From an uncultured Clostridia bacterium (GTDB lineage: Bacteria; Bacillota; Clostridia; Lachnospirales; Cellulosilyticaceae), in contig CALJNR010000019.1 in the NCBI GenBank assembly GCA_937981575.1, positions 22,989-86,988 on the forward strand: a DNA stretch of 64,000 nt. The letters are read 5' to 3'. The notes beneath the pieces were generated by a model that searched no databases, was not told where the DNA came from, and worked only from the letters and a program-made list of their open reading frames with translations. The position numbers and the translations under genes are program-made. This document shows, in pieces, positions 1 through 64,000 of this stretch; position 1 is the first letter of the stretch, and the number at the start of each line of letters is the position of its first letter.

Positions 1-433
1 TTTATTTGTCAATCACAGCGCTTGTAAAACTCTTTATGAACAAGTATTGACACTAAGTAAAAGAAAGATGACTAACTTAAAAGCCTATACTAACCTGCAG
101 CTTAAGGAGTCTTATGGAATAGCACAATTTGAACAACTTATAACTTATGAAAAAAATTATTTGACTTTTATGGACATTTTAGTAAAATATGGTACTATAG
201 TATATGAAAATGGATATGTGCAGGAAGCCAAGGCAGTATTAGAGACAGCCCTGGATTATCAGTGTGATGTGTCCAAATGCTATATTATGCTTTCGGCCAT
301 TTACTTGAAGTTGAAAGACAAAGGTGCGCTGGAGTATCTTAAAAGTGCTGCTCTTCAAAATATGGAGGGAAATTATTACTTAAATAAAGTACTTCTTAGA
401 ATTGAAGAAACAAAACAACAGATAGATTTATGA
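1..433 (+). CDS. TPR-like helical protein, 5' end cut by the window edge
   Basis: The frame is open from base 2 to the TAA ending at 433, so the gene very probably starts before the window. A TTG at 47 and an ATG at 68 lack a convincing ribosome binding site. The visible part, about 143 residues, is alpha-helical and resembles tetratricopeptide units: YGTIVYENGYVQEAKAVLETAL followed by a second helix pair with YIMLSAIYLKL. There are no catalytic motifs. The stop lies 17 bases before the glycosyltransferase, so the two are probably cotranscribed. TPR-like is a structural guess and no function can be assigned. Confidence 0.6.
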   Translation, partial: LFVNHSACKTLYEQVLTLSKRKMTNLKAYTNLQLKESYGIAQFEQLITYEKNYLTFMDILVKYGTIVYENGYVQEAKAVLETALDYQCDVSKCYIMLSAIYLKLKDKGALEYLKSAALQNMEGNYYLNKVLLRIEETKQQIDL

Positions 434-450
434 AAGAGAGATGATAAATT

Positions 451-1632
451 ATGAATATTGGTATTTTTACAGATACATATTCTCCCCAGGTTAATGGTGT
501 CGTAAGTTCTATCCTAACGTTAGAAAAAGAACTCAGAAAACAAGGACATAATGTGTATGTCTTTACAATAAGTCATCCAGATGCAAAAGAACAATCCAAC
601 TATGTATACCGAATAGCAAGTCTGCCTTTTATTTTTTTAAAAGACCATCGCGTTGGTATTTTATACTCTAACAGACTTGTACGTAAAATTAAAAGACTAA
701 AGCTTGATATTATTCTCTCACAAACAGAATTTTCATTAGGGATATTTGCAAAGTTAGTCTCCAAGAAACTATCTATTCCTATCGTGCACACGTATCATAC
801 AATGTATGAGGAGTATATGCACTATATTTCAAAAGGGATTGATTTTTCTCCTAAAATTGCAAGAAAGTACAGTAAGTCTTTCTGTAATGGGGTTGATGGG
901 GTAGTAGCCCCTACTAAAAAAACTGAGCGGCTCCTTAGAAGCTATGGTGTCAAAAAGCCCATTAGAGTTATACCGACAGGAATAGACTTCTCCCCTCTTG
1001 ATAAAAATAATTATTCACAGGAAGAAATAATGAATCTAAAGCAAGTCTTTGACATTCCTTTAGAGGATCCGATTATTCTATTTGTAGGTCGTGTTGCTAA
1101 AGAAAAAAGTATAGATGTTATTATTCGGGCACTGCAGCTGCTTGTTTTAAGAGTTCCTGAGGCCAAACTAGTTATTGTTGGTGATGGGCCTTCGAGACTT
1201 GAACTGGACGAATTAGCAACGCAGCTAGGTATTCAGGATTCGGTTATATTTACTGGAATGCAGCCGTGGAATACAATAGGCAAGTTCTATCAAATAGGAG
1301 ATATTTTTGTCAGTGCTTCAGTTACTGAAACACAAGGGCTTACTTTTGCAGAAGCAATGGCTGCTTCTCTTCCGGTCGTCGCCAAAGAAGATGAAAGTGT
1401 AGCGGGGCTAATTCGAAACGATTATAATGGCAAGTTATTTCATTCCGAGGAAGAACTTGCAGTTATTCTAGAAGAGCTTATTAAAAATTCAGAGTATAGA
1501 GTGATGCTGGGGCAGCATGCCGAGCATTCTGTTAAACCTCTGTCGGCGGAAGTCTTTGGGTTAAATGCAATAAACTACTATACTGATATTATTAATGACT
1601 ATATACAAAACAAAAACAGTAAAAAAAAATAA
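451..1632 (+). CDS. GT4-family glycosyltransferase, diglyceride glucosyltransferase-like
   Basis: This 393-aa GT-B fold enzyme opens with MNIGIFTDTYSPQVNGV, the usual N-terminus of GT4 enzymes whose acceptor site faces the membrane. The middle holds the donor-site motif FVGRVAKEKSIDV (about residues 212-224). Near residue 290 is the EX7E motif ETQGLTFAE, which binds the nucleotide sugar. The segment HTYHTMYEEYMHYISKG recalls alpha-monoglucosyl-diacylglycerol synthases that make membrane glycolipids or lipoteichoic acid anchors. Acceptor assignment is by family resemblance only. An AAAGAGAG site precedes the ATG, and a strong hairpin follows the gene. Confidence 0.8.
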   Translation: MNIGIFTDTYSPQVNGVVSSILTLEKELRKQGHNVYVFTISHPDAKEQSNYVYRIASLPFIFLKDHRVGILYSNRLVRKIKRLKLDIILSQTEFSLGIFAKLVSKKLSIPIVHTYHTMYEEYMHYISKGIDFSPKIARKYSKSFCNGVDGVVAPTKKTERLLRSYGVKKPIRVIPTGIDFSPLDKNNYSQEEIMNLKQVFDIPLEDPIILFVGRVAKEKSIDVIIRALQLLVLRVPEAKLVIVGDGPSRLELDELATQLGIQDSVIFTGMQPWNTIGKFYQIGDIFVSASVTETQGLTFAEAMAASLPVVAKEDESVAGLIRNDYNGKLFHSEEELAVILEELIKNSEYRVMLGQHAEHSVKPLSAEVFGLNAINYYTDIINDYIQNKNSKKK

Positions 1633-1655
1633 AAAAGCTAAAGCCTAAACACACA

Positions 1656-1693
1656 GTAGGAGCCCATTAAGATCAGTCTTAATGGGCTCCTAC
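1656..1693. terminator. Bidirectional terminator between convergent genes
   Basis: A perfect 17-bp stem (1656-1672 with 1677-1693) has a TCAG loop. It lies between the plus-strand glycosyltransferase and the minus-strand nth, whose stop codon starts two bases beyond the stem. The T-rich tails are short, so the efficiency is uncertain. Confidence 0.8.
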
Positions 1694-1694
1694 T

Positions 1695-2387
1695 TTAATA
1701 CATATGACCATGTTCTAAAGCTGTATGTGCTTCAGAAGGAAGTTCTTCAAAGCTTTTCTTTAGTCCGAATGGACATACACTTAGAAACATACAAATAGAA
1801 CACTTAGGAGACCTAGCTACGCAAATAGCTCTTCCATGTGCAATAATTTGCGTATTATATCTTATCCAGTGCTCTTTTGGAAGAAGCGCCATAAGATCCA
1901 TTTCTATTTGAGTAGGATCTGTATGAAGGGTTAGTCCAAGACGAATACTAATACGTTTAACGTGGGTATCTACAACGATACTTGGAATATGAAAAATATT
2001 ACCACGTATTACATTGGCTGTTTTTCGCCCTACCCCAGACAGGCTAGTGAGGACCTCGATGCTGCTCGGTACTATTCCTTGACAATCGCTGAGTATTTTT
2101 TGAGAACATGCTATAATATTCTTCGCCTTATTTTTATAAAAACCAGTGCTTTTGATATCCTCCTCCAGCTGGCTAAGATTTGCCTCAGCAAAAGACTGTA
2201 CGGATGGATACTTTTTGAATAAGCCGGGGGTGACTTTATTGACACGGTCATCAGTACACTGGGCACTCAATATAGTAGCGATGAGCAGCTGAAAAGGGGT
2301 TTCATGATCTAGATAGCATACAACATTTTTAGGATAATGCTCGTCCAGGATTTCTAAAATACGAGAGACTTGTATAGTGCGTTTCAT
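1695..2387 (-). CDS. nth: Endonuclease III, DNA glycosylase/AP lyase
   Basis: This base-excision repair enzyme removes oxidised pyrimidines and cleaves the abasic site. The 230-aa protein has the helix-hairpin-helix segment LSGVGRKTANV, whose Lys is the Schiff-base nucleophile, and VDTHVKR, whose Asp is catalytic. The C-terminal iron-sulfur motif is C-X6-C-X2-C-X5-C (CVARSPKCSICMFLSVC). It is slightly longer than the usual 210 aa because of a C-terminal tail. An AGGAGTCC site sits just before the ATG. The radical-SAM gene ends 2 bases upstream, indicating cotranscription. Confidence 0.95.
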   Translation of the reverse strand: MKRTIQVSRILEILDEHYPKNVVCYLDHETPFQLLIATILSAQCTDDRVNKVTPGLFKKYPSVQSFAEANLSQLEEDIKSTGFYKNKAKNIIACSQKILSDCQGIVPSSIEVLTSLSGVGRKTANVIRGNIFHIPSIVVDTHVKRISIRLGLTLHTDPTQIEMDLMALLPKEHWIRYNTQIIAHGRAICVARSPKCSICMFLSVCPFGLKKSFEELPSEAHTALEHGHMY

Positions 2388-2389
2388 GT

Positions 2390-4138
2390 TTAGGACTCCT
2401 TATTTAACAAGATTGTACGTACATTTTCTGCTGAATAGTCAAATAAGATTTTACATGGCGTTTGAAGCTTTCTTATGTTCTTGTAATCATAATTACAAGA
2501 GGCATTAAATACATCATATTTAAAGTATTCAATATGAGAAGACCTTAACCTCTGCCTTGAAGACAGCGCTAAAAGCTGCGGTGAAACAGCCGCAATATAG
2601 AGATCGTCCTTTAGCAGCTTACTGCCCTCCTCTTTCCATCTTTTATCTTCTAGTGTTTGAAGTTCTGCAGGAATTTCTTTTAGACGCTCATGCTTTAAAT
2701 AATCAAAGCGTATAAGATCTTTAAGGAGTTCATGATCAATATAGGACTTGGTTTTGGCAAATTCAGCAAGCTTTAAGTAATAGGATAATTTATTATGCTG
2801 CATTAAATCATATTTTTTTTGTTCCCAATACAGGGTGAGTTCTTCAAAAAAGTGAAATGGAGAGGAAAAGCATATAAATAGGTATTCAAGCGATAGTTTA
2901 AATCTCTCACTGTTATAATATCTCTCAAGCATCTCTTCTATACCATGAAGAAGCACGATTTCATCATAGGTTATGGCTTTAGTATACAGGACTTCATAAG
3001 GCGCCTCATCTTTATACACAAGCCCATATTGAAGAGAGCTTTTACGAAGCCCAGACCCTTTAAGCACCTTAAGAAATCCAAGCTGCAGCTGCTCAGGACG
3101 CAACAGAATAACGTCGTTAAATGAATCTTTAAAAGAATGATAGGATTCTAGGGGAAGTCCTGCTATAAGGTCTAAGTGCTGATGAATATTCCCTAAAGCC
3201 TTAATCTTGGTTACAGTTTCACTTGCTTTCTTATAGCACATTTTACGTTTTATAACTTTTAGTACTTCCTTGTTTGTAGACTGCACACCTATTTCAAACT
3301 GGAAAAGGCCTGGTCTTGCCTGGCTTAATAATTCAATAACTTCATCATCAATTAAATCTGCAGCAATTTCAAAATGAAAGTTAGTATGACGATTATCATG
3401 AGTTATTAAATAATTCCAGAGTTCCATTGCAAATGATTTATTGGCATTGAAGGTGCGGTCTATAAATTTAACCTGCTTTACTTCATGGTCTAAAAAGTAC
3501 TGCATATGTGTTTTTACTCTGTCTAATGGTACAAATCTTACGCCGCTTTGGGCTGAGGAAAGACAGTATTGACAGTCAAAAGGACATCCTCTTGAACTCT
3601 CATAGTAGATAATTTTATGCGCAACACTTGATAATTCATCATAAACAAATGGCAGCTCAGAAAGATCAAGAGGCATTCGCGGAGCATTTCTTATGGTATG
3701 CGAGTATTCATCTTTATAAACAAGTCCCGGAACACTTGAAAGCTGACGGTCTTTTTTGATGTAGTAATCAAGGTATTCTTTCCAAGTCGCCTCGCCCTCT
3801 CCTTCCATGATGATATCTGCGTCCAGTGATAAGAGTAAGTTTTCTGCTTCATAGGATACTTCCGGCCCCCCAAGGATAATAGTCGTATCAGGCAGAATTT
3901 TTTTGAGTGTAGGAATGAGTGTTTTGATAAAAGCCATATTCCAAATATAACATGAGATACCAAGAACATTAGGGGCAGCTTTGTAGATTTCCTTTATAAT
4001 CTCATTTTCATGGTTATTAATAGTTGTTTCAAGAATGTGTATTGAATCCTTATAGTCTGTGCAATAGTATTTTATAGAGCGCAGGGCTAAGGATGAATGA
4101 ATATATTTAGCATTAATAGCAACTAAAAGAATGTTCAC
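2390..4138 (-). CDS. B12-binding/radical SAM protein with C-terminal DUF4080
   Basis: The 582-aa protein has an N-terminal cobalamin-binding-like Rossmann domain (about residues 1-140, with LGGPEVSYEAENLL). A radical-SAM domain follows, with the cluster motif CPFDCQYC (CX3CX2C) in ESSRGCPFDCQYCLSS, and then a long C-terminal region like DUF4080. Members of this class use 5'-deoxyadenosyl radicals for methylation or rearrangements, but the substrate here is unknown. Translation starts at GTG behind AAAGGA. It precedes nth by 2 bases. The linkage to DNA repair is positional only. Confidence 0.85.
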   Translation of the reverse strand: MNILLVAINAKYIHSSLALRSIKYYCTDYKDSIHILETTINNHENEIIKEIYKAAPNVLGISCYIWNMAFIKTLIPTLKKILPDTTIILGGPEVSYEAENLLLSLDADIIMEGEGEATWKEYLDYYIKKDRQLSSVPGLVYKDEYSHTIRNAPRMPLDLSELPFVYDELSSVAHKIIYYESSRGCPFDCQYCLSSAQSGVRFVPLDRVKTHMQYFLDHEVKQVKFIDRTFNANKSFAMELWNYLITHDNRHTNFHFEIAADLIDDEVIELLSQARPGLFQFEIGVQSTNKEVLKVIKRKMCYKKASETVTKIKALGNIHQHLDLIAGLPLESYHSFKDSFNDVILLRPEQLQLGFLKVLKGSGLRKSSLQYGLVYKDEAPYEVLYTKAITYDEIVLLHGIEEMLERYYNSERFKLSLEYLFICFSSPFHFFEELTLYWEQKKYDLMQHNKLSYYLKLAEFAKTKSYIDHELLKDLIRFDYLKHERLKEIPAELQTLEDKRWKEEGSKLLKDDLYIAAVSPQLLALSSRQRLRSSHIEYFKYDVFNASCNYDYKNIRKLQTPCKILFDYSAENVRTILLNKES

Positions 4139-4345
4139 TTTTCAAATCCTTTCATAAATGACTTGACTTATTATAACATGTTTTTAATGCTGATATAAAT
4201 AGCTGATTTGACTGGACTTACAGATATCAGCGTATACAGGCAAGGTTTATAACTATTATTTGATGGAATATGTTAATTATTAACTTACTTTTATTTTTAT
4301 GAAAATGCCATACTAACTATAAATTCATATTTAGGGGGAGTAACA

Positions 4346-5308
4346 ATGCATAATAAGAAGGCTTTTTATAAAAGTATGATCAGCATTTTCATCTTTTTTA
4401 GTTTATTTGGTCTTGTATTTGGTGTCAAAAGTGATATCAATGATTTGATATTATTTTTATCTGAAGAGGATATTATTATCACAGAAGATGTAGGAACTAA
4501 AGGGAGCTATGAAGGTTATGATTATAAGAATAAAGTAAATTATAGAATCTTGGCAGATGATAATGGACGTATTACTGATTTTACTGTAGAATCAATGGAT
4601 ACAACTTATGATAAGTTAGATTTTAGTAAAATACAGGGGCTTAAATGGTTTACTAATCACTATTTAGAAAGTAATAGAGAATTCTTTAAAACCATAAAAG
4701 AAAATATACAGAATACTACTTATCATCAAACAGGAGAAATAGATTTAGGAGAATGGAAAGTAACACTGCTTGTTTTTCCACTTCAAGGCGGGAAAATGGA
4801 TATAAGTCTGCACTTAACAGACGATGCTTCAACGGATAAAAAGCAAAATCTAAATAATACGCTGAGTAATTTAAAAAACATTTATAGCGCTTTAGGCTGC
4901 ATAGAAATTAAAAATTCTAAAATGCAGACAGGGCAAATGAGTTATAGGCTGCCGTATTATAAAATTAATCCTGATGAAAGTCTATATTATAATGCTTTTG
5001 TTAATCATAATAACAAGATTTACAAAACGCAGTTTATTTATTATAAAAACGGAGTTGATTTTAGCTATAAGGATATTCCACAGATTAAACAGATAATAGG
5101 ATCAACTATGGGTCAACAAAATTATCCTTTTGATAAATTAAATGTTCAGTTTAACCATCTAAAAGATCAGATTATGGATGAAAAAACGGCAATAAAAACC
5201 AGCCGTTCATCATGGTCTCATTATAATAATAAGACAATAATGGATGTTGAACATTATGAAACAAGAAATCAGATTCGTGTAAAGATTACGGTTTATTTAG
5301 CTAAATAA
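4346..5308 (+). CDS. Hypothetical exported or membrane-anchored protein
   Basis: This 320-aa protein starts behind AGGGGGAG. It has a short basic N-terminus followed by a hydrophobic stretch (about residues 12-28, SIFIFFSLFGLVFG) that could be a signal peptide or an anchor. The remainder is polar and beta/alpha mixed, rich in Tyr, Asn and Lys, and I recognise no motif. Two similar-looking halves are possible, but I could not demonstrate them. It stands alone, with a strong terminator after the stop. Clostridial YwmB-like envelope proteins have comparable size and layout, but the resemblance is not strong enough to name it. Confidence 0.6.
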   Translation: MHNKKAFYKSMISIFIFFSLFGLVFGVKSDINDLILFLSEEDIIITEDVGTKGSYEGYDYKNKVNYRILADDNGRITDFTVESMDTTYDKLDFSKIQGLKWFTNHYLESNREFFKTIKENIQNTTYHQTGEIDLGEWKVTLLVFPLQGGKMDISLHLTDDASTDKKQNLNNTLSNLKNIYSALGCIEIKNSKMQTGQMSYRLPYYKINPDESLYYNAFVNHNNKIYKTQFIYYKNGVDFSYKDIPQIKQIIGSTMGQQNYPFDKLNVQFNHLKDQIMDEKTAIKTSRSSWSHYNNKTIMDVEHYETRNQIRVKITVYLAK

Positions 5309-5348
5309 AATAATAAGAAGCAAGAGATAGCTCTTGCTTCTTATTATT
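5309..5348. terminator. Bidirectional terminator
   Basis: An 18-bp perfect stem (5309-5326 with 5331-5348) with an ATAG loop separates the convergent genes ending at 5308 and 5371. The A/T-rich outer arm supplies U-runs on both strands. Confidence 0.85.
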
Positions 5349-5370
5349 GGTTAAAATAGTTTTAATACGA

Positions 5371-5691
5371 TTAACGAGTGCCTGCTGCGCCGCCTACACC
5401 AGTTCCTACAGGGGCTGTACCCATTGCTCCACCAGCAGTACCGGCACCAGCGGTGCCAGCAGTACCAGCTGCACCAGCACCTCCAGGAGTAACTATTCCA
5501 GTTGGACCAGCGCCGCCAGCGCCACCAGTTCTAGCACCACCAGCACCCATACCACCAGCGCCGGCTGCGCCGCCAGCATTAGGTGCAACACCTGTACCTG
5601 GTGTAGTTCTGAGAACGTTATCTCCAGGGGCACATGCTGTAAAGGCTAAACTCATTGACATAATGATAAATAATGCGAATGCTTTTTTCAT
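5371..5691 (-). CDS. Gly/Ala-rich low-complexity lipoprotein
   Basis: The 106-aa protein starts at ATG behind AAAGGAG. It has a typical lipoprotein signal, MKKAFALFIIMSMSLAFTAC, with Cys20 as the probable lipidated residue (the -3 position is Phe, which is unusual). Most of the mature part is Gly, Ala, Thr and Pro, with imperfect GTAGTAGAG and GGAGGAG blocks. Such a chain is likely disordered or a flexible linker exposed outside the membrane. The two plus-strand frames over the same bases are composition artefacts. Function is unknown. Confidence 0.7.
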   Translation of the reverse strand: MKKAFALFIIMSMSLAFTACAPGDNVLRTTPGTGVAPNAGGAAGAGGMGAGGARTGGAGGAGPTGIVTPGGAGAAGTAGTAGAGTAGGAMGTAPVGTGVGGAAGTR

Positions 5692-5770
5692 AATGTACTA
5701 TACTCCTTTTTTATAAAATGTTTATCGAGTATAGTATTATCACTTTAGACTATTTTATGCGTACAAGTTA

Positions 5771-7165
5771 TTAGTTGCCATGAGATGCTAATTTTTGATG
5801 TATGGCTTGGGCAGCTTTTTTACCAGCCCCCATAGCCAAAATAACTGTAGCGGCCCCAGTCACAACATCGCCGCCGGCATAGACATTTTCTTTTGTCGTA
5901 GACATCGTATCTTCACAAACAACGATGCCGCCCCAGTTTGTTACATCGAGACCAGGGGTTGTTGTACGAATAAGAGGATTAGGACTTTGGCCAATAGCAA
6001 TAATCACCGTATCAACAGCTACAAAATGACTGCTGTTTGGTTTGACGACAGGTTTTCTTCTGCCAGAGGCATCGGGTTCGCCAAGTTCCATTTCAATACA
6101 TTCCATTTTTTCTACCCAGCCGTCATTGCCATATATACCTATAGGATTACATAGAAGTTTAAATATAATACCCTCTTCTTTTGCATGATGAATTTCTTCT
6201 AAACGTGCAGGAAGTTCAGCTTCACTTCGTCTATAAATAATATAGACTTCATCCGCACCGAGTCGTTTAGCGGTTCTTGCAGCATCCATCGCTACATTTC
6301 CACCGCCAATCACTGCAACCTTCTGTCCAATATGGATTGGTGTTGGTGAATTAGGGTAAGCATAGGCTTTCATAAGATTAGAACGTGTTAAAAACTCATT
6401 AGCTGAATAGACACCGTTAAGATTTTCGCCAGGAATATTCATAAAATTAGGCAGTCCTGCGCCGCTTCCAATAAAAACAGCTTCAAATCCTTCAGCCATC
6501 AGTTCGTCTATAGTTATAGATTTGCCTACGATAACATTTTTTTGAATCGTAACACCCATTTGTACAATTTTTTCGATTTCCTTTGCAACTAAGTCTTTAG
6601 GGAGTCTAAATTCAGGAATGCCATACATAAGTACCCCCCCAACTTCATGAAGTGCTTCAAATAATGTTACGGAGTATCCTTTTTTAGCCAATTCACCGGC
6701 ACAAGTAAGTCCCGCTGGTCCAGCACCAACCACTGCAACCTTACGGTTATTTTTAGGAAGCAGCTGGGAATTAGAGGTAGTATCAGCCATCATGTAGTCA
6801 GCAACAAAACGTTCAAGCCTGCCAATGGCTACAGACTCACCCTTTTTAGTTCTTATACATTTTCCTTCACATTGATTTTCTTGAGGGCATACCCTGCCAC
6901 AGATAGCCGGAAGCGAATTTTCAGATGTGATAATATCATATGCTTTTTTGAAGTCTTCACTCAGAACGGCTTGAATAAATTCAGGAATAGGCACATTAAC
7001 AGGGCATCCATCTACACAGAAACGTTGTTTGCAATTTAAACAACGGGAAGCTTCTTCTTTTGCCTCTTCAACTGAATAGCCTAGGGCAACTTCACTAAAG
7101 TTTTTATTTCTTAAGTTAGGATCTTGTTCAGGCATTTTTACCTTCTTTAAAGACATATTAGGCAT
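5771..7165 (-). CDS. nfnB: NfnB/GltD-like FAD oxidoreductase subunit
   Basis: This is the large subunit (464 aa) of NADH-dependent reduced ferredoxin:NADP oxidoreductase, which balances NADH, NADPH and ferredoxin by flavin-based bifurcation. N-terminal cysteine clusters CLNCKQRFCVDGC and CGRVCPQENQCEGKC bind two 4Fe-4S centres. An FAD site (VAVVGAGPAGLTCAG) and an NADPH site (VAVIGGGNVAMDAA) follow. A longer frame from TTG at 7180 exists, but that TTG lies within the GGAGGTGA ribosome site, so ATG 7165 is chosen. It overlaps the nfnA stop by 8 bases. Annotation as a glutamate synthase small chain is the alternative; the nfnA partner argues against it. Confidence 0.88.
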   Translation of the reverse strand: MPNMSLKKVKMPEQDPNLRNKNFSEVALGYSVEEAKEEASRCLNCKQRFCVDGCPVNVPIPEFIQAVLSEDFKKAYDIITSENSLPAICGRVCPQENQCEGKCIRTKKGESVAIGRLERFVADYMMADTTSNSQLLPKNNRKVAVVGAGPAGLTCAGELAKKGYSVTLFEALHEVGGVLMYGIPEFRLPKDLVAKEIEKIVQMGVTIQKNVIVGKSITIDELMAEGFEAVFIGSGAGLPNFMNIPGENLNGVYSANEFLTRSNLMKAYAYPNSPTPIHIGQKVAVIGGGNVAMDAARTAKRLGADEVYIIYRRSEAELPARLEEIHHAKEEGIIFKLLCNPIGIYGNDGWVEKMECIEMELGEPDASGRRKPVVKPNSSHFVAVDTVIIAIGQSPNPLIRTTTPGLDVTNWGGIVVCEDTMSTTKENVYAGGDVVTGAATVILAMGAGKKAAQAIHQKLASHGN

Positions 7166-7991
7166 TTTGTTCACCTCCAAGACCTATTTTACATGCATGA
7201 TCCTCATGGGTTTTGTACATATTCTGCCGGCGCATGCACTCATCAAAATCTACTTCAAACCCATCAAAATCCGGGCCGTCTACACAGGCAAACTTAGTTT
7301 GGCCTCCAATAGTTACACGGCATCCTCCGCACATACCCGTTCCATCTATCATAATTGGGTTAAGTGAAACCATTGTAGGAATTTGAAGAGGTTTTGTTAT
7401 TTCAACTACAGCTTTCATCATAATAAGCGGACCGATCGTAATAACTTCATCATAATGATTGCCCTTTGCAATCAAGTCTTTTAAGATATCGGTTACAAAA
7501 CCTTGTAAACCAAGGGAACCGTCATTTGTTGCAACATATACTTTTGAAATGGCTTCAAATTCCTCTCTTAAAATAACGAATTCACTAGAACGCCCCCCTA
7601 AAATAACATCGCACTCCGTACCTGCTCCAAATAGTTTTTTAATCTGTGGATATAACGGAGCCGCGCCTACACCACCGCCGATGCCAAGGACTCTTTTTTT
7701 CTTTCCAAGATGTGCGGCTACGCCAAGAGGCCCGGCAAAATGAGCAAGATAGTCACCTTCATTTTTTCGGGCAATCTTTTTGGTAGAGTACCCAACGACT
7801 TGATAGATAATAGAAACAGTAAGAGATTCTCTGTCATAATCTTGTATAGTTAAGGGAATTCTTTCATCACCTTCATCAGCACATACAATAACGAATTGTC
7901 CAGGCTCGCATTTCCGTGCTACATAAGGTGCTAAAATGGTCATCTTTTCAACACTATTGTTCAACTTTTCCTTTTTTATTATTTTATACAC
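7158..7991 (-). CDS. nfnA: NfnA, FAD and 2Fe-2S subunit of ferredoxin:NADP oxidoreductase
   Basis: The 277-aa protein belongs to the dihydroorotate dehydrogenase electron-transfer/sulfide dehydrogenase family. It has an FAD-binding barrel with RIPLTIQDYD, an NAD-binding domain with GIGGGVGAAPLYPQ, and a C-terminal 2Fe-2S motif, CGGCRVTIGGQTKFACVDG. Translation starts at GTG, 6 bases after a consensus AGGAGG. The gene is translationally coupled to nfnB, and the pair makes the NfnAB complex. The HD-GYP gene ends 31 bases upstream, so it may share the transcript. Confidence 0.88.
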   Translation of the reverse strand: MYKIIKKEKLNNSVEKMTILAPYVARKCEPGQFVIVCADEGDERIPLTIQDYDRESLTVSIIYQVVGYSTKKIARKNEGDYLAHFAGPLGVAAHLGKKKRVLGIGGGVGAAPLYPQIKKLFGAGTECDVILGGRSSEFVILREEFEAISKVYVATNDGSLGLQGFVTDILKDLIAKGNHYDEVITIGPLIMMKAVVEITKPLQIPTMVSLNPIMIDGTGMCGGCRVTIGGQTKFACVDGPDFDGFEVDFDECMRRQNMYKTHEDHACKIGLGGEQNA

Positions 7992-8022
7992 TACAATCCT
8001 CCTATTATGTCGTATTTAATGA

Positions 8023-9060
8023 TTATGTCACCTCAATAATATTAATATTTTTTTCTACAAATAAATCAACATATTTATCTTTTATTTTAATAATAGGCCT
8101 GTATACACATGTAGGGTTGATAGCGACTACTTGTCCTATTTCTCCCGTGCTAAGCAGTACATAAACACCTACATAGTAGTTTGCAACGTTAGTTAAAAAT
8201 GTAAGTAGAATTTTTGTATCTAATTTCCCGAATGCACCTTCTTGCATAAGCTGCATAACGTCAAATGGTGAGTGCTTCTTTTTATAAGGTCTTTCGGACA
8301 TCATTGCATCATAAACATCTGCAACAGCTAAAACTTTAGCTATATCATTAATATTTTCATTATAGACTGAGTAAGGATATCCTGAACCATCGATTCTTTC
8401 ATGATGCATCAGAATACCAACTTTAACATCTATGCTGATATCACTGCGATACTGCAAAAGTTCATAAGCATAACGGGGATGTTTTCTAATTTCTTCAAAC
8501 TCGTTTTCAGACAGTTTGTCTGGCTTATTTAAAATAGAAGCGTTGATCTTCATTTTGCCTATGTCGTGAAGCAGTCCAGCAAGTAAAAGGGATTCAATCA
8601 TATTTTCCCCGTATTTCATCCATTTTCCAATCAGCATGCTTAATAAGGCTACATTGATGCTGTGTGTATAAGTATATTGATCAGCATATTTAACAAGATT
8701 AATACATCCAATAACTTTAAAGTTATCTTTAAAATCATTTAATATATTACTTCTAATGGATTTAAAAGCCTCAAGATCGATATTTTGCCCAGAAGCAATC
8801 TGCTGAAGAAGTGGTTTGACTTTATCTGTACAGTTTTCATAGGTTTCTAAAGTTTCCTTTGGAATTTTCCAGACTGTATCCCAAGAATTGACATAGATAG
8901 AAACTTCAGAGCAATGAAGATTTCTTAGATTTTCGATGATTTCTGCAGTTAATTCTTGGTTTTCGGAAACATAAACAACTCCGTTTTTTAAATTCCTTAT
9001 GGATTCAGCAACAATCATGCCAGGCAAACATTCGTACAAAGGCAGCGCTAATTTCTGCAT
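8023..9060 (-). CDS. HD-GYP domain protein, probable cyclic-di-GMP phosphodiesterase
   Basis: In this 345-aa protein a 100-residue N-terminal region without clear motifs leads into an HD-GYP domain. The metal-binding motif LLHDIGK lies near residue 166, followed by HHERIDGSGYP and ADVYDAMMSERPYKK. These residues are those of active c-di-GMP-hydrolysing HD-GYP enzymes. A beta-rich C-terminal tail (GEIGQVVAINPTCVYRPIIKI) follows. No membrane segment is visible, so it is cytosolic. The ATG follows AAGGGGGAT. Activity is inferred from motifs only. Confidence 0.88.
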   Translation of the reverse strand: MQKLALPLYECLPGMIVAESIRNLKNGVVYVSENQELTAEIIENLRNLHCSEVSIYVNSWDTVWKIPKETLETYENCTDKVKPLLQQIASGQNIDLEAFKSIRSNILNDFKDNFKVIGCINLVKYADQYTYTHSINVALLSMLIGKWMKYGENMIESLLLAGLLHDIGKMKINASILNKPDKLSENEFEEIRKHPRYAYELLQYRSDISIDVKVGILMHHERIDGSGYPYSVYNENINDIAKVLAVADVYDAMMSERPYKKKHSPFDVMQLMQEGAFGKLDTKILLTFLTNVANYYVGVYVLLSTGEIGQVVAINPTCVYRPIIKIKDKYVDLFVEKNINIIEVT

Positions 9061-9191
9061 GGATATCCCCCTTATAAAACTAAATAATGTAGAATAGCTA
9101 AGTATACAGGATTACTCAACGTTTATATAAGTAAATATTATACTATAAAGTGCTATTATACAACATTTAATCTTAAATACATACTTACATT

Positions 9192-9219
9192 TATACCCAC
9201 TCATAAATGAGTGGGTATA
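9192..9219. terminator. Stem-loop downstream of gdhA
   Basis: A 12-bp perfect stem built on TATACCCACTCA has a TAAA loop and lies 11 bases past the gdhA stop. The U-run precedes the stem on the minus strand instead of following it, so it is atypical as an intrinsic terminator and may act mainly as a 3' end stabiliser. Confidence 0.5.
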
Positions 9220-9229
9220 AGAAAAAAAA

Positions 9230-10660
<1,431 letters not shown>

Positions 10661-10769
10661 TATAATATTGAGTTTTTATGATAAAAATATGCAGCTTTTT
10701 ATTAAGTTAGGATAATATTTTTTGCAAGAATATAAATGATACACTGCAAAATTTTAAAAATAGTACATG

Positions 10770-12116
10770 TTATCTATGAATGATAATCATTGTATCTTTA
10801 GTAATATGATGATAGAGCCATTTAATATCTTCATCGTTTATAATAATATTTCTGCGGTCAACAGGCTTTCCGAGCCTGTTTAAATAGTCCTGTTTGATAT
10901 TCCAGTATTCATCACGTATAAGCCCTTGAAGCATACATCCATCATATACTTTGATCCAGAAGTTAGCCCCTTCTCTGTTTTGGTGGTCTACAAAAGATTC
11001 TCCTTTATCAGTTATATAGTAGGTACCAAGTGATAAAGAATGTTTTTGATCACCGACAGAACATAAAAAGGTTTTTATTTTTTGTGTGCCTTTATAGACA
11101 TTGATTTTTGCCTTAGTATGTGTTAGTACTTCCAGCCATATTTTATCATCTTCTATATTTGTAGTTGTAAATTGGATTTCTTTTGGAATACTTAATTCTC
11201 CGCTTGCAGATTCTACTTGAAAAACAGCTTGATAAACGGTATTAGGTTCTAGGACTTTATCAAGCAAAAATTCCAAATGATAAGGGTCGATGTTTTTGCC
11301 TTGTATTTTTGTATTATTAATTGTAAGATAGCCAGCGACTGTCGGAGAGTCAGTTTCAATTTTGAGCCTTGGATATAAACCAATCCATTTGCTGTCAGTG
11401 GCAGGATAAGTAGAAGCAATAACGGGCTTAATATCTGTTGTTAAAATAACTTGTGCATCCTGTTTAAGCAGTACCCCTGACTGTGATGGCATTCCCTTTC
11501 TAAAGGACAAAATATACCGCCCGTTGTTTTCAAGGGGGGTTTTAGGCGTAAAAACAAATGCTGTGGGATCTTCTACTTGTTTGCCTAGATGGTTAAAAGT
11601 AATGGCTGGCTCAATATAAAAGGTTGTATCGCACTGAAGATATTTATAAAGCTTATGTTTATTCATTGGGGTATTAAACTTGACAACAAATGGTTTTTCG
11701 GTGGCTATAAGTATGTTTTCAGTTGGTTCAATAATGGATACTTCACTTTTAAACTGAATAGCTGCTTTGGCATTTCTAGATATAAAAGAAAGTTTGCTGG
11801 GTGCGTCTTTAATAAGAAGCTGAGCTTTTTGTCCCTTAATAAAATTTTGTTCTTTTAATTTTATACATACAACGCTGTCTGTTAACCAGTCAATAGAGTA
11901 ATCGAAGTCCTTAGCATAAGGAAGCTGACTTGTGAGCTTTATGCACTCAGGAAACTTGTCTTTATCCATAGGAAATAAAAAATTAATGGTAACTTGTGCG
12001 TAGGCTGGATTAACTTCCACCCAAGACAGACTTAGATCTTTGAGTATCCATAAGGATACAAGTAAAATAACGCTAATAAGAGAAAATTTAAACAGCTTTT
12101 TCTTTACAGTAATCAT
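10770..12116 (-). CDS. Ig-like/L,D-transpeptidase-fold protein lacking the catalytic residues
   Basis: The 448-aa protein has an N-terminal membrane anchor (about residues 8-28). Ig-like regions of the Big_5 type follow (FVVKFNTPMNKHKL... FVFTPKTPLENNGRYILSF), and a C-terminal domain aligns with YkuD-type L,D-transpeptidases (GTYYITDKGESF, FWIKVYDG, LGKP, DEDIKWLYHHI). In active enzymes the LG-P segment runs into SHGC. Here residues 420-423 are DRRN, and the upstream catalytic His position is Gln397. It is probably a wall-binding pseudoenzyme outside the membrane. GGAGGG precedes the ATG. A separate strong terminator isolates it from the tRNAs upstream. Confidence 0.72.
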   Translation of the reverse strand: MITVKKKLFKFSLISVILLVSLWILKDLSLSWVEVNPAYAQVTINFLFPMDKDKFPECIKLTSQLPYAKDFDYSIDWLTDSVVCIKLKEQNFIKGQKAQLLIKDAPSKLSFISRNAKAAIQFKSEVSIIEPTENILIATEKPFVVKFNTPMNKHKLYKYLQCDTTFYIEPAITFNHLGKQVEDPTAFVFTPKTPLENNGRYILSFRKGMPSQSGVLLKQDAQVILTTDIKPVIASTYPATDSKWIGLYPRLKIETDSPTVAGYLTINNTKIQGKNIDPYHLEFLLDKVLEPNTVYQAVFQVESASGELSIPKEIQFTTTNIEDDKIWLEVLTHTKAKINVYKGTQKIKTFLCSVGDQKHSLSLGTYYITDKGESFVDHQNREGANFWIKVYDGCMLQGLIRDEYWNIKQDYLNRLGKPVDRRNIIINDEDIKWLYHHITKDTMIIIHR

Positions 12117-12180
12117 ATATACATCCCTCCAACTTGTCTAAAATATATATATGTTTTAATGAACTCGAACATGCCTTAAA

Positions 12181-12228
12181 TAGTTAAAAAGACAGCCATT
12201 TCGTTAGAAATGGCTGTCTTTTTAACTA
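12181..12228 (-). terminator. Terminator of the tRNA operon
   Basis: A perfect 22-bp stem (12181-12202 with 12207-12228) with a 4-base loop contains GACAGCCATTTC and runs into a T5 stretch. It ends the tRNA-Tyr/tRNA-Phe transcript. Confidence 0.85.
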
Positions 12229-12240
12229 TTTAAGTTTAAA

Positions 12241-12313
<73 letters not shown>

Positions 12314-12316
12314 GTA

Positions 12317-12398
12317 TGGAGGGAGAAGGATTCGAACCTTCGAAGCTATCAGCAACAGATTTACAGTCTGCCCCCTTTGGCCGCTCGGGAATCCCTCC
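12317..12398 (-). tRNA. tRNA-Tyr (GTA)
   Basis: The minus strand gives an 82-nt class II tRNA with acceptor stem GGAGGGA/TCCCTCC, anticodon loop CTGTAAA (anticodon GTA), a long variable arm and T arm GGTTCGAATCC. It lies 3 bases upstream of tRNA-Phe in the same transcript. CCA is not encoded. Confidence 0.95.
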
Positions 12399-12446
12399 AG
12401 ACTATATTTCAATAAAATATTAAGTATATGTTACAGACACTTGTAT

Positions 12447-12475
12447 AGTTTAGCAAAACCTTTATCGTGTGTCAA
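12447..12475 (-). promoter_or_regulatory. Sigma-A promoter of the tRNA-Tyr/tRNA-Phe operon
   Basis: The minus strand has TTGACA (12470-12475), a 17-bp spacer and TAAACT (12447-12452), about 48 bases before the mature tRNA-Tyr end. Confidence 0.75.
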
Positions 12476-12556
12476 TATTTTTTGATGCGTGACATATGAA
12501 AACAATTATTTTTATAGTATAATAATGTTATAGTGTTTACAAAGGATGGATAGTGT

Positions 12557-13156
12557 ATGAAAATATTAGTAGTAGCCGATGTTGAAAGTAACTACATTTG
12601 GGATTTTTTTGATAAAACTAAGTTTGCCGATATAGAATGTGTGATATCTTGCGGAGATTTAAAATCAACTTACTTGTCCTTTTTAGTTACGATGCTGGCT
12701 GTTCCAGTTTTTTATATTCATGGGAATCATGATAAACGTTACATAGTAAGTCCCCCGGAAGGATGTGACTGCATAGAAGATAAAGTAATAACCTATCGCA
12801 ACATTAGGATCGCAGGATTAGGCGGTTCGATGGAATATACTGGCGGGCCGCACCAATATACAGAACAAGAAATGCAAAAACGTGTGAAAAAGCTTATCAA
12901 AACCTCGAAAGGGAATATTGATTTATTTGTAACACATGCCCCTACTTTTAATCTCGGGGATAATGAGAACAGCATTTGTCACAGGGGGTTTAAGGCATTT
13001 TATGATATTTATCATTCGGCAACGCCTAAATATCATCTCCATGGACACAATCATTTTACATATTCCTCCAATGCTCAAAGGATTTTATACTATGATACAG
13101 TTCAAGTTATTAATGGCTATAATTATTATATTTTAGATTACAAACAAGAGAGTTAA
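12557..13156 (+). CDS. Calcineurin-like metallophosphoesterase
   Basis: This is a compact 199-aa phosphoesterase with the full metal-ligand set in order: DVE near residue 8, CGDLKS, GNHD, THAP and HGHNH. It is predicted cytosolic, as no signal peptide is seen. Members act on phosphodiesters or phosphoproteins; the substrate is not predictable. The spacing resembles small archaeal/clostridial MPEs more than YfcE. The final codons and stop form part of the downstream terminator stem. Confidence 0.85.
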   Translation: MKILVVADVESNYIWDFFDKTKFADIECVISCGDLKSTYLSFLVTMLAVPVFYIHGNHDKRYIVSPPEGCDCIEDKVITYRNIRIAGLGGSMEYTGGPHQYTEQEMQKRVKKLIKTSKGNIDLFVTHAPTFNLGDNENSICHRGFKAFYDIYHSATPKYHLHGHNHFTYSSNAQRILYYDTVQVINGYNYYILDYKQES

Positions 13157-13183
13157 TCCAAAAAGGATTAACTCTCTTGTTTG
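13141..13183. terminator. Bidirectional terminator with both stop codons inside the stem
   Basis: A 19-bp perfect stem (13141-13159 with 13165-13183) has an A5 loop. The TAA of the phosphoesterase (13154-13156) is in one arm and the TAA of the convergent BMP-type gene (13168-13170) is in the other. Confidence 0.85.
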
Positions 13184-15132
13184 CCTATAATGCCTTTCAT
13201 ATATGAAAAGGGATCGGTAGGTTTTAATTCTTTAATATTAGGCAGATCTCCTTCTACTCCGTCGACCAGCCAATCCATATGAATAATATCTTCATAATCA
13301 AGAGTAACACCTGAAGGAACTCTTAAACTTTTATTTTGATCATAAATAGGGCCTTCAAAAATGTTAAATTCATTTCTGATAATGGACTTTTTGACGCCCT
13401 CAATTAAATATTTCATTGAACTATTGATATTTCTATTCGAATAAACAATATCTACAATGCCTGTATTCATGCCAAGCCAAAAGTTCATCGGGAACTGGGT
13501 GTTCCCTGAATCTTCATGAATAGATTTCCATGTTCCGCTTAAGATATTTTGAATAACTTTTTCATAGAAAACGCCCCAATTCCAAAGAGCCATTGCATAA
13601 TGCATCTTTTCATTTGCAGCACTCTGCATTTTATAAACACCATACTCTTTTGAAATGTCCCCTGCCATAGGCAGATCTTCATTGGAGATAATGTCAGCTC
13701 CTTCGGAGGTCAGCTTTTCAGCAATACATTTTCCACCTTCAGGATTATCCCACCTATAAGTCCACATCGCCTTTACTTTTACATAAGGATTAACTGCACG
13801 GGCACCTAATGTAAAAGCGTTGATGCTGCTGACTACTTCTGAAATAGGGTAAGGAGCAACATAACCAATAATATTTGTTTGAGTCATAGCCCCTGCAATC
13901 ATCCCCAGCAGATATCTTGGTTCATGAATTCTTCCAAAATATAATGTTAGTGACTTATAAGAGTGAGTAGCAGCGCAGTTAAAAAATTTAATTTGTGGAA
14001 ATTCCATTGCTGCCTTTAAAGCAGGCGCAACAAAAGTAGGAGATGTTGTAAATATAATATCATAATGATCCATGGCTAATGCTTTAAGTTTATTATATGC
14101 AGATTCATTCTCGGGTACATTTTCTATCTTAGTTGTTACAATCTGATTTTTAAATATGTTATCTATATGAAGCCTTCCGAGCTCATGGGCATAGGCCCAA
14201 CCAGAATTTTCAGATGTTTTAGCGTAAACAAAAGCGATCTTAAGTATTTTTTTTGGAACAACCAAATCTGTTATTGAAGTAAATACACTTTTTTTCTTAG
14301 GGGCATCAAGTACATCTGTTTTTACGTTAACTGATTCTTGTTCGAACACTTTAAGTTCATCAACCGTTTTTTTAATATTGTTTTTATCATGTTCTGTATG
14401 AATTTCTTCTGGCATGCCATAAATCTTTAGAAAAGTTAAAAAGGCATCTCCGGTTGTGATCTCCAGCTTATCTCCACCATTTTCTAAGTAGCTTTGCCTA
14501 AAAGGTCTATAAAGATTTGACATGAAAGATTTGTAGGGATCATCATCTTGGTGCTTGGATTTGTAACGTTTAATGTATGTAAGTAGTTCTGGAAAACGCC
14601 CTTCTTCTGTAAACCAAACAGAATTAATATTGGTCTGCTTATAAAAGTTCATAAATTCATAGTAGATATTATTAATTTTATCCTCTTCATCCCGTTTAGG
14701 AATAAGTCGTATAACGTATCCATTGATACTTGTTCCTTTAACAAATTTTAATACGCTTACCCTCTTATTGCCTTCAATAACAAAAAAGTGATTTAGATAT
14801 TCATAAACTTTAATAGGATCTGTAATGCCGGCTTCAATATGATGATTATATAAATGCATCCATTTTGAAGCAAATTCTGATTTAAGCGGCATAAGCGGCA
14901 TGAAGTTGTGAGCAAAAGAAATACTTCTGGAATGGGTATATGTTCCGACGATTTTATCAATTGGAATTTCTACAAGACCTAAAGAAAATTCAGAGGCAAT
15001 ATCCCCAGTTTGAATAATACCATCCAGATCTCTTAAATAACCAGATTCCCCTTTAGATACCATGTGATTCCACACTGATTTTCCACTTCTATAAGCCTGT
15101 TCATAAGCGTGTTCTAATTCTGTATTATTCAT
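13168..15132 (-). CDS. ParB-like domain fused to a BMP-type ligand-binding domain
   Basis: The 654-aa protein has no signal peptide or lipobox, although its C-terminal half (about residues 290-610) is a BMP/Med-type periplasmic-binding fold (KIAFVYAKTSENSGWAYAHELGR, IIFTTSPTFVAPALKAA, NFWLGMNTGIVDIVYS). The N-terminal part (about 40-150) resembles a ParB/sulfiredoxin module, ending in FFVIEGNKRVSVLKFVKG, where ParB proteins have an EGxxR-type nucleotide-binding motif. This suggests a cytosolic sensor or regulator, not a transporter lipoprotein. No ABC permease or ATPase is nearby. GTGAGG precedes the ATG. Domain borders are estimates. Confidence 0.7.
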   Translation of the reverse strand: MNNTELEHAYEQAYRSGKSVWNHMVSKGESGYLRDLDGIIQTGDIASEFSLGLVEIPIDKIVGTYTHSRSISFAHNFMPLMPLKSEFASKWMHLYNHHIEAGITDPIKVYEYLNHFFVIEGNKRVSVLKFVKGTSINGYVIRLIPKRDEEDKINNIYYEFMNFYKQTNINSVWFTEEGRFPELLTYIKRYKSKHQDDDPYKSFMSNLYRPFRQSYLENGGDKLEITTGDAFLTFLKIYGMPEEIHTEHDKNNIKKTVDELKVFEQESVNVKTDVLDAPKKKSVFTSITDLVVPKKILKIAFVYAKTSENSGWAYAHELGRLHIDNIFKNQIVTTKIENVPENESAYNKLKALAMDHYDIIFTTSPTFVAPALKAAMEFPQIKFFNCAATHSYKSLTLYFGRIHEPRYLLGMIAGAMTQTNIIGYVAPYPISEVVSSINAFTLGARAVNPYVKVKAMWTYRWDNPEGGKCIAEKLTSEGADIISNEDLPMAGDISKEYGVYKMQSAANEKMHYAMALWNWGVFYEKVIQNILSGTWKSIHEDSGNTQFPMNFWLGMNTGIVDIVYSNRNINSSMKYLIEGVKKSIIRNEFNIFEGPIYDQNKSLRVPSGVTLDYEDIIHMDWLVDGVEGDLPNIKELKPTDPFSYMKGIIGKQES

Positions 15133-15194
15133 AATAATTACCTCACTTTTGCAAATTATCCTTGAAAGACATCATAAAAATAAGCCAAAAAGGC

Positions 15195-15554
15195 TTATAA
15201 GTTAAAGACAGAATGCCTTGAAAAGTTTTCTAGAGAATCATCGTCAATACCCCAAAACAGTTCTCTTCCTTCTATATAATAATGCATAACGAATGTTTTA
15301 TTATCTATAGTATATTCCATTTTTGTAGCTGAAAGAATAATATAAGAACCTGTTTTGGCGGTATTATTAAATTTGACGAGGCCGTCTTCTGTAAAGATAA
15401 TCTGCTCTCCCGTTTCTTTGGAACGCCATGCTCCTATTAAAGTTGGCGTACTATATTTTTTATAAGATGAAAAACTCAAGAAGCTTATCCCAAGTAGCAT
15501 AAGCAGTAAGAAAATAAAAATGAAAGCTTTAAAATGGCGTTTTAACCTTAACAT
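15195..15554 (-). CDS. Small membrane-anchored protein with a lipocalin-like outer domain
   Basis: The 119-aa protein has a basic start, MLRLKRHFK, followed by a 20-residue hydrophobic anchor (FIFIFLLLMLLGISFL). The rest begins LIGAWRSKETGEQIIFTEDG and contains alternating beta-strands ending near ELFWGI, a pattern of DUF5640/lipocalin-like stress or envelope proteins. No catalytic residues are visible. AAGGA precedes the ATG. It follows the DUF3298 gene by 67 bases on the same strand and may be cotranscribed. Confidence 0.55.
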   Translation of the reverse strand: MLRLKRHFKAFIFIFLLLMLLGISFLSFSSYKKYSTPTLIGAWRSKETGEQIIFTEDGLVKFNNTAKTGSYIILSATKMEYTIDNKTFVMHYYIEGRELFWGIDDDSLENFSRHSVFNL

Positions 15555-15621
15555 TTTAGTTCCTTTCTTTAGTAAATTGTTTATTTGTATTTTACACCAA
15601 ATAATTACAAGTTACAAATCT

Positions 15622-16386
15622 TTATTTAAGATAAGCTGCTATTTTATCATGAGGGATAGAAAATTCAATTATACCTGCGGCATAAGGAGCTATTTCATAA
15701 ATATTAAATATAACAATGAGGTTTCCTTCACTGTTTATATAATATTCTTGACTTTCTTTAATGCCTGTAAATCCTTGAGTTCCTGGGAAAAAGTATTCAC
15801 CTTTGATTCTTCTTTCCGCTATCTGGTCATAGATTTCTGTATTAATAAGATCTTTATAGTCTACACTATCTTTAAAAAGATCTTTTAACTCGAGAATCTT
15901 ATTATCACATGTATTAATTGTAATATATTCCTGATAACTGATACCATGAGCACCACCGCTATATTGGTACTCTAGAAATCCTATTACCAAATAGGGCTTT
16001 GGAGCTTCTATAACAGAAAAAGTTGAAATGTATTCAAATTTTATTGGGGTTAATTGGTCTCTGAGCATATCTTTATTATATTCTTTTGCTGTAGAGACTG
16101 CATTCTTTTTGGCTTTTTGAGCTTCATTCAGAAACCTCTTGTTGAGATCTGATTCAAAGTTTTTGTCAGCCAGCCCTTGAATTTGGGGAACTTTAATGTT
16201 TAAATTAATAAAATCACTTTCATAGACTAAATTTTTAGTTTGAACGGAGACAGATTCACAATCTGCCATAACAAATATCGCTGTACCCGGCGTATCTTTG
16301 CTTGTCTTTGTCTTAGCACATAGATTGAGATTAAAATAAGAAAGCAAAGTTAAAATTAACAGTGCATACATCGCTTTTTTTGGCAT
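15622..16386 (-). CDS. Exported DUF4163/DUF3298 protein (RsiV-like outer domain)
   Basis: The 254-aa protein has a signal peptide (MPKKAMYALLILTLLSYFNLNLCAK). Residues about 45-140 look like DUF4163 (VYESDFINLNIKVPQIQGL). The C-terminal part is DUF3298, with YQYSGGAHG, the central ELKDLFKDSVDYKDLI, and a closing YEIAPYAAGIIEFSIP. These domains occur in RsiV, where they bind lysozyme, and in free exported proteins. There is no anti-sigma domain here, so a lysozyme-binding or envelope role is only possible. AAAGGGGG precedes the ATG. Confidence 0.75.
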   Translation of the reverse strand: MPKKAMYALLILTLLSYFNLNLCAKTKTSKDTPGTAIFVMADCESVSVQTKNLVYESDFINLNIKVPQIQGLADKNFESDLNKRFLNEAQKAKKNAVSTAKEYNKDMLRDQLTPIKFEYISTFSVIEAPKPYLVIGFLEYQYSGGAHGISYQEYITINTCDNKILELKDLFKDSVDYKDLINTEIYDQIAERRIKGEYFFPGTQGFTGIKESQEYYINSEGNLIVIFNIYEIAPYAAGIIEFSIPHDKIAAYLK

Positions 16387-16621
16387 TGTTCATATCCCCC
16401 TTTAATATTTATGTTTATATTTATAGTGTTTCCCTAATAAAAAGTAATATGTTAAGTAAACATTTGAAAATCTGCAAAGTATTTCTTAAGTAAATGCTGA
16501 CAGGATACTACTAGATGGGAAAATTTATGTAAAGTCTGCTGTTGATTTATAAATTATTTAAATTGAGATAAATTTAAATAATTATTATCTGATACAAATA
16601 TATAAGTTGAGAGGTGCTTTA

Positions 16622-17977
16622 ATGAAAGAACTTGCGGAATGTATCCAAAATATGCATGCTTTTTTTTATCAGCGTCACACTTTTAATATCAATATGAGAA
16701 TCCACTATTTGAAAAAGCTGCGAAAAAACATTGTTCTTAGTCATCAAGCGATTGTCAATGCCCTTTATGAGGACTTTAAGAAACCAGCTTTTGAAGTTTA
16801 TACGACAGAAATATATACCGTTTTAAAAGAGATAGATTTCGTACTTAAACATATTAAAAAGTGGAGCGCTGTCAAAAAGCATCAGGGCGTTTTTCCGCTT
16901 ATCGGGAGTTCGGTTCATATTACAGCCGAGCCTTATGGTGTATGTCTGATTTTTTCGCCATTTAATTATCCTTTTCAATTGGCACTCCTGCCGCTTGTTG
17001 GGGCATTGGCGGCAGGAAACTGTGCGGTCGTTAAACCCTCAGAGTACACGCCTAATACCTCAAAGCTGCTCAAACAAATGATAAACGATTGTTTTCCTGC
17101 GTACTATGTTCAAGTCATTGAGGGGGACGCCAGTGTAAGTCAGAGACTCCTGGTTGAACCTGTTGACTATATATTTTTTACAGGAGGAGCAGAAAATGCA
17201 AAAAAGGTAATGGCAAAAGCAGCTGAACAGCTAATTCCTGTTACACTGGAACTAGGAGGTAAAAGTCCTGCTATAGTTGATTATGATGCAGATGTTGAAC
17301 TAGCAGCCAGAAGAATTGTATGGGGAAAATTTCTTAATGCGGGGCAGACATGTATTGCTCCAGATTATGTTTTAGTTCATAAAAATATCATTGATAAGTT
17401 TTTAAGGTATGTTGGCTATTCAATTGAATCTTTTTACCAGAATAAAAATGATTTAGCTAGGATTATCAATGAAATGCATTATGTTAGACTGCTTCATTTA
17501 ATCGATGAAGATAAAATTTATTTTGGGGGACATTTTGATACGGATGATTTATATATTGAGCCAACAGTTCTTTATCCGGTATATCCTTCAGATGCATGCA
17601 TGAAAGAAGAAATATTCGGGCCGATACTGCCTATTTTGACTTTTAACGCATTAGGTGAGGTCAAAAAGCTTGTTCACAGGTATCCTAAGCCGCTTGCATG
17701 CTACCTTTTTGGTAACAATACGAACCGCATCAACTATCTTCTGAAACATCTTTCCTTTGGAGGCGGGTGCATTAACGATACTGTACTGCATGCAGTAAGC
17801 CTGCAAGCACCTTTTGGTGGTATAGGGTACAGCGGTATGGGGGCTTATCATGGGGAATATAGTTTTAAAACATTTTCTCATGAGAAAACCATGCTGCATA
17901 GCAAAGCATCAGAAATACCTTTGAGATACCCGCCCTATATTAAAAAAATGAATAAAGTCAAGAAGCTCATTAAATAA
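16622..17977 (+). CDS. Class 3-type aldehyde dehydrogenase
   Basis: This 451-aa NAD(P)-dependent enzyme oxidises aldehydes to acids. It has the fatty-aldehyde/class 3 layout: FSPFNYPFQLALLPLVGALAAGN, KPSEYTP, FTGG, the general base Glu210 in LELGGKSP and nucleophile Cys244 in GQTCIAPDYVL, then KEEIFGPILP. The C-terminus has basic and aromatic residues that could touch the membrane. A TTG five codons upstream overlaps the GAGAGGTG ribosome site, so ATG 16622 is used. It is monocistronic with a hairpin after the stop. The physiological aldehyde is unknown. Confidence 0.9.
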   Translation: MKELAECIQNMHAFFYQRHTFNINMRIHYLKKLRKNIVLSHQAIVNALYEDFKKPAFEVYTTEIYTVLKEIDFVLKHIKKWSAVKKHQGVFPLIGSSVHITAEPYGVCLIFSPFNYPFQLALLPLVGALAAGNCAVVKPSEYTPNTSKLLKQMINDCFPAYYVQVIEGDASVSQRLLVEPVDYIFFTGGAENAKKVMAKAAEQLIPVTLELGGKSPAIVDYDADVELAARRIVWGKFLNAGQTCIAPDYVLVHKNIIDKFLRYVGYSIESFYQNKNDLARIINEMHYVRLLHLIDEDKIYFGGHFDTDDLYIEPTVLYPVYPSDACMKEEIFGPILPILTFNALGEVKKLVHRYPKPLACYLFGNNTNRINYLLKHLSFGGGCINDTVLHAVSLQAPFGGIGYSGMGAYHGEYSFKTFSHEKTMLHSKASEIPLRYPPYIKKMNKVKKLIK

Positions 17978-17983
17978 TTAAAC

Positions 17984-18031
17984 AATGAGGCTACACCAAA
18001 GAATACAAGCTTCTAATGGTATAGCCTCATT
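17984..18031. terminator. Terminator after the aldehyde dehydrogenase
   Basis: AATGAGGCTA (17984-17993) pairs with TAGCCTCATT (18022-18031) around a partly paired loop, and T3 follows. It lies between convergent genes. Confidence 0.7.
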
Positions 18032-18043
18032 TTGCACGGTTTA

Positions 18044-18271
18044 TTAAAGATTATGACAATCATGGCCTGATTGTTTTTTTACTTTTTCAAGCTGGTCTAA
18101 AAAGTCTTCTATCTGACCAATTTCCATTTGATTGTTTGTATTTATTGTGTGAATTTTTTCGGTGTAAAAGTTTTTAAGATGTAGTGTTGTTCCTGTACCA
18201 ACAGTATTTTCTTTATAGATACAGCGGTAACCATCATTATACTTATTTTTAAATTCTTCAAAGTTACTCAT
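18044..18271 (-). CDS. Small hypothetical protein
   Basis: This 75-aa soluble protein follows AAAAGGAGAGCG. The first half is polar and may form beta-strands (YRCIYKENTVGTGTTLHLKNFY). The second half is a likely amphipathic helix (EIGQIEDFLDQLEKVKKQ) before a Cys/His-containing tail, GHDCHNL. I recognise no family. It lies 68 bases downstream of the Xer-like recombinase on the same strand and could be in that transcript. Confidence 0.55.
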   Translation of the reverse strand: MSNFEEFKNKYNDGYRCIYKENTVGTGTTLHLKNFYTEKIHTINTNNQMEIGQIEDFLDQLEKVKKQSGHDCHNL

Positions 18272-18339
18272 AGTACGCTCTCCTTTTCAATGAGATAGTA
18301 CTAGTATAAGTTTTTTGATGAATTTCATTCATAGCCTTT

Positions 18340-19284
18340 TTATGTAAAGGATAATTTTTTAATTTGCAGCTGTTTGTGGTGGGCATTGATTTCGTGGGTA
18401 TATACTGATAAAGTGATGGCTGGATTGCTATGAGATATAAGAGATGAAATGGTTGAAATATCCATATTGGCAGCGATACAGTAAGATGCAAACGTATGAC
18501 GGAATAAATGCGCATGTATGTGCCTGTTCATAACTTTGGAAAGTGTTTTCATTAAGTCATGGAGCGTCCGGGCAGCCATATGCTTATTCGTATCTTGTCT
18601 GCTAGGAAATAAGTACTGACTTTGAAGCATACCTGCAAGTTCTGTGCTTTGTATTTTGCTTGCTGCATCATCATATGAACTAAAGGCATTTAACAGTTCA
18701 TCATGAATAGGGACTTGATTATATTTTTTCCCTTTTGTAAACAGTGTAATAGAATTTTGATCGAAAGAAACTGAACCTTTTTTGATAGAGACAACCTCCT
18801 GGGCGCGGCAGCCCGTATAAAGCAGAATTGAAATAAGTAGGATGTTTCTTATACTGCAATAATAAAGATACTCGTAATAAGGATGCTCCTTACGTAAGAA
18901 ATACTCTTCTTTTTGCTCGGTGAGATATGAAAATAAGCAGCTGATTTCCTCTTTAGTTAGAACCTCTTTAGGGGCAGATGTTTTTTTTGATCTGATAGGG
19001 TCAATAAATTCATAAAGCTTTTGATTGCACAGCTTTTTTTGATAACAAAATTTTAAAAAGCGATGCAGTACAACTTGTTTTCTTTTAACTGATGAGGGCC
19101 TCAAATGGATAATCTGCATAAAATAATTCTGGAAAACTTCAAAACTTAATTGCTCCAGGTCTTCTTTTGAAACTGCAAGATAAAATTGATCTAGGTCTTG
19201 CTTATAAGCTCGTATGGAGTGCTCGGATAGCTGCTGATTACCTAGTGAAATGATAAAGTAACTGATAGCCTGCTGAATTTTCAT
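18340..19284 (-). CDS. Tyrosine recombinase, XerC/D-like
   Basis: The 314-aa protein has an N-terminal SAM-like core-binding domain (about 1-95, with SEHSIRAYKQDLDQFY). The catalytic domain holds Arg in YTGCRAQEV, Lys in FTKGKKYNQVPI, HLFRHTFAS, ISHSNPA and the nucleophile Tyr in LSVYTH, so all active residues are present. It might resolve chromosome dimers or be a domesticated integrase. No att sites or phage genes flank it. Its AAGGAG site overlaps the end of the formate/nitrite channel gene 10 bases upstream, so the pair looks operonic, which is unusual for a recombinase. Confidence 0.85.
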   Translation of the reverse strand: MKIQQAISYFIISLGNQQLSEHSIRAYKQDLDQFYLAVSKEDLEQLSFEVFQNYFMQIIHLRPSSVKRKQVVLHRFLKFCYQKKLCNQKLYEFIDPIRSKKTSAPKEVLTKEEISCLFSYLTEQKEEYFLRKEHPYYEYLYYCSIRNILLISILLYTGCRAQEVVSIKKGSVSFDQNSITLFTKGKKYNQVPIHDELLNAFSSYDDAASKIQSTELAGMLQSQYLFPSRQDTNKHMAARTLHDLMKTLSKVMNRHIHAHLFRHTFASYCIAANMDISTISSLISHSNPAITLSVYTHEINAHHKQLQIKKLSFT

Positions 19285-19294
19285 AGATGCTCCT

Positions 19295-20146
19295 TTACTT
19301 TGGCAAACAAGTCATATTCTTATTTTTAGGCAGTTTTTTAAATATCATGTAATACATTGTAGCAATAAATAGTCCACCGATCGTATTCCCAATGGTTACT
19401 GGAATAACATTATAAATGAAAAAACGTGCCCAAGTCAAATGACTTAAATAATCTGCTGTAATGTGTGCGCCTTCCACATAGGCAAGATTAGATTTAGAAA
19501 ACAAAGCAAGGGGAATATAATACATGTTTGCCACAACATGTTCGGCCCCGCTGATGGCAAAAGCGAATATTGGAAAAAATCCTGCTAAAATCTTTCCAGC
19601 AATGTCTTTAGCAGCATACATCATCCATATTCCTGCACACACAAATAAGTTGCATAATATAGCTAGTACGAAAACTTCTTTGAAAGGCAAATTTGTTTTA
19701 TGCACTGCCACCTTAATGACATAGGCACCAAAACGATTATCACTCATAGTGAGTAGGCTTGTATGAGATACCAAATAAGCAATCAGCAAAGCGCCGGTAA
19801 AGTTACCTATTAATACAATGGATAAATTTTTAACAAATTGTAGTAAAGTTGTCTGCTTCTCATAAGTAGACATGGCAATAAGGCTGTTCCCTGTAAAAAG
19901 ATCACCGCCATTTATTACAACAAGCATAAGTCCAACAGGAAACACTGCTCCTGTTACTAATTTAGACACGCCTTTATTAGCAATATCGTGAGCTGCAACA
20001 GAAGCAGCAAATGCGCCTAGGGCAATATATATTCCCGCCATAACAGCAAGTAAAAAAACAATAGAGGCTTTGCGGTTAATTTTTTCACAACCTCCTGCAA
20101 TAGTATAATCCGTAATTTCTTGTGGTGACAGATAATTCTTGTACAT
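19295..20146 (-). CDS. Formate/nitrite transporter family channel
   Basis: This 283-aa pentameric channel-type membrane protein has about six helices. Family signatures are the first half-loop GGDLFTGNSLIA and the second-half segment ISGAEHVVANMYYIP with the pore His. Members pass formate, nitrite or hydrosulfide, and the sequence alone does not decide which. An in-frame GTG three codons upstream sits too close to the AAAGGAG site, so ATG 20146 is preferred. It lies directly ahead of the Xer-like gene. Confidence 0.85.
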   Translation of the reverse strand: MYKNYLSPQEITDYTIAGGCEKINRKASIVFLLAVMAGIYIALGAFAASVAAHDIANKGVSKLVTGAVFPVGLMLVVINGGDLFTGNSLIAMSTYEKQTTLLQFVKNLSIVLIGNFTGALLIAYLVSHTSLLTMSDNRFGAYVIKVAVHKTNLPFKEVFVLAILCNLFVCAGIWMMYAAKDIAGKILAGFFPIFAFAISGAEHVVANMYYIPLALFSKSNLAYVEGAHITADYLSHLTWARFFIYNVIPVTIGNTIGGLFIATMYYMIFKKLPKNKNMTCLPK

Positions 20147-20215
20147 TGTATACACTCCTTTATATGAATCGAGTATATCACTTTAACCAGGACAATTCAA
20201 TAAATAATTTTATGT

Positions 20216-21025
20216 TTATTCTTGCTGTCCTATTGTCTCATATAAATGTTGAAGCTTTTCATTAAACGCTTTTTGAAGCTGATTATTCTCATCTTTTAAA
20301 GCTTCGATTTTTTCAGTATAGGCTATTTTTTGTTCTAATATACTGTTTTTGAGTTCAAATGCGTAGTGCAAAGACAGTTGATTTTTTTCTTCTGATATTT
20401 TTTCCAGATCTCTTTTTAAAAACCATATTTCTGATGCTAAATCATCATTTCTATTTTTTAGTATTGTATTTTCGCTGTTACGCTCTTCTATTTCTATTTC
20501 TAATCGTTTATAGCTTTCAATTTGATTTTTGAGCTGTTGAATTTCCTGATCGAGTTTTGCATTAAGCAAAAGATAACTTTTAACTTGTTGTTTATACTCT
20601 TCTAGTTGTGCACTTATTATTTTTGTATCTTCATTTTGTTTTGAAAAAGCCTCAGTTTGATTTTTGAGCGTTTTTTCAAGTTCTAAAACTTTATGCTCTA
20701 ATGCTGAATTTTTATCTTTAAGATCCTCGTTCTCAAGTCTCTGCTTTTTTAGGGCTTCGTCATATTCTTTATCACTTTGAGTCAATATCATTTTTGAACG
20801 TTCATTCATATTAAGATAAAGATTCTGAATACGCTGCAGAAGCATCTGAAGTTCGCTAAGGTCACTCTCTAATAATGGATCTTCCTGTTTTGCTTCTTCT
20901 GTTTTGTAAGTTGTCAGTAATAACTGCATAAACTCTTTGCCGCTTAATGCCTTAGTCTTCATGAGTTCACTTAGTTCATTCTTTATTTCTTCAGTTACCT
21001 TTACGCCAAATGTTACATCACTCAT
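20216..21025 (-). CDS. Coiled-coil protein with a ribbon-helix-helix-like N-terminus
   Basis: The 269-aa protein begins SDVTFGVKVTEEIKNELSELM, then SGKEFMQLLLTTY. This beta-helix-helix order resembles the ribbon-helix-helix DNA-binding fold, with FGVKV as the probable DNA-contacting strand. From about residue 60 to the end it is a long heptad-patterned coiled coil rich in Glu, Lys and Leu. The promoter contains repeated GTTAAC boxes, consistent with autorepression. It could be a plasmid- or nucleoid-related binding protein; no exact family is recognised. GAGGTG precedes the second of two adjacent ATGs. Confidence 0.6.
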   Translation of the reverse strand: MSDVTFGVKVTEEIKNELSELMKTKALSGKEFMQLLLTTYKTEEAKQEDPLLESDLSELQMLLQRIQNLYLNMNERSKMILTQSDKEYDEALKKQRLENEDLKDKNSALEHKVLELEKTLKNQTEAFSKQNEDTKIISAQLEEYKQQVKSYLLLNAKLDQEIQQLKNQIESYKRLEIEIEERNSENTILKNRNDDLASEIWFLKRDLEKISEEKNQLSLHYAFELKNSILEQKIAYTEKIEALKDENNQLQKAFNEKLQHLYETIGQQE

Positions 21026-21042
21026 CATTACACCTCTATCTA

Positions 21043-21106
21043 GTTAACTTTTTTAAAATGGTTAACTTTATTGAAAATAATAGGTTATCTTTAGTTAACC
21101 AACCAA
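21043..21106 (-). promoter_or_regulatory. Promoter and GTTAAC operator cluster of the coiled-coil gene
   Basis: The minus strand reads TTGGTT (21101-21106), an 18-bp spacer, then TATTAT (21077-21082). The whole spacer is the near-palindrome GGTTATCTTTAGTTAACC (plus-strand reading, 21083-21100). Two further GTTAAC boxes lie at 21061-21066 and 21043-21048, between the promoter and the gene. This is the arrangement of a repressor blocking its own promoter. Confidence 0.55.
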
Positions 21107-21139
21107 TAATAATATAGCATATGGATACAGATAGCCGCA

Positions 21140-21177
21140 ACCCCCCACAGATAACATATTATTATCTGTGGGGGGGT
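21140..21177. terminator. GC-rich stem-loop
   Basis: CCCCCCACAGATAA pairs with TTATCTGTGGGGGG around a CATATTA loop, and TATTTAA follows on the plus strand. It has terminator shape, but no plus-strand gene precedes it. It may insulate the coiled-coil gene promoter. Confidence 0.5.
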
Positions 21178-21594
21178 ATTTAATCTAACAAATAAAAGGG
21201 TTAAAAACATGATGTAAAATATTTACATATTCTGGCAGAGATTATGCTACAGAGAATAAATTAGGTCATTAAGTAAGGAATTTAAGAAAATAATAAAGAG
21301 AAATAGATTAAAGAAACAGATCAAGAAGTAATAAGCATACTACTGATTGGGGGAAGGTTGTAATGTTCATAAAAAAATAGATAAAGGTATAGATAAAAGT
21401 ATAGATAAAAGATAGGATAGAATAGTAGTTAAAAGAATTGATAAGAGTATTAGTTAAAAATAAGCAGGAAGGGATCTAATGATATTTGAAGGAAGGTTAT
21501 TGGCATAATATGAGAACATATGAAGAACGACTATTTATATACATTTAGAGAGGTGGTCTTTTGCCGCCGGATGGGGTTTGCTTAACTCAAAATA
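21178..21594. other. Gene-free A/G-rich stretch with short tandem repeats
   Basis: No frame longer than about 12 codons has a start and a ribosome site here. The plus strand is purine rich. ATAGATAAA occurs three times at a 12-bp period (21377, 21389, 21401), followed by related GATAGGATAG and GATAAGAG motifs. A small GC-rich patch (TTTTGCCGCCGGATGGGG, about 21559-21576) precedes the yqeY terminator. I see no known riboswitch or small RNA. Confidence 0.4.
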
Positions 21595-21619
21595 AAGGAT
21601 GCCTTTTGAGGGCATCCTT
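21595..21619. terminator. Terminator downstream of yqeY
   Basis: AAGGATGCC pairs with GGCATCCTT around TTTTGAG. On the minus strand TATTTTG follows and on the plus strand ATTTTT follows, so it can stop both directions. Confidence 0.75.
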
Positions 21620-21641
21620 ATTTTTAAGCCGAGGCTTAATA

Positions 21642-22088
21642 TTATTGGGTTAAACATTGTTTAACAATGTTACTTACTTTGCTATTATCAGCCTTTCCTT
21701 TTACTTTAGGAGTAAGAGCTGCCATAACTTTGCCCATATCTTTCATTGAACTTGCACCCATTTCTGTGACTGTTTCGCGTACAATCACAATGATTTCGTC
21801 ATCTGATAATTGTTTTGGCAAATAGCCTGTCAAAATGCTTATTTCAGCTTTTGCATCATCTGCCAAATCAAGACGATTACCTTTTTCGAAGTCAATGAGA
21901 GCATCTTTACGTTTCTTGATTTCTTGCATAATGATATCAAGAATCTGTTCTTCATTTACTTCTTGAAGCGTATCTTTCTCTTTTTGAAGAATAGCACCTC
22001 TTACCATTTGAATGGTATTTTTGCGAAGAACATTTTTTTCTTTCATGGCTTCTTTCATATCTGAAAGTAAGTTTTCTTTTAAAGACAT
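21642..22088 (-). CDS. yqeY: GatB/YqeY domain protein
   Basis: The 148-aa protein is a free-standing copy of the tRNA-binding helical domain found at the C-terminus of the GatB amidotransferase subunit. Signatures include MSLKENLLSDMKEAMKEKN, EQILDIIMQEIKKRKDALIDFEKG and ILTGYLPKQLSDDEI. It may help tRNA amidation or binding, but its exact role is not established. Three ATGs lie in a row. The third (22088) has GAGG at the proper distance and gives the normal family length. It follows rpsU, as in many Firmicutes. Confidence 0.93.
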   Translation of the reverse strand: MSLKENLLSDMKEAMKEKNVLRKNTIQMVRGAILQKEKDTLQEVNEEQILDIIMQEIKKRKDALIDFEKGNRLDLADDAKAEISILTGYLPKQLSDDEIIVIVRETVTEMGASSMKDMGKVMAALTPKVKGKADNSKVSNIVKQCLTQ

Positions 22089-22180
22089 TTGCATCATCCT
22101 CTAATACTTATTAGTGTGTATTCGCATAGATATAAATATAAATGCAATTTGCCACTAATTATAATAAAAAGAACATTCAA

Positions 22181-22360
22181 TTAGTATTGTTTATTCTTTT
22201 TGCGTGCTGCTTCTGACTTCTTTTTACGCTTAACACTAGGTTTTTCATAATGTTCTCTTTTGCGTATCTCTTGCATAATACCTGCTTTTGCACAGTTTCT
22301 TTTAAATCGACGAAGAGCACTATCTAAAGATTCATTTTCGCGAACAGTAACCTCTGACAT
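22181..22360 (-). CDS. rpsU: Ribosomal protein S21
   Basis: The 59-aa basic protein starts [20 protein letters not shown] and ends with a Lys/Arg-rich tail. It matches bS21 of the small subunit, which helps the 30S subunit contact the message start. A strong GGAGGGAGGG ribosome site lies 7 bases before the ATG. It is upstream of yqeY on the same strand, 92 bases away. Confidence 0.95.
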
Positions 22361-22519
22361 TTGTTTCCCTCCCTCCGGTGCAGTGTCGTGCTTTATGCAT
22401 TTGTACGGAGAAAAGATTAAAGCACTACCTTAGATTATACTTTACATTAATTATTACGTCAATACTTCATGGCTTTTTAATCATCTAAAAATGTTATAAG
22501 TGTGAATTTAATCTTTTCT

Positions 22520-25162
22520 TTAGTCAATTTGTGAACGAATCATTTCTTTTGCTTTTTCGAGTGCAGCTTTGATTTGAGATGGATCTTTTCCACCAGCCTG
22601 TGCCATATTAGGTCTTCCGCCGCCGCCGCCGCTTACACATTTAACTGATTCAGATATGATATTTCCGCAATGAATGCCTGCATCAACGGCTTCTTTAGTA
22701 GCCATTACAACAAGATTAACTTTGCCCTGGGCTGCACTTGCTAAAACGACAACACTGCTTTGCAGTTTATCTTTTAAAGTATCACCCATATTTCTAAGTG
22801 CATTCATATCAAGATCTTTTATCTCTGCAACAAGTACGTTAATAGTGCCAACTTTTTCAGCTAGATCTAAAATATTTCCAGCTTCAGCACTGGATATCTG
22901 AGCTTTTAATTTTTCATTTTCTCTTTGGAGTGCTTTGTAATCATTAACAAGGACTTCAGCCTTTTTGGCAACTTCACCTTTTTTAGCTTTTATAACACTT
23001 GCTACCTGATCTAAAGCAAATTCAAGTTCTTGGTAGTACTTAAGTGCTGCTCGGCCTGTTACTGCTTCAATACGTCTAACACCTGCTGCTACTCCACTTT
23101 CGGAGACAATTTTGAAAGTTCCTATTGCAGCTGTATTGGTAAGATGTGTTCCCCCGCACAGCTCAATAGAATAGCCTCCTATGTTAACAACTCTGACTAC
23201 GGCACCATATTTTTCGCCAAATAAAGCCATAGCTCCGAGTTTTCTTGCTTCTTCAATAGAGGTCTCTTTGATTTCAACAGCAAGTGATTCAAATATTTTT
23301 TGATTAACAAGTTCTTCGACTTTCTGAATTTGCTCTTCGCTGAGCGCTTCAAAATGCGTATAGTCAAAACGCAGCCTGTCCTTATTTACATTTGAGCCTG
23401 CTTGTTCGATATGTCCTCCAACTACTTCTCTAAGAGCCTTTTGAAGCAGATGGGTTGCACTATGATTGCGTGCAGTGTCCATGCGAGATGGGGTATTGAC
23501 AATATAATGTGCTTTTTGGCCTTTTGTTATTGTTCCTTCAACTACTTTGCCAGTATGCGCTATTTTAGATCCGGCAACTTTTACTGTATTAACCACTTCG
23601 ATTTTGCCTGTTTCCGTTGTAATAAAGCCCGTATCCCCTGCTTGTCCCCCGCTTTCAGCATAAAAAGGCGTTTGGGATGCAACCACATGAATGTCATCGC
23701 CAGCTGATGCTAAGTCAACAAGCGCTGTATCAGAAGCTAAATAATCTATCTGCCCTTCAAATGATAATTGGTCATAGCCTACAAATTCAGAATAGGCTAA
23801 AGCATCCATTTGATGGAATACAGTTCCGGTATTTCCTCCCATATAATCATCTTCACCACGGGCTTTTCTAGCTCTTTCGCGTTGCTGTTCCATTTCGTCT
23901 TTAAAACCAGCTTCATCAATTGTCATACCTTTTTCTTCTAATATTTCTTTTGTAAGGTCAATTGGAAAGCCATAGGTATCATAAAGTTCGAAACATGATT
24001 TGCCATCAAGGACAGTCTTACCTGCTGTTTCAAGTTCGGTGATACAGCCTTTAACGATTTGCAGGCCTTTTTCTATTGTTTCATTGAATCTTTCTTCTTC
24101 TACTGTAAGGAGCTTAACAATATATTCATATTTATCTTCTAATTCAGTGTATTCATGTTTAGAATTGTCAACAACTGTTTTGACAAGGCCTTTGAGGAAG
24201 AGGCCTTTGATTCCGAGTAGTTTGCCATGTCTTACAGCGCGGCGCAGCAATCTTCTCATGACATAGCCGCGGCCTTCATTTGAAGGAAGAACGCCATCCC
24301 CTGCCATAAAAGTAACAGAACGAATATGGTCAGTAATCACTCTTATAGAAACATCATGCTTGTAGACTTCGCCATATACAGCACCAGATAATTGACATAC
24401 ATGATCCCTGATCGCTTTTATTGTATCAACGTCAAATATTGATGCTACACCCTGCATCATAGCAGCGAGACGTTCAAGTCCCATACCAGTATCAATATTT
24501 GGATTCGGAAGCGGTGTGTAAGTGCCGTCTTCATTTTGATTAAATTGAGTAAATACTAAGTTCCAGAATTCCATGTAACGGTCACAATCGCAGCCAACAG
24601 TGCAGCCTTCTTTACCGCAGCCAAACTCTTCGCCTCTGTCAAAATATATTTCTGAGCAAGGACCGCAGGGACCGACACCTACTTCCCAGAAGTTATCTGC
24701 TTTTCCCATATAAAAAATGCGATCTTTAGGAACATTCATTTGTTCATGCCATATTTTTGCTGCTTCCTCGTCTTCTTCATAAACTGAAACAAAAAGTTTT
24801 TCTTTCGGAAGCTCCAGCACATCAGTTACAAACTCCCATGCCCAGGCAATAGCCTCTTCCTTAAAATAATCAGCAAAAGAAAAGTTCCCGAGCATTTCAA
24901 AAAATGTACCATGTCTTGCTGTCTTTCCTACATTTTCAATATCTCCGGTACGGATACATTTTTGACATGTTGTTACCCTTTGACTTGGGGGTTGTTCTTG
25001 GCCAGTAAAATAAGGTTTAAGGGGTGCCATTCCTGCATTAATAAGCAAAAGACTGTTATCATTTTGCGGAACGAGCGGAAAGCTTTTCATTCTAAGATGC
25101 GACTTGCTTTCAAAAAACTGAAGGTACATTTCTCTTAGTTCATTTAAACTATAGTTTTTCAT
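22520..25162 (-). CDS. alaS: Alanyl-tRNA synthetase
   Basis: This 880-aa class II synthetase is of full length. The catalytic domain starts MKNYSLNELREMYLQFFESK and contains GMAPLKPYFTGQ and the motif 2 region TARHGTFFEMLGNFSF. The editing domain has the zinc ligands HSATHLLQ and the downstream CGGTH. The C-terminal C-Ala domain ends with a glycine run, SGGGGGRPNMAQAGG. A clean AGGAGG precedes the ATG. It is the second gene after an alanine-type T-box leader, with no terminator in the 66-base gap after the carboxypeptidase gene, so charging status of tRNA-Ala probably controls both. Confidence 0.97.
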   Translation of the reverse strand: MKNYSLNELREMYLQFFESKSHLRMKSFPLVPQNDNSLLLINAGMAPLKPYFTGQEQPPSQRVTTCQKCIRTGDIENVGKTARHGTFFEMLGNFSFADYFKEEAIAWAWEFVTDVLELPKEKLFVSVYEEDEEAAKIWHEQMNVPKDRIFYMGKADNFWEVGVGPCGPCSEIYFDRGEEFGCGKEGCTVGCDCDRYMEFWNLVFTQFNQNEDGTYTPLPNPNIDTGMGLERLAAMMQGVASIFDVDTIKAIRDHVCQLSGAVYGEVYKHDVSIRVITDHIRSVTFMAGDGVLPSNEGRGYVMRRLLRRAVRHGKLLGIKGLFLKGLVKTVVDNSKHEYTELEDKYEYIVKLLTVEEERFNETIEKGLQIVKGCITELETAGKTVLDGKSCFELYDTYGFPIDLTKEILEEKGMTIDEAGFKDEMEQQRERARKARGEDDYMGGNTGTVFHQMDALAYSEFVGYDQLSFEGQIDYLASDTALVDLASAGDDIHVVASQTPFYAESGGQAGDTGFITTETGKIEVVNTVKVAGSKIAHTGKVVEGTITKGQKAHYIVNTPSRMDTARNHSATHLLQKALREVVGGHIEQAGSNVNKDRLRFDYTHFEALSEEQIQKVEELVNQKIFESLAVEIKETSIEEARKLGAMALFGEKYGAVVRVVNIGGYSIELCGGTHLTNTAAIGTFKIVSESGVAAGVRRIEAVTGRAALKYYQELEFALDQVASVIKAKKGEVAKKAEVLVNDYKALQRENEKLKAQISSAEAGNILDLAEKVGTINVLVAEIKDLDMNALRNMGDTLKDKLQSSVVVLASAAQGKVNLVVMATKEAVDAGIHCGNIISESVKCVSGGGGGRPNMAQAGGKDPSQIKAALEKAKEMIRSQID

Positions 25163-25228
25163 TTTTTCCTCCTAAAGTATAATAATCAGTTGAATGATAC
25201 TCAGTATTTTTTTTGTAAATACGAGCAG

Positions 25229-25813
25229 TTAGCACCTGATATAGGCCATATATTCTTCTAAGCACATATCATGAGCCGCAAGAACCTGTGCGTGTTCTTT
25301 GCCAATGTATCTATAATGCCAAGGTTCATAAATAATTTGTGTTACTTCTGTTTTGTGCTTAGGATAACGCAGTACAAAGCCATAATTGGCAGCATTTTGC
25401 TGGAGCCAATGGGCTTCTGGCGTATAGGCAAAGGCTTCTGTCAGTGGATCTTCCAGATCTTTCATAGAAGCAGTAGTAATATCAATTGCAAGACCTAATT
25501 GATGTTCACTGCAGCCAGGTTTTGCAACAACTTCAGCAGCCTTTAGCTTTGCTTTTTCTTCATCTAATCCTTCTGAAACCAATCTGGTGCATTTGCGCTC
25601 AAATAAACTTTTCTGATAATCGAAACTTCGGTAACCACTGATGAGTACAAGTGGGGACATGCCATTTTGAACAAGGTCATGATTGAGTCTCATAAAGGCT
25701 TGAAGAACACATCTACGCACCATGGTCTTAGTAATAGGGTCCTTTATTAGATTGCGTGGAACAAATGCAGCATCTAAAGGATTTTGTTTGTTAACAAGCT
25801 TAAGTAAACACAT
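25229..25813 (-). CDS. VanY-family D-alanyl-D-alanine carboxypeptidase-like protein without a signal peptide
   Basis: The 194-aa protein carries the zinc site of VanY/LAS peptidases: SEHQLGLAIDIT (SxHxxGxAxD) and YEPWHYRYIG (ExWH), with the substrate motif SGYRSFDYQ. These enzymes remove a terminal D-Ala from cell-wall peptides. The N-terminus MCLLKLVNKQNPLDAAF is not hydrophobic enough for export, so it may act in the cytoplasm or on recycled peptides. GGGAGG lies 7 bases before the ATG. It is the first gene after the T-box and sits ahead of alaS. Confidence 0.85.
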   Translation of the reverse strand: MCLLKLVNKQNPLDAAFVPRNLIKDPITKTMVRRCVLQAFMRLNHDLVQNGMSPLVLISGYRSFDYQKSLFERKCTRLVSEGLDEEKAKLKAAEVVAKPGCSEHQLGLAIDITTASMKDLEDPLTEAFAYTPEAHWLQQNAANYGFVLRYPKHKTEVTQIIYEPWHYRYIGKEHAQVLAAHDMCLEEYMAYIRC

Positions 25814-25831
25814 GAATGAACCTCCCTGCCT

Positions 25832-26109
25832 GAAAAATAAAAAAACCTCTATCCCAATATTAGGGACGAGGTTAATCGCGGTACCACCCTAGTTATGCCA
25901 CCTAGGCATCACTCGAAGATTGATAACGAAATCACCCGCATACCTCTACTTTTCTTTCGAAATATTTACTCCAAGACTGCTTCTATAAACAGGTATTAGA
26001 AAGCTCTCACCAATACTTTCATCTCTGAAAATCCTTATTTATATACTCTTTCTTTTCATAGTATTTATTCTATATATATACTTTACTTAGCTTGTTATAT
26101 TCTTTTTCT
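25832..26109 (-). promoter_or_regulatory. T-box riboswitch, probably alanine-specific
   Basis: The minus strand carries the T-box core AGGGTGGTACCGCG (25877-25890), whose TGGT can pair with an uncharged ACCA end. A terminator follows (CCTCGTCCC with GGGATAGAGG, then a T-run; 25846-25871). Upstream Stem I has GGTGAGAGC and, near its 3' side, GAAGCAGTCTTGGAG. The GCA followed by a purine fits an Ala specifier codon. Downstream alaS supports this. The specifier is read by eye, without folding. Confidence 0.88.
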
Positions 26110-26115
26110 TATAAA

Positions 26116-26144
26116 ATTATATGTAATGTTTAGGATTTTGTCAA
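26116..26144 (-). promoter_or_regulatory. Consensus sigma-A promoter of the T-box operon
   Basis: TTGACA (26139-26144), exactly 17 bp, then TATAAT (26116-26121) on the minus strand. Both hexamers are perfect. Transcription should begin near 26109. Confidence 0.85.
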
Positions 26145-26156
26145 TAAATGCGTAGA

Positions 26157-26200
26157 TAATAAGTCCTAATCCCGCTTTATGGCGCAATTAGGACTTATTA
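26157..26200 (-). terminator. Terminator of the small YtxH-like gene
   Basis: TAATAAGTCCTAAT (26157-26170) pairs with ATTAGGACTTATTA (26187-26200). It lies just below the gene ending at 26212. Confidence 0.75.
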
Positions 26201-26211
26201 TAACCCATAAG

Positions 26212-26373
26212 CTACATCATGTCATTAATTCTGTTGACAGTTCGATTCATCATTCTTCTGCCTTGTCTCATCATCAGTCTTCTTTCTCTATCTGATGTAA
26301 AGGCATACATTGCTCCGACAGCTCCAAGAGCTCCACCTATAACCATACCTGCCATAAGTTTTCCTAAGTCCAT
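26212..26373 (-). CDS. Small YtxH-like membrane protein
   Basis: This 53-aa protein reads MDLGKLMAGMVIGGALGAVG and continues with a second hydrophobic part and a basic, Met/Arg-rich tail (RRLMMRQGRRMMNR). The glycine-zipper hydrophobic helix followed by a charged helix matches small YtxH-type proteins that sit in the membrane and are often linked to stress. AAAGGGG precedes the ATG and a terminator follows. The real frame is this minus-strand one; the longer plus-strand frame over it is a shadow. Confidence 0.7.
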   Translation of the reverse strand: MDLGKLMAGMVIGGALGAVGAMYAFTSDRERRLMMRQGRRMMNRTVNRINDMM

Positions 26374-26599
26374 AAAGATGCCCCTTTCCTATACAAAATA
26401 AATCTGCACATAAAGTATATGCAAAGTTATTGTGTGTAGATTTTTTAAAATAATGCATTCTTAGGCATAAATTAAGTAGTGGATAGGTTAGCAAATAAAG
26501 CAAATGCTAAGACAGATTACTAAGAATCACAATATGTTAGTCAGAACAAATCAGATTATATTTCCAAACACTTTCATTTGAAAAATTGAATGGAATGCC

Positions 26600-26646
26600 T
26601 TGTATTATGAAAATAATACATATATAATAATATCGTTATCCGATAT
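26600..26646 (+). promoter_or_regulatory. padR-fetAB promoter with operator-like dyad
   Basis: TTGTAT (26600-26605), 17 bp, then TATAAT (26623-26628). The inverted repeat ATATCG-TTATC-CGATAT (26630-26646) covers the predicted start point, and a second imperfect dyad (ATATCATATGATGATAT) follows. This fits autorepression by the PadR protein encoded next. The rest of the 26374-26689 gap shows no gene. Confidence 0.6.
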
Positions 26647-26689
26647 CATATGATGATATATATTGAAGACTATCAGCGGAGGGATTATA

Positions 26690-26998
26690 ATGCACGAAAA
26701 AATCATGAGAAAGTTTTTTTTAGGATTTATACAAATTCATATTCTTCACCATGCTAAAAAAGAACCTTTTTTTGGGTCCTGGATGATTGAAGAACTAAAA
26801 GAACACGGCTATCAGATGAGTCCTGGAACCCTCTACCCGCTTCTTCATACAATGGAATCCAGTCATTTGTTAGAGAAGTTTGAAGTGCTCGCAGGAGGCA
26901 AAGTAAGAAAATATTATAGAATCACAGATGAAGGAACAGCAGTATTAGAGGAAGCCAGAAAAAAGGCTTATGAATTATTTAAAGAAATTAAGGATTAA
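26690..26998 (+). CDS. PadR-family transcriptional regulator
   Basis: This 102-aa regulator is of the short PadR type. The winged helix contains HILHHAKKEPFFGSWMIEEL and the recognition segment MSPGTLYPLLHTMESSHLLE, and the wing is GKVRKYYRITDEG. A short C-terminal helix allows dimerisation. A TTG nine codons upstream lacks a ribosome site, whereas ATG 26690 follows GGAGGG. It precedes the fetA/fetB pair by 15 bases and probably controls it. The effector is unknown. Confidence 0.9.
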   Translation: MHEKIMRKFFLGFIQIHILHHAKKEPFFGSWMIEELKEHGYQMSPGTLYPLLHTMESSHLLEKFEVLAGGKVRKYYRITDEGTAVLEEARKKAYELFKEIKD

Positions 26999-27013
26999 CA
27001 AGGAGGCGAAATC

Positions 27014-27658
27014 ATGTTTGTACTCACGGGAGTTAAATATAAAGATATATTAGATATTGACAAGTTATCTATTCCTGCTTTTCAAGTAACTTGCATTCTA
27101 GGCGAAAGCGGAAGCGGAAAAACAACACTTATTAAACTTTTAAATCGCATGCTGAGCTATGACAGCGGAGAAATTATGCTTGATGGTAAATCTTTAAATA
27201 CATTGAGCCCAATTGAACTGCGAAGAAAAGTCATCATGCTTTCACAGAATCCTGCCATTTTCAGCGGAACGATTAAGGATAACTTATTAATCGGTTTAAA
27301 ATTTAGTGAGAAGCCTTTGGTACCTGATCAAGATCTTGTTGAAATACTTGAGATGATCCATCTTAAGAAGTCTCTGGAAGAAAATGCCGAGAATTTGTCT
27401 GGTGGTGAAAAGCAGCGAATAGCGTTAGGAAGGGTTCTAATCACTAAACCTGATATCCTGCTGCTTGATGAGCCCTCATCTGCCCTTGATGAAAATACGG
27501 AGAACTTTATTATTGAAAAAATTAAAGACTATACAAAACAAAATAACAAGACACTCATTATGGTTACCCATTCCAAAAAAGCAGCCTATCAATTTGCAGA
27601 TTACCTCATCACTTTAAGTCAGGGAAAGGTTATTGACCAAAAGGAGGTTAAGAGATGA
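27014..27658 (+). CDS. fetA: ABC transporter ATPase, FetA (YbbL)-like
   Basis: The 214-aa ATP-binding subunit has Walker A GESGSGKTT (about residue 30), the Q-loop in MLSQNPAIFSG, signature LSGGEKQR, Walker B ILLLDEPSSALD and the switch His in MVTHS. It is shorter than most ABC ATPases, as is usual for FetA, the partner of an UPF0014 membrane protein. In E. coli FetAB exports iron and protects against oxidative stress, and the same role is inferred here. Its stop overlaps the fetB start (ATGA). Confidence 0.85.
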   Translation: MFVLTGVKYKDILDIDKLSIPAFQVTCILGESGSGKTTLIKLLNRMLSYDSGEIMLDGKSLNTLSPIELRRKVIMLSQNPAIFSGTIKDNLLIGLKFSEKPLVPDQDLVEILEMIHLKKSLEENAENLSGGEKQRIALGRVLITKPDILLLDEPSSALDENTENFIIEKIKDYTKQNNKTLIMVTHSKKAAYQFADYLITLSQGKVIDQKEVKR

Positions 27659-28443
27659 ACCAGGTTATTGAACTCCAATTTTGGCAGATGGCGGCGGCTT
27701 ATTTGTTTATTATTTTGCTATTATTTATCGTAAAGATACGAGGCATTCATAGGGAAAAAGAAATACTTGTCTCAACTTTTAGAATGACGATTCAGCTTAT
27801 TCTAACAGGTTATATACTCGCATACTTATTTGAAAAGCCCAACCCTTTCTATACTATTATTGTGATTACGCTTATGGAAGTTTTTGCAGTATATAATGTT
27901 ATCAAACGTCTTAAAACTAAGCTCTCACGCCAACTCGAGAAAGTCGTTATACTATCTATGCTTACAGGCACTTTATTGAGTCTCTTTTTCTTTATTTTTG
28001 TAGTAATTAATCTTACACCATGGTATGATCCAAGATATTTTATACCTATAGCGGGGATGCTGATTGGTAATGCTATGACCGGTATTTCTCTAGGGATGAC
28101 GCGGCTGATTGACGGTATGTATGCAAAACGCCATCAAATTGAGTCAGCCCTTATGCTTGGAGCCTATCCCAAAACTGCCTGTAAAGAAATCGTAGACAAC
28201 GCTTTTGATTCTGCTATCTTACCTACAATTAATTCAATGGTAGGCATGGGTATTGTTTTCCTTCCAGGTATGATGACTGGGCAGATTTTATCAGGCACCT
28301 CTCCTGTAACAGCTATTGAATATCAAATTGCCATTATGTTAGGTATTTTAGGAAGCGTTGCATTAACAGTTATTTTATTTGTTCAGTTTGGCTATAAAAC
28401 CTTCTTTAATAAAGAAGCTCAACTAGTATTTGAAACGCAATAA
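27655..28443 (+). CDS. fetB: UPF0014 membrane protein, FetB (YbbM)-like
   Basis: The 262-aa integral membrane protein has about seven hydrophobic segments. The UPF0014 signatures are PIAGMLIGNAMTGISLGMTRL and LMLGAYPKTACKEIVDNAFDSAILPTIN followed by MVGMGIVFLPGMMTGQIL. It forms the permease of the FetAB transporter. Metal-export function comes from the E. coli family member and is untested in clostridia. It is translationally coupled to fetA, and a terminator follows at once. Confidence 0.87.
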   Translation: MNQVIELQFWQMAAAYLFIILLLFIVKIRGIHREKEILVSTFRMTIQLILTGYILAYLFEKPNPFYTIIVITLMEVFAVYNVIKRLKTKLSRQLEKVVILSMLTGTLLSLFFFIFVVINLTPWYDPRYFIPIAGMLIGNAMTGISLGMTRLIDGMYAKRHQIESALMLGAYPKTACKEIVDNAFDSAILPTINSMVGMGIVFLPGMMTGQILSGTSPVTAIEYQIAIMLGILGSVALTVILFVQFGYKTFFNKEAQLVFETQ

Positions 28444-28445
28444 AG

Positions 28446-28490
28446 AATGCTCTAAACTACTAAGTATTTTTGTAGTTTAGAGCATTTTTT
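28446..28490. terminator. Terminator after fetB
   Basis: A 15-bp stem (AATGCTCTAAACTAC, 28446-28460, with 28472-28486) is followed by T4. The convergent DUF1015 gene ends at 28492. Confidence 0.85.
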
Positions 28491-28491
28491 A

Positions 28492-29715
28492 TTAATCTAT
28501 TTTATGGATAAAGATACCGCTTCTTAATTTAGGCTCAAACCAAGTAGATTTTGGAGGCATAAGCTCATTAGCATCTGCAACTCGCATGAGTTCATCCATC
28601 GAAGTTGGATACATGCTGAAGGCTACATCCATATCTTCTTCAGTGCGCTTATTAAGCTCCTCAATACCTCTTATCCCACCTACAAAATCAATACGCTTAT
28701 CATTTTTAGGATCATGGATGTTAAATAAAGGACTTAAGACATACTTTTGCAGAATAGACACATCAAGGCACGCTACGGGGTCACTTTCATCCGTATAGTC
28801 TTCTTTCACAAGGAGCTTGTACCATTTTTTTTGATACCTCATGCCAAAAGTATGACGCATATCAGGCTTATAGCTTTCATCTGCAACAGGTTCTATATCA
28901 AAAACCTTCACGAGTTGTTCAAATAAAGCGTCCTGCTCTAGTCCGCTTTCATCTTTCAGGACTCTGTTATAATCCATAATATATAGATGCTCTTTTGGAA
29001 AAACAGTAGCTAAAAAATAAGCAGCTTCCTCACGATTTGCGCCTGAGGCTTTATCGCTGCGTGCTACGGCAGCTGCAGCTGCTGCACGGTGGTGCCCATC
29101 AGCAATATAGAGTGCATCCGTTCCGTGAAACGCTTTAGTAATATCTGAGATGACCTGTGGGTTAGCGACTTTGAAGACTTCATGTTTAACTCCGTCTTCA
29201 GAAGTAAAGGAATAAATAGGTTTATTCTCTATAACATAATCCATCATCCACTTTGTAACCCTATCTAAGTCCCTATAAGCTAAAAAGATAGGACCAGTAT
29301 GTGCATTACAGTAGGTTACATGTTTAATACGGTCTAATTCTTTATCAGTGCGGGTATTTTCGTGTTTTTTAATAATGCCTTTGTCGTATTCTTCAGCGGA
29401 TACGCAGCATACAATACCATATTGTTTTGTATAAGCATTCGTTAATCCATAAATATAAATACAGGCTTCATCCTGGATAAATACGCCCTCTTCAATCATT
29501 CGGTCTAAAGTATTCCCAGCAAATGCATAAAGTTCGTCTTCGCTAGGATTTTTAACATGCATTTCAGGTTTATCTACGTGCAAAAATGAATAAGGATTAT
29601 CCTTTACAAGTTCTTTAGCTTCCTCAGTGCTCATAACATCATAAGGCAGTGCTGCGACCTTGGTGACCAACGCTTCACTTGGTCTGTAAGCTTTAAAAGC
29701 TTTGATAGTTACCAT
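28492..29715 (-). CDS. DUF1015 family protein
   Basis: The 407-aa soluble protein matches DUF1015: VAALPYDVMSTEEAKEL near the start, KKHENTRTDKELDRIKH in the middle and YIADGHHRAAAAAA around residue 215. The ADGHHR motif is ParB/Srx-like and suggests nucleotide binding or hydrolysis. Some relatives have been linked to small-molecule phosphorylation, but I would not assign a substrate. AAGGAGGG precedes the ATG. It is divergent from plsC and has no operon partner. Confidence 0.85.
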   Translation of the reverse strand: MVTIKAFKAYRPSEALVTKVAALPYDVMSTEEAKELVKDNPYSFLHVDKPEMHVKNPSEDELYAFAGNTLDRMIEEGVFIQDEACIYIYGLTNAYTKQYGIVCCVSAEEYDKGIIKKHENTRTDKELDRIKHVTYCNAHTGPIFLAYRDLDRVTKWMMDYVIENKPIYSFTSEDGVKHEVFKVANPQVISDITKAFHGTDALYIADGHHRAAAAAAVARSDKASGANREEAAYFLATVFPKEHLYIMDYNRVLKDESGLEQDALFEQLVKVFDIEPVADESYKPDMRHTFGMRYQKKWYKLLVKEDYTDESDPVACLDVSILQKYVLSPLFNIHDPKNDKRIDFVGGIRGIEELNKRTEEDMDVAFSMYPTSMDELMRVADANELMPPKSTWFEPKLRSGIFIHKID

Positions 29716-29884
29716 AAAATCCCTCCTTAAATATACACCCCTATCATAACATATTTTGATAGTATAACAAATATTTTTTATTAAAAGGAATCTTCATTTT
29801 TTAGTTTAACTACGCACTTATTTGATGCTATAATAAAAATATAGACTCAAAAAGATCTATAAGTTATTTTGACGGAGGAAAAAT

Positions 29885-30631
29885 ATGAGAACAGTAATGT
29901 GGTACATAAGCTTTGCATTAACACTCTTGGCAGCTCTTCCAAAACTGCTCATTGTCAACAGATTGATAAAGCAAGGAAAAGTAAGTGAATGTGAAAAGTA
30001 CGTTCATCAAGTGACTTCTAAATGGGCGTTAGGGAATGTAAAACGTACAGGTTCCCAAGTAGAAGTGCATGGGGCACACAACCTTCCTAAAGAAGGTGCT
30101 GTAGTATTTATAAGTAATCACCAAGGTAATTTTGATATTCCTATTTTAATGAGCTATATAAACTACCCTAAGGGCTTTATTGCAAAAATTGAAACGCAGA
30201 AAATTCCGCTTGTGCGAAAATGGATGAAACATATTCATTGTATTTTTATGGATCGTTCAACACTTAAAGGCTCAGCAGGAGCTATTATTGAAGGAATCAA
30301 CACTTTGAAAAAGGGCCATTCACTAATCATTTTTCCAGAAGGAACGCGCAGCAAAGGGGATCAGATGGGTGAATTTAAAGCGGCAAGCTTTAAGTTGGCT
30401 ACAAAACCTAAAGTTCCTATTGTTCCTATTACAATCAGCGGATCATATAAGATTATGGAAGGCAACGCTAATCAAATTCAGCCTGCAAAGGTTGATCTAT
30501 ATATCCATCCTATGATACACACAAATGATTTAACCAAAGAACAAACAGAAGAACTTCCTAAGCAAGTTTATACGATTATTGCTTCAAAACTGCCGAATGA
30601 AACAAAAGACTTAGAAGTTAAAATTTCCTAA
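29885..30631 (+). CDS. plsC: 1-acyl-sn-glycerol-3-phosphate acyltransferase
   Basis: The 248-aa membrane-associated enzyme adds the second acyl chain to lysophosphatidate. The N-terminus has a hydrophobic anchor (about residues 4-24). Acyltransferase block I is NHQGNFD (NHX4D, catalytic His). Block III is FPEGTRSKG and block IV VPIVPITISGS. Length and motifs are normal for PlsC. GGAGGAAAAAT precedes the ATG. The gene is single, with a long A/T-rich terminator shared with the convergent flavoprotein gene. Confidence 0.92.
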   Translation: MRTVMWYISFALTLLAALPKLLIVNRLIKQGKVSECEKYVHQVTSKWALGNVKRTGSQVEVHGAHNLPKEGAVVFISNHQGNFDIPILMSYINYPKGFIAKIETQKIPLVRKWMKHIHCIFMDRSTLKGSAGAIIEGINTLKKGHSLIIFPEGTRSKGDQMGEFKAASFKLATKPKVPIVPITISGSYKIMEGNANQIQPAKVDLYIHPMIHTNDLTKEQTEELPKQVYTIIASKLPNETKDLEVKIS

Positions 30632-30633
30632 CG

Positions 30634-30685
30634 AGCTAAAAAAATAGAAAATATTTCCAAGGAAATATTTTCTATTTTTTTAGCT
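30634..30685. terminator. Bidirectional terminator
   Basis: A roughly 24-bp stem (30634-30658 with 30661-30685) contains A7 and T7 tracts, giving U-runs on both strands. The stop of the minus-strand gene lies in the arm. Confidence 0.85.
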
Positions 30686-31904
30686 TTCTTTTTATATGCT
30701 CACTACATAGATAGGCAGTGGAAAAGGCAGCTTGTAAGTTATATCCTCCAGTATCACCGTCAATATCTAATATTTCTCCAATAAAATAGAGGCCTGGTTG
30801 TTTACGGCTTTCCATAGTACTTGGATTAACTTCTTTAAGCGAGATGCCGCCGGCAGTAGCCATAGCCATATGGAATCCTCCTAATGCTTCTACTTCAAAA
30901 GGACATTTCGTAAGGAAGCGGACAAGGGATTCGCGAATTTTTTTTGGAATCTTAGCGCATAACATATGCATATCAACATCAATCATCTCACAAAGCGCCA
31001 TGCAAAAGCTTTTGGGAAGCTTTAATTTCTTCAAAAAGGTAATCAGTTCTTCTTTACCTTGGTCATTTATCGCATCAAGAAAATAAGCTTTAACTTCTTC
31101 ATAGGATCTTGGATGCAAGAAGTTAACTGTGACTAGGTCTCCTGGGACGATCCATCTCGAAGTATTTAAAATCACTGGGCCTGAAAGGCCCTTATGTGTA
31201 AATAACAGATCGTCTTGATAGGCAATAACTTTTTTGTTTTCATGCCAAATGGTAAGTTCTACTTGATCAAAAGACAATCCTGCCAGTGTAGTGAATGTCC
31301 GATTTTTAACACGTATATCTGTTAAAGCTGGCCTAGGCTCAATAATACTGTGTCCAAGTTTTTCAGCTAAAAAATAGCCTGTCCCATCTGATCCAGTTTT
31401 TGGATAAGATTTACCGCCGGAAGCTAATATCACCTGATCACTGAAATATCTTTGTTTATCAGCAGTTTCTACAGTAAAAACTGTATCATAAACAGATAAG
31501 TGTGTAACATGGCTGTTGTATTTGATTTCAACATTTGCAAGCTGGCAGTTTCTAAGCAGTGCATTTAAGATATCTTCACTATTCATACTCTTAGGAAATA
31601 CTTTTCCGTTTGGCATAATTTGATAAGCCACTCCGCTCTTTTGAAAAAAGTCCATACACATTTCGTTAGTATAAGAAGTAAGAGATTTCTTCAAAAACTT
31701 TCCATGATCTCCATAACGTCCTAAAAATAATTCAATATTCCCTGCATGGGTAAAATTACAATGCCCGCTTCCAGATATGAGGAGTTTTTTACCTGCTTTT
31801 GCATTACGTTCAAGCAGTAATACTTTTTGATTTTGTTTGGCAAGCATTTGGGAGACAAATAAACCCGCAGGGCCAGCTCCTATAACGATTGTTGTGTAGT
31901 GCAT
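30672..31904 (-). CDS. HI0933/YhiN-type FAD-dependent oxidoreductase
   Basis: In this 410-aa flavoprotein the dinucleotide motif is VIGAGPAGLFVSQMLA, followed by LLERNAKAGKKLLISGSGHCNFTH, a family hallmark. VILASGGKSYPKTGSDGTGYFLAEKLGH follows, and near the end is GGISLKEVNPSTMESRKQPGLYFIGEILDIDGDTGGYN. Some gut clostridial relatives (BaiN) reduce bile-acid intermediates, but the family is broad and the substrate is unknown here. AGAGGAG precedes the ATG. It is divergent from the exported flavoprotein gene. Confidence 0.85.
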   Translation of the reverse strand: MHYTTIVIGAGPAGLFVSQMLAKQNQKVLLLERNAKAGKKLLISGSGHCNFTHAGNIELFLGRYGDHGKFLKKSLTSYTNEMCMDFFQKSGVAYQIMPNGKVFPKSMNSEDILNALLRNCQLANVEIKYNSHVTHLSVYDTVFTVETADKQRYFSDQVILASGGKSYPKTGSDGTGYFLAEKLGHSIIEPRPALTDIRVKNRTFTTLAGLSFDQVELTIWHENKKVIAYQDDLLFTHKGLSGPVILNTSRWIVPGDLVTVNFLHPRSYEEVKAYFLDAINDQGKEELITFLKKLKLPKSFCMALCEMIDVDMHMLCAKIPKKIRESLVRFLTKCPFEVEALGGFHMAMATAGGISLKEVNPSTMESRKQPGLYFIGEILDIDGDTGGYNLQAAFSTAYLCSEHIKRKLKK

Positions 31905-32082
31905 AAAATTCTCCTCTGTAATTATTTATTCTCACTCTATTATATACCAGACTTAACCCATATATAAAGTATTACTTTAATAGTTAAAATGGCTTTATTA
32001 GTGCTGTCTATAAATATAAGGAATAAAACTTCCTGTGTTGTACAATGCTAATCCATATACTGTATGGCTAGGGAGGGATAAA

Positions 32083-33888
32083 ATGAAACGTATTTTTTTG
32101 GCTATAGTATTAATGAGCCTAGTGATCATTAGCACGATACAAGCTAAGCAGTCAGATCATAACAAAGTAATTATACTAGGCAGTGAACCAGAGTGTATTG
32201 CAGCTGCTGTCTCTGCCAGAAAGCTTGGTTATGATGTAACAGTGATCACTGAATCTGAGCGCTTGGGTGGTCTTTTTACAGAAGGAATGCTGACAGTTCT
32301 TGACATAAACTTTGACTATAATACGAGGGTCCTTCATCAAGGGTTTTTTAAAGACTTTTTAACTGCTTGCAGCAATGGCTATAATATTGATTATAAATTA
32401 ACTCAAAATTTTTTTAATAGTATTATTGAGAAATATGGCATACGTGTCATTTATAGGGCTGAAAACATTAGACCTATTATTGATAAAAATAATGTAACAG
32501 GGGCAGCATTTCTAGCAGAAGGAAGATATCAGCAAATCAAAGGAAACTTTTTTATAGATGGCTCCTCGGAAGCTTCTTTTACTAGAAAGCTGGGTGTTCC
32601 TTATAAAAAAGGACGTGCTGAATTTGGGCAGCCTGATCTGGCAGCAGCCTCTACTTTGATGTTTTCTGTAAAAGATGCAGATTGGAATAAGATTACGGAT
32701 TTTTTAGATAATGATGATGATGAGCGAACAGGATATAAAAAAAATGCAGCCTGGGGCTATAATGTCATGTATAAGTGTCCAATAAAAGATGAGCGGCTTC
32801 AAATGAGAGGGCTCAATTTATCAAGGCAGAATGACGGCAGCGTTATTATCAATGCCCTTCTTATATTTAATGTGGACCCATCAAATAAAAGTGATATGGA
32901 AAGCGCATATCTTCTAGCTAAAAGCGAACTACCCAATATTGTAAAGTTTATTCAGAAAAACTGCAAAGGATTTGAGAAGGCTTCTCTTCATGAAGTTGCC
33001 AAAACCCTGTATATCCGTGAGGGTATTAGGATAGTCGGAGAAGATACGTTATCTGGAACAGATGTTTATGAGCATATAGATTTTCCAAATACGATTGCAT
33101 ATGGAAGTTACCCTATGGATCTTCAGGCAGTTAAAAAAGGTGAATACGGCAGTGCGCTGTGCGGCAGATGCTTATACAGCATTCCGCTTGGAACGATGAT
33201 TCCTAAAGGTTTCAATAATATCCTAGTAATTGGAAGAAGTGCAAGCTTTGATATTATGGCCCATGGAAGTGCACGGACTGTTCCTGTACTTATGTCAATG
33301 GCTGAAAATAGTGTTGTTGCATTGGACTATAGTATAAAAAAAGGAATTCCTATTAATAGATTAAATCGTTCAAATATTGATCTCTCTGCTTTTTATAAGG
33401 AGATCTATCGTTTTAACGGTTTTACAAGACTAATGCTCCCAAAGTCACATCTTGATATGTCCTGGTATTCTCCCTATATTCATGATTTAAGAAGTAAAGG
33501 CTATTTTACGATGGGATATGAAGCTTATGATTTTGACAGCATAGAAAATACAAAAAAATCTATTAACAATACGCTTACGTTATTTGCTTCACATTCTTCT
33601 TATACCCTTTCCAAACCATGTAAAACGCTGATCCATACACTGAATAATACAATTAAAATATCTGATTTATGCAGGCTCTCTTCTTGTTTATTAGATAAAG
33701 AACTTAAAAGCCCAGAAGATTTGCTAGATCAGCATATTATTGATGAGACTACGTATTATTATGTTAATCATGAAAAATCACTTACTCATGGAGAAGTTTA
33801 TGCGGTTTTAGATGGGATATTAAAACATATTTATCCCTATAAGCCCCTTATTATTTATAGAGATGCTGAAAATGTGATTAAAGAATAG
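32083..33888 (+). CDS. Exported FAD-dependent oxidoreductase (FAD_oxidored family)
   Basis: The 601-aa protein has a clear Sec signal peptide (MKRIFLAIVLMSLVIISTIQA, cleavage likely before KQSD). It then has an FAD-binding Rossmann motif of the GSEPECIAAAVSARKLG type, ERLGGLFTEGML, and a C-terminal FAD segment with NILVIGRSASFDIMAHGSARTVPVLMSMAE. This layout is the FAD_oxidored class seen in exported or cell-envelope enzymes of anaerobes. The substrate is unknown. A GTG 16 codons upstream has no ribosome site; ATG 32083 follows AGGGAGGG. Confidence 0.82.
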   Translation: MKRIFLAIVLMSLVIISTIQAKQSDHNKVIILGSEPECIAAAVSARKLGYDVTVITESERLGGLFTEGMLTVLDINFDYNTRVLHQGFFKDFLTACSNGYNIDYKLTQNFFNSIIEKYGIRVIYRAENIRPIIDKNNVTGAAFLAEGRYQQIKGNFFIDGSSEASFTRKLGVPYKKGRAEFGQPDLAAASTLMFSVKDADWNKITDFLDNDDDERTGYKKNAAWGYNVMYKCPIKDERLQMRGLNLSRQNDGSVIINALLIFNVDPSNKSDMESAYLLAKSELPNIVKFIQKNCKGFEKASLHEVAKTLYIREGIRIVGEDTLSGTDVYEHIDFPNTIAYGSYPMDLQAVKKGEYGSALCGRCLYSIPLGTMIPKGFNNILVIGRSASFDIMAHGSARTVPVLMSMAENSVVALDYSIKKGIPINRLNRSNIDLSAFYKEIYRFNGFTRLMLPKSHLDMSWYSPYIHDLRSKGYFTMGYEAYDFDSIENTKKSINNTLTLFASHSSYTLSKPCKTLIHTLNNTIKISDLCRLSSCLLDKELKSPEDLLDQHIIDETTYYYVNHEKSLTHGEVYAVLDGILKHIYPYKPLIIYRDAENVIKE

Positions 33889-33916
33889 AATTCGCCCATG
33901 CGAGGCGAACAGCAAG

Positions 33917-33954
33917 AAGCACATCTTCTGAATGCGCTAGAAGATGTGCTTTTT
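33917..33954. terminator. Terminator between convergent genes
   Basis: AAGCACATCTTCT pairs with AGAAGATGTGCTT around a 9-base loop, followed by T3 on the plus strand. pgsA ends 2 bases beyond. Confidence 0.8.
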
Positions 33955-33955
33955 A

Positions 33956-34516
33956 TCAATCATTTTTTAATACATGTCTATTTTGCCAAACGTATTCTGC
34001 TCCTGAGAGGAGCGTAAGAAAGAGTGCTAAATAGGCAAGCCCTAAGCTGATTGGCTGAATAAAATTAAAAGTAATTGGGATTAGATAAACAATAATCATG
34101 AAAATCTGTATAACTGTTTTGATTTTGCCCAAATTATTTGCTGCAATCACTTTATTTTCAGCAGCTGCAACTAAACGAATACCTGAGACGATAAATTCTC
34201 TAAGTAATATCATTACAACAATCCAAGCTGGTAAAATACCTGCTGGAAGCAGTGGGCCTTTATCAATAATAGCAATCATTGCTGCAGTAACCAGCATTTT
34301 ATCTGCCAGTGGATCCATAAATTTGCCGAGGTTAGTTACCAAATTAAGTTTTCGTGCAAGATAACCATCGAAAAAGTCCGTTAAACTTGCAGCTATAAAA
34401 ATAACAAGTGCGACCCATAAGGTTGTTTCAAAAGGCAGTATAGGAATCCATATAATGCCTATAAATACAAAAACCAACACAACACGCATAAGCGTTAATT
34501 TATTTGCTATATTCAT
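33956..34516 (-). CDS. pgsA: CDP-diacylglycerol-glycerol-3-phosphate 3-phosphatidyltransferase
   Basis: This 186-aa membrane enzyme makes phosphatidylglycerophosphate. The CDP-alcohol phosphotransferase motif D-G-X2-A-R-X8-G-X3-D-X3-D is intact in DGYLARKLNLVTNLGKFMD and the residues after it. Four to five transmembrane helices are visible. It overlaps the end of rimO by 17 bases, which implies coupled translation. The rimO-pgsA order is common in Firmicutes. Confidence 0.95.
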   Translation of the reverse strand: MNIANKLTLMRVVLVFVFIGIIWIPILPFETTLWVALVIFIAASLTDFFDGYLARKLNLVTNLGKFMDPLADKMLVTAAMIAIIDKGPLLPAGILPAWIVVMILLREFIVSGIRLVAAAENKVIAANNLGKIKTVIQIFMIIVYLIPITFNFIQPISLGLAYLALFLTLLSGAEYVWQNRHVLKND

Positions 34517-35846
34517 CAGCTATCTCTCCAATCAAATCATAGTCATTGGCATCAACTATGTGTACATTAACATAATCCCCCGATATCAGCTGACCAGAAT
34601 AATTAACAAAGACTTGTCCGTCAATCTCAGGAGCATCTTGATAAGTGCGGCCGATATAGACATCTTCCTCAATTAGTTTTCCCTCAATAATAACTTGCAT
34701 CGTTTTGCCGATCTTCTCTTTAGTCAGCTGCTTAGAGATGTCCTGTTGAAGGTCCATAAGCACTTCTTTTCTGCGGATTTTTATTCTATCATCAATCTGA
34801 TCTTCAAAACTTGCTGCTGGCGTATCTTCTTCTTGTGAGTAGGTAAAAACACCTAGCCTGTCAAAACGCATTTCTTTAACAAAATCACATAACACATCAA
34901 AATCTTCCTCAGTCTCACCAGGAAACCCTACAATCAAAGTGGTACGGATGGCGATATTAGGAATTTCGTGACGCAGTTTACTAAGAATTGTTTTTAAATA
35001 TTCATTGGAACTTTTTCTGGCCATTCTCTTTAAAATGTGGTCAGATGCATGCTGAATGGGCATGTCAAGATACTTACATACTTTGGAGTTAGTTTTGATT
35101 TCTTGTACGAGTTCATCTGTAATGCCTTCAGGATAGCAATAAAGGATACGAATCCACTCAATACCGTCGACCTGAGATAATTCTCTGATAAGTTTAGCGA
35201 GGGATGCATCTTTAAGGTCAACGCCATAGCGGGTAGTATCTTGAGCAACTAATATAATTTCTGATACACCGTCTTTGGCGAGCCTTACTACTTCCCCTTT
35301 AATCTTATCCATTTGACGGCTTCTATATTTACCACGCAGCTGTGGGATAATACAATACGTACAATGGTTATCACATCCTTCAGCTATTTTGACATAGGCA
35401 AAATAGCCGGCTGTTGTAAGAATTCTAGGCATCTCTTCTAAAAACTCACGGTCAATAAGTTCAAAATGCTGCGGTCTTATACCCTTTTCGCTCAGTACAT
35501 TGTTAACAACATCGACGATCTGATCATAAGAAGTTGTTCCAAGAAGTGCATCTACTTCAGGAATTTCATCTAGAATTTCCTGTTTATAACGCTGTGCCAT
35601 ACAGCCAGTCACAATGAGGGCTTTACAGCGTCCTTCATGCTTATATTTTGCAACTTCCAAAATGTTTTCTATACTTTCTTTTTTAGCATCTTCTATAAAG
35701 CAGCAGGTATTTACAACTAAAACATCTGCTTCACTTTCATCACCAGTTAGTGTATATCCGCCCTGATGAAGTATCCCTAGCATATGCTCGCTGTCTACTA
35801 AATTTTTATCACATCCTAGTGATACAAAAGCGACTGAATAACTCAA
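34500..35846 (-). CDS. rimO: Ribosomal protein S12 methylthiotransferase
   Basis: This 448-aa radical-SAM enzyme adds a methylthio group to an Asp of S12. The N-terminal UPF0004 domain has SLGCDKNLVDSE and NTCCFIEDAKKES, supplying three Cys for the second cluster. The radical-SAM motif is CDNHCTYC, followed by IPQLRGKYRSR, and a C-terminal TRAM domain follows. The start is TTG, placed 8 bases after a perfect AGGAGG, and abuts the folD stop. It is clearly RimO and not MiaB, judging by the VSLGCDKN N-terminus. Confidence 0.95.
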   Translation of the reverse strand: MSYSVAFVSLGCDKNLVDSEHMLGILHQGGYTLTGDESEADVLVVNTCCFIEDAKKESIENILEVAKYKHEGRCKALIVTGCMAQRYKQEILDEIPEVDALLGTTSYDQIVDVVNNVLSEKGIRPQHFELIDREFLEEMPRILTTAGYFAYVKIAEGCDNHCTYCIIPQLRGKYRSRQMDKIKGEVVRLAKDGVSEIILVAQDTTRYGVDLKDASLAKLIRELSQVDGIEWIRILYCYPEGITDELVQEIKTNSKVCKYLDMPIQHASDHILKRMARKSSNEYLKTILSKLRHEIPNIAIRTTLIVGFPGETEEDFDVLCDFVKEMRFDRLGVFTYSQEEDTPAASFEDQIDDRIKIRRKEVLMDLQQDISKQLTKEKIGKTMQVIIEGKLIEEDVYIGRTYQDAPEIDGQVFVNYSGQLISGDYVNVHIVDANDYDLIGEIADEYSK

Positions 35847-35847
35847 T

Positions 35848-36702
35848 TTAAAATCCTCCTTGATTTTTGGCAGCTAATACACAGTTGTGCATCAACATAG
35901 CTATTGTCATAGGGCCTACACCGCCAGGTACGGGTGTAATGTGGCTGGCTATGCCCTTGCAAGATTCAAAATCTACATCTCCACATAGTTTGCCATTTTC
36001 ATCTCGATTTATGCCTACATCAATGACAACAGCGCCAGGTTTCAGCATAGAGCCAGAAATAAATTTGGCTATCCCAACAGCGGCAATAACGATATCTGCT
36101 TGGCCTACTACTGCATGCAGATTCTTGGTTCTGGAGTGACATATTGTAACGGTTCCATGCTCTCTAAGAAGCAGTAAGCTGACAGGCTTGCCTACAATAT
36201 TGCTTCGCCCTACTACAACACAGTTTTTCCCTTGAATTTCGATATTTGTTCTTTTAAGCAGCTCAATAACACCTGCTGGTGTGCATGATACCAAGCCGTT
36301 AAGACCAATGCTTAATGCACCTACATTGTAAGGATGAAAGCCATCTACGTCTTTAACTGGATCGATTTTAAGAATAATTTTTTGTTCATCCATATGTTTA
36401 GGAAGAGGCAGCTGAACTAAAATACCATGGACAGCTGAATCGTTATTTAATGTTTCAACTAACTCAAGCACTTCTTTTTCAGTTGTTTCAGAAGGTAGCT
36501 CATAAGAAAAAGACTTTATGCCAATATACTCGCATGCTTTTTTCTTATTGCTTACATACACTTGAGATGCAGGATTCTCACCGACAAGAATAACAGCAAG
36601 GCCTGGAGTAAGACCTTGATTTTTTAAAGTTTCTACTTTTACTTTCAACTCATCTTTTATCGTTTGGGCAATTAACTTGCCATCTATCATTTGTGTATTC
36701 AT
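35848..36702 (-). CDS. folD: Bifunctional methylenetetrahydrofolate dehydrogenase/cyclohydrolase
   Basis: The 284-aa enzyme interconverts 5,10-methylene-, methenyl- and 10-formyl-tetrahydrofolate. Signatures are ILVGENPASQVYVSNKKKACEYIGI with the catalytic Lys, VHGILVQLPLPKHM, DVDGFHPYNVG, and the NADP-binding VVGRSNIVGKPV and CHSRTKN. The C-terminus VPGGVGPMTIAMLMHN is typical. It is preceded by fhs (22-base gap) and followed immediately by rimO, so the one-carbon enzymes share a transcript. Confidence 0.96.
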   Translation of the reverse strand: MNTQMIDGKLIAQTIKDELKVKVETLKNQGLTPGLAVILVGENPASQVYVSNKKKACEYIGIKSFSYELPSETTEKEVLELVETLNNDSAVHGILVQLPLPKHMDEQKIILKIDPVKDVDGFHPYNVGALSIGLNGLVSCTPAGVIELLKRTNIEIQGKNCVVVGRSNIVGKPVSLLLLREHGTVTICHSRTKNLHAVVGQADIVIAAVGIAKFISGSMLKPGAVVIDVGINRDENGKLCGDVDFESCKGIASHITPVPGGVGPMTIAMLMHNCVLAAKNQGGF

Positions 36703-36724
36703 TGATTAATCCCCTTTGTTTTAA

Positions 36725-38395
36725 TTAAAATAATCCTGTAATGACACCTTTTCTATCAATATCTATAAGTTCAGCTGCCGGTTTTTTAGGAAGTCCTGGC
36801 ATGGTCATTACACTTCCCGTAATAGCAACTATAAAACCAGCTCCAGCAGATATTCGGATTTCTCTGACCGTTGTTGTAAAGCCTTCTGGCCTTCCTAAAA
36901 GTTTAGGATTATCTGAGAAAGAATACTGATTTTTTGCCATGCAGACTGGAAGATGCGACAATCCAAGTGCATGAATTTTATCTAGTTCTTTTTTTGCTTT
37001 TGGTTCAATCACTACATTTTTTGCACCATAAATTTCTTTAGCTATAACATTGATTTTTTCTTCTATAGGCAGCTTGTCTTCATATAAGAACTTAAATTCA
37101 CTTGGTTTGTTTTCAAGGACTTCCACCAGTTTACCCGCAAGATCAATGCCTCCTGCTCCGCCCTTCTCCCAGACATTTGCAGTGGCAAAATTACAGCCCA
37201 TTGCCTCACAAGCCTGTTTAACAAAATGAATTTCAGCGTCTGTATCTGTTACAAAAGCATTAAGCGTTACAACAACTGGTACGCCATATTTTTGAAGATT
37301 TTCGATATGTTTTTCCAGGTTACCAAATCCCGCTTTGAGGGCATCAAGATTTTCTTCTTTTAGGTCTTCTTTTACAACACCACCATTGTATTTGAGCGCA
37401 CGGACAGTTGTTACCAGAACAACTGCATCAGGCTTAAGTCCTGCTTTACGGCATTTAATGTCTAAAAATTTTTCAGCTCCTAAATCAGCTCCAAAACCTG
37501 CTTCAGTTACTACAATATCTCCAAGTTTTAGCGCCAGCTTAGTTGCAATAACACTGTTGCATCCGTGAGCTATGTTTGCAAAAGGACCTCCATGCATAAT
37601 AACTGGAGTATTTTCCAATGTTTGAACGAGATTAGGTTTAATGGCATCCTTTAAGAGTGCAGTCATAGCACCTTGTGCGTTTAACTCTTTTGCCGTAACA
37701 GGCTCACCCGTATACGTATAGCCTACAATAATATTCCCAATCTTTTCTTTAAGATCCATAATATCAGTTGCAAGGCACAAGATAGCCATTATTTCTGAGG
37801 CTACCGTAATCATAAATCCGTCTTGTCTTGGCATGCCGTTAATAGGTCCGCCAAGCCCTGCAACAATATCTCGAAGGGCCCTGTCATTAAGATCCACACA
37901 TCTTTTCCAAGTAATTGTGCGAGGGTCTATTCCTAGGACATTTCCATGATGAATATGGTTATCAATCATAGAAGCTAAAAGGTTATTGGCTGCTCCGATG
38001 GCGTGAATATCTCCAGTAAAGTGAAGGTTAATGTCCTCCATAGGAACTACTTGAGCATAACCGCCGCCGGCAGCCCCGCCTTTTATGCCCATACATGGAC
38101 CAAGCGATGGTTCGCGAAGTGCAATAATAGCCTTTTTACCGATTTTACATAGCGCCTGTCCAAGGCCCACTGTAATGGTCGTTTTTCCTTCCCCTGCTGG
38201 CGTTGGATTAGTTGCAGTAACTAATACCAGTTTGCCATCTTTATTATTTTTTACTTTTTCAGCAAGTTCATAGGTAAGCTTTGCTTTGTATTTACCGTAT
38301 TGTTCGATCATGTTGCTGTCAATGCCTATTAAATCTGCAATTTCATTAATAGGTCTTAGGGTTGCTTCCTGAGCAATCTGAATATCTGTTTTCAT
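36725..38395 (-). CDS. fhs: Formate-tetrahydrofolate ligase
   Basis: This 556-aa ATP-dependent enzyme activates formate as 10-formyl-THF, supplying purine synthesis or acetogenic one-carbon flow. The P-loop is [56 protein letters not shown] and [11 protein letters not shown] are family marks. The longest frame begins at TTG 38413, but that overlaps the AAGGAG ribosome site. ATG 38395 gives the exact family length. Confidence 0.96.
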
Positions 38396-38428
38396 CACAT
38401 ATCTCCTTATCAAATGAGTTAAATATAT

Positions 38429-40702
38429 TTATAAAACCTTTCTTGGTTTACTGCCTTCATCAGCACCAACAATTCCTCTGTTTTCTAGAGAATCCATCAG
38501 TCTGGCTGCGCGGTTGAAGCCTATTCTAAAGTATCTTTGAAGCATTGAAATGGAAAGTTTTTCTTTGTCTGCTGCAAAAGCTACCGCTTTCTCTATTAGT
38601 TCATCTTCATCTTCTTCCATATTAACCTGTATGCCGGAATTTTCAAGGGTTTGTATAACTGTCTCTTCATATTGGGCTTCTTCAGACTTGATACTATTTA
38701 CAATGCTTTCTACTTCTTTATCTGAAATAAAAGCTCCTTGAATACGGATAGGCTTAGATTCTCCTATAGGATTAAATAGCATATCCCCTTTGCCTAGCAG
38801 CTTTTCGGCTCCGTTTGTATCAAGAATAGTCCTTGAATCCGTTCCAGATGATACTGCAAAAGCAAGTCTCGATGGAATATTCGCTTTAATGACGCCAGTG
38901 ATAACATCAACTGAAGGACGCTGTGTTGCAATGACGAGATGTATGCCCGCCGCTCTTGCCATCTGCGCCAAGCGGCATATAGCATCTTCCACTTCTTTTG
39001 CAGCAGTCATCATAAGGTCTGCGAGTTCATCAATAATAATGACAATCTGTGGAAGCCGAAGTGATTCATCTGTCATTTTTTCATTATAGCCTTTCATATC
39101 CCTAACATTGTTTTCAGCAAACTGATTATACCTTTTCGTCATTTCATTAACTGCCCACCAGAGTGCACCAGCAGCTTTTTTTGGGTCTGTTACAACTGGA
39201 ATAAGCAGATGCGGAATACCATTATAAACATTAAGTTCTACAACCTTTGGATCTATCATAATCAGTTTGACTTCACTAGGTTTAGCTTTATATAAAATAC
39301 TTGTAATCAAGGTATTGATACACACACTTTTGCCTGAACCCGTTGCCCCAGCGATAAGTACGTGAGGCATTTTAGCAATGTCGGCAATAATAGGCTTACC
39401 GGCGATATCTTTGCCAAGTGCAAAAGCCAGCTTTGACGGAAAGGCTAAAAACCTATCTGTGTCAATAACGTCTCTTAAATACACAATTTCACTGGTGTCA
39501 TTTGCAATTTCTATGCCGACAGCGGCTTTACCCGGAATAGGCGCTTCAATTCGAATATTAGGTGCAGCCAAGTTAAGTGCAATATCATCAGCTAAATTGA
39601 CAATCTTACTTACTTTTACACCTTGTTTAGGCTGAAGTTCATAGCGCGTTACAGATGGCCCTTTGTGAATTTGAAGGACTTTTGCTTCAACACCAAAACT
39701 TTCAAGGGTTTCCTCAAGTTTTCTTGCATTACTTAGTGTTTTTTTAGATGCATCTTTGTTGGGCACGTTCTGACCTTTACCAAGAAGCTCTATACTTGGG
39801 AAAATATATTCCTTAGAAACTTCAAGATGGTGAGACAAACTAACTGCTTGTTCGATATCCTCTTCTTCAACTACTATAGGACTGACTGAAGACTTTTCAG
39901 AAGATAATACTACAGGCTCGTCCAAATGTATTACAGGTGAACGGCATGGTTCGACATAGCTTTCAGCATGGTAAATCTGTATATCATCAAAATCCTCACC
40001 AGGAATGGTAGTGATCAGTTGTGGAGGCGCCTCAACTTCAGGTCTTTCATTATCTAGTTTTGGTTTGCGCTGGGGTTTTGGCTTAGAACGCTTAACTTCC
40101 TGTCTATGTTTTATAGCAACTATTATTTTTTCACTCACCCAAGAAAAAATAGGGAATTTAGTAGTAATAAGAAGCCAAATGCCTAAAAGAATAGCAAGTA
40201 CTACATAAGTCCCATAAATGCCGATGAGTTTAAGAAGCAGATGCGCCAAGCAGGCTCCGATAAAGCCACCGTTAAGCCATGATCCGAGCCTAATATAAGA
40301 AGTACTTAGTAGTACAACTGAAGTATCTTCTCCAAACGAAATGACATGAAAAAGCGTCATCAGAAGAAGCGTAAGTGTGCTCATATACCCAATTGTTTGT
40401 TTTAATTTTTTAAAATTGCCTTGTATGTAAAAAATGCCGATCAAAACGGCTGATAATGGAATAATATAACCGCCGATTCCAAATACTCCAATGAAACCTA
40501 TTCGAAGCATTTGACCAATTATCCCTGAATTCTGAGTAAATATTCCAATGAGCACAATAAGGCTTACGCCTATCATACAGATCCCGATAATTTCTTTAGA
40601 AATCGGAGCTGGCAGAACATCCTGTATTTTTGCATCCCTGCTGGTTTTTTTAGATGTTTTTTTCTTTGATGCCGTCTTCTTTTTTTTGCCTTCATTATTC
40701 AT
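38429..40702 (-). CDS. ftsK: FtsK/SpoIIIE DNA translocase
   Basis: This 757-aa membrane-anchored motor pumps DNA through the septum during division or sporulation. A Lys-rich start is followed by four transmembrane helices (about 40-190) and an acidic linker. The motor domain has Walker [13 protein letters not shown] and Walker [14 protein letters not shown], with [25 protein letters not shown]-terminal gamma winged helix ([20 protein letters not shown]) reads orientation sequences. The neighbours ylzJ, tepA and dapG repeat the B. subtilis spoIIIE locus, so this is likely the SpoIIIE equivalent. Confidence 0.94.
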
Positions 40703-40792
40703 CTCAATGTAACCCCTTTATATGTAAAGCGTAAAACGCCCTAAAATTAAAAATATAATAGATGTGTGCACAAGCATACATCTATTATTATA

Positions 40793-41005
40793 TCATTTTC
40801 TAATTTGTTTGATAAGATTATTTTCAAGTAATTTACCAGGTTTTAGATCTTCTCTTAAATAATCTTTAGGATCAGTAGAAAAAATTCTTTCCAAAACATA
40901 TCCTTCACATGTTTTACATGCTAACACAGAATAGCCGTTGTAATCAAGTTCGGCATATTCAATCGGCTCTTCAAGTCCGTAAATCGGCGCTACTGAATAC
41001 ATCAT
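40793..41005 (-). CDS. ylzJ: YlzJ-like protein
   Basis: The 70-aa protein begins [17 protein letters not shown] and matches the small YlzJ family of endospore formers, which has no known activity. It overlaps the tepA stop in an ATGA. The same tepA-ylzJ-spoIIIE order occurs in B. subtilis, which strengthens the identification. Confidence 0.85.
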
Positions 41006-41787
41006 GCATGCTCACCTTCGTTCGATGCAATAAGCTCATGCAGCTTATCCATAGCTTCTTTAAGGCCTCCCACTTCATCAATAATTTTTTCTTTAACGGC
41101 TTCCCTGCCAACAAGTATTGTTCCGACGTCTCTAGCCAGTTTGCCGACATCCAGCATTAACTCTCTAAAGCGTTCTTCAGAAATATGCGAGTTTTTAGAG
41201 ACAAATGCAACAATTCGCTCTTGCATCTGATCGAAAAACTCAAAGGTCTGCTGGACACCTATAACCGTTCCGCTCATTCGGACCGGATGAATTGTCATCG
41301 TAGCAGTGGGCGTAATATAGGAATAATCTGATGATACAGCAATCGGAACACCAATTGAATGGGCACCTCCCAGTACTAAAGAAACAACGGGTTTACTGAT
41401 CGAAGCAATAAGTTCGGCAAGGGCAAGGCCAGCTTCTACATCTCCACCTACAGTATTTAAAATAACAAGAACGCCTCTAACTTTCGGATTATCACACAGT
41501 CCAACAATTTGTGGAATAAGATGCTCATATTTTGTGGTTTTATTCTGAGGAGGCAGGCTGACGTGCCCTTCAATTTGACCGATAATAGTAAGACAATGAA
41601 TAGGGCTTTCATTCTCACTGCTATGGGGCGGTAATTGGCCTAATTCTTTGATGCTCTCAATGACATCATTAGGATTAGATTCTTCGTTATTTTTATCATT
41701 TTCTTTCTGATCCTTAGTATTTTCTTTAGAATTTTCTTTTTTATTTTGAATAGTATTTTGATTAAATGCTTCTTTATTATTTGGCAT
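41002..41787 (-). CDS. tepA: ClpP-like translocation-enhancing protein
   Basis: The 261-aa protein has a charged, Asn/Glu/Lys-rich N-terminal extension (about 1-45) and then a ClpP/crotonase fold. The serine is in [11 protein letters not shown] and the histidine in [29 protein letters not shown] forms the oxyanion-side strand. TepA was linked in B. subtilis to protein secretion; its protease targets are unclear. An in-frame ATG 6 codons upstream has no ribosome site, while 41787 follows AAAGGAAG. Confidence 0.9.
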
Positions 41788-41885
41788 AGTTACTTCCTTT
41801 CGCATGATATTTAATGTTAGTATGCAAAAAAAGAGGCAACTTCATACTCAATTTAATGGAAGAATCCATAGACCCTAAACGAAAA

Positions 41886-43082
41886 CTAAAGTGAAAATTC
41901 ATCATGAAGCCTATTAATAGCCTCACTTAAGTTATTTTCCTCAATCAGACAGCCTATCGTTGTCAGGGAATCGGCGGTTTGAAGGATGTCGATATGTGCC
42001 TTGGTAAGTGCACTGACAATCCGAGCCATTACGCCGGGAACACCGGTCATACGTTCACCAATAATAGTTACCTTAGCGCAGTTTTCTTTTAAAGTATAGG
42101 TATAGCTTTCATCCTTAAGCAGCTTTTCTAGTTTGGTCCTGTGGCGTTTATCAATAGTAAAAACTTTGTAACTTGGAAAAATATTAATAAGATCTATACT
42201 TATTCTATCTTCGGCAATGCGGTCTAAAAGCTGCTTGTCACAAGCTGTGTCATCTTGTATTGTAAACTGCACCCTGTCATTTCTATGGGCAATGCTTGTA
42301 ATAACATGATCATTATCCTTATAAGCAGAATCTTTTGTGGTATGAATAATGTAGGTCCCTTTTTCATCGGTAAAAGTGTTTTTTATGACTAAAGGAATAT
42401 TGCTCCGCATAGCATATTCGACCGCACGAGGATGAATAACCTTTGCGCCGCTGTCTGCCATCTGAAAAACTTCATTATAACTTATTGTTGGAATGATCCT
42501 GGCTTTTTTGCATACCCTAGGGTCAGCAGTCATAATCCCATCAACATCAGTAAAGATTTCAATACGTTCAGCCTTAAGACCGGCTGCCAGAAGCGAAGCA
42601 GTTGTATCACTCCCGCCTCGGCCCAAGGTTGTTACTTCACCATCAGCAGTTATACCTTGAAATCCAGCTACTACTGGTATGACCCCTTGCTCAACGCAAG
42701 ATAAAATATGGTCTGCATGGGTATAAAGCAAATCTGCATTTTTATGCTGTTTATCAGTTATGATACCTGCTTGAGCTCCAGTTAATGCTTTGGCACGGTA
42801 GCCTTTATTTGTAAGCAGTGAAGCAAGAATAACAGCAGAAATAATTTCTCCGCAGGAAAGGAGCAGATCATATTCTCTATCAGCAATACTTCCTGCACAG
42901 TTTTTAGCAAATTCAAGCAAAGTATCTGTAGCGTAGGGAGAGCCTAGCCTTCCAATTGCTGAGACCACCACCACTGGAAAGTCTCCGTGTGCTTTTGCAG
43001 TAATAATTTTTTGAACAACTTTTTCCCTGCTCTCATCAGTTGCAACTGAGGTTCCTCCAAATTTTTGCACTATGATGTCCAT
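41886..43082 (-). CDS. dapG: Aspartokinase
   Basis: The 398-aa enzyme makes aspartyl phosphate, the entry to lysine, diaminopimelate and dipicolinate. The kinase domain has DIIVQKFGGTSVATDE, TLGRGGSDTTASLLAAGL and IFTDVDGIMTADPR. Two ACT domains occupy about residues 260-398 (VTIIGERMTGVPGVMARIVSAL) and should give feedback control. ATG 43082 follows AAAGGA; the TTG upstream overlaps this site. It is named dapG from synteny with tepA/ylzJ, as in B. subtilis, where that isozyme serves the spore and wall. Confidence 0.9.
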   Translation of the reverse strand: MDIIVQKFGGTSVATDESREKVVQKIITAKAHGDFPVVVVSAIGRLGSPYATDTLLEFAKNCAGSIADREYDLLLSCGEIISAVILASLLTNKGYRAKALTGAQAGIITDKQHKNADLLYTHADHILSCVEQGVIPVVAGFQGITADGEVTTLGRGGSDTTASLLAAGLKAERIEIFTDVDGIMTADPRVCKKARIIPTISYNEVFQMADSGAKVIHPRAVEYAMRSNIPLVIKNTFTDEKGTYIIHTTKDSAYKDNDHVITSIAHRNDRVQFTIQDDTACDKQLLDRIAEDRISIDLINIFPSYKVFTIDKRHRTKLEKLLKDESYTYTLKENCAKVTIIGERMTGVPGVMARIVSALTKAHIDILQTADSLTTIGCLIEENNLSEAINRLHDEFSL

Positions 43083-43154
43083 AAGATGATATCCTTTCAA
43101 CGTAAATAGTTCTCACTATATCATATTAATGATTCCTAAAAAAGTAGACTCCTT

Positions 43155-43400
43155 CTATTCTTGAATATATGTTTCAATCGCTTTTGCCAGCTGATCGGGG
43201 CAAGATGTCCCTCTGCCTTTACAGTCTATACCTTTAAGGCGACTTACAGCATCATCAGCCTTTAATCCCTTTACAAGTGAAGAGATACCGAGTGCATTGC
43301 CCGAGCAGCCTCCAATAAATCTAACATCATGAATGATGCCATCTTCTATATCTAGTTGAATTTCTAAGGCACAAATCCCTTTTGTGCGGAATGTTTTCAT
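43155..43400 (-). CDS. TSCPD-domain protein (TIGR03905 type)
   Basis: This 81-aa protein has the layout of the small TIGR03905 group. It includes FIGGCSGNALGISSLVKG and the name-giving TSCPDQLAKAI at the C-terminus. The TSCPD module is also found at the end of vitamin-B12-dependent ribonucleotide reductases and probably binds metal through its cysteines. The role of the stand-alone protein is unknown. AAGGAG precedes the ATG. Confidence 0.88.
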   Translation of the reverse strand: MKTFRTKGICALEIQLDIEDGIIHDVRFIGGCSGNALGISSLVKGLKADDAVSRLKGIDCKGRGTSCPDQLAKAIETYIQE

Positions 43401-43585
43401 ATTAACGACTCCTTATGATACTATATCTTAGCTATACTGCCATTTTTGGCTGGTCGTAAGTATTATAGCACAATCTCATCTAATGTCTATAGTTGTATTA
43501 TGTCTATACATTTCTATTTAATTCGAGTAAAATGATAATGCTTATGTGTTAAATACTAAAAAATTCTCTTTAAAGGATGGTTATT

Positions 43586-44566
43586 ATGAGTATTACTTTT
43601 AAACATACAATTATTCACGTACTTGACCTAGCTTTACAAACACCGATCTTATCTACCAACCAACTTATACTAGATGATGAAACTGAAGCTTTCATTACAA
43701 AGCATCTTATGAAAATCATGGAGAGTTCGGCAAGTTCTACTGCTCGTTTTAATGATACATCTTCTATCAAAGAGCTGCTCATTGAGCCAGTTACATCTGA
43801 AAACTTTTACATGCTGTCTGCACATACTGCCGAGAAGTATTATAGCTATATGAATGAATATGGAAATATTCCGGCTGGAGACTTAGTAATTACCTGTTTT
43901 ATAATGCAAGATGTTCCTTACCTTGGAATTCTTAAACTTAATTATAAAGAAGCCTTTACACATCATGTGGAAACGAACTCGGAAGGGATTACAACTAAAA
44001 TGATTAAACATAAAGGGATTTTTCCTTCTGAAACGAAGCAGGTAGATGAAGGCGTTATTATAAACCTTGAGTATAATGAGCTTATGCTTCTAGATCAGTC
44101 TAAAAGCCGTTATCTGTCACTTCTTTTTGACTGCAATGCTGAGATTTCTGTAAAGGAGACACTTGAAATAGTTGGGAAAGTAACTGAATCAGTTATTGAG
44201 GCTCACTATGATAATAAAGTTGAAGCTCTATCAGAACTAAAAGCTAATATATCAGACAGCCTTTCTAAAACTCAAACGATAAAAGTACAAGATATTCTTG
44301 CACAGACCTTTGGAGACGACGAAGAGGTTTATGAGGAGTGTATGTATAAAATCAAAGAACTAGGTGTAAAAGATGAAGAGATTGAAGTGACAGATGCCAA
44401 ACTTGCTAATAAGTATAGCTCTCAGAGATTAAAGACCGATACAGGGATTGAGCTTAAATTTCCTGTTCCTATTTTAAAAAATCCAGATTACATAGAGTTT
44501 ATCAATAATCCTGATGGTACTTTTTCTATTATGCTTAAAAACATTTCACAGATTACTAATAAATAA
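43586..44566 (+). CDS. Nucleoid-associated protein, YejK/NdpA-like
   Basis: The 326-aa protein starts MSITFKHTIIHVLDLALQTPILS, as clostridial 37-kDa nucleoid-associated proteins do. It contains GDLVITCFIMQDVPYLGILKLNYKEAFTH, then a conserved GVIINLEYNELMLLDQSKSRYLSLLFDC, and ends in a beta-rich region. Bacterial relatives bind DNA, but the clostridial form is uncharacterised. ATG 43577 overlaps the AAAGGA ribosome site, so 43586 is used. It is just upstream of the spoVFA promoter, with no terminator seen between. Confidence 0.8.
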   Translation: MSITFKHTIIHVLDLALQTPILSTNQLILDDETEAFITKHLMKIMESSASSTARFNDTSSIKELLIEPVTSENFYMLSAHTAEKYYSYMNEYGNIPAGDLVITCFIMQDVPYLGILKLNYKEAFTHHVETNSEGITTKMIKHKGIFPSETKQVDEGVIINLEYNELMLLDQSKSRYLSLLFDCNAEISVKETLEIVGKVTESVIEAHYDNKVEALSELKANISDSLSKTQTIKVQDILAQTFGDDEEVYEECMYKIKELGVKDEEIEVTDAKLANKYSSQRLKTDTGIELKFPVPILKNPDYIEFINNPDGTFSIMLKNISQITNK

Positions 44567-44574
44567 ATACAAGC

Positions 44575-44602
44575 ACAATCGTCTAAGAATACTCATACTC
44601 TA
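44575..44602 (+). promoter_or_regulatory. Sigma-K-like promoter of spoVFA
   Basis: AC at 44575-44576, a 17-bp spacer, then CATACTCTA at 44594-44602, which matches the B. subtilis sigma-K pattern AC-N16/17-CATAnnnTA in every fixed position. spoVF is a late mother-cell operon, so a sigma-K element is expected here. Confidence 0.65.
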
Positions 44603-44639
44603 TACTACAGACATTTTAAGTAGGCTGGAGGAATGAAAC

Positions 44640-45512
44640 ATGAATAATATTTCAGTTGCTATAATCGGAGGGGACCTAAGGTTTGTACGATTATGTGAGC
44701 TACTTATTCAAAAAGGTATAGATGTTTCAATTTATGGAATTAGTCATCCAGATATTCCTAAAGAGGTTAGGGTATGTGCCTCGCTAAATGAGATAAAAGG
44801 TTGTTCTTATATTATTGGTCCAATACCCTTCTCAAAGGACAATAAGTCTATTTATGCACCTATGAGCAATAAGCATATTTCTATCGAACAATTTTTCTTA
44901 ATAGCTGCTGATAGTTATGTTTTAGGGAGTGTATTAAATCAAAATATGAGAGATTTATTAGATAAGCATAATATTAAATGGCGAGATATTATGGATATGG
45001 ATGAAATAGCAATACTTAATGCAATCCCTACTGCGGAGGGAGCTATTCAATATGCAATGCAAAATAGTGAAATAACCCTTCATGATAGTAAATGTCTTGT
45101 ATTAGGATTCGGGCGTTGTGGCAAAATATTAGCACATAAATTACATGGACTAGGCGCTAAGGTCTCGGTAGAAGCAAGGTCATCTTTAGACCTAGCCTAC
45201 ATTAGCACATATGGTTATACTCCTATTCCACTTTATGATTTAAACAACCATTTAGGAGAATTTGATTTTATATTTAATACAATTCCAGTGGTTATACTAG
45301 ATAGGCAGGCAATTGATTTATTTAAACCAGATGTCGTTTATATAGAACTTGCATCTATGCCAGGGGGTATAGATATCGATTATTGTCATAAAAAGGAAAT
45401 TAACCATGTGCCGGCTCCTAGCCTGCCTGGTATTGTTGCACCTAAAAGCGCTGCTAATATTCTATATCAATGCCTCTTATTGATTTTGCGTAATCAGGGG
45501 GCGAATTTATGA
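44640..45512 (+). CDS. spoVFA: Dipicolinate synthase subunit A
   Basis: The 290-aa subunit works with SpoVFB in the mother cell to oxidise dihydrodipicolinate-type intermediates to dipicolinic acid, which is loaded into the spore core. The N-terminal domain starts VAIIGGDLRFVRLCELLI. A second Rossmann domain holds the nucleotide site VLGFGRCGKILAHKLHGLGA (about residues 151-170). ELASMPGGID and APSLPGIVAPKSAA are conserved near the C-terminus. GGAGG precedes the ATG. Its stop overlaps the spoVFB start in an ATGA. Confidence 0.95.
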   Translation: MNNISVAIIGGDLRFVRLCELLIQKGIDVSIYGISHPDIPKEVRVCASLNEIKGCSYIIGPIPFSKDNKSIYAPMSNKHISIEQFFLIAADSYVLGSVLNQNMRDLLDKHNIKWRDIMDMDEIAILNAIPTAEGAIQYAMQNSEITLHDSKCLVLGFGRCGKILAHKLHGLGAKVSVEARSSLDLAYISTYGYTPIPLYDLNNHLGEFDFIFNTIPVVILDRQAIDLFKPDVVYIELASMPGGIDIDYCHKKEINHVPAPSLPGIVAPKSAANILYQCLLLILRNQGANL

Positions 45513-45898
45513 AAGAACTGAAAGGACTTAAACTCGGGGTTGCTCTATGTGGCTCTTTTTGTACTTTTGCAAAAGCTGTCAAACTTATTGAAGAACTAGT
45601 AGCACTGGAGATTAATGTATTTCCAATTATGTCCAGTAATGCATTTACACTTTCTACACGATTTGGCAATGCCTTAGATTTTGTTAACCAAATTGAAAGC
45701 TTAACAGGCAAATCTATCATTCACACGCTAGTAGAGGCTGAGCCTTTAGGACCTAAAAATATGATAGATGCCCTGCTCATTGCGCCTTGTACAGGGAATA
45801 CGCTGGCAAAGCTAACGTATGCTATTACGGATACGCCTGTTTTACTGGCTGCAAAAGCACTTCTGGTTTCGATTACGGTTAGATTTGACCAGGTTTAA
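45509..45898 (+). CDS. spoVFB: Dipicolinate synthase subunit B, N-terminal part, interrupted by the intervening element
   Basis: The 129-codon frame is native SpoVFB only up to Lys116 (45856). It has the flavoprotein N-terminus LKLGVALCGSFCTFAKAV, AEPLGPKNMIDALLIAPCTGNTLAKL and TDTPVLLAAK. After this the frame reads 13 codons of the inserted element and stops. SpoVFB normally has about 195-200 residues, and the missing end (RNGKPVIIALSTNDGLGLN and on) is found in frame at 50522. Joining at the shared AAAA (45853-45856/50509-50512) gives 197 aa. As it stands the gene should be inactive until excision. Confidence 0.92.
   Translation: MKELKGLKLGVALCGSFCTFAKAVKLIEELVALEINVFPIMSSNAFTLSTRFGNALDFVNQIESLTGKSIIHTLVEAEPLGPKNMIDALLIAPCTGNTLAKLTYAITDTPVLLAAKALLVSITVRFDQV
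45831..45878. other. Left attachment junction of the intervening element
   Basis: The 24 bases before the middle of AAAA (45853-45856) are host spoVFB and the 24 after are element. The element half ends with ATTACGG (45872-45878), the inverse of CCGTAAT at the right end. The stop codon of the AgrC-like gene starts at the next base (45879-45881). Confidence 0.7.
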
Positions 45899-47207
45899 CA
45901 GGGAACAATATTTCTTGAATAAATATATTCTCCCGAACGGTTGTTGAAAGCTTGGTATTTCTATATTGGGTATCCAGAAGCGCCTTAACAGTATGTAATC
46001 CTAGTCCTCTTCCCTCTCCTTTTGTACTAAACCCTTTATGATATAGTGAATTAACATCTTTAATTTTCCCATCAAAAGAATTACTGATTATTACTTTATT
46101 AAGAGTAGATTCAGAGACAATATTTATTATTAGTTTTTTATCTTCGGACAAACTTGCAGCCTCAATGGCATTATCAATAAGTATACCTAAAATTTTACAG
46201 ACATCCAATTCATTCATTTTAAATAAGGGAATATGATTTGGAATATCTAAGCCGAAATCTAGTTTAGTATCTTGAATTTTTACAAGCTTCGCATAAAGCA
46301 TCCCTCGAATCGGAATGCTCCAGACTCTTTTAATGAGTTCTAAGTTTTTATCTGCCTGAAAAACTTCTCCGCCTTTTAAGATTTTTTCTTTAAAATACCT
46401 ATCCAATTTTTCCATATCTTTAAGCTGTATATATCCACCTAAAGTAGCCAGCATATTCATGTAGTCATGTTTGAATACTCTTAGTTCATCATGCTGTTTT
46501 TCAAGGAGATTTGCGTAATCCGTTAATCTTTTGTTTTCTTCTGCCTGAAGCTCTAACTTCATGCTTTTCTTAGTATTTTCATTAATCATATAAAGAAAGA
46601 CAATGCCTAAAACCCCGTATAATGTGAAAATAGCAATGAGAAGAGAAACAATCTGCGTGGATAGATACTCAATTAACGTTCCTAGAATCGTAACATTTAG
46701 ATAGACTACTAATACTGAAATAGCAATATACATATAAAAGTATTTGTTAATTTGGAAACTTCTTAAACTTAATTTTTTATAATTAAGAATACTATGTATA
46801 CTTTTTACCATTAATATTATTGTAAGAATACCTGTAAAGTAAACGGTGATATTTGCAAAGGCGGATTCTTTAACTTGTGCTACCGTAAACTTAAAAATGC
46901 TCATAGCAATAAGCCCCGATACCATATCAGATAGAGCGATTAAAGCAATAATAATTAGGGTTTTTAAAATAGACTTTGATAGATGTCTAGAATAGTTATA
47001 TTCAAGAATGGTTATTAGAATAGAAGAAAAAACAATTGCTGATTTATTTATATTAAAGAGTTTTAGTAAAATAGATAAAATGATCATTACTCCTAAAAAT
47101 ATAATAATATCTTTTTTGGAAGGTTTTAACGTTCCGATTCCAAAAAATAAGATACAAAAAACAATTGATATTAATATAGGTTCTATAAATGTAAAATATA
47201 AAGACAA
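45879..47207 (-). CDS. AgrC-like sensor histidine kinase
   Basis: The 442-aa protein has six or seven transmembrane helices in the first 210 residues. A linker helix leads to a kinase of the AgrC/ComD type: H-box RVFKHDYMNMLATLGGYIQ, N-box DNAIEAAS and G-box GEGRGLGLHTVK. It should detect the cyclic peptide made by the adjacent agrD/agrB. The longest frame starts at TTG 47231, but a second TTG (47207) is 8 bases after GGGAGG and is more likely. No response regulator gene lies in the element, so its partner must be elsewhere. The C-terminus ends at the left att site. Confidence 0.85.
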   Translation of the reverse strand: MSLYFTFIEPILISIVFCILFFGIGTLKPSKKDIIIFLGVMIILSILLKLFNINKSAIVFSSILITILEYNYSRHLSKSILKTLIIIALIALSDMVSGLIAMSIFKFTVAQVKESAFANITVYFTGILTIILMVKSIHSILNYKKLSLRSFQINKYFYMYIAISVLVVYLNVTILGTLIEYLSTQIVSLLIAIFTLYGVLGIVFLYMINENTKKSMKLELQAEENKRLTDYANLLEKQHDELRVFKHDYMNMLATLGGYIQLKDMEKLDRYFKEKILKGGEVFQADKNLELIKRVWSIPIRGMLYAKLVKIQDTKLDFGLDIPNHIPLFKMNELDVCKILGILIDNAIEAASLSEDKKLIINIVSESTLNKVIISNSFDGKIKDVNSLYHKGFSTKGEGRGLGLHTVKALLDTQYRNTKLSTTVRENIFIQEILFPVKPGQI

Positions 47208-47272
47208 ATGCTTTACCTCCCAATAATTCAAAATCTCTGCCTTTTTATTTTACCATATAATTTTAAATATTA

Positions 47273-47333
47273 AATACATTTATAAAAAGTAAGCCTCTAT
47301 TTTTTATAGAGACTTACTTTTTATAAATGTATT
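47273..47333 (-). terminator. Large hairpin between agrD and the AgrC-like gene
   Basis: A 28-bp stem with one mismatch (47273-47300 with 47306-47333) and a T5 loop lies 19 bases after the agrD stop. It has A/T tracts on both sides. It should end most agrBD transcripts and leave the kinase to a separate promoter or to read-through. Confidence 0.75.
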
Positions 47334-47351
47334 ATTCAATTGATCTTATGA

Positions 47352-47519
47352 TTATTTGTCTCGCTTAAATAGTGACTTAGGCATTTTGGGTTCATAAAAG
47401 TACATGAAAAAACACTTATCAGATGATGCTTGCGCCATTCCCTCAGCAATTCTACCTACTACGTGAGCCACTTTCTCTTTTGCAGTAATTCCTCTAGATT
47501 TGTTCATTGAATTTTTCAT
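47352..47519 (-). CDS. agrD: AgrD-like autoinducer peptide precursor
   Basis: This 55-aa prepeptide starts MKNSMNKSRG. It has an amphipathic leader helix (ITAKEKVAHVVGRIAEGMAQ) and a core SSDKCFFMYF followed by the recognition tail YEPKMPKSLFKRDK. The Cys plus YEPKxP pattern is that of clostridial cyclic thiolactone AgrD peptides. Cys36 would form the ring, and AgrB would cut near the Phe/Tyr before EPK; the exact ring size is not certain. AAAGGGG precedes the ATG. The start overlaps the end of agrB by 26 bases. It is too short for usual ORF cut-offs. Confidence 0.87.
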   Translation of the reverse strand: MKNSMNKSRGITAKEKVAHVVGRIAEGMAQASSDKCFFMYFYEPKMPKSLFKRDK

Positions 47520-48102
47520 AATTTTTGTACCCCTTTCTTAAAATGAAATATATTACAGGTGTGGTAAATATTGATTCAATCAATACGCCACATGTAATCA
47601 GGTTTTTAACTGTTTCATCTTTAGTGACCAGCATTATAAAGAATAGAACAGTGGTGGCTGTAATAGCCTGAAATTTAAGTTTATATCTATGTTTAGCACT
47701 AACAAGTGGGCGTTCTTCTGTGTCTGCTGGTGCATATAACATAATGAGAAGAAGACTTAAGCTAAATAAACTTATGCGAACAGCCAGATTGATAGGAAGG
47801 TAAAGGCATAATAAGGTCCCTCCTAAAAAAAGCATGATATTAAGCAGCGTACAAATGAAAGTAGATGAGGCATGCGCTCCTGCCGCAAAAATCCGTAAAG
47901 TAACGAAACTTAGAAATAAAATCCCTAACGGTTTTACAATACCTAGCATCCAGGCAACGCCTAGTAATAATAAAAATTTAAAAAGATTGATAAAGAAAAC
48001 TTCAATGCCATATTGAATAATCTCCAGTTCTTCTTCGCTTTTAGAAGCGTTATTTTGAATAAACTGCATCATACGCTTGGTTAAATAAAGTGACAAATCC
48101 AT
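47494..48102 (-). CDS. agrB: AgrB-like peptide-processing membrane endopeptidase
   Basis: The 202-aa membrane protein cleaves and cyclises AgrD. The catalytic pair is His77 in AAGAHASS and Cys84 in TFICTLL, the same numbering as in S. aureus AgrB. A conserved YAPADTEERPL loop follows, and four to six hydrophobic helices are visible. ATG 48102 follows AGGTG; a GTG three codons upstream is possible. The gene is first in a sigma-A-driven agrB-agrD transcript. Confidence 0.92.
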   Translation of the reverse strand: MDLSLYLTKRMMQFIQNNASKSEEELEIIQYGIEVFFINLFKFLLLLGVAWMLGIVKPLGILFLSFVTLRIFAAGAHASSTFICTLLNIMLFLGGTLLCLYLPINLAVRISLFSLSLLLIMLYAPADTEERPLVSAKHRYKLKFQAITATTVLFFIMLVTKDETVKNLITCGVLIESIFTTPVIYFILRKGYKNYEKFNEQI

Positions 48103-48154
48103 CCTGTTCACCTACTTTCTACATGCACTTCCATAAAATGTATTATTTGATATT

Positions 48155-48183
48155 AATATAACAAATGTATAGTTTTTTGTCAA
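48155..48183 (-). promoter_or_regulatory. Sigma-A promoter of agrBD
   Basis: On the minus strand TTGACA (48178-48183), exactly 17 bp, then TATATT (48155-48160). This predicts expression during vegetative growth, unlike the recombinase promoter. The remaining gene-free bases from 48103 to 48448 hold only this and the terminator at 48332. Confidence 0.8.
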
Positions 48184-48331
48184 TAATATTTTGTTAATTT
48201 TTCCATTTTTTTATATTTTTCCAAGAATTTGTGTTTGATTTTACATAAACATGTATAAGTATACTTTGATAACACGCTTGTATCCTGTATTTAGGTAATC
48301 TGATAGACAAGTTTTCATTGATTGATAAGCA

Positions 48332-48383
48332 AAAGCCGCATAGCACGTAGAAAAAACAACTTTCTAAGTATTATGCGGGCTTT
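48332..48383 (-). terminator. Terminator after the small basic protein gene
   Basis: AAAGCCGCATA pairs with TATGCGGGCTTT (one bulge), and the inner part GTAGAAA/TTTCTAAG adds to the stem. T-rich sequence follows on the minus strand. Confidence 0.65.
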
Positions 48384-48448
48384 ATGAATATACATTTTTA
48401 CAATTCAAAAAAGATACTTTCTATTCAATAATGATTCATATCCTATTA

Positions 48449-48634
48449 TTACTTTTGCTTCATAGTTTGGAAAAAGTGTTTTTGCTGTTCAAATGGCAAT
48501 TGCTTCAGTTTTTCCAGTGTCTTACGCAGCACGTACTCATTAAACTCAATATAGGACTGAGATTCTTTGACATCTTCCAATAATTTATCATCTTTAGTAA
48601 AAAAACATATCTTATAAGCAGATTTTTTATGCAT
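48449..48634 (-). CDS. Small basic protein, candidate excision (directionality) factor
   Basis: The 61-aa protein MHKKSAYKICFFTKDD... is rich in Lys and Glu, with two predicted helices (EFNEYVLRKTLEKLKQL and EQQKHFFQTMK). ATG 48634 follows GGGAGG; an in-frame ATG six codons upstream has no ribosome site. It is divergent from the recombinase across a 225-base gap and is the only other small gene on the element. Serine recombinases of sporulation elements often need a small partner for excision (SprB with SprA in SP-beta). That role here is positional inference; no homology is seen. Confidence 0.55.
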   Translation of the reverse strand: MHKKSAYKICFFTKDDKLLEDVKESQSYIEFNEYVLRKTLEKLKQLPFEQQKHFFQTMKQK

Positions 48635-48754
48635 ATGTGCCTCCCTGTGCAATCTCTTGCTAAATCATATGGCGCATGTCGTTGTCCTATTCGGATATTT
48701 AGTTTGTTGTATGAAAATTGACAAAAAAGCAAATAAGAACTCTTATCCCAGCAA

Positions 48755-48783
48755 TCATTTATTGTTTGCAAACTACATACATA
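48755..48783 (+). promoter_or_regulatory. Sigma-E-like promoter of the recombinase
   Basis: TCATTTA (48755-48761), 14 bp, then CATACATA (48776-48783). Compared with the B. subtilis sigma-E pattern KMATATT-N14-CATACAMT this gives 5/7 and 7/8 matches at the right spacing. The B. subtilis skin recombinase gene is also sigma-E controlled. Confidence 0.5.
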
Positions 48784-48859
48784 TGAATTAAATAACTGTT
48801 ATAAAGCCATATGGTCTAAATCACTCATGTTACTTAGGTGTGTTAGGAGGATTAAACCG

Positions 48860-50479
48860 ATGAAGATCGCAATTTATGCCAGGAAATCCCGTACCACTGA
48901 AAAAGGCGAGTCCATTGCCAACCAGATCGAACTTTGCAAGCATTATGCAGAACTTCACTTTCAAGATTCTGAATGTGACATTTACCAAGACGAGGGATAT
49001 AGCGGTGGAGATATCAATAGACCATCTTTTTTGGAACTTACTGAGGCTCTAAAAGCTGGCAGGTATCATGTACTCATCTGCTATAGACTAGACCGAATCA
49101 GCCGGAATGTACTAGATTTTTCTGCAACTTTAGATATGCTGACTAAAAATAATGTCGCCTTTGTATCTATAAAAGAAAACTTTGATACAACGTCGCCAAT
49201 GGGTCGTGCTATGCTGCATATTTCCTCGGTTTTTGCACAGTTAGAACGCGAAACGATTGCTGAGCGTATTCGTGATAACATGCAGGAGCTTGCTAAGACT
49301 GGCCGCTGGCTTGGGGGGACTGTTCCTGTAGGTTATAAAGCTATTAGGCTAAAAGAACAATCTGATAGTGGGAAAATTAAAAATTACTCCATACTTCAGA
49401 TAGATAAAAAGAAGGTTTTTTTTGTAGAGATGCTTTTTAAACAATATTTACAGTTTAAAAGTTTATCAAAGCTTGAAAGGTACCTTATAGGTAATAGTAT
49501 TCAGACAGATAGAGGAAAGTACTATCATCCCCAAGTGCTTCGCAGTATTCTCTCTAACCCTGTATACTGCTGCGCAGACCAGGAAGTCTATCAGTATTTT
49601 AGTAAGCTTAGCAGCTGCCTTTCCAACTCCCGAAGTGATTTTAACGGAAGGCATGGTTTAATGGTCTATAATAAAAACAGAAAAGGGAAGCTGATTTATA
49701 AAAATAATGCTTCAGAGTGGATTGTTGCTGTTGGAGCACATGATCCTATTATTGACAGCAAAACGTGGCTGATGGTTCAAAGACAGCTTGTCGCAAATGC
49801 CCACAAAGTGCATTCACACGCTTCTTCTTCCGTAGCACTTTTAAGCGGCATTTTATTCTGCAAAGCGTGTGGGGCAAAGATGCTGGTAATGAATCAATCG
49901 GTGCTGAAAGATGGGACCAAAAGCTACATTTACCGCTGTTCAAATAAACTTAAAAGCCGCGGGAACCTTTGCAATATAGAAAACGCCAAAGGCCATTACT
50001 TAGATGAGTATGTTTTGAAAAGTATCATGGAGCTATTGATGGATCAAAAGTGGCTGCTTGAAAAGCTTACTAAAGTATATCAAGATTATGACAGCTGCTT
50101 TTTTGATACTAAAAGTGAAAGACGTGTTATAGAAGAGCAAGTGGTTCAAAAAGAAAAAACTTTGGCAAAATTGATTCGCTTATCAGCAGAAAATGAGGAT
50201 GTTCTTCTTGAATCATCTTATGAAAATGAAATAAAAAAAGTTAAAAACGAAATGATGCATCTTAGGGAGAAATTGAGTCTCACAAAAACAGTCATTGCTG
50301 AAGTAGTGCCTCCACTATCAAATGACTCTCAGCTGTTTGATTTAATAACTGATATCCGGCAATATCGCAATCAAAAAATTAATAATGAATTACAGCACCT
50401 CATTAAATCAATCATTAAATATGCTAAATGGAACGGGAATACCCTCTTCCTCTATTTATACGATAAGAAAAATGAATAA
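48860..50479 (+). CDS. Large serine recombinase
   Basis: This 539-aa site-specific recombinase has catalytic Ser10 in AIYARKSRTTEKG, then YRLDRISRN and FAQLERETIAERIRDNM of the resolvase domain (about 1-150). A recombinase domain follows (TVPVGYKAI, HPQVLRSILSNPVY). A zinc ribbon holds CKACGAK and later CSNKLKSRGNLCNI, and a C-terminal coiled coil occupies about 420-490. This is the SpoIVCA/SprA type. The longest frame begins upstream, but ATG 48860 has GGAGG at 9 bases. It ends 8 bases before the right attachment arm and should excise the element that splits spoVFB. Confidence 0.92.
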   Translation: MKIAIYARKSRTTEKGESIANQIELCKHYAELHFQDSECDIYQDEGYSGGDINRPSFLELTEALKAGRYHVLICYRLDRISRNVLDFSATLDMLTKNNVAFVSIKENFDTTSPMGRAMLHISSVFAQLERETIAERIRDNMQELAKTGRWLGGTVPVGYKAIRLKEQSDSGKIKNYSILQIDKKKVFFVEMLFKQYLQFKSLSKLERYLIGNSIQTDRGKYYHPQVLRSILSNPVYCCADQEVYQYFSKLSSCLSNSRSDFNGRHGLMVYNKNRKGKLIYKNNASEWIVAVGAHDPIIDSKTWLMVQRQLVANAHKVHSHASSSVALLSGILFCKACGAKMLVMNQSVLKDGTKSYIYRCSNKLKSRGNLCNIENAKGHYLDEYVLKSIMELLMDQKWLLEKLTKVYQDYDSCFFDTKSERRVIEEQVVQKEKTLAKLIRLSAENEDVLLESSYENEIKKVKNEMMHLREKLSLTKTVIAEVVPPLSNDSQLFDLITDIRQYRNQKINNELQHLIKSIIKYAKWNGNTLFLYLYDKKNE

Positions 50480-50486
50480 GACGCCG

Positions 50487-50534
50487 CCGTAATATTAAGC
50501 AGGGTTGTAAAATCGCTTATGAGAAACGGCAAAC
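50487..50534. other. Right attachment junction of the intervening element
   Basis: The element half starts with CCGTAAT (50487-50493) and runs to AAAA (50509-50512). The host half continues with spoVFB codons. Joined in a circle with 45857-45878, the two element halves form a 48-bp imperfect dyad with 14 of 24 paired positions, centred in the AAAA. Confidence 0.7.
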
Positions 50535-50758
50535 CTGTAATTATTGCACTATCCACTAATGATGGGCTAGGGCTGAACTTCAAAAATATAGGAACGCTGA
50601 TGCCTAACCAAAATGTATATTTTGTACCCTTTGGGCAGGATGATAGTATCAACAAGCCATGCTCACTCGTAGCTGACTTAAGCAAAGTTCCGGAAACAAT
50701 TGAAATGGCACTTAAACACCATCAGATACAGCCGATACTCATTCAACATGAACCATAA
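50519..50758 (+). CDS. spoVFB: Dipicolinate synthase subunit B, C-terminal part
   Basis: The sequence MRNGKPVIIALSTNDGLGLN, NIGTLM, VYFVPFGQDD, SLVADLSKVPETIEMAL and QIQPILI is the C-terminal third of SpoVFB. The ATG is internal in the native protein. No good ribosome site precedes it and the frame is open further upstream (TCG CTT ATG AGA), so this is not an independent gene. After excision it continues from Lys116 of the N-terminal part as S-L-M-R-N-G. A terminator follows, which ends the spoVF operon. Confidence 0.9.
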   Translation: MRNGKPVIIALSTNDGLGLNFKNIGTLMPNQNVYFVPFGQDDSINKPCSLVADLSKVPETIEMALKHHQIQPILIQHEP

Positions 50759-50761
50759 CAT

Positions 50762-50792
50762 AAATCCCTCTAATACTGTATTAGAGGGATTT
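50762..50792. terminator. Terminator of the spoVF operon
   Basis: AAATCCCTCTAATA (50762-50775) pairs with TATTAGAGGGATTT (50779-50792). It is shared with the convergent dut gene. Confidence 0.85.
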
Positions 50793-50797
50793 GCTGT

Positions 50798-51253
50798 TTA
50801 TTTTTGGCCTGTATGGCCAAATCCTCCCACTCCGCGCTCGGTAGTGCTTAGGTGGTCTGATAGTCCAAACTCGGCCTGATAAATACGCTGAATAACCATT
50901 TGAGCAATACGATCGCCTCTTTGAATTATAAAAGGCTGAGTACCCCAATTGATCAAAATAACTTTTATTTCACCTCGATAATCGGCATCAATCGTACCGA
51001 TACCGTTGACAAGTCCGATTCCATATTTTGCTGCAAGCCCGCTTCTGCCGCGGATTTGCGCTTCAAAGCCTTCAGGCAGTTCAATGGCTATACCGGTTGA
51101 AATCAGCTGATATTCCCCAGGATTTAAAATGATTTCGCGTGTGACATGGGCATAGAGGTCTACACCTGCAGCTCCCGGGGTCATATACTTAGGAAGCTGA
51201 AGGTCCTCTGCTCCATCAGATTGTTTAATCAGTACCTTTATTTTTTCACTCAT
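50798..51253 (-). CDS. dut: dUTP diphosphatase
   Basis: This 151-aa trimeric dUTPase converts dUTP to dUMP and keeps uracil out of DNA. All five motifs are present: [38 protein letters not shown] with the catalytic Asp/Tyr, [10 protein letters not shown], and the flexible C-terminal [16 protein letters not shown] precedes the ATG. It is a single gene just outside the spoVF region. Confidence 0.96.
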
Positions 51254-51466
51254 TAGCTGCTCCTTATTATCTTTTTATTAATTAACATGAGGTAACCTTT
51301 ACTATTTCTAAATTATACATAAATTTCTAGATAACATCAAATCCTTATAAAAAGTTGCAATAATCAATAAAAATAGTGTATAGGACAGGTTTTATGGATA
51401 GTGTTATTGAATTATATGAGAAAAGTAGGTATAATTTTTATAAAACAGTATTTTAAGGAGATTATT

Positions 51467-52567
51467 ATGTTTAAGAAAACTTCGATGATACGGCTTACTG
51501 CCAGTACGATACTCAGTCTAATCCTTCTCACAATCTGTATACTAGGCAGTATCAAAGCTTTTACATACTTTTTTAACTATACATCCAGTATCGTAGAAAC
51601 GGATGCCCTTAGAGAAAAAAATCCTAACATTACCGAAATTTCTATTGAAGTTACTGATACAACTACTGTCAAGGAATTGGCTGATATGCTTTATGAGAAG
51701 CAATTTATTTCTAATGCCTTAGTTTTTAGAATGGAAAGTAAACTTAGCAAATTAGATCATCAGCTTAAACCTGGAAAATATTCTATCAGCAGCAATATGT
51801 CAAGTTCACAGATATTAAAACTTATAACTTCTGATATGACAGATATAGAAGAAACCATTAAATTTACGATTCCTGAAGGTTTTACAATCGTTCAGATTGC
51901 TGACAAATTGGAAAGCCTGCAGATTGTTACAAAGGAAGAATTTTTTGATGCTGTTAAAAACAGAGAATATAACTACCCTTTTCTAAAAAATATTCCGACT
52001 GACACAAAATATCCTCTTGAGGGCTATTTGTTTCCTGATACCTATATTATTAGAAAAGGCGCAACGCCTGAAGAAATAATTATTAAAATGTTAAACCGAT
52101 TTGAAGAAGTCATCTCTCAGTATACAAATTATGTGAATACATCTTCTTATAATTTAAATGAAATACTAACGATTGCGGCTATTGTTGAGCAAGAAGCAAA
52201 GTTAAGTGAAGAAAGGCCTGTTATTGCAGGCGTTATCTATAATCGTTTAAATGCAGATATGCGGCTGCAGATGTGTTCAACTATTCAATATGTACTAGAA
52301 AAAAGAAAAGCCGCTCTTTCCTACTCTGATCTTGAAATCAGTTCCCCATATAACACCTATAGAAATGATGGACTGCCTATTGGCCCTATATGTGCGCCAG
52401 GGGAAGATTCTATACGCGCAGCACTTATGCCTGATACCCATGATTATTTCTTCTTTGTAGTAAAAAATGAACAAGAAGGTTCACATTCATTTAGTGCAAC
52501 AGCTGCGGAGCACGAGAGAAATAAGTCAAGATATTTGCAGACAATTGATAAAAATTTCTATGAATAA
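51467..52567 (+). CDS. mltG: Endolytic transglycosylase MltG (YceG-like)
   Basis: The 366-aa enzyme cuts nascent peptidoglycan and so sets glycan length. An N-terminal transmembrane helix (about residues 12-34) anchors it. A LysM-like part (FTIPEGFTIVQIADKLESL) precedes the YceG domain with LEGYLFPDTYII, the catalytic Glu in AAIVEQEAKLSEERPVIAGV and YNTYRNDGLPIGPI. The longest frame begins 22 codons earlier, but ATG 51467 follows AAGGAG and gives the normal topology. The mltG-trmR-trhP order matches B. subtilis yrrL-yrrM-yrrN/O. Confidence 0.93.
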   Translation: MFKKTSMIRLTASTILSLILLTICILGSIKAFTYFFNYTSSIVETDALREKNPNITEISIEVTDTTTVKELADMLYEKQFISNALVFRMESKLSKLDHQLKPGKYSISSNMSSSQILKLITSDMTDIEETIKFTIPEGFTIVQIADKLESLQIVTKEEFFDAVKNREYNYPFLKNIPTDTKYPLEGYLFPDTYIIRKGATPEEIIIKMLNRFEEVISQYTNYVNTSSYNLNEILTIAAIVEQEAKLSEERPVIAGVIYNRLNADMRLQMCSTIQYVLEKRKAALSYSDLEISSPYNTYRNDGLPIGPICAPGEDSIRAALMPDTHDYFFFVVKNEQEGSHSFSATAAEHERNKSRYLQTIDKNFYE

Positions 52568-52590
52568 GTCGTCCGAATGGACGATTTATT
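52563..52590 (+). terminator. Weak hairpin after mltG
   Basis: AATAAGTCGTCC (52563-52574) pairs with GGACGATTTATT (52579-52590), including one G-U pair. It has no long U-run and could attenuate read-through into trmR. Confidence 0.5.
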
Positions 52591-52678
52591 CATGTAAACG
52601 ATTTTGCAGGTTCTACTTGAATAAACCCTTAAATTCATATATAGTGTCATAAGAGAATAATTTAAGAAAGGAATTACT

Positions 52679-53356
52679 ATGAGTGAAATTAGCTATAGCT
52701 ATATTGTTGAATATATAAGAGCACTTCATACGCCGCCGGCTTCAAGTGTTTTGTTAGAAATAGAAAAAAAAATTGCCCATGAAATTGAACATTGGCCTAT
52801 TATTAAGCCTGAGGTAGCCGACTTTATGAAAGTCCTATTATCGCTTGTAAAACCTTCTCAAATACTAGAAATTGGTACAGCGGTAGGCTACTCTTCTATT
52901 TTAATGAGTGATTGTTTAGATAAAAATGGGCACATTACTACTATTGAAAGATTTCCGCATATGGCGGATCAAGCTAAAGCTAATATTAAAAATGCCAAGC
53001 TTCAAGATAAGATTACCTTATTAGAAGGCGATGCGGTGCAGCTTCTGCCAACATTAAATGATGAATCCTATGATGTCATCTTTATGGACTGTGCCAAGGG
53101 GCAATATATTCATTTTCTGCCAGAGTGTAAGAGGCTCCTAAAAAATGGCGGACTTTTGATAACAGACAACGTCCTTCATAAAGGAACTGTGGCGCGCTCA
53201 AGATATTTGATTGACCGAAGGCAGCGGACAACGCACTCAAGACTTAGAGAATTTTTATGGACCATTACGCACACGCCAGATTTTACATCCAGTGTAATCC
53301 CAATAGGTGATGGCATTGCACTCAGCTACAAAACAGGAGGAAACATGAATGACTAA
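52679..53356 (+). CDS. trmR: tRNA 5-hydroxyuridine methyltransferase, O-methyltransferase family
   Basis: This 225-aa SAM-dependent enzyme has motif I LEIGTAVGYSSILM, IERFP, GDAVQLLPTL and the metal-binding FMDCAKGQY and LLITDNVLHKG. In B. subtilis the YrrM homolog (TrmR) methylates 5-hydroxyuridine at the wobble position of tRNA. The adjoining U32 peptidase-like gene supplies the hydroxylation step, which supports the same role. AAAGGA precedes the ATG. Its stop overlaps trhP by 8 bases. Confidence 0.88.
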   Translation: MSEISYSYIVEYIRALHTPPASSVLLEIEKKIAHEIEHWPIIKPEVADFMKVLLSLVKPSQILEIGTAVGYSSILMSDCLDKNGHITTIERFPHMADQAKANIKNAKLQDKITLLEGDAVQLLPTLNDESYDVIFMDCAKGQYIHFLPECKRLLKNGGLLITDNVLHKGTVARSRYLIDRRQRTTHSRLREFLWTITHTPDFTSSVIPIGDGIALSYKTGGNMND

Positions 53357-54593
53357 GAATCCCAATCAGCCCATAGAATTGTTAGCACCAGCTGGAAGCC
53401 TTGAGACGCTCAAGATCGCCGTTTTATATGGTGCAGATGCTGTTTATATTGGTGGAGATCATTATGGCCTGCGGGCTAAAGCCAAAAATTTTTCCTTAGA
53501 GGAAATGAAAGAAGGTATTGCCTTTGCACATAGGCACGGTGTAAAAGTATATGTTACTGCTAATATTTTTGCCCATAATGACGATTTTAATGGTATGGCA
53601 GCTTACTTTTCTTCTCTCGAGGAAATGGGCATAGATGCTATCATTGTAGCAGACTTAGGTGTATTTAGTGTAGCACGCGAGGTGATTCCCAAAATGGAAA
53701 TTCATATTTCAACACAAGCCAATAATACAAACTACCATAGTGCACGATTATGGCATAAGCTCGGGGCTGAGCGTATAGTCGTCGCAAGAGAATTGTCTTT
53801 CGCAGAAATTAAGATGATGCGGGATCATCTTCCGGAGGAAGTTACCCTTGAAGCATTTGTTCACGGTGCTATGTGTATGTCTTACTCTGGCAGGTGTTTA
53901 TTAAGTAACTATATGACACACAGAGATGCCAACCGCGGCGAGTGTGCCCAGCCTTGCAGATGGAAATATCATGTGGTAGAAGAAACAAGACCAGGTGAAT
54001 ATATGCCCGTTGAAGAAACAGAAAGAGGCACTTATATTTATAATTCAAGAGATTTATGCATGATTGAATATATACCTGAACTTATCGAAGCCGGTATTTA
54101 CAGTTTCAAAATTGAAGGACGTATGAAAACGCCTCTTTATGTAGGTACAGTTGTGAAGGCTTACCGAGAAGCTATCGACACTTATCTTAACCATCCAAAA
54201 GTCTATGAAGAGAAAAAAAGCTATTTCGTAAGCGAAGCCGGTAAAGCAAGCCACCGCGAGTTTACTACAGGCTTTTACTTTCATAAACCGACTTCAGATG
54301 ATCAGACCTATTCTCACAATTCATATGTTAGAAATTATGACTTTTCAGGTATGATTATTGATTATGACGAGGGCAGCCAATTTGTTACAGTAGAACAAAG
54401 ACGTAAGTTCTCAGTTGGAGACACTGTTGAAATTCTTCCACCTAAAGGAGAGGTTATCAGCTGCATTGTACATGGCTTGTGGGATCACGAAGGCAATGCT
54501 ATCGAGTCGGCCCCTCACCCAAAGCAAATTGTAAAATTTAAGGTTGATAGGTCCATACCTGTTCCATCCATTCTAAGAAAACTTGACGCCTAG
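53349..54593 (+). CDS. trhP: U32 peptidase family protein, tRNA uridine 5-hydroxylation
   Basis: The 414-aa protein has the U32 start ELLAPAGSLETLKIAVLYGADAVYIGG and the cluster-binding cysteines in GAMCMSYSGRCLLSNY and GECAQPCRW. FKIEGRMKTPLYVG follows, and the C-terminal beta domain is typical of longer members. TrhP/YrrO-type proteins carry out prephenate-dependent hydroxylation of U34, and pairing with trmR fits this. It is called a peptidase only by historical name. GGAGGAAAC lies inside the end of trmR and serves the ATG. Confidence 0.88.
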   Translation: MTKNPNQPIELLAPAGSLETLKIAVLYGADAVYIGGDHYGLRAKAKNFSLEEMKEGIAFAHRHGVKVYVTANIFAHNDDFNGMAAYFSSLEEMGIDAIIVADLGVFSVAREVIPKMEIHISTQANNTNYHSARLWHKLGAERIVVARELSFAEIKMMRDHLPEEVTLEAFVHGAMCMSYSGRCLLSNYMTHRDANRGECAQPCRWKYHVVEETRPGEYMPVEETERGTYIYNSRDLCMIEYIPELIEAGIYSFKIEGRMKTPLYVGTVVKAYREAIDTYLNHPKVYEEKKSYFVSEAGKASHREFTTGFYFHKPTSDDQTYSHNSYVRNYDFSGMIIDYDEGSQFVTVEQRRKFSVGDTVEILPPKGEVISCIVHGLWDHEGNAIESAPHPKQIVKFKVDRSIPVPSILRKLDA

Positions 54594-54618
54594 AGGTTAC
54601 AAACTTCTAGGTTTTTTT
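54589..54618 (+). terminator. Intrinsic terminator after trhP
   Basis: CCTAGAGGTT pairs with AACTTCTAGG around a 3-base loop and T7 follows. The stop codon TAG is inside the stem. Confidence 0.88.
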
Positions 54619-54879
54619 GAGGATCACCGTCATTTAGTAAAGTGATCATAATTAGCATAGAGGTTGCGTAGTTCAACGTTTTATTGATTTATAAAAACTC
54701 CTAAGTACGCCTATTTATAAAGTTCTGTACGGTGTGCTTAAATCATATAATAATATAATGCACCACAAATATGTCCGCTTTAATAACTATGGAATTTGGT
54801 TTATTAACCTGTCACTGCAGGTAACTAATGGCATATGCGGCTAAGGGGCTTAGCTTATTTATTGCAGGATTACTTCTTG

Positions 54880-54908
54880 TTGAAGTATCAAACAAGGAGT
54901 GATATAAT
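54880..54908 (+). promoter_or_regulatory. Sigma-A promoter of the GAF/HD-GYP gene
   Basis: TTGAAG (54880-54885), 17 bp, then TATAAT (54903-54908). It lies inside the longest possible frame, so translation must begin later, at 54964. The preceding 54619-54879 shows no gene. Confidence 0.7.
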
Positions 54909-54963
54909 AGCAAAATACAAAGATAAAGCGTTTATTTTACCGACTATTTTTAGGGGGATGCTG

Positions 54964-56124
54964 ATGAGTGATTTTTATTTCAATTTAGTTAAAGTATACA
55001 GACTTATTAATGAGGGTTCCAGCATAGATACAATCCTCGATTCTATTTATACCTCATTTAGAACATTTTTAGATTATGACAGGATTGGCATTGCATTATT
55101 AGATAACCAAGGCAAGATTTTTTCTTATGCAGTACGTTCTAAAAAATCCACTTTTCTTAATCCTGGATACGCTGTTAATGTATCAGAGACTTCACTATAT
55201 CATGTCATTAAGAATAAAAAACCCCGAATTATTGATCAATATACAAATTACCTTGAATCAGTTCCTCAGTCAAAATCTACTCCTCTTATACTCAAGGAAG
55301 GCATCCAATCAAGTATTGCTTATCCATTAACAAGTGCCGGTGAAAGTATAGGCGTTCTTCTTTTTGCAAGTTCCAAAACGAATGCTTACCATGAGGACCA
55401 TCTGGAATATATCAAGATGATTTCTGAGAATATATCCATAGCACTAGAAAAAAATTTACTGGCTGATGATCTTATTCTGGGTGCTATCACCGGATTTGCC
55501 AAAATAGTTGAAGCTAAAGACAGCGATACAGGGCTTCATATTGAAAGGATGCAAAACTATTCGAAAATAATTGCTAAAAGTCTTTCAAAAATGAACACCT
55601 ATAAAGATGTGATTGATTTTAGGTATATTAATGATATTTTCAGATTCAGTCCTGTCCATGATATTGGTAAGGCAGGAATAGCAGATGGCATTCTATTAAA
55701 GCCTGGAAAGCTGACGCCTGAAGAGTTTGAGGTCATGAAAATGCATACAACAATAGGAGCTGGGATTTTAACAAAAGCCAATTATGGCATACATAAAAAA
55801 GAAAGACATCTTTTTGATATGGGGATAGAAATTGCACTTGGCCATCATGAAAGATTTGACGGCCGCGGTTATCCATGTGGCATTTCTGGGAAAAACATTC
55901 CCCTTTCGGCAAGAATAGTCATTGCAGCTGATATTTTGGATGCACTTACCTCTAAGCGCGTCTATAAAAGTGCTTTCGATATCAACACATCTATGCAGCT
56001 TATTAAAGATGAAAGTGATAAGATTTTTGATCCGGATATTGTAAGTGCAATGCTTGAAGCTCAGGAAAAAATCTTAATGTGCTATGAGCAGTTTAATGAA
56101 TCTGTGGACTTAAGCAATATATGA
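54964..56124 (+). CDS. GAF and HD-GYP domain protein, probable c-di-GMP phosphodiesterase
   Basis: The 386-aa protein has an N-terminal GAF sensor (about 15-165; DRIGIALLDNQGKIFSYAV, SSIAYPLTSAGESIGVLLFASS). An HD-GYP domain follows with VHDIGKAGI, GHHERFDGRGYPCGISG and ADILDALTSKRVYK. The His/Asp of the HD site and the GYP motif are intact. The ATG at 54964 follows AGGGGG, and the upstream promoter excludes the longer start. The ligand of the GAF domain is not known. Confidence 0.88.
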   Translation: MSDFYFNLVKVYRLINEGSSIDTILDSIYTSFRTFLDYDRIGIALLDNQGKIFSYAVRSKKSTFLNPGYAVNVSETSLYHVIKNKKPRIIDQYTNYLESVPQSKSTPLILKEGIQSSIAYPLTSAGESIGVLLFASSKTNAYHEDHLEYIKMISENISIALEKNLLADDLILGAITGFAKIVEAKDSDTGLHIERMQNYSKIIAKSLSKMNTYKDVIDFRYINDIFRFSPVHDIGKAGIADGILLKPGKLTPEEFEVMKMHTTIGAGILTKANYGIHKKERHLFDMGIEIALGHHERFDGRGYPCGISGKNIPLSARIVIAADILDALTSKRVYKSAFDINTSMQLIKDESDKIFDPDIVSAMLEAQEKILMCYEQFNESVDLSNI

Positions 56125-56180
56125 CTTCGAAATAAGACGGAGAAGGCTAATCATTAAATTTCAGGTATTCCACATATATA

Positions 56181-56223
56181 AAGAACGCCATGAATCAGGC
56201 TCAAAGCCCTTCATGGCGTTCTT
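56181..56223. terminator. Terminator between convergent genes
   Basis: AAGAACGCCATGAA (56181-56194) pairs with TTCATGGCGTTCTT (56210-56223). Confidence 0.85.
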
Positions 56224-56318
56224 ATTGAAAGAATCACTTTACGTTATGAAAACAAATGATTTTTTTGTTTTTATGATGTAGCTATTTATATGCCTTATAA
56301 AATGATCAACGCTTCAAT

Positions 56319-57674
56319 TTATCCCATGAATTTTATAAGATCTGCTTGTGCATCTCCACTTATCAATTGGAGATTAAAGTTATCTTGCAGAACTTTTAGG
56401 ACCCCTGGTGTAATAAACTTAGGAGCACTTGGACCTACATGAATATTTTTAACGCCCAGACTGAATAATCCAAGTAAAATCGCTACTGCTTTTTGTTCAA
56501 ACCATGACAGAATAATACTGAGCGGCAGATCATTGACTGTGCATCCAAAGGCTTCTGCAAGTGCTAAAGCAATCTTAACTGCAGAACCTGAATTATTACA
56601 TTGACCAAGATCAATATATCTTGGAATATCTGTTCCAGGCACTGTACCATAATCTACATCATTAAATCTAAACTTGCCACATGAAGTTGTAAGAAGCACA
56701 GCTTCTTTTGGAAGTGCAAGGGCTAAGTCTCTATAATAATCTCTGCCTTTTGTCGGTGCATCACATCCTGCTATGACAAAAAATCTTTTTATTTTTCCAG
56801 CTTTGACTGCATCAATGATTTCAGGGGCAATACTTAAAACTGTATTGTGATGAAATCCCGTTGTAACTGTTTTATCGGATGCTTTACTAACCACTTTTAA
56901 AGCAAGTGCTTTTTCTATAATTGGACTAAAGTCATCATTTATGATCTTAGGAACCCCTTGAAGGCCAGCTGTGCCATAAGTCCAGAATCTATCGCCATAA
57001 GTACCATTAGTAATTGGCATCAGACAGTTTGTTGTTCCTAAAATAGCCCCTGGGAATTCTTCGAACAGTTTTCTTTGGTCATACCATGCTTTACCTACGT
57101 TTCCTTTTAAATGAGCGTATTTCTTAAGCTCTGGATAGCCATGGGCAGGCAGCATTTCTGAGTGGGTATAAATATTAATTCCTTTGCCTTCAGTTTGTTT
57201 TAACAGCTCTTCTAATGCATAAAGATTATGACCTGTTATGAGGATGCAGTGTCCCTCAACTTTATCTTGAGATACTTTTACTGGCGTTGGGGTACCAAGT
57301 TTTGATGTATGAGCACTATCAAGCACATCCATGATTTTAACTGTAGCCTCACCTACTTTTAAAGCCATTCCAACATTCTCTTCCAAACTGAAGTTAGAGT
57401 TCGTAAGCGTTGTGTAAAGGGCTTCATGAGTTAAGTTGTTTACTTCTTCATCAGAAGCACCAAGTTCTCTTGCATGAGTTGCGTAAGCAGCAACGCCCTT
57501 AAGGCCTAATATCATAATATCTTGTAAACTTGATATGTCTGGGTTCTTACCACATACGCCAAATTTTGTACATCCTTTTGCGGGTGTTTGCTCACATTGA
57601 TAACAAAACATTGCATGGGGGTCTGTTTTGATTTCTTCTTTCATCTTATCATTGCTTTTAAATAATCCGAACAT
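56319..57674 (-). CDS. hcp: Hybrid cluster protein (hydroxylamine reductase), short anaerobe form
   Basis: This 451-aa protein reduces hydroxylamine and nitric oxide, protecting from nitrosative stress. The N-terminal cluster motif is CYQCEQTPAKGCTKFGVC. Hybrid-cluster ligands appear in ITGHNLYALEELL, GTTNCLMPI, FVIAGCDAPTKGR, LTTSCGKFRFN and LGQCNNSGSAVKIA. It is about 100 residues shorter than the E. coli enzyme because one three-helix unit is missing, as in many anaerobes. AAAGGGAG precedes the ATG. A symmetrical FNR-type site lies upstream. Confidence 0.94.
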   Translation of the reverse strand: MFGLFKSNDKMKEEIKTDPHAMFCYQCEQTPAKGCTKFGVCGKNPDISSLQDIMILGLKGVAAYATHARELGASDEEVNNLTHEALYTTLTNSNFSLEENVGMALKVGEATVKIMDVLDSAHTSKLGTPTPVKVSQDKVEGHCILITGHNLYALEELLKQTEGKGINIYTHSEMLPAHGYPELKKYAHLKGNVGKAWYDQRKLFEEFPGAILGTTNCLMPITNGTYGDRFWTYGTAGLQGVPKIINDDFSPIIEKALALKVVSKASDKTVTTGFHHNTVLSIAPEIIDAVKAGKIKRFFVIAGCDAPTKGRDYYRDLALALPKEAVLLTTSCGKFRFNDVDYGTVPGTDIPRYIDLGQCNNSGSAVKIALALAEAFGCTVNDLPLSIILSWFEQKAVAILLGLFSLGVKNIHVGPSAPKFITPGVLKVLQDNFNLQLISGDAQADLIKFMG

Positions 57675-57718
57675 ACTTGATTCTCCCTTTGTCTAAAATA
57701 TTTGATATGCAAAACGCT

Positions 57719-57795
57719 ATTATGCATATACTGACGTGTCAATTGCAACCTCATAGTACTATATTTCCGGATACGGGTCTGTAACTATAGTTACA
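57719..57795 (-). promoter_or_regulatory. hcp promoter with FNR/HcpR-like palindrome
   Basis: TGTAACTATAGTTACA (57780-57795) is a perfect 16-bp palindrome. A possible promoter on the minus strand is TTGCAA (57743-57748), 18 bp, CATAAT (57719-57724). This would put the palindrome about 75 bases upstream of the start, a usual place for a CRP/FNR-family activator. From memory, clostridial HcpR sites have the form GTAAC-N4-GTTAC. Confidence 0.6.
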
Positions 57796-58063
57796 AAAAT
57801 ATATTATAGAGCACATTGTTGCATTTTTAACTTTTATAGATGGCTATCTTTTTGCTCCTTTACTGTATCGCTTTATTTATGTCAGACAGTCCCTTAGGTT
57901 ATAAGAAGTATGTTGTTGGAATCACAGCTGATTCACTTATTGTATATTTAACATAGATATTGAAATACTAAACAAGTAGAAGACGAAGTCTGTAAGTTAT
58001 AGAAGATTGACAATAATTAAGAATCGATGATTCATTTTTACCGGTGACTAAGGAGGAGAACGG

Positions 58064-58408
58064 ATGGATTTGAAAATAATTGAGGAAAGTATTGTTTATA
58101 ATGATAACAATCTCACTAAACGTATACTCTTTGCTACGCATGAGACGCTTTGTTTTGTTCTTAACCTTAAATGCGGGCAAATACTGCCAGCTCACAAACA
58201 TGAAAATTCCGGTGTTGTTTATTATGTATTGTCTGGACATGGCTTGGTGCAGATTAATAATGAAACGGAAGAAATAAAAAAAGGAGTAGTTGGCTATGCA
58301 AAGGGAGAAGATGATTTTAGTATCCCTCAAGTAAGTGAAGATTTAAGCCTTCTTGTTGTAATTAGTCCTAACCCATCTAATAAGCTCTATTCAAAAGCAA
58401 TAGAATAA
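58064..58408 (+). CDS. Single-domain cupin protein
   Basis: This 114-aa beta-barrel has cupin motif 1 in PAHKHENSGVVYYVLSGHG, with His and Glu metal ligands, and motif 2 around KGVVGYAKGEDDFSIPQV, where the usual His is missing. It may bind a small ligand or metal; no substrate is predictable. AAGGAGGAGAACGG is a strong ribosome site. The frame on the opposite strand (57968-58330) is a shadow. It lies divergent from hcp. Confidence 0.8.
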   Translation: MDLKIIEESIVYNDNNLTKRILFATHETLCFVLNLKCGQILPAHKHENSGVVYYVLSGHGLVQINNETEEIKKGVVGYAKGEDDFSIPQVSEDLSLLVVISPNPSNKLYSKAIE

Positions 58409-58475
58409 ATGCAGCCTAAAAATAAGATTAATTTTATAGAATCTGCAGCAGCGCACTTGTGTTGTTATTCATGGA

Positions 58476-58514
58476 AATAGTCCCTGTTTCTATCAAGAAG
58501 ACAGGGACTATTTT
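58476..58514 (+). terminator. Terminator downstream of the cupin gene
   Basis: AATAGTCCCTGT (58476-58487) pairs with ACAGGGACTATT (58501-58512), followed by TT. Between here and 58701 I see nothing else clear. Confidence 0.75.
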
Positions 58515-58701
58515 AGAATCATATAACAAGAGCTAGTTGGCGGCTGGTTTAGATAAATAATAATCTCTTAAAAACGAGATCTAGTCATCAAACTCTCCTG
58601 TTCCACACGTATATATACATTAAATAAAAATAATTTTTATACATAAAATTAATGATGCAGCATAAGACCTCCAGCCTGAGCACACTAGAGATCGGCTTAT
58701 C

Positions 58702-60477
58702 TTAGAGCAGTACTTTTTTAATTTGGTTAACTATGCTGTCTTTGTCTATATCATCTTGGATAGATAGCTGAGCTCGGATATCCCTATCATTTTCCTCACC
58801 AATCCATATTATTTTGATTTCATCAGGTTGTAATACAGTTTCTAATATCTTAAGATCTGATTCTGTCAACTCATCAACAGCGGTAAGGACTATATGGCCA
58901 GCATAAAGTAGGATATTAGTAAGCTCTGCAAGTTTATAAAGGGACTCTCTTCTTTCAAAAATACCTTCTGATGTGAGGCCAAGTACAGGCTTTCCAAGAT
59001 CAAATAATTCTTTTTCAAGAGCTGTAACCAGATCTAATTTATTAACTTGTTTTTCACCCGAAATCAGTACAAGTACAGGTTTCTGTCCACTGCGCTGCAT
59101 ACGGTCTTCTTTTGTAACAGAACCTTCAACCCATTTTATACCTGGATTTGCATATCTGTTTTTTGCAGCTCCTGTATCCTCAGGCGCAGATACAATAATA
59201 CCTCCTCCAGAAATCTCATAATCATCTATAATAACAAATCTAGAAGTTTCAATAAGGTTTTCTGCCTTATCAAAAGCAATCTCTTTATCCAGTCTTAAGA
59301 TAACCTCTGCAACCTCATGCCTTTTTACATATTGACGGGTTGTGGCAGTAAGAGAAGCCGCATCCAAAACATTAACGACAGATTCCAGCTCAGCTTTTAT
59401 TTTCTGCGTACCTATTTTTAAGAAATAGCTTTTGCCTGTACTTAGGTTTTCTCTTCCCAGCCAAAAAAGTTTAGTTTTTATTGTAGAAGCTATTTCGGGT
59501 TTAGTCTCACCAGTAAGGCACGCCAGTTCTCCTCTTGTAATATAAATCTGTTCTTCCAGTGTAAAGCCTGTTGCACTTCCAGCTTGATCTTCGAGCATTT
59601 TTGGCGCATTAAATCGTTCAATCGATTTAACCTTTGACTTTTTGCCGCTAGGATAAAAAACAACCTCATCGCCAATACGTATTTTCCCTGTATCAATAGT
59701 TCCTGCTACGATTCTTCTGTCATCGCCGCCAGCCGTAAACTTATAAATTCCCTGAACAGGCATTCTGAAAATCTGATTTTCAGTATCCTTTTTATTACTG
59801 AGTACATCTAGTTTTTCTAGAACCGTCATGCCTTTGAACCAGGGCATTTTATCCGATGAAACGGCTACGTTATCTCCTTCGAAGCCGCTGATAGGAATAA
59901 AGGCATCAGCTTCCACACCTATTTCTGCTAAAAAGGCTTTATATTCTTCCGTAATCTGATCAAATCTTGCCTGGCTATAGCCGATGAGATCCATTTTGTT
60001 GACTAAGATAACCACTTGTTTAATGCCCAACATGGATAAAAGATAACCGTGTCTTTTGGAATTTTCCATAACCCCTTCGTTTGCATCTATAACAAGAAGA
60101 GCAGCTTCTGCTCTTGCGGCACCTGTAACCATATTCTTTAAGAATTCGATATGTCCTGGCGCATCAATAATAATATACTTTCTTTTGTCAGTCTTAAAAA
60201 ATACCCTGGCTGTATCAATAGTAATCCCTTGAGCCTGTTCTTCTTTTAATGCATCAAGCAAAAATGCATATTCAAAAGGTTTTGCATTTCTTCTGCAGGT
60301 TTCCTTTACCTGATCAAGTTTACCTTCAGGTAGTGATTGTGTATCTGCAAGTAATCTGCCAATCACTGTGCTTTTACCATGATCTACATGCCCTACTATA
60401 ACAATGTTCATGCTTTCGTTTAGCACTGTCGGTTTAGATGATTCAAGAGTATATTCACTAGTCACATCATTATTCAT
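58702..60477 (-). CDS. cysN: Sulfate adenylyltransferase subunit 1 with degenerate APS-kinase domain
   Basis: This 591-aa GTPase subunit drives ATP sulfurylase. G-motifs are GHVDHGKST, the switch DTARVFF, DAPGH and NKMD. Translation-factor-like beta domains follow to about residue 430. The C-terminal 150 residues begin [19 protein letters not shown], as in CysNC fusions before the APS-kinase part. Where the kinase should have GLSGSGKST, this reads [10 protein letters not shown], and the DGDN motif is also lost. The extra domain is likely non-catalytic. A complete CysC is encoded separately in the operon. AAGGAGG precedes the ATG. Confidence 0.9.
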
Positions 60478-60505
60478 ATTAAATCCTCCTTATTTTAGAG
60501 TGCAT

Positions 60506-61387
60506 TTACATATAGCCGTCTTTTCGTAGCTCTTCTAATCCGCCGCCGTCTTCTTTGTCTTGGGCTCTTCCGCTTCTTTCAGCAATGTTGGCAAATTTTC
60601 CGGAGCGGAGCTCTTCTACAATCTCTTCAAGCGTGCTGGCAGTAGATTCTACTGCGAGGGTACATGGCTCACATCCAAGCGATCTGTATCGCTTACCTTC
60701 GCCTCTATCAAAATACAAAGATACGATAGGAATATTTTCTCGCTGAATGTATTCCCATAAATCCAGTTCAGTCCAATCTAAAAGAGGATGGATTCTGACA
60801 TGAGTGCCTGGAGCAAAGTCTGTCTTGTATTGGTTCCAAAATTCTGGTGGCTGGTCGCCTATATTCCAGTCATTCTTCTTGTCTCTTGGTGAGAAATATC
60901 TTTCTTTTGATCTTGAGCCTTCTTCATCAGACCTAACCCCTACAATTACCCCGGTAAAAGGTGTAGGATTAGTGTCAATATCATATTTCCCTGTTTCATG
61001 ATTCATTCTATATCTGGGCTTCGTTCCATTGAGTGTTGTTTTCAGAGCTTCTGATTTTAAAAGCTTACAGCACTCAATTCGGCTGCAGTTGCCATCAGGA
61101 AATGTATTTTTTGCTTTTAAAGCTTCTGTATTTTCTCCATAAATCATATCAAGCTTCCATTCTCTTGCGAAGTTATCTCGATATTCGATCATTTCAGGAA
61201 TCTTAAAGTGTGTATCAATATGAACAAGCGGAAAAGGAACATGCCCGAAAAAAGCTTTCCTGGCAAGATGCAAAAGGACGGTACTGTCTTTTCCGATTGA
61301 CCAGAGCATACCTAAATCTTTAAAGTTTGCATAGGCTTCTCTTAAAATATGAATAGATTTATTTTCAAGCTGCGTTAAATGATCCAT
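60506..61387 (-). CDS. cysD: Sulfate adenylyltransferase subunit 2
   Basis: This 293-aa PP-loop ATPase forms APS from ATP and sulfate with CysN. Signatures are [20 protein letters not shown] (the usual SGGKDS-type loop appears as SIGKDS), [56 protein letters not shown] and [18 protein letters not shown] precedes the ATG. It is separated from cysN by 28 bases. Confidence 0.95.
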
Positions 61388-61401
61388 TAAACTTTCCTCC
61401 T

Positions 61402-61716
61402 CTAATATTTATTAGATTCATCTTTTTTAGTCTGAATCTTATGGTTTTTACTATCTTTGGTGATGAAATGCCAATCAATGTGATTCGGGTGATCCTGAGT
61501 AAATAGAGAGCCCCCTCTGCCGCCGATATCTGCGCCTAAAAAGTACTTAATAGCTCCGCTTGGACATTCCTTTAGACAAGCCGTACATCCCCAGCAATCC
61601 TGCGGGCATTTAATAAAGGCTTTCTGGTCTTGATCTATCCTAATCAGATTGCCAGGACATATGTTACTGCACTTTTGACAGGCAATACACTTGTTCTTAT
61701 CAATTTGTATGCTCAT
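61402..61716 (-). CDS. aprB: APS reductase beta-type 4Fe-4S ferredoxin
   Basis: The 104-aa iron-sulfur protein has two clusters, [14 protein letters not shown] and [20 protein letters not shown], with the longer spacing in the second that is typical of AprB. It passes electrons to AprA. It is shorter than dissimilatory AprB (about 150 aa), as in assimilatory clostridial versions. The longest frame starts at TTG, but GGGAGGG lies after that and before ATG 61716. It overlaps aprA by 17 bases. Confidence 0.88.
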
Positions 61717-63388
61717 ATCTGCTGTCCCTCCCAACAAGATCTCTTAGTATAATCTGAACCCTACCGTCTTTATAAACGGAATTAACATATTTCAGCCAGT
61801 TTTCATCGTCTTTATTCGGATAATCACAATTTTCCTGATAACATTTCCATCTTGTTTCTTTGCGGGCCTCTAAATGCTGGATCAGCACTTTAGCGACATG
61901 GAGTCTGTCAATGGTTTCATGTAGGTTTAGGAGATCGTCTAATGAATGAACCTTTGTATCTTCAGCAATTTTCAGCAGTTCATCAATACGAACCGCAGCC
62001 ATTTTCAACTTAGTTTTATTGTACATATACCCAGTGGTAATCCCTCCTGCGTATTCATCCATTACCTTTTGCATCGCCTGCTCTATTTCCGGCGGACTAT
62101 ATTTTATATCTGTGTTATCAAAGAAATGTAAGACATGTTGGATAAGGTGTTTTTCTTCATTGCTATCTAGTTTAGAGACCTTCGAATCATCTGTTTCATG
62201 GATAATAGATAATGCTGCAATTTCTCCTTCCACCAGACAGCCAGTCACATATTTTTTTGGGCTCCCGCCTGCTGCATCTCCTACTGCATATAGATTTTTC
62301 AAGGTAGTTTTTCTGTCAGCATCAATCCAATAGCCGCTTGCAGTATGTCCCCCCACTATGTATGGCTCCGTTCCTTCAATCTCTACATTTTCCTTAGAAG
62401 GGCCTATATTTCTTTCAATCCACTTTAACGTTTGAGCAGGCGCCATGTTTAAATAAGCTTTGAATAATTCTTTCTCAGTTTCTTCGGAAATGCCTTCAGT
62501 TTTCAAGAAGCAAGGGCCATTTCCCTTAAGGTTCTCCATAACTGTTGCATATAAACGCATATAAGTAGTGGGTTTGCCGTATTTGGAGACATATTCTTCG
62601 CCTTTAGCATTAACCTGCTCTGCTTTGATGCCCTGGGCTATTGTACCTGTTGGGGCAATGGTATCTTTGCATCTAAGGGCTATAAACCGCATTTCAAAAG
62701 AAGTCATTTCTGCTCCGGCTCTTATGCCCATTGCATAGCCTGCTCCGGTATTAAAAGGACTATACCACATTTTGTGTCTGGAGAAAGTCGGGTTGTTGGG
62801 TTTATAAATGCCAGAGGCACCTCCGGTCGCACAAATGACCTTTTTGGCGTAGATAATATAAAAAACATTTTCTCTTAGTGAAAAGCCTGCAGCACCAATA
62901 ACTGTACCATCTTTTTTTAAGTACTCTGTGATATTAACATAGTTCAGTACCGAAACATTCTCGTGTTTTCTTAATGCTTCTGCTAAAATAGGTTTAATAT
63001 TTTCGCCGTTGATTTTAATACTTCTTTTACCTCTTTGAACATAACTGCCTGACTCGTCTTTTAAAAAAGGCAGACCTAACTGCTCAAGTTTTTCAGCTGC
63101 ATCATTAAGTCCTTTTGCAATACTGTAAACAAGATCTTCTCTAATGACATTTTCGGAATCTCTTTTTACGTACTCAACAAAGGATTCAGGTGTTTCGCCT
63201 TTGCCAATATAAGCATTAAGTGCATTAACCCCTGCTGCGAGGCAGCCGCTTCGCTTAATGTGCCCCTTATCTGCAATCAGGACCTTAAGGCTGGAATGCT
63301 CAGCTATTGTCAAGGCACTGAAGCATCCGGCAGTTCCTCCACCAATGACAAGAGCATCTGTTTCTAAAGTTTTTACATCAAATTTCAA
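61700..63388 (-). CDS. aprA: APS reductase alpha subunit (AprA-like flavoprotein)
   Basis: This 562-aa FAD enzyme of the fumarate reductase fold reduces APS to sulfite and AMP. FAD motifs are ALVIGGGTAGCFSALTIAE and LYAVGDAAGG, and ICATGGASGIYKP and GGHTASGYWID lie at the active site. It is about 100 residues shorter than dissimilatory AprA, and with cysDN beside it an assimilatory role is more likely. The start is TTG, 7 bases after AAAGGAGG. aprB overlaps its end. Confidence 0.9.
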   Translation of the reverse strand: MKFDVKTLETDALVIGGGTAGCFSALTIAEHSSLKVLIADKGHIKRSGCLAAGVNALNAYIGKGETPESFVEYVKRDSENVIREDLVYSIAKGLNDAAEKLEQLGLPFLKDESGSYVQRGKRSIKINGENIKPILAEALRKHENVSVLNYVNITEYLKKDGTVIGAAGFSLRENVFYIIYAKKVICATGGASGIYKPNNPTFSRHKMWYSPFNTGAGYAMGIRAGAEMTSFEMRFIALRCKDTIAPTGTIAQGIKAEQVNAKGEEYVSKYGKPTTYMRLYATVMENLKGNGPCFLKTEGISEETEKELFKAYLNMAPAQTLKWIERNIGPSKENVEIEGTEPYIVGGHTASGYWIDADRKTTLKNLYAVGDAAGGSPKKYVTGCLVEGEIAALSIIHETDDSKVSKLDSNEEKHLIQHVLHFFDNTDIKYSPPEIEQAMQKVMDEYAGGITTGYMYNKTKLKMAAVRIDELLKIAEDTKVHSLDDLLNLHETIDRLHVAKVLIQHLEARKETRWKCYQENCDYPNKDDENWLKYVNSVYKDGRVQIILRDLVGRDSRYEHTN

Positions 63389-63445
63389 AGCGCTTCCTCC
63401 TTTACAGATTAATTCGATAGGATAGTAATTAGCTTAAGCGTACTA

Positions 63446-64000
63446 CTAAAAGCCTAGGGTATTCTTTGCAACTGCCCCTCGTGAAATTAAATAGTTAATA
63501 ATATGCGCTGCACATTCATCAGGACTTTCGGTATCTGAATGCACTGTGACTTCTGGGTGCTCAGGTTTCTCATAAGGGGAATCAATGCCCGTAAAATGTT
63601 TGATTTCACCCTTTTTTGCTTTTGCATAAAGGCCTTTTGGATCTCTTTGCATACATACATCTAAAGAACAGTCTACATGTATTTCTACGAATCTATCCTT
63701 TAACAGTTCTCTGACATGGCTGCGGTCTTCTCTAAAAGGAGAAATAAAGGCAGTTAGTGTAATAATTCCTGCATCCATAAAGAGCTTGCTGACTTCTGCT
63801 ATTCTTCTTATATTCTCGATTCGACTAGCCGTATCGAAGCCTAAATCTTTATTTAAGCCATGCCTGATATTATCACCGTCTAATAAATAGGTTGCACAGC
63901 CCAGCTCAAACAACCTTTTTTCTACTGCATTAGCTACAGTTGATTTACCGGATCCTGAAAGACCAGTAAACCAAAGGACAATACCTTTTTGTTTTAAAAG
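63446..64000 (-). CDS. cysC: Adenylylsulfate kinase, 5' end outside the window
   Basis: The frame is open to the last base. It includes the P-loop GLSGSGKST, then [61 protein letters not shown] and [11 protein letters not shown]. All are marks of an active APS kinase that makes PAPS. About 185 codons are visible and only a few N-terminal residues are missing. It lies 57 bases before aprA in the sulfate operon. Its activity may compensate for the dead kinase domain on CysN. Confidence 0.95.

Follow-up and report, generated by a model that had tools for sequence, protein, structure and literature searches.

A dipicolinate synthase gene split by a probably excisable, skin-like element with agr genes in a Cellulosilyticaceae genome

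In Bacillus subtilis, spoVFB (here dpaB, encoding dipicolinate synthase subunit B) is known to be expressed in the mother cell. The skin element, which splits sigK in B. subtilis and C. difficile, has a serine recombinase and a small directionality factor, and its removal restores a mother-cell gene exactly. In Bacillus weihenstephanensis KBAB4, the element vfbin splits spoVFB, the same gene as in the locus reported here; it is reported to rearrange during sporulation and to carry phage-related genes (Abe et al. 2013, as relayed in PMC4191935, PMC10747680 and PMC6957869). As described, gin in gerE of B. cereus ATCC10987 is a non-prophage element, also in a mother-cell gene, that spans 28.6 kb and carries 31 genes and three recombinases, with no agr genes named in the text covered (PMC5595907), and yin in the spore gene yabG of C. 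botulinum V73 is prophage-like, with a recombinase and a putative directionality factor (PMC10747680). On mobile DNA, agr3 of the C. difficile phage phiCDHM1 comprises agrD, agrB and agrC without a response regulator, within a 54-kb myovirus genome rather than in an element that splits a spore gene (PMC3901668).

Here, we analyse a 64,000-nucleotide window of an uncultured Clostridia bacterium of the family Cellulosilyticaceae (genome G000), in which dpaB is split by a 4,656-bp element. We consider it, with a probability of roughly 0.8, a skin-like element whose own recombinase would cut it out of the mother-cell chromosome during sporulation, restoring a 197-codon gene. Like skin, it has a serine recombinase and a mother-cell target that its removal would restore exactly, and a 61-aa open reading frame (ORF) is the candidate counterpart of the directionality factor; by analogy, this small ORF of conserved position may be likened to CD1234 in the skin element of C. 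difficile (PMC5025042). It differs from skin in target gene, size, agr cargo and the absence of detected virion genes, and from vfbin, which is described as carrying phage-related genes, in that no virion genes were found in it. With gin it shares its non-prophage nature, with yin a clostridial spore gene as target and with agr3 an agr set lacking a response regulator, but it differs from gin in size, gene content and, going by the genes named for gin, agr genes, from yin in target and in not being prophage-like, and from agr3 in lying within a split spore gene outside a phage genome. In the literature open to search we found neither agr cargo in a spore-gene element nor its family-wide recurrence. 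The earlier note regarded a clostridial spoVFB element with such content as apparently undescribed and named vfbin as a Bacillus precedent for a spoVFB element. The element would unite programmed rearrangement of mother-cell DNA with peptide quorum sensing on mobile DNA, which the searchable papers treat separately.

The proposed split of dpaB after codon 116, with 81 C-terminal codons beyond 4,656 bp, is exact to the base. In a search with the subunit B profile (TIGR02852) the two halves score 128.6 and 106.3 bits and cover profile positions 2–113 and 113–187 of 187, neither reaching the cut-off of 229 bits by itself. The AAAA tetranucleotides at the two boundaries (Table 1) are spaced by 4,656 bp, and deleting exactly this length from the sequence, as had been claimed, leaves an open frame of 197 codons that reads ..VLLAAK-SLMRNGKPV.. 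across the join; the intact dpaB genes of G001, G005, G006 and G020 read ..LAAKSL(M/L)RNGKP.. at this point, matching the rejoined AAKSLMRNG. As the identical break occurs in other genomes of the family and in database proteins, it is not due to chance. The predicted sigma-K-like motif 5' of dpaA has a similar counterpart 5' of dpaA in G002; its hand-made pattern, which has 6 matches on both strands of the 64-kb window, is, like that for sigma-E, a consensus motif trimmed to a pattern of our own.

Table 1. Features of the split dpaB locus, in window coordinates.
Feature	Position	Strand	Evidence
Sigma-K-like promoter motif (predicted) 5' of dpaA	44575..44602	+	AC-N16-CATACTCTA
dpaA (spoVFA), intact in window	44640..45512	+	NF006162, 305.9 bits (cut-off 261)
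dpaB (spoVFB) 5' half, codons 1-116	45509..45856	+	TIGR02852, NF006161; frame continues to 45898
attL region	45843..45884	+	Crossover inside AAAA 45853-45856; aligned with G002, G004, G007 and empty G001 site; dyad
Intervening element, 4,656 bp, 32.9% G+C	45857..50512	not assigned	
agrC-like sensor histidine kinase	45879..47231	-	PF14501; best full-length model NF046015 AgrC, 165 bits (cut-off 500 not reached)
Long hairpin, agrD/agrC gap	47280..47326	-	-38.1 kcal/mol, z -11.6 for 47232-47351
agrD, cyclic peptide precursor	47352..47519	-	TIGR04223, 26.3 bits (cut-off 19); alignment
agrB, peptide-processing protease	47494..48111	-	PF04647, 133.8 bits (cut-off 23)
Sigma-A-type promoter-like site 5' of agrB	48155..48183	-	TTGACA-17-TATATT, 11/12
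61-aa ORF, candidate recombination directionality factor	48449..48634	-	Homologue similarly placed in G002
Sigma-E-like motif (predicted) 5' of 61-aa ORF	48664..48690	-	Sole match inside element
Large serine recombinase, 539 aa	48860..50479	+	PF00239, PF07508, PF13408; tree
attR region	50490..50530	+	Crossover inside AAAA 50509-50512; alignment with relatives; dyad
dpaB (spoVFB) 3' half, codons 117-197 and stop	50513..50758	+	TIGR02852, NF006161

Between the halves lie, as the earlier note had it, a large serine recombinase, recognized by three domain families, and cargo, which is agrB-agrD-agrC. The element thus has its own site-specific recombinase, and deleting it precisely from one short repeat to the other brings the two halves back into frame. 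When element ends are joined, the best dyad centre falls on one shared AA at the point of crossover in all four elements tested, with 119 (in G000, where the dyad is weakest), 27, 3 and 0 of 5000 shuffles equally good; the dyad is clear in G007. These ends fit the geometry of a serine integrase, with attP dyad arms around a central dinucleotide. Neither an excised nor a circular junction is present in the G000 assembly at up to 3 mismatches. No virion or packaging genes were found in the five element ORFs (Pfam and NCBIfam, with PHROGs for two of them), which rules out a prophage as description of the 4,656-bp element, although relatives at the dpaB site are prophages. Neither the recombinase nor a DpaB half found relatives when scanned against viral contigs.

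The 61-aa ORF has weak homology to its G002 counterpart (phmmer E 1.5e-5, among 97 small ORFs), and an ORF of similar size and position in the G018 element is 15% identical; a small ORF thus occupies a matching position in three elements (G000, G002 and G018). No PHROGs family was found for it, and a sequence search against solved structures returned chance matches only. A sigma-E-like motif is also present 5' of the G002 homologue, for a pattern that was devised after viewing these regions and has 6 matches in the 64-kb window.

The agr locus is incomplete (B, D and C only), with no agrA or other response regulator within the element; five LytTR genes lie elsewhere in the genome, one of them inside a complete agr locus on contig C12. 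AgrB had no match in a sequence search against solved structures. The promoter-like site 5' of agrB is the best of 26 such sites in the element, a count that is uninformative given the 22.5 expected from shuffles. Among the matches listed, ten contigs presumably hold a broken DpaB together with a recombinase of the dpaB clade; AgrC appears for three of them, and Agr is not a fixed component of dpaB elements.

Of 24 genomes of the family, 6 have a dpaB that is split or halved at the same site as in G000, and some also have dpaA or sigK split. Of 36 short proteins among 120 DpaB matches listed, 33–34 break at the G000 site, counts among listed DpaB or recombinase matches not being population frequencies. 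Elements of the G000 type are present in two further species of the genus, those of G002 and G004, the latter judged by the element ends and by a database contig whose DpaB half is identical. The comparison with relatives lacking the element that the earlier note had suggested bears out its reading of the join: the congener G001 has an empty site and a whole dpaAB, and intact genes read through. In the recombinase tree, enzymes cluster by target gene and that of G000 is kin to the sigK 'skin' recombinases of other clostridia; at related loci, the recombinase lies immediately 5' of the SigK 3' half in 9 of 13.

The split halves are free of stops, with pN/pS similar to that of intact genes; pN/pS is 0.15 between two split genes, and a split and an intact gene differ by dN 0.053 and dS 0.69. 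These comparisons support purifying selection on both halves. Between G000 and G002 the recombinases are 54% identical and the C-terminal parts of DpaA 89%; as the element genes are far more diverged than the host genes, the two insertions may be separate, and selection on dpaB may partly predate the split.

It is unlikely that the element merely inactivated dpaB, with a paralogue providing subunit B and excision unneeded for dipicolinate, even though the earlier note had named a second intact spoVFB as counting against its own reading and the assembly literally holds a full-length gene of this type (G000:C78:19308-19865; TIGR02852, 250.5 bits, above cut-off). This gene shares 41% and 48% identity with the two split halves and is found in 5/5 genomes of the genus examined; we read it as an older paralogue that could bypass the split dpaB, so that excision may not be needed. 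Yet it has no adjoining dpaA and sits amid cobalamin-type genes (named by eye), G001 has it despite an intact dpaAB operon, and the halves in G000 have kept the stop-free, constrained state described above. In Niameybacter (G007), moreover, a split dpaA and a split dpaB were the sole copies found, and no dpaB paralogue was found; this speaks for developmental excision in the family. The original proposal, a skin-like spoVFB element excised for dipicolinate, is partly supported: matching att sites, an intact recombinase, the empty G001 site and selection on the halves back a precisely removable element, while its excision and the need for this in making dipicolinate are predictions.

We also give little credence to an ordinary integrative element for which dpaB is a landing site, perhaps with low-frequency movement in and out, excision unlinked to sporulation and agr as plain cargo. 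Related recombinases do occur in prophages, one lies in an apparent ABC-transporter gene, and the sigma-E motif is soft, but most of the targets seen are spore genes that act late in the mother cell (dpaA, dpaB, sigK), as in the proven systems (PMC6957869), and no transfer gene was found among the five element ORFs (Pfam, NCBIfam). An assembly or binning artefact is next to impossible: although the G000 draft has 143 contigs and an estimated contamination of 4.07%, the identical architecture recurs in database proteins, in G002 (100% complete, 30 contigs) and on a 168,893-bp contig, the last two being independent assemblies that exclude a chimera in practice.

In the preferred reading, the element's own serine recombinase would excise it in the mother cell, with the 61-aa protein likely serving as directionality factor. 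Sigma-E would activate the small divergent gene, whose product would make the recombinase excise rather than integrate; the element would depart as a circle, and sigma-K would next transcribe the whole dpaAB operon. The spore would retain the unrearranged chromosome, and the element would therefore be inherited. The agrBDC genes are likely expressed in growing cells, and the cyclic peptide from this cassette would be sensed by the AgrC that the element encodes. With agrA missing from the element, the signal would pass to a host response regulator, plausibly tuning the decision to sporulate, on which excision of the element itself would depend. More tentatively, this could be a quorum-sensing version of skin: a minimal cassette free of virion genes whose internal cell-density signal governs entry into sporulation, its own excision and dipicolinate, in a family whose dipicolinate synthase and sigK genes are repeatedly split by related recombinases.

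Across the family, a single codon of dpaB is found as an empty site, occupied by a 46-kb prophage (in Niameybacter) or occupied by the 4.7-kb agr cassette, and these states make it testable how prophages were tamed to become developmental cassettes and what retains them. As a separate observation, contigs of G013 carry dpaB halves in odd orientations.

The window spans bases 22989-86988 of contig C19 in the draft assembly of the source genome (3.56 Mb in 143 contigs, 92.66% complete, 4.07% contamination). In it, the unbroken dpaA overlaps the start of dpaB (spoVFB, dipicolinate synthase subunit B) by four bases. The latter is interrupted between codons 116 and 117 by an element whose length, 4,656 bp, follows from two AAAA runs, one at 45853-45856 and the other at 50509-50512. 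Joining both halves gives a stop-free frame of 197 codons, so the exact in-frame split claimed in the earlier note holds, and a relative without the element, G001 of the same genus, carries the empty site (GCTGCAAAATCTCTTATGAGAAATGG). The note would count a second whole spoVFB as refuting its reading; a full-length DpaB-type gene is indeed present on another contig (G000:C78:19308-19865; 9296-9883 of extracted locus L007), and its product is 41% identical to one dpaB half and 48% to the other. It is an orphan among cobalamin-type genes (named by eye) and recurs in all five genus genomes examined. Because of this paralogue, we do not claim that excision is necessary.

Features of the split dpaB locus and its element (window coordinates)
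Feature	Coordinates	Strand	Details
dpaA	44640-45512		unbroken
dpaB codons 1-116	to 45856		
Element	45857-50512		predicted to be excised in sporulation
AgrC-like kinase		minus	NF046015, 165 bits; model staphylococcal, its cut-off of 500 not reached
agrD-agrC hairpin	47280-47326		near-perfect
agrD		minus	TIGR04223, above cut-off
agrB		minus	PF04647, 133.8 bits
61-aa ORF (candidate recombination directionality factor)			between agrB and recombinase, divergent from the latter
Serine recombinase		plus	Ser of YARKS motif at residue 10
dpaB codons 117-197	from 50513		

In a comparison of 24 family genomes, six show a dpaB that is split or halved at this position: G000 (the source), G002, G004, G007 and, with 3' halves only, G013 and G018. 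A full-length dpaB other than the genus paralogue occurs in 15, three of which (G012, G015, G019) have no dpaA match above 21 bits; the paralogue is the only dpaB-type gene of G003, G023 has just a weak CoaBC-like match, and none was found in G014. The G002 element (4,742 bp) has the same agrB-D-C and recombinase content, and that of G007 spans 45.8 kb with terminase, portal and major head genes. Both G004 contigs end about 100 bases into the element, their ends coding for the C-termini of AgrC and recombinase; on a 168,893-bp database contig, an AgrC and a recombinase bearing these C-termini occur along with a DpaB half that matches the one in G004 exactly. A UbiA-type prenyltransferase gene lies near the recombinase in the G018 element (G018:C102, L058 836-1795), so cargo varies.

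The neighbouring dpaA is itself split at profile residues 128-136 in two genomes, by 47 kb that include tail fibre and endolysin genes in G002 and by 23.5 kb with terminase and portal genes in G008, and near residue 265 in G007 (47.6 kb with a baseplate gene); its 5' half adjoins a recombinase in G013, and G003 and G022 hold fragments. The sigK gene, home of the known skin element, is whole in the source genome and split in G001, G002, G010 and G022. Counted per genome, G002 thus has three such elements, of 47, 4.7 and 67 kb in dpaA, dpaB and sigK respectively, within G002:C6:762236-927508 (L161, L052, L163, L174), and G007 has two, back-to-back prophages of roughly 46-48 kb with different recombinases (G007:C11:417104-512067; L055, L056, L164, L172). 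In G010, probably Epulopiscium sp. Nele67-Bin005, about 30 kb lie in sigK and a skin-type recombinase adjoins its 3' half (G010:C70:3650-33901; L170, L175). Two adjoining sigK pieces, perhaps frameshifts, occur at G005:C33:183427-184069 and G018:C47:6320-6962.

A database search with the 116-residue DpaB half matched at least 120 proteins, and among the 120 listed 36 are shorter than 160 residues; a simple rule classed 34 as broken at the site (one, P0231, may be a frameshift) and two as intact beyond it. The break residues are AAN or ATN in 31 of the 34, and AAK in the source genome and one other. At least ten contigs, including that of the source genome, appear to combine a broken DpaB with a recombinase of the dpaB clade. 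This clade was defined in a tree of 60 recombinases, in which the targets of many database sequences are not known: those known to lie in dpaB form one clade of 28 (100/99), three dpaA recombinases a separate one (99/99), and twelve sigK recombinases plus one of unknown target a third (13 sequences, 98/89), with the recombinase of the second dpaA site, in G007, a far outlier. At 13 related loci of named organisms, the recombinase lies directly upstream of the SigK 3' half in nine and of something other than SigK in two, and no full recombinase ORF was found in two. The element recombinase is of the skin kind, directed at a different gene. Not all its relatives target spore genes, as one lies at the end of an apparently broken ABC-transporter ATPase gene (G005:C22, L116 878-3120).

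When the element ends of G000, G002, G004 and G007 were joined and scored for dyad symmetry over 25 positions, the best centre was the identical AA at the predicted crossover in all four. The dyad is nearly perfect in G007 (23 paired positions) and poorest in G000 (14), with 16 in G002 and 17 in G004; 0, 119, 27 and 3 of 5,000 shuffles each, respectively, did equally well.

For the joined dpaB, a comparison of the two split genes of G000 and G002 gives a pN/pS of 0.15; split G002 differs from the intact G001 by dN 0.053 and dS 0.69, the only pair in which dS does not exceed 1. Between G000 and G002 the element genes (recombinase 54% identical, AgrB 61%, AgrC 51%, AgrD 63%, 61-aa ORF 30% over 46 residues) are less alike than DpaA (89% over the C-terminal 167 residues), so that the two insertions were possibly separate events and selection on dpaB may be partly older than the split.

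The AgrD peptides of G000 and G002 share SSDKCF and EPKMPKSL and differ in the residues between (FMYFY and LIGFH), a variable middle expected for peptides with their own specificity. The element lacks agrA; elsewhere the genome has five LytTR genes, one within a complete agrB-D-C-A locus on contig C12, whose AgrD has Ser in the KCF/KSF motif (L009 5257-5415), as opposed to Cys in the element AgrD. A sigma-A-type site matching 11 of 12 positions upstream of agrB scores highest among the 26 such sites of the element, and shuffled sequences contain no fewer of them. The agrD-agrC gap forms a long hairpin (-38.1 kcal/mol, z -11.6); the corresponding G002 gap also folds well (-26.9 kcal/mol, without control). 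Element-type AgrC forms a small group: ten of the 30 matches listed reach 50% identity, the next best being 37%, and five of the ten appear to share a contig with a recombinase or broken DpaB. Within the 24 family genomes this level is reached only in G000 and G002 (next 27-30%). As AgrC is among the matches listed for just three of the ten contigs that seemingly pair broken DpaB with recombinase, agr is not a fixed part of the cassette.

Intervening elements are already described in spoVFB (vfbin), spoVR (vrin), gerE (gin), yabG (yin) and spsM (SP-beta), according to PMC4191935, PMC10747680, PMC5595907 and PMC6957869; spsM insertions of 4 to 20 kb are mentioned (PMC6957869), so small size is not new by itself. 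Among the best-ranked matches of the searchable literature, which included few subscription papers, we found no account of an element splitting dpaA or dpaB in this family, nor of an agr cassette inside a spore-gene element.

Several clostridia sporulate less after agrBD disruption, and agrB1D1 of C. difficile, without cognate agrA or agrC, promotes sporulation (PMC10602386); in C. acetobutylicum, Agr affects granulose, itself required for maximal spore formation (PMC10301443). Phage phiCDHM1 carries agrD, agrB and agrC and lacks the response regulator; the authors of that study propose that a host AgrA takes up the relay (PMC3901668). By analogy with these systems, the element cassette would most likely feed a host sporulation regulator; possibly, the agr genes are instead cargo serving another role.

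In C. difficile, the 72-residue CD1234, under sigma-E and SpoIIID, ensures that skin is excised in the mother cell only (PMC5025042). By analogy, sigma-E would set off excision of the element, and sigma-K would then transcribe dpaAB. A sigma-E-like pattern, a lead only since it was composed after these regions were inspected, has its single match in the G000 element directly before the 61-aa ORF, and in G002 two matches before the homologue and one more inside the recombinase gene; it occurs in 2 of 2,000 simulated 60-base stretches and six times in the 64-kb window. A sigma-K-like motif lies upstream of dpaA in both G000 and G002.
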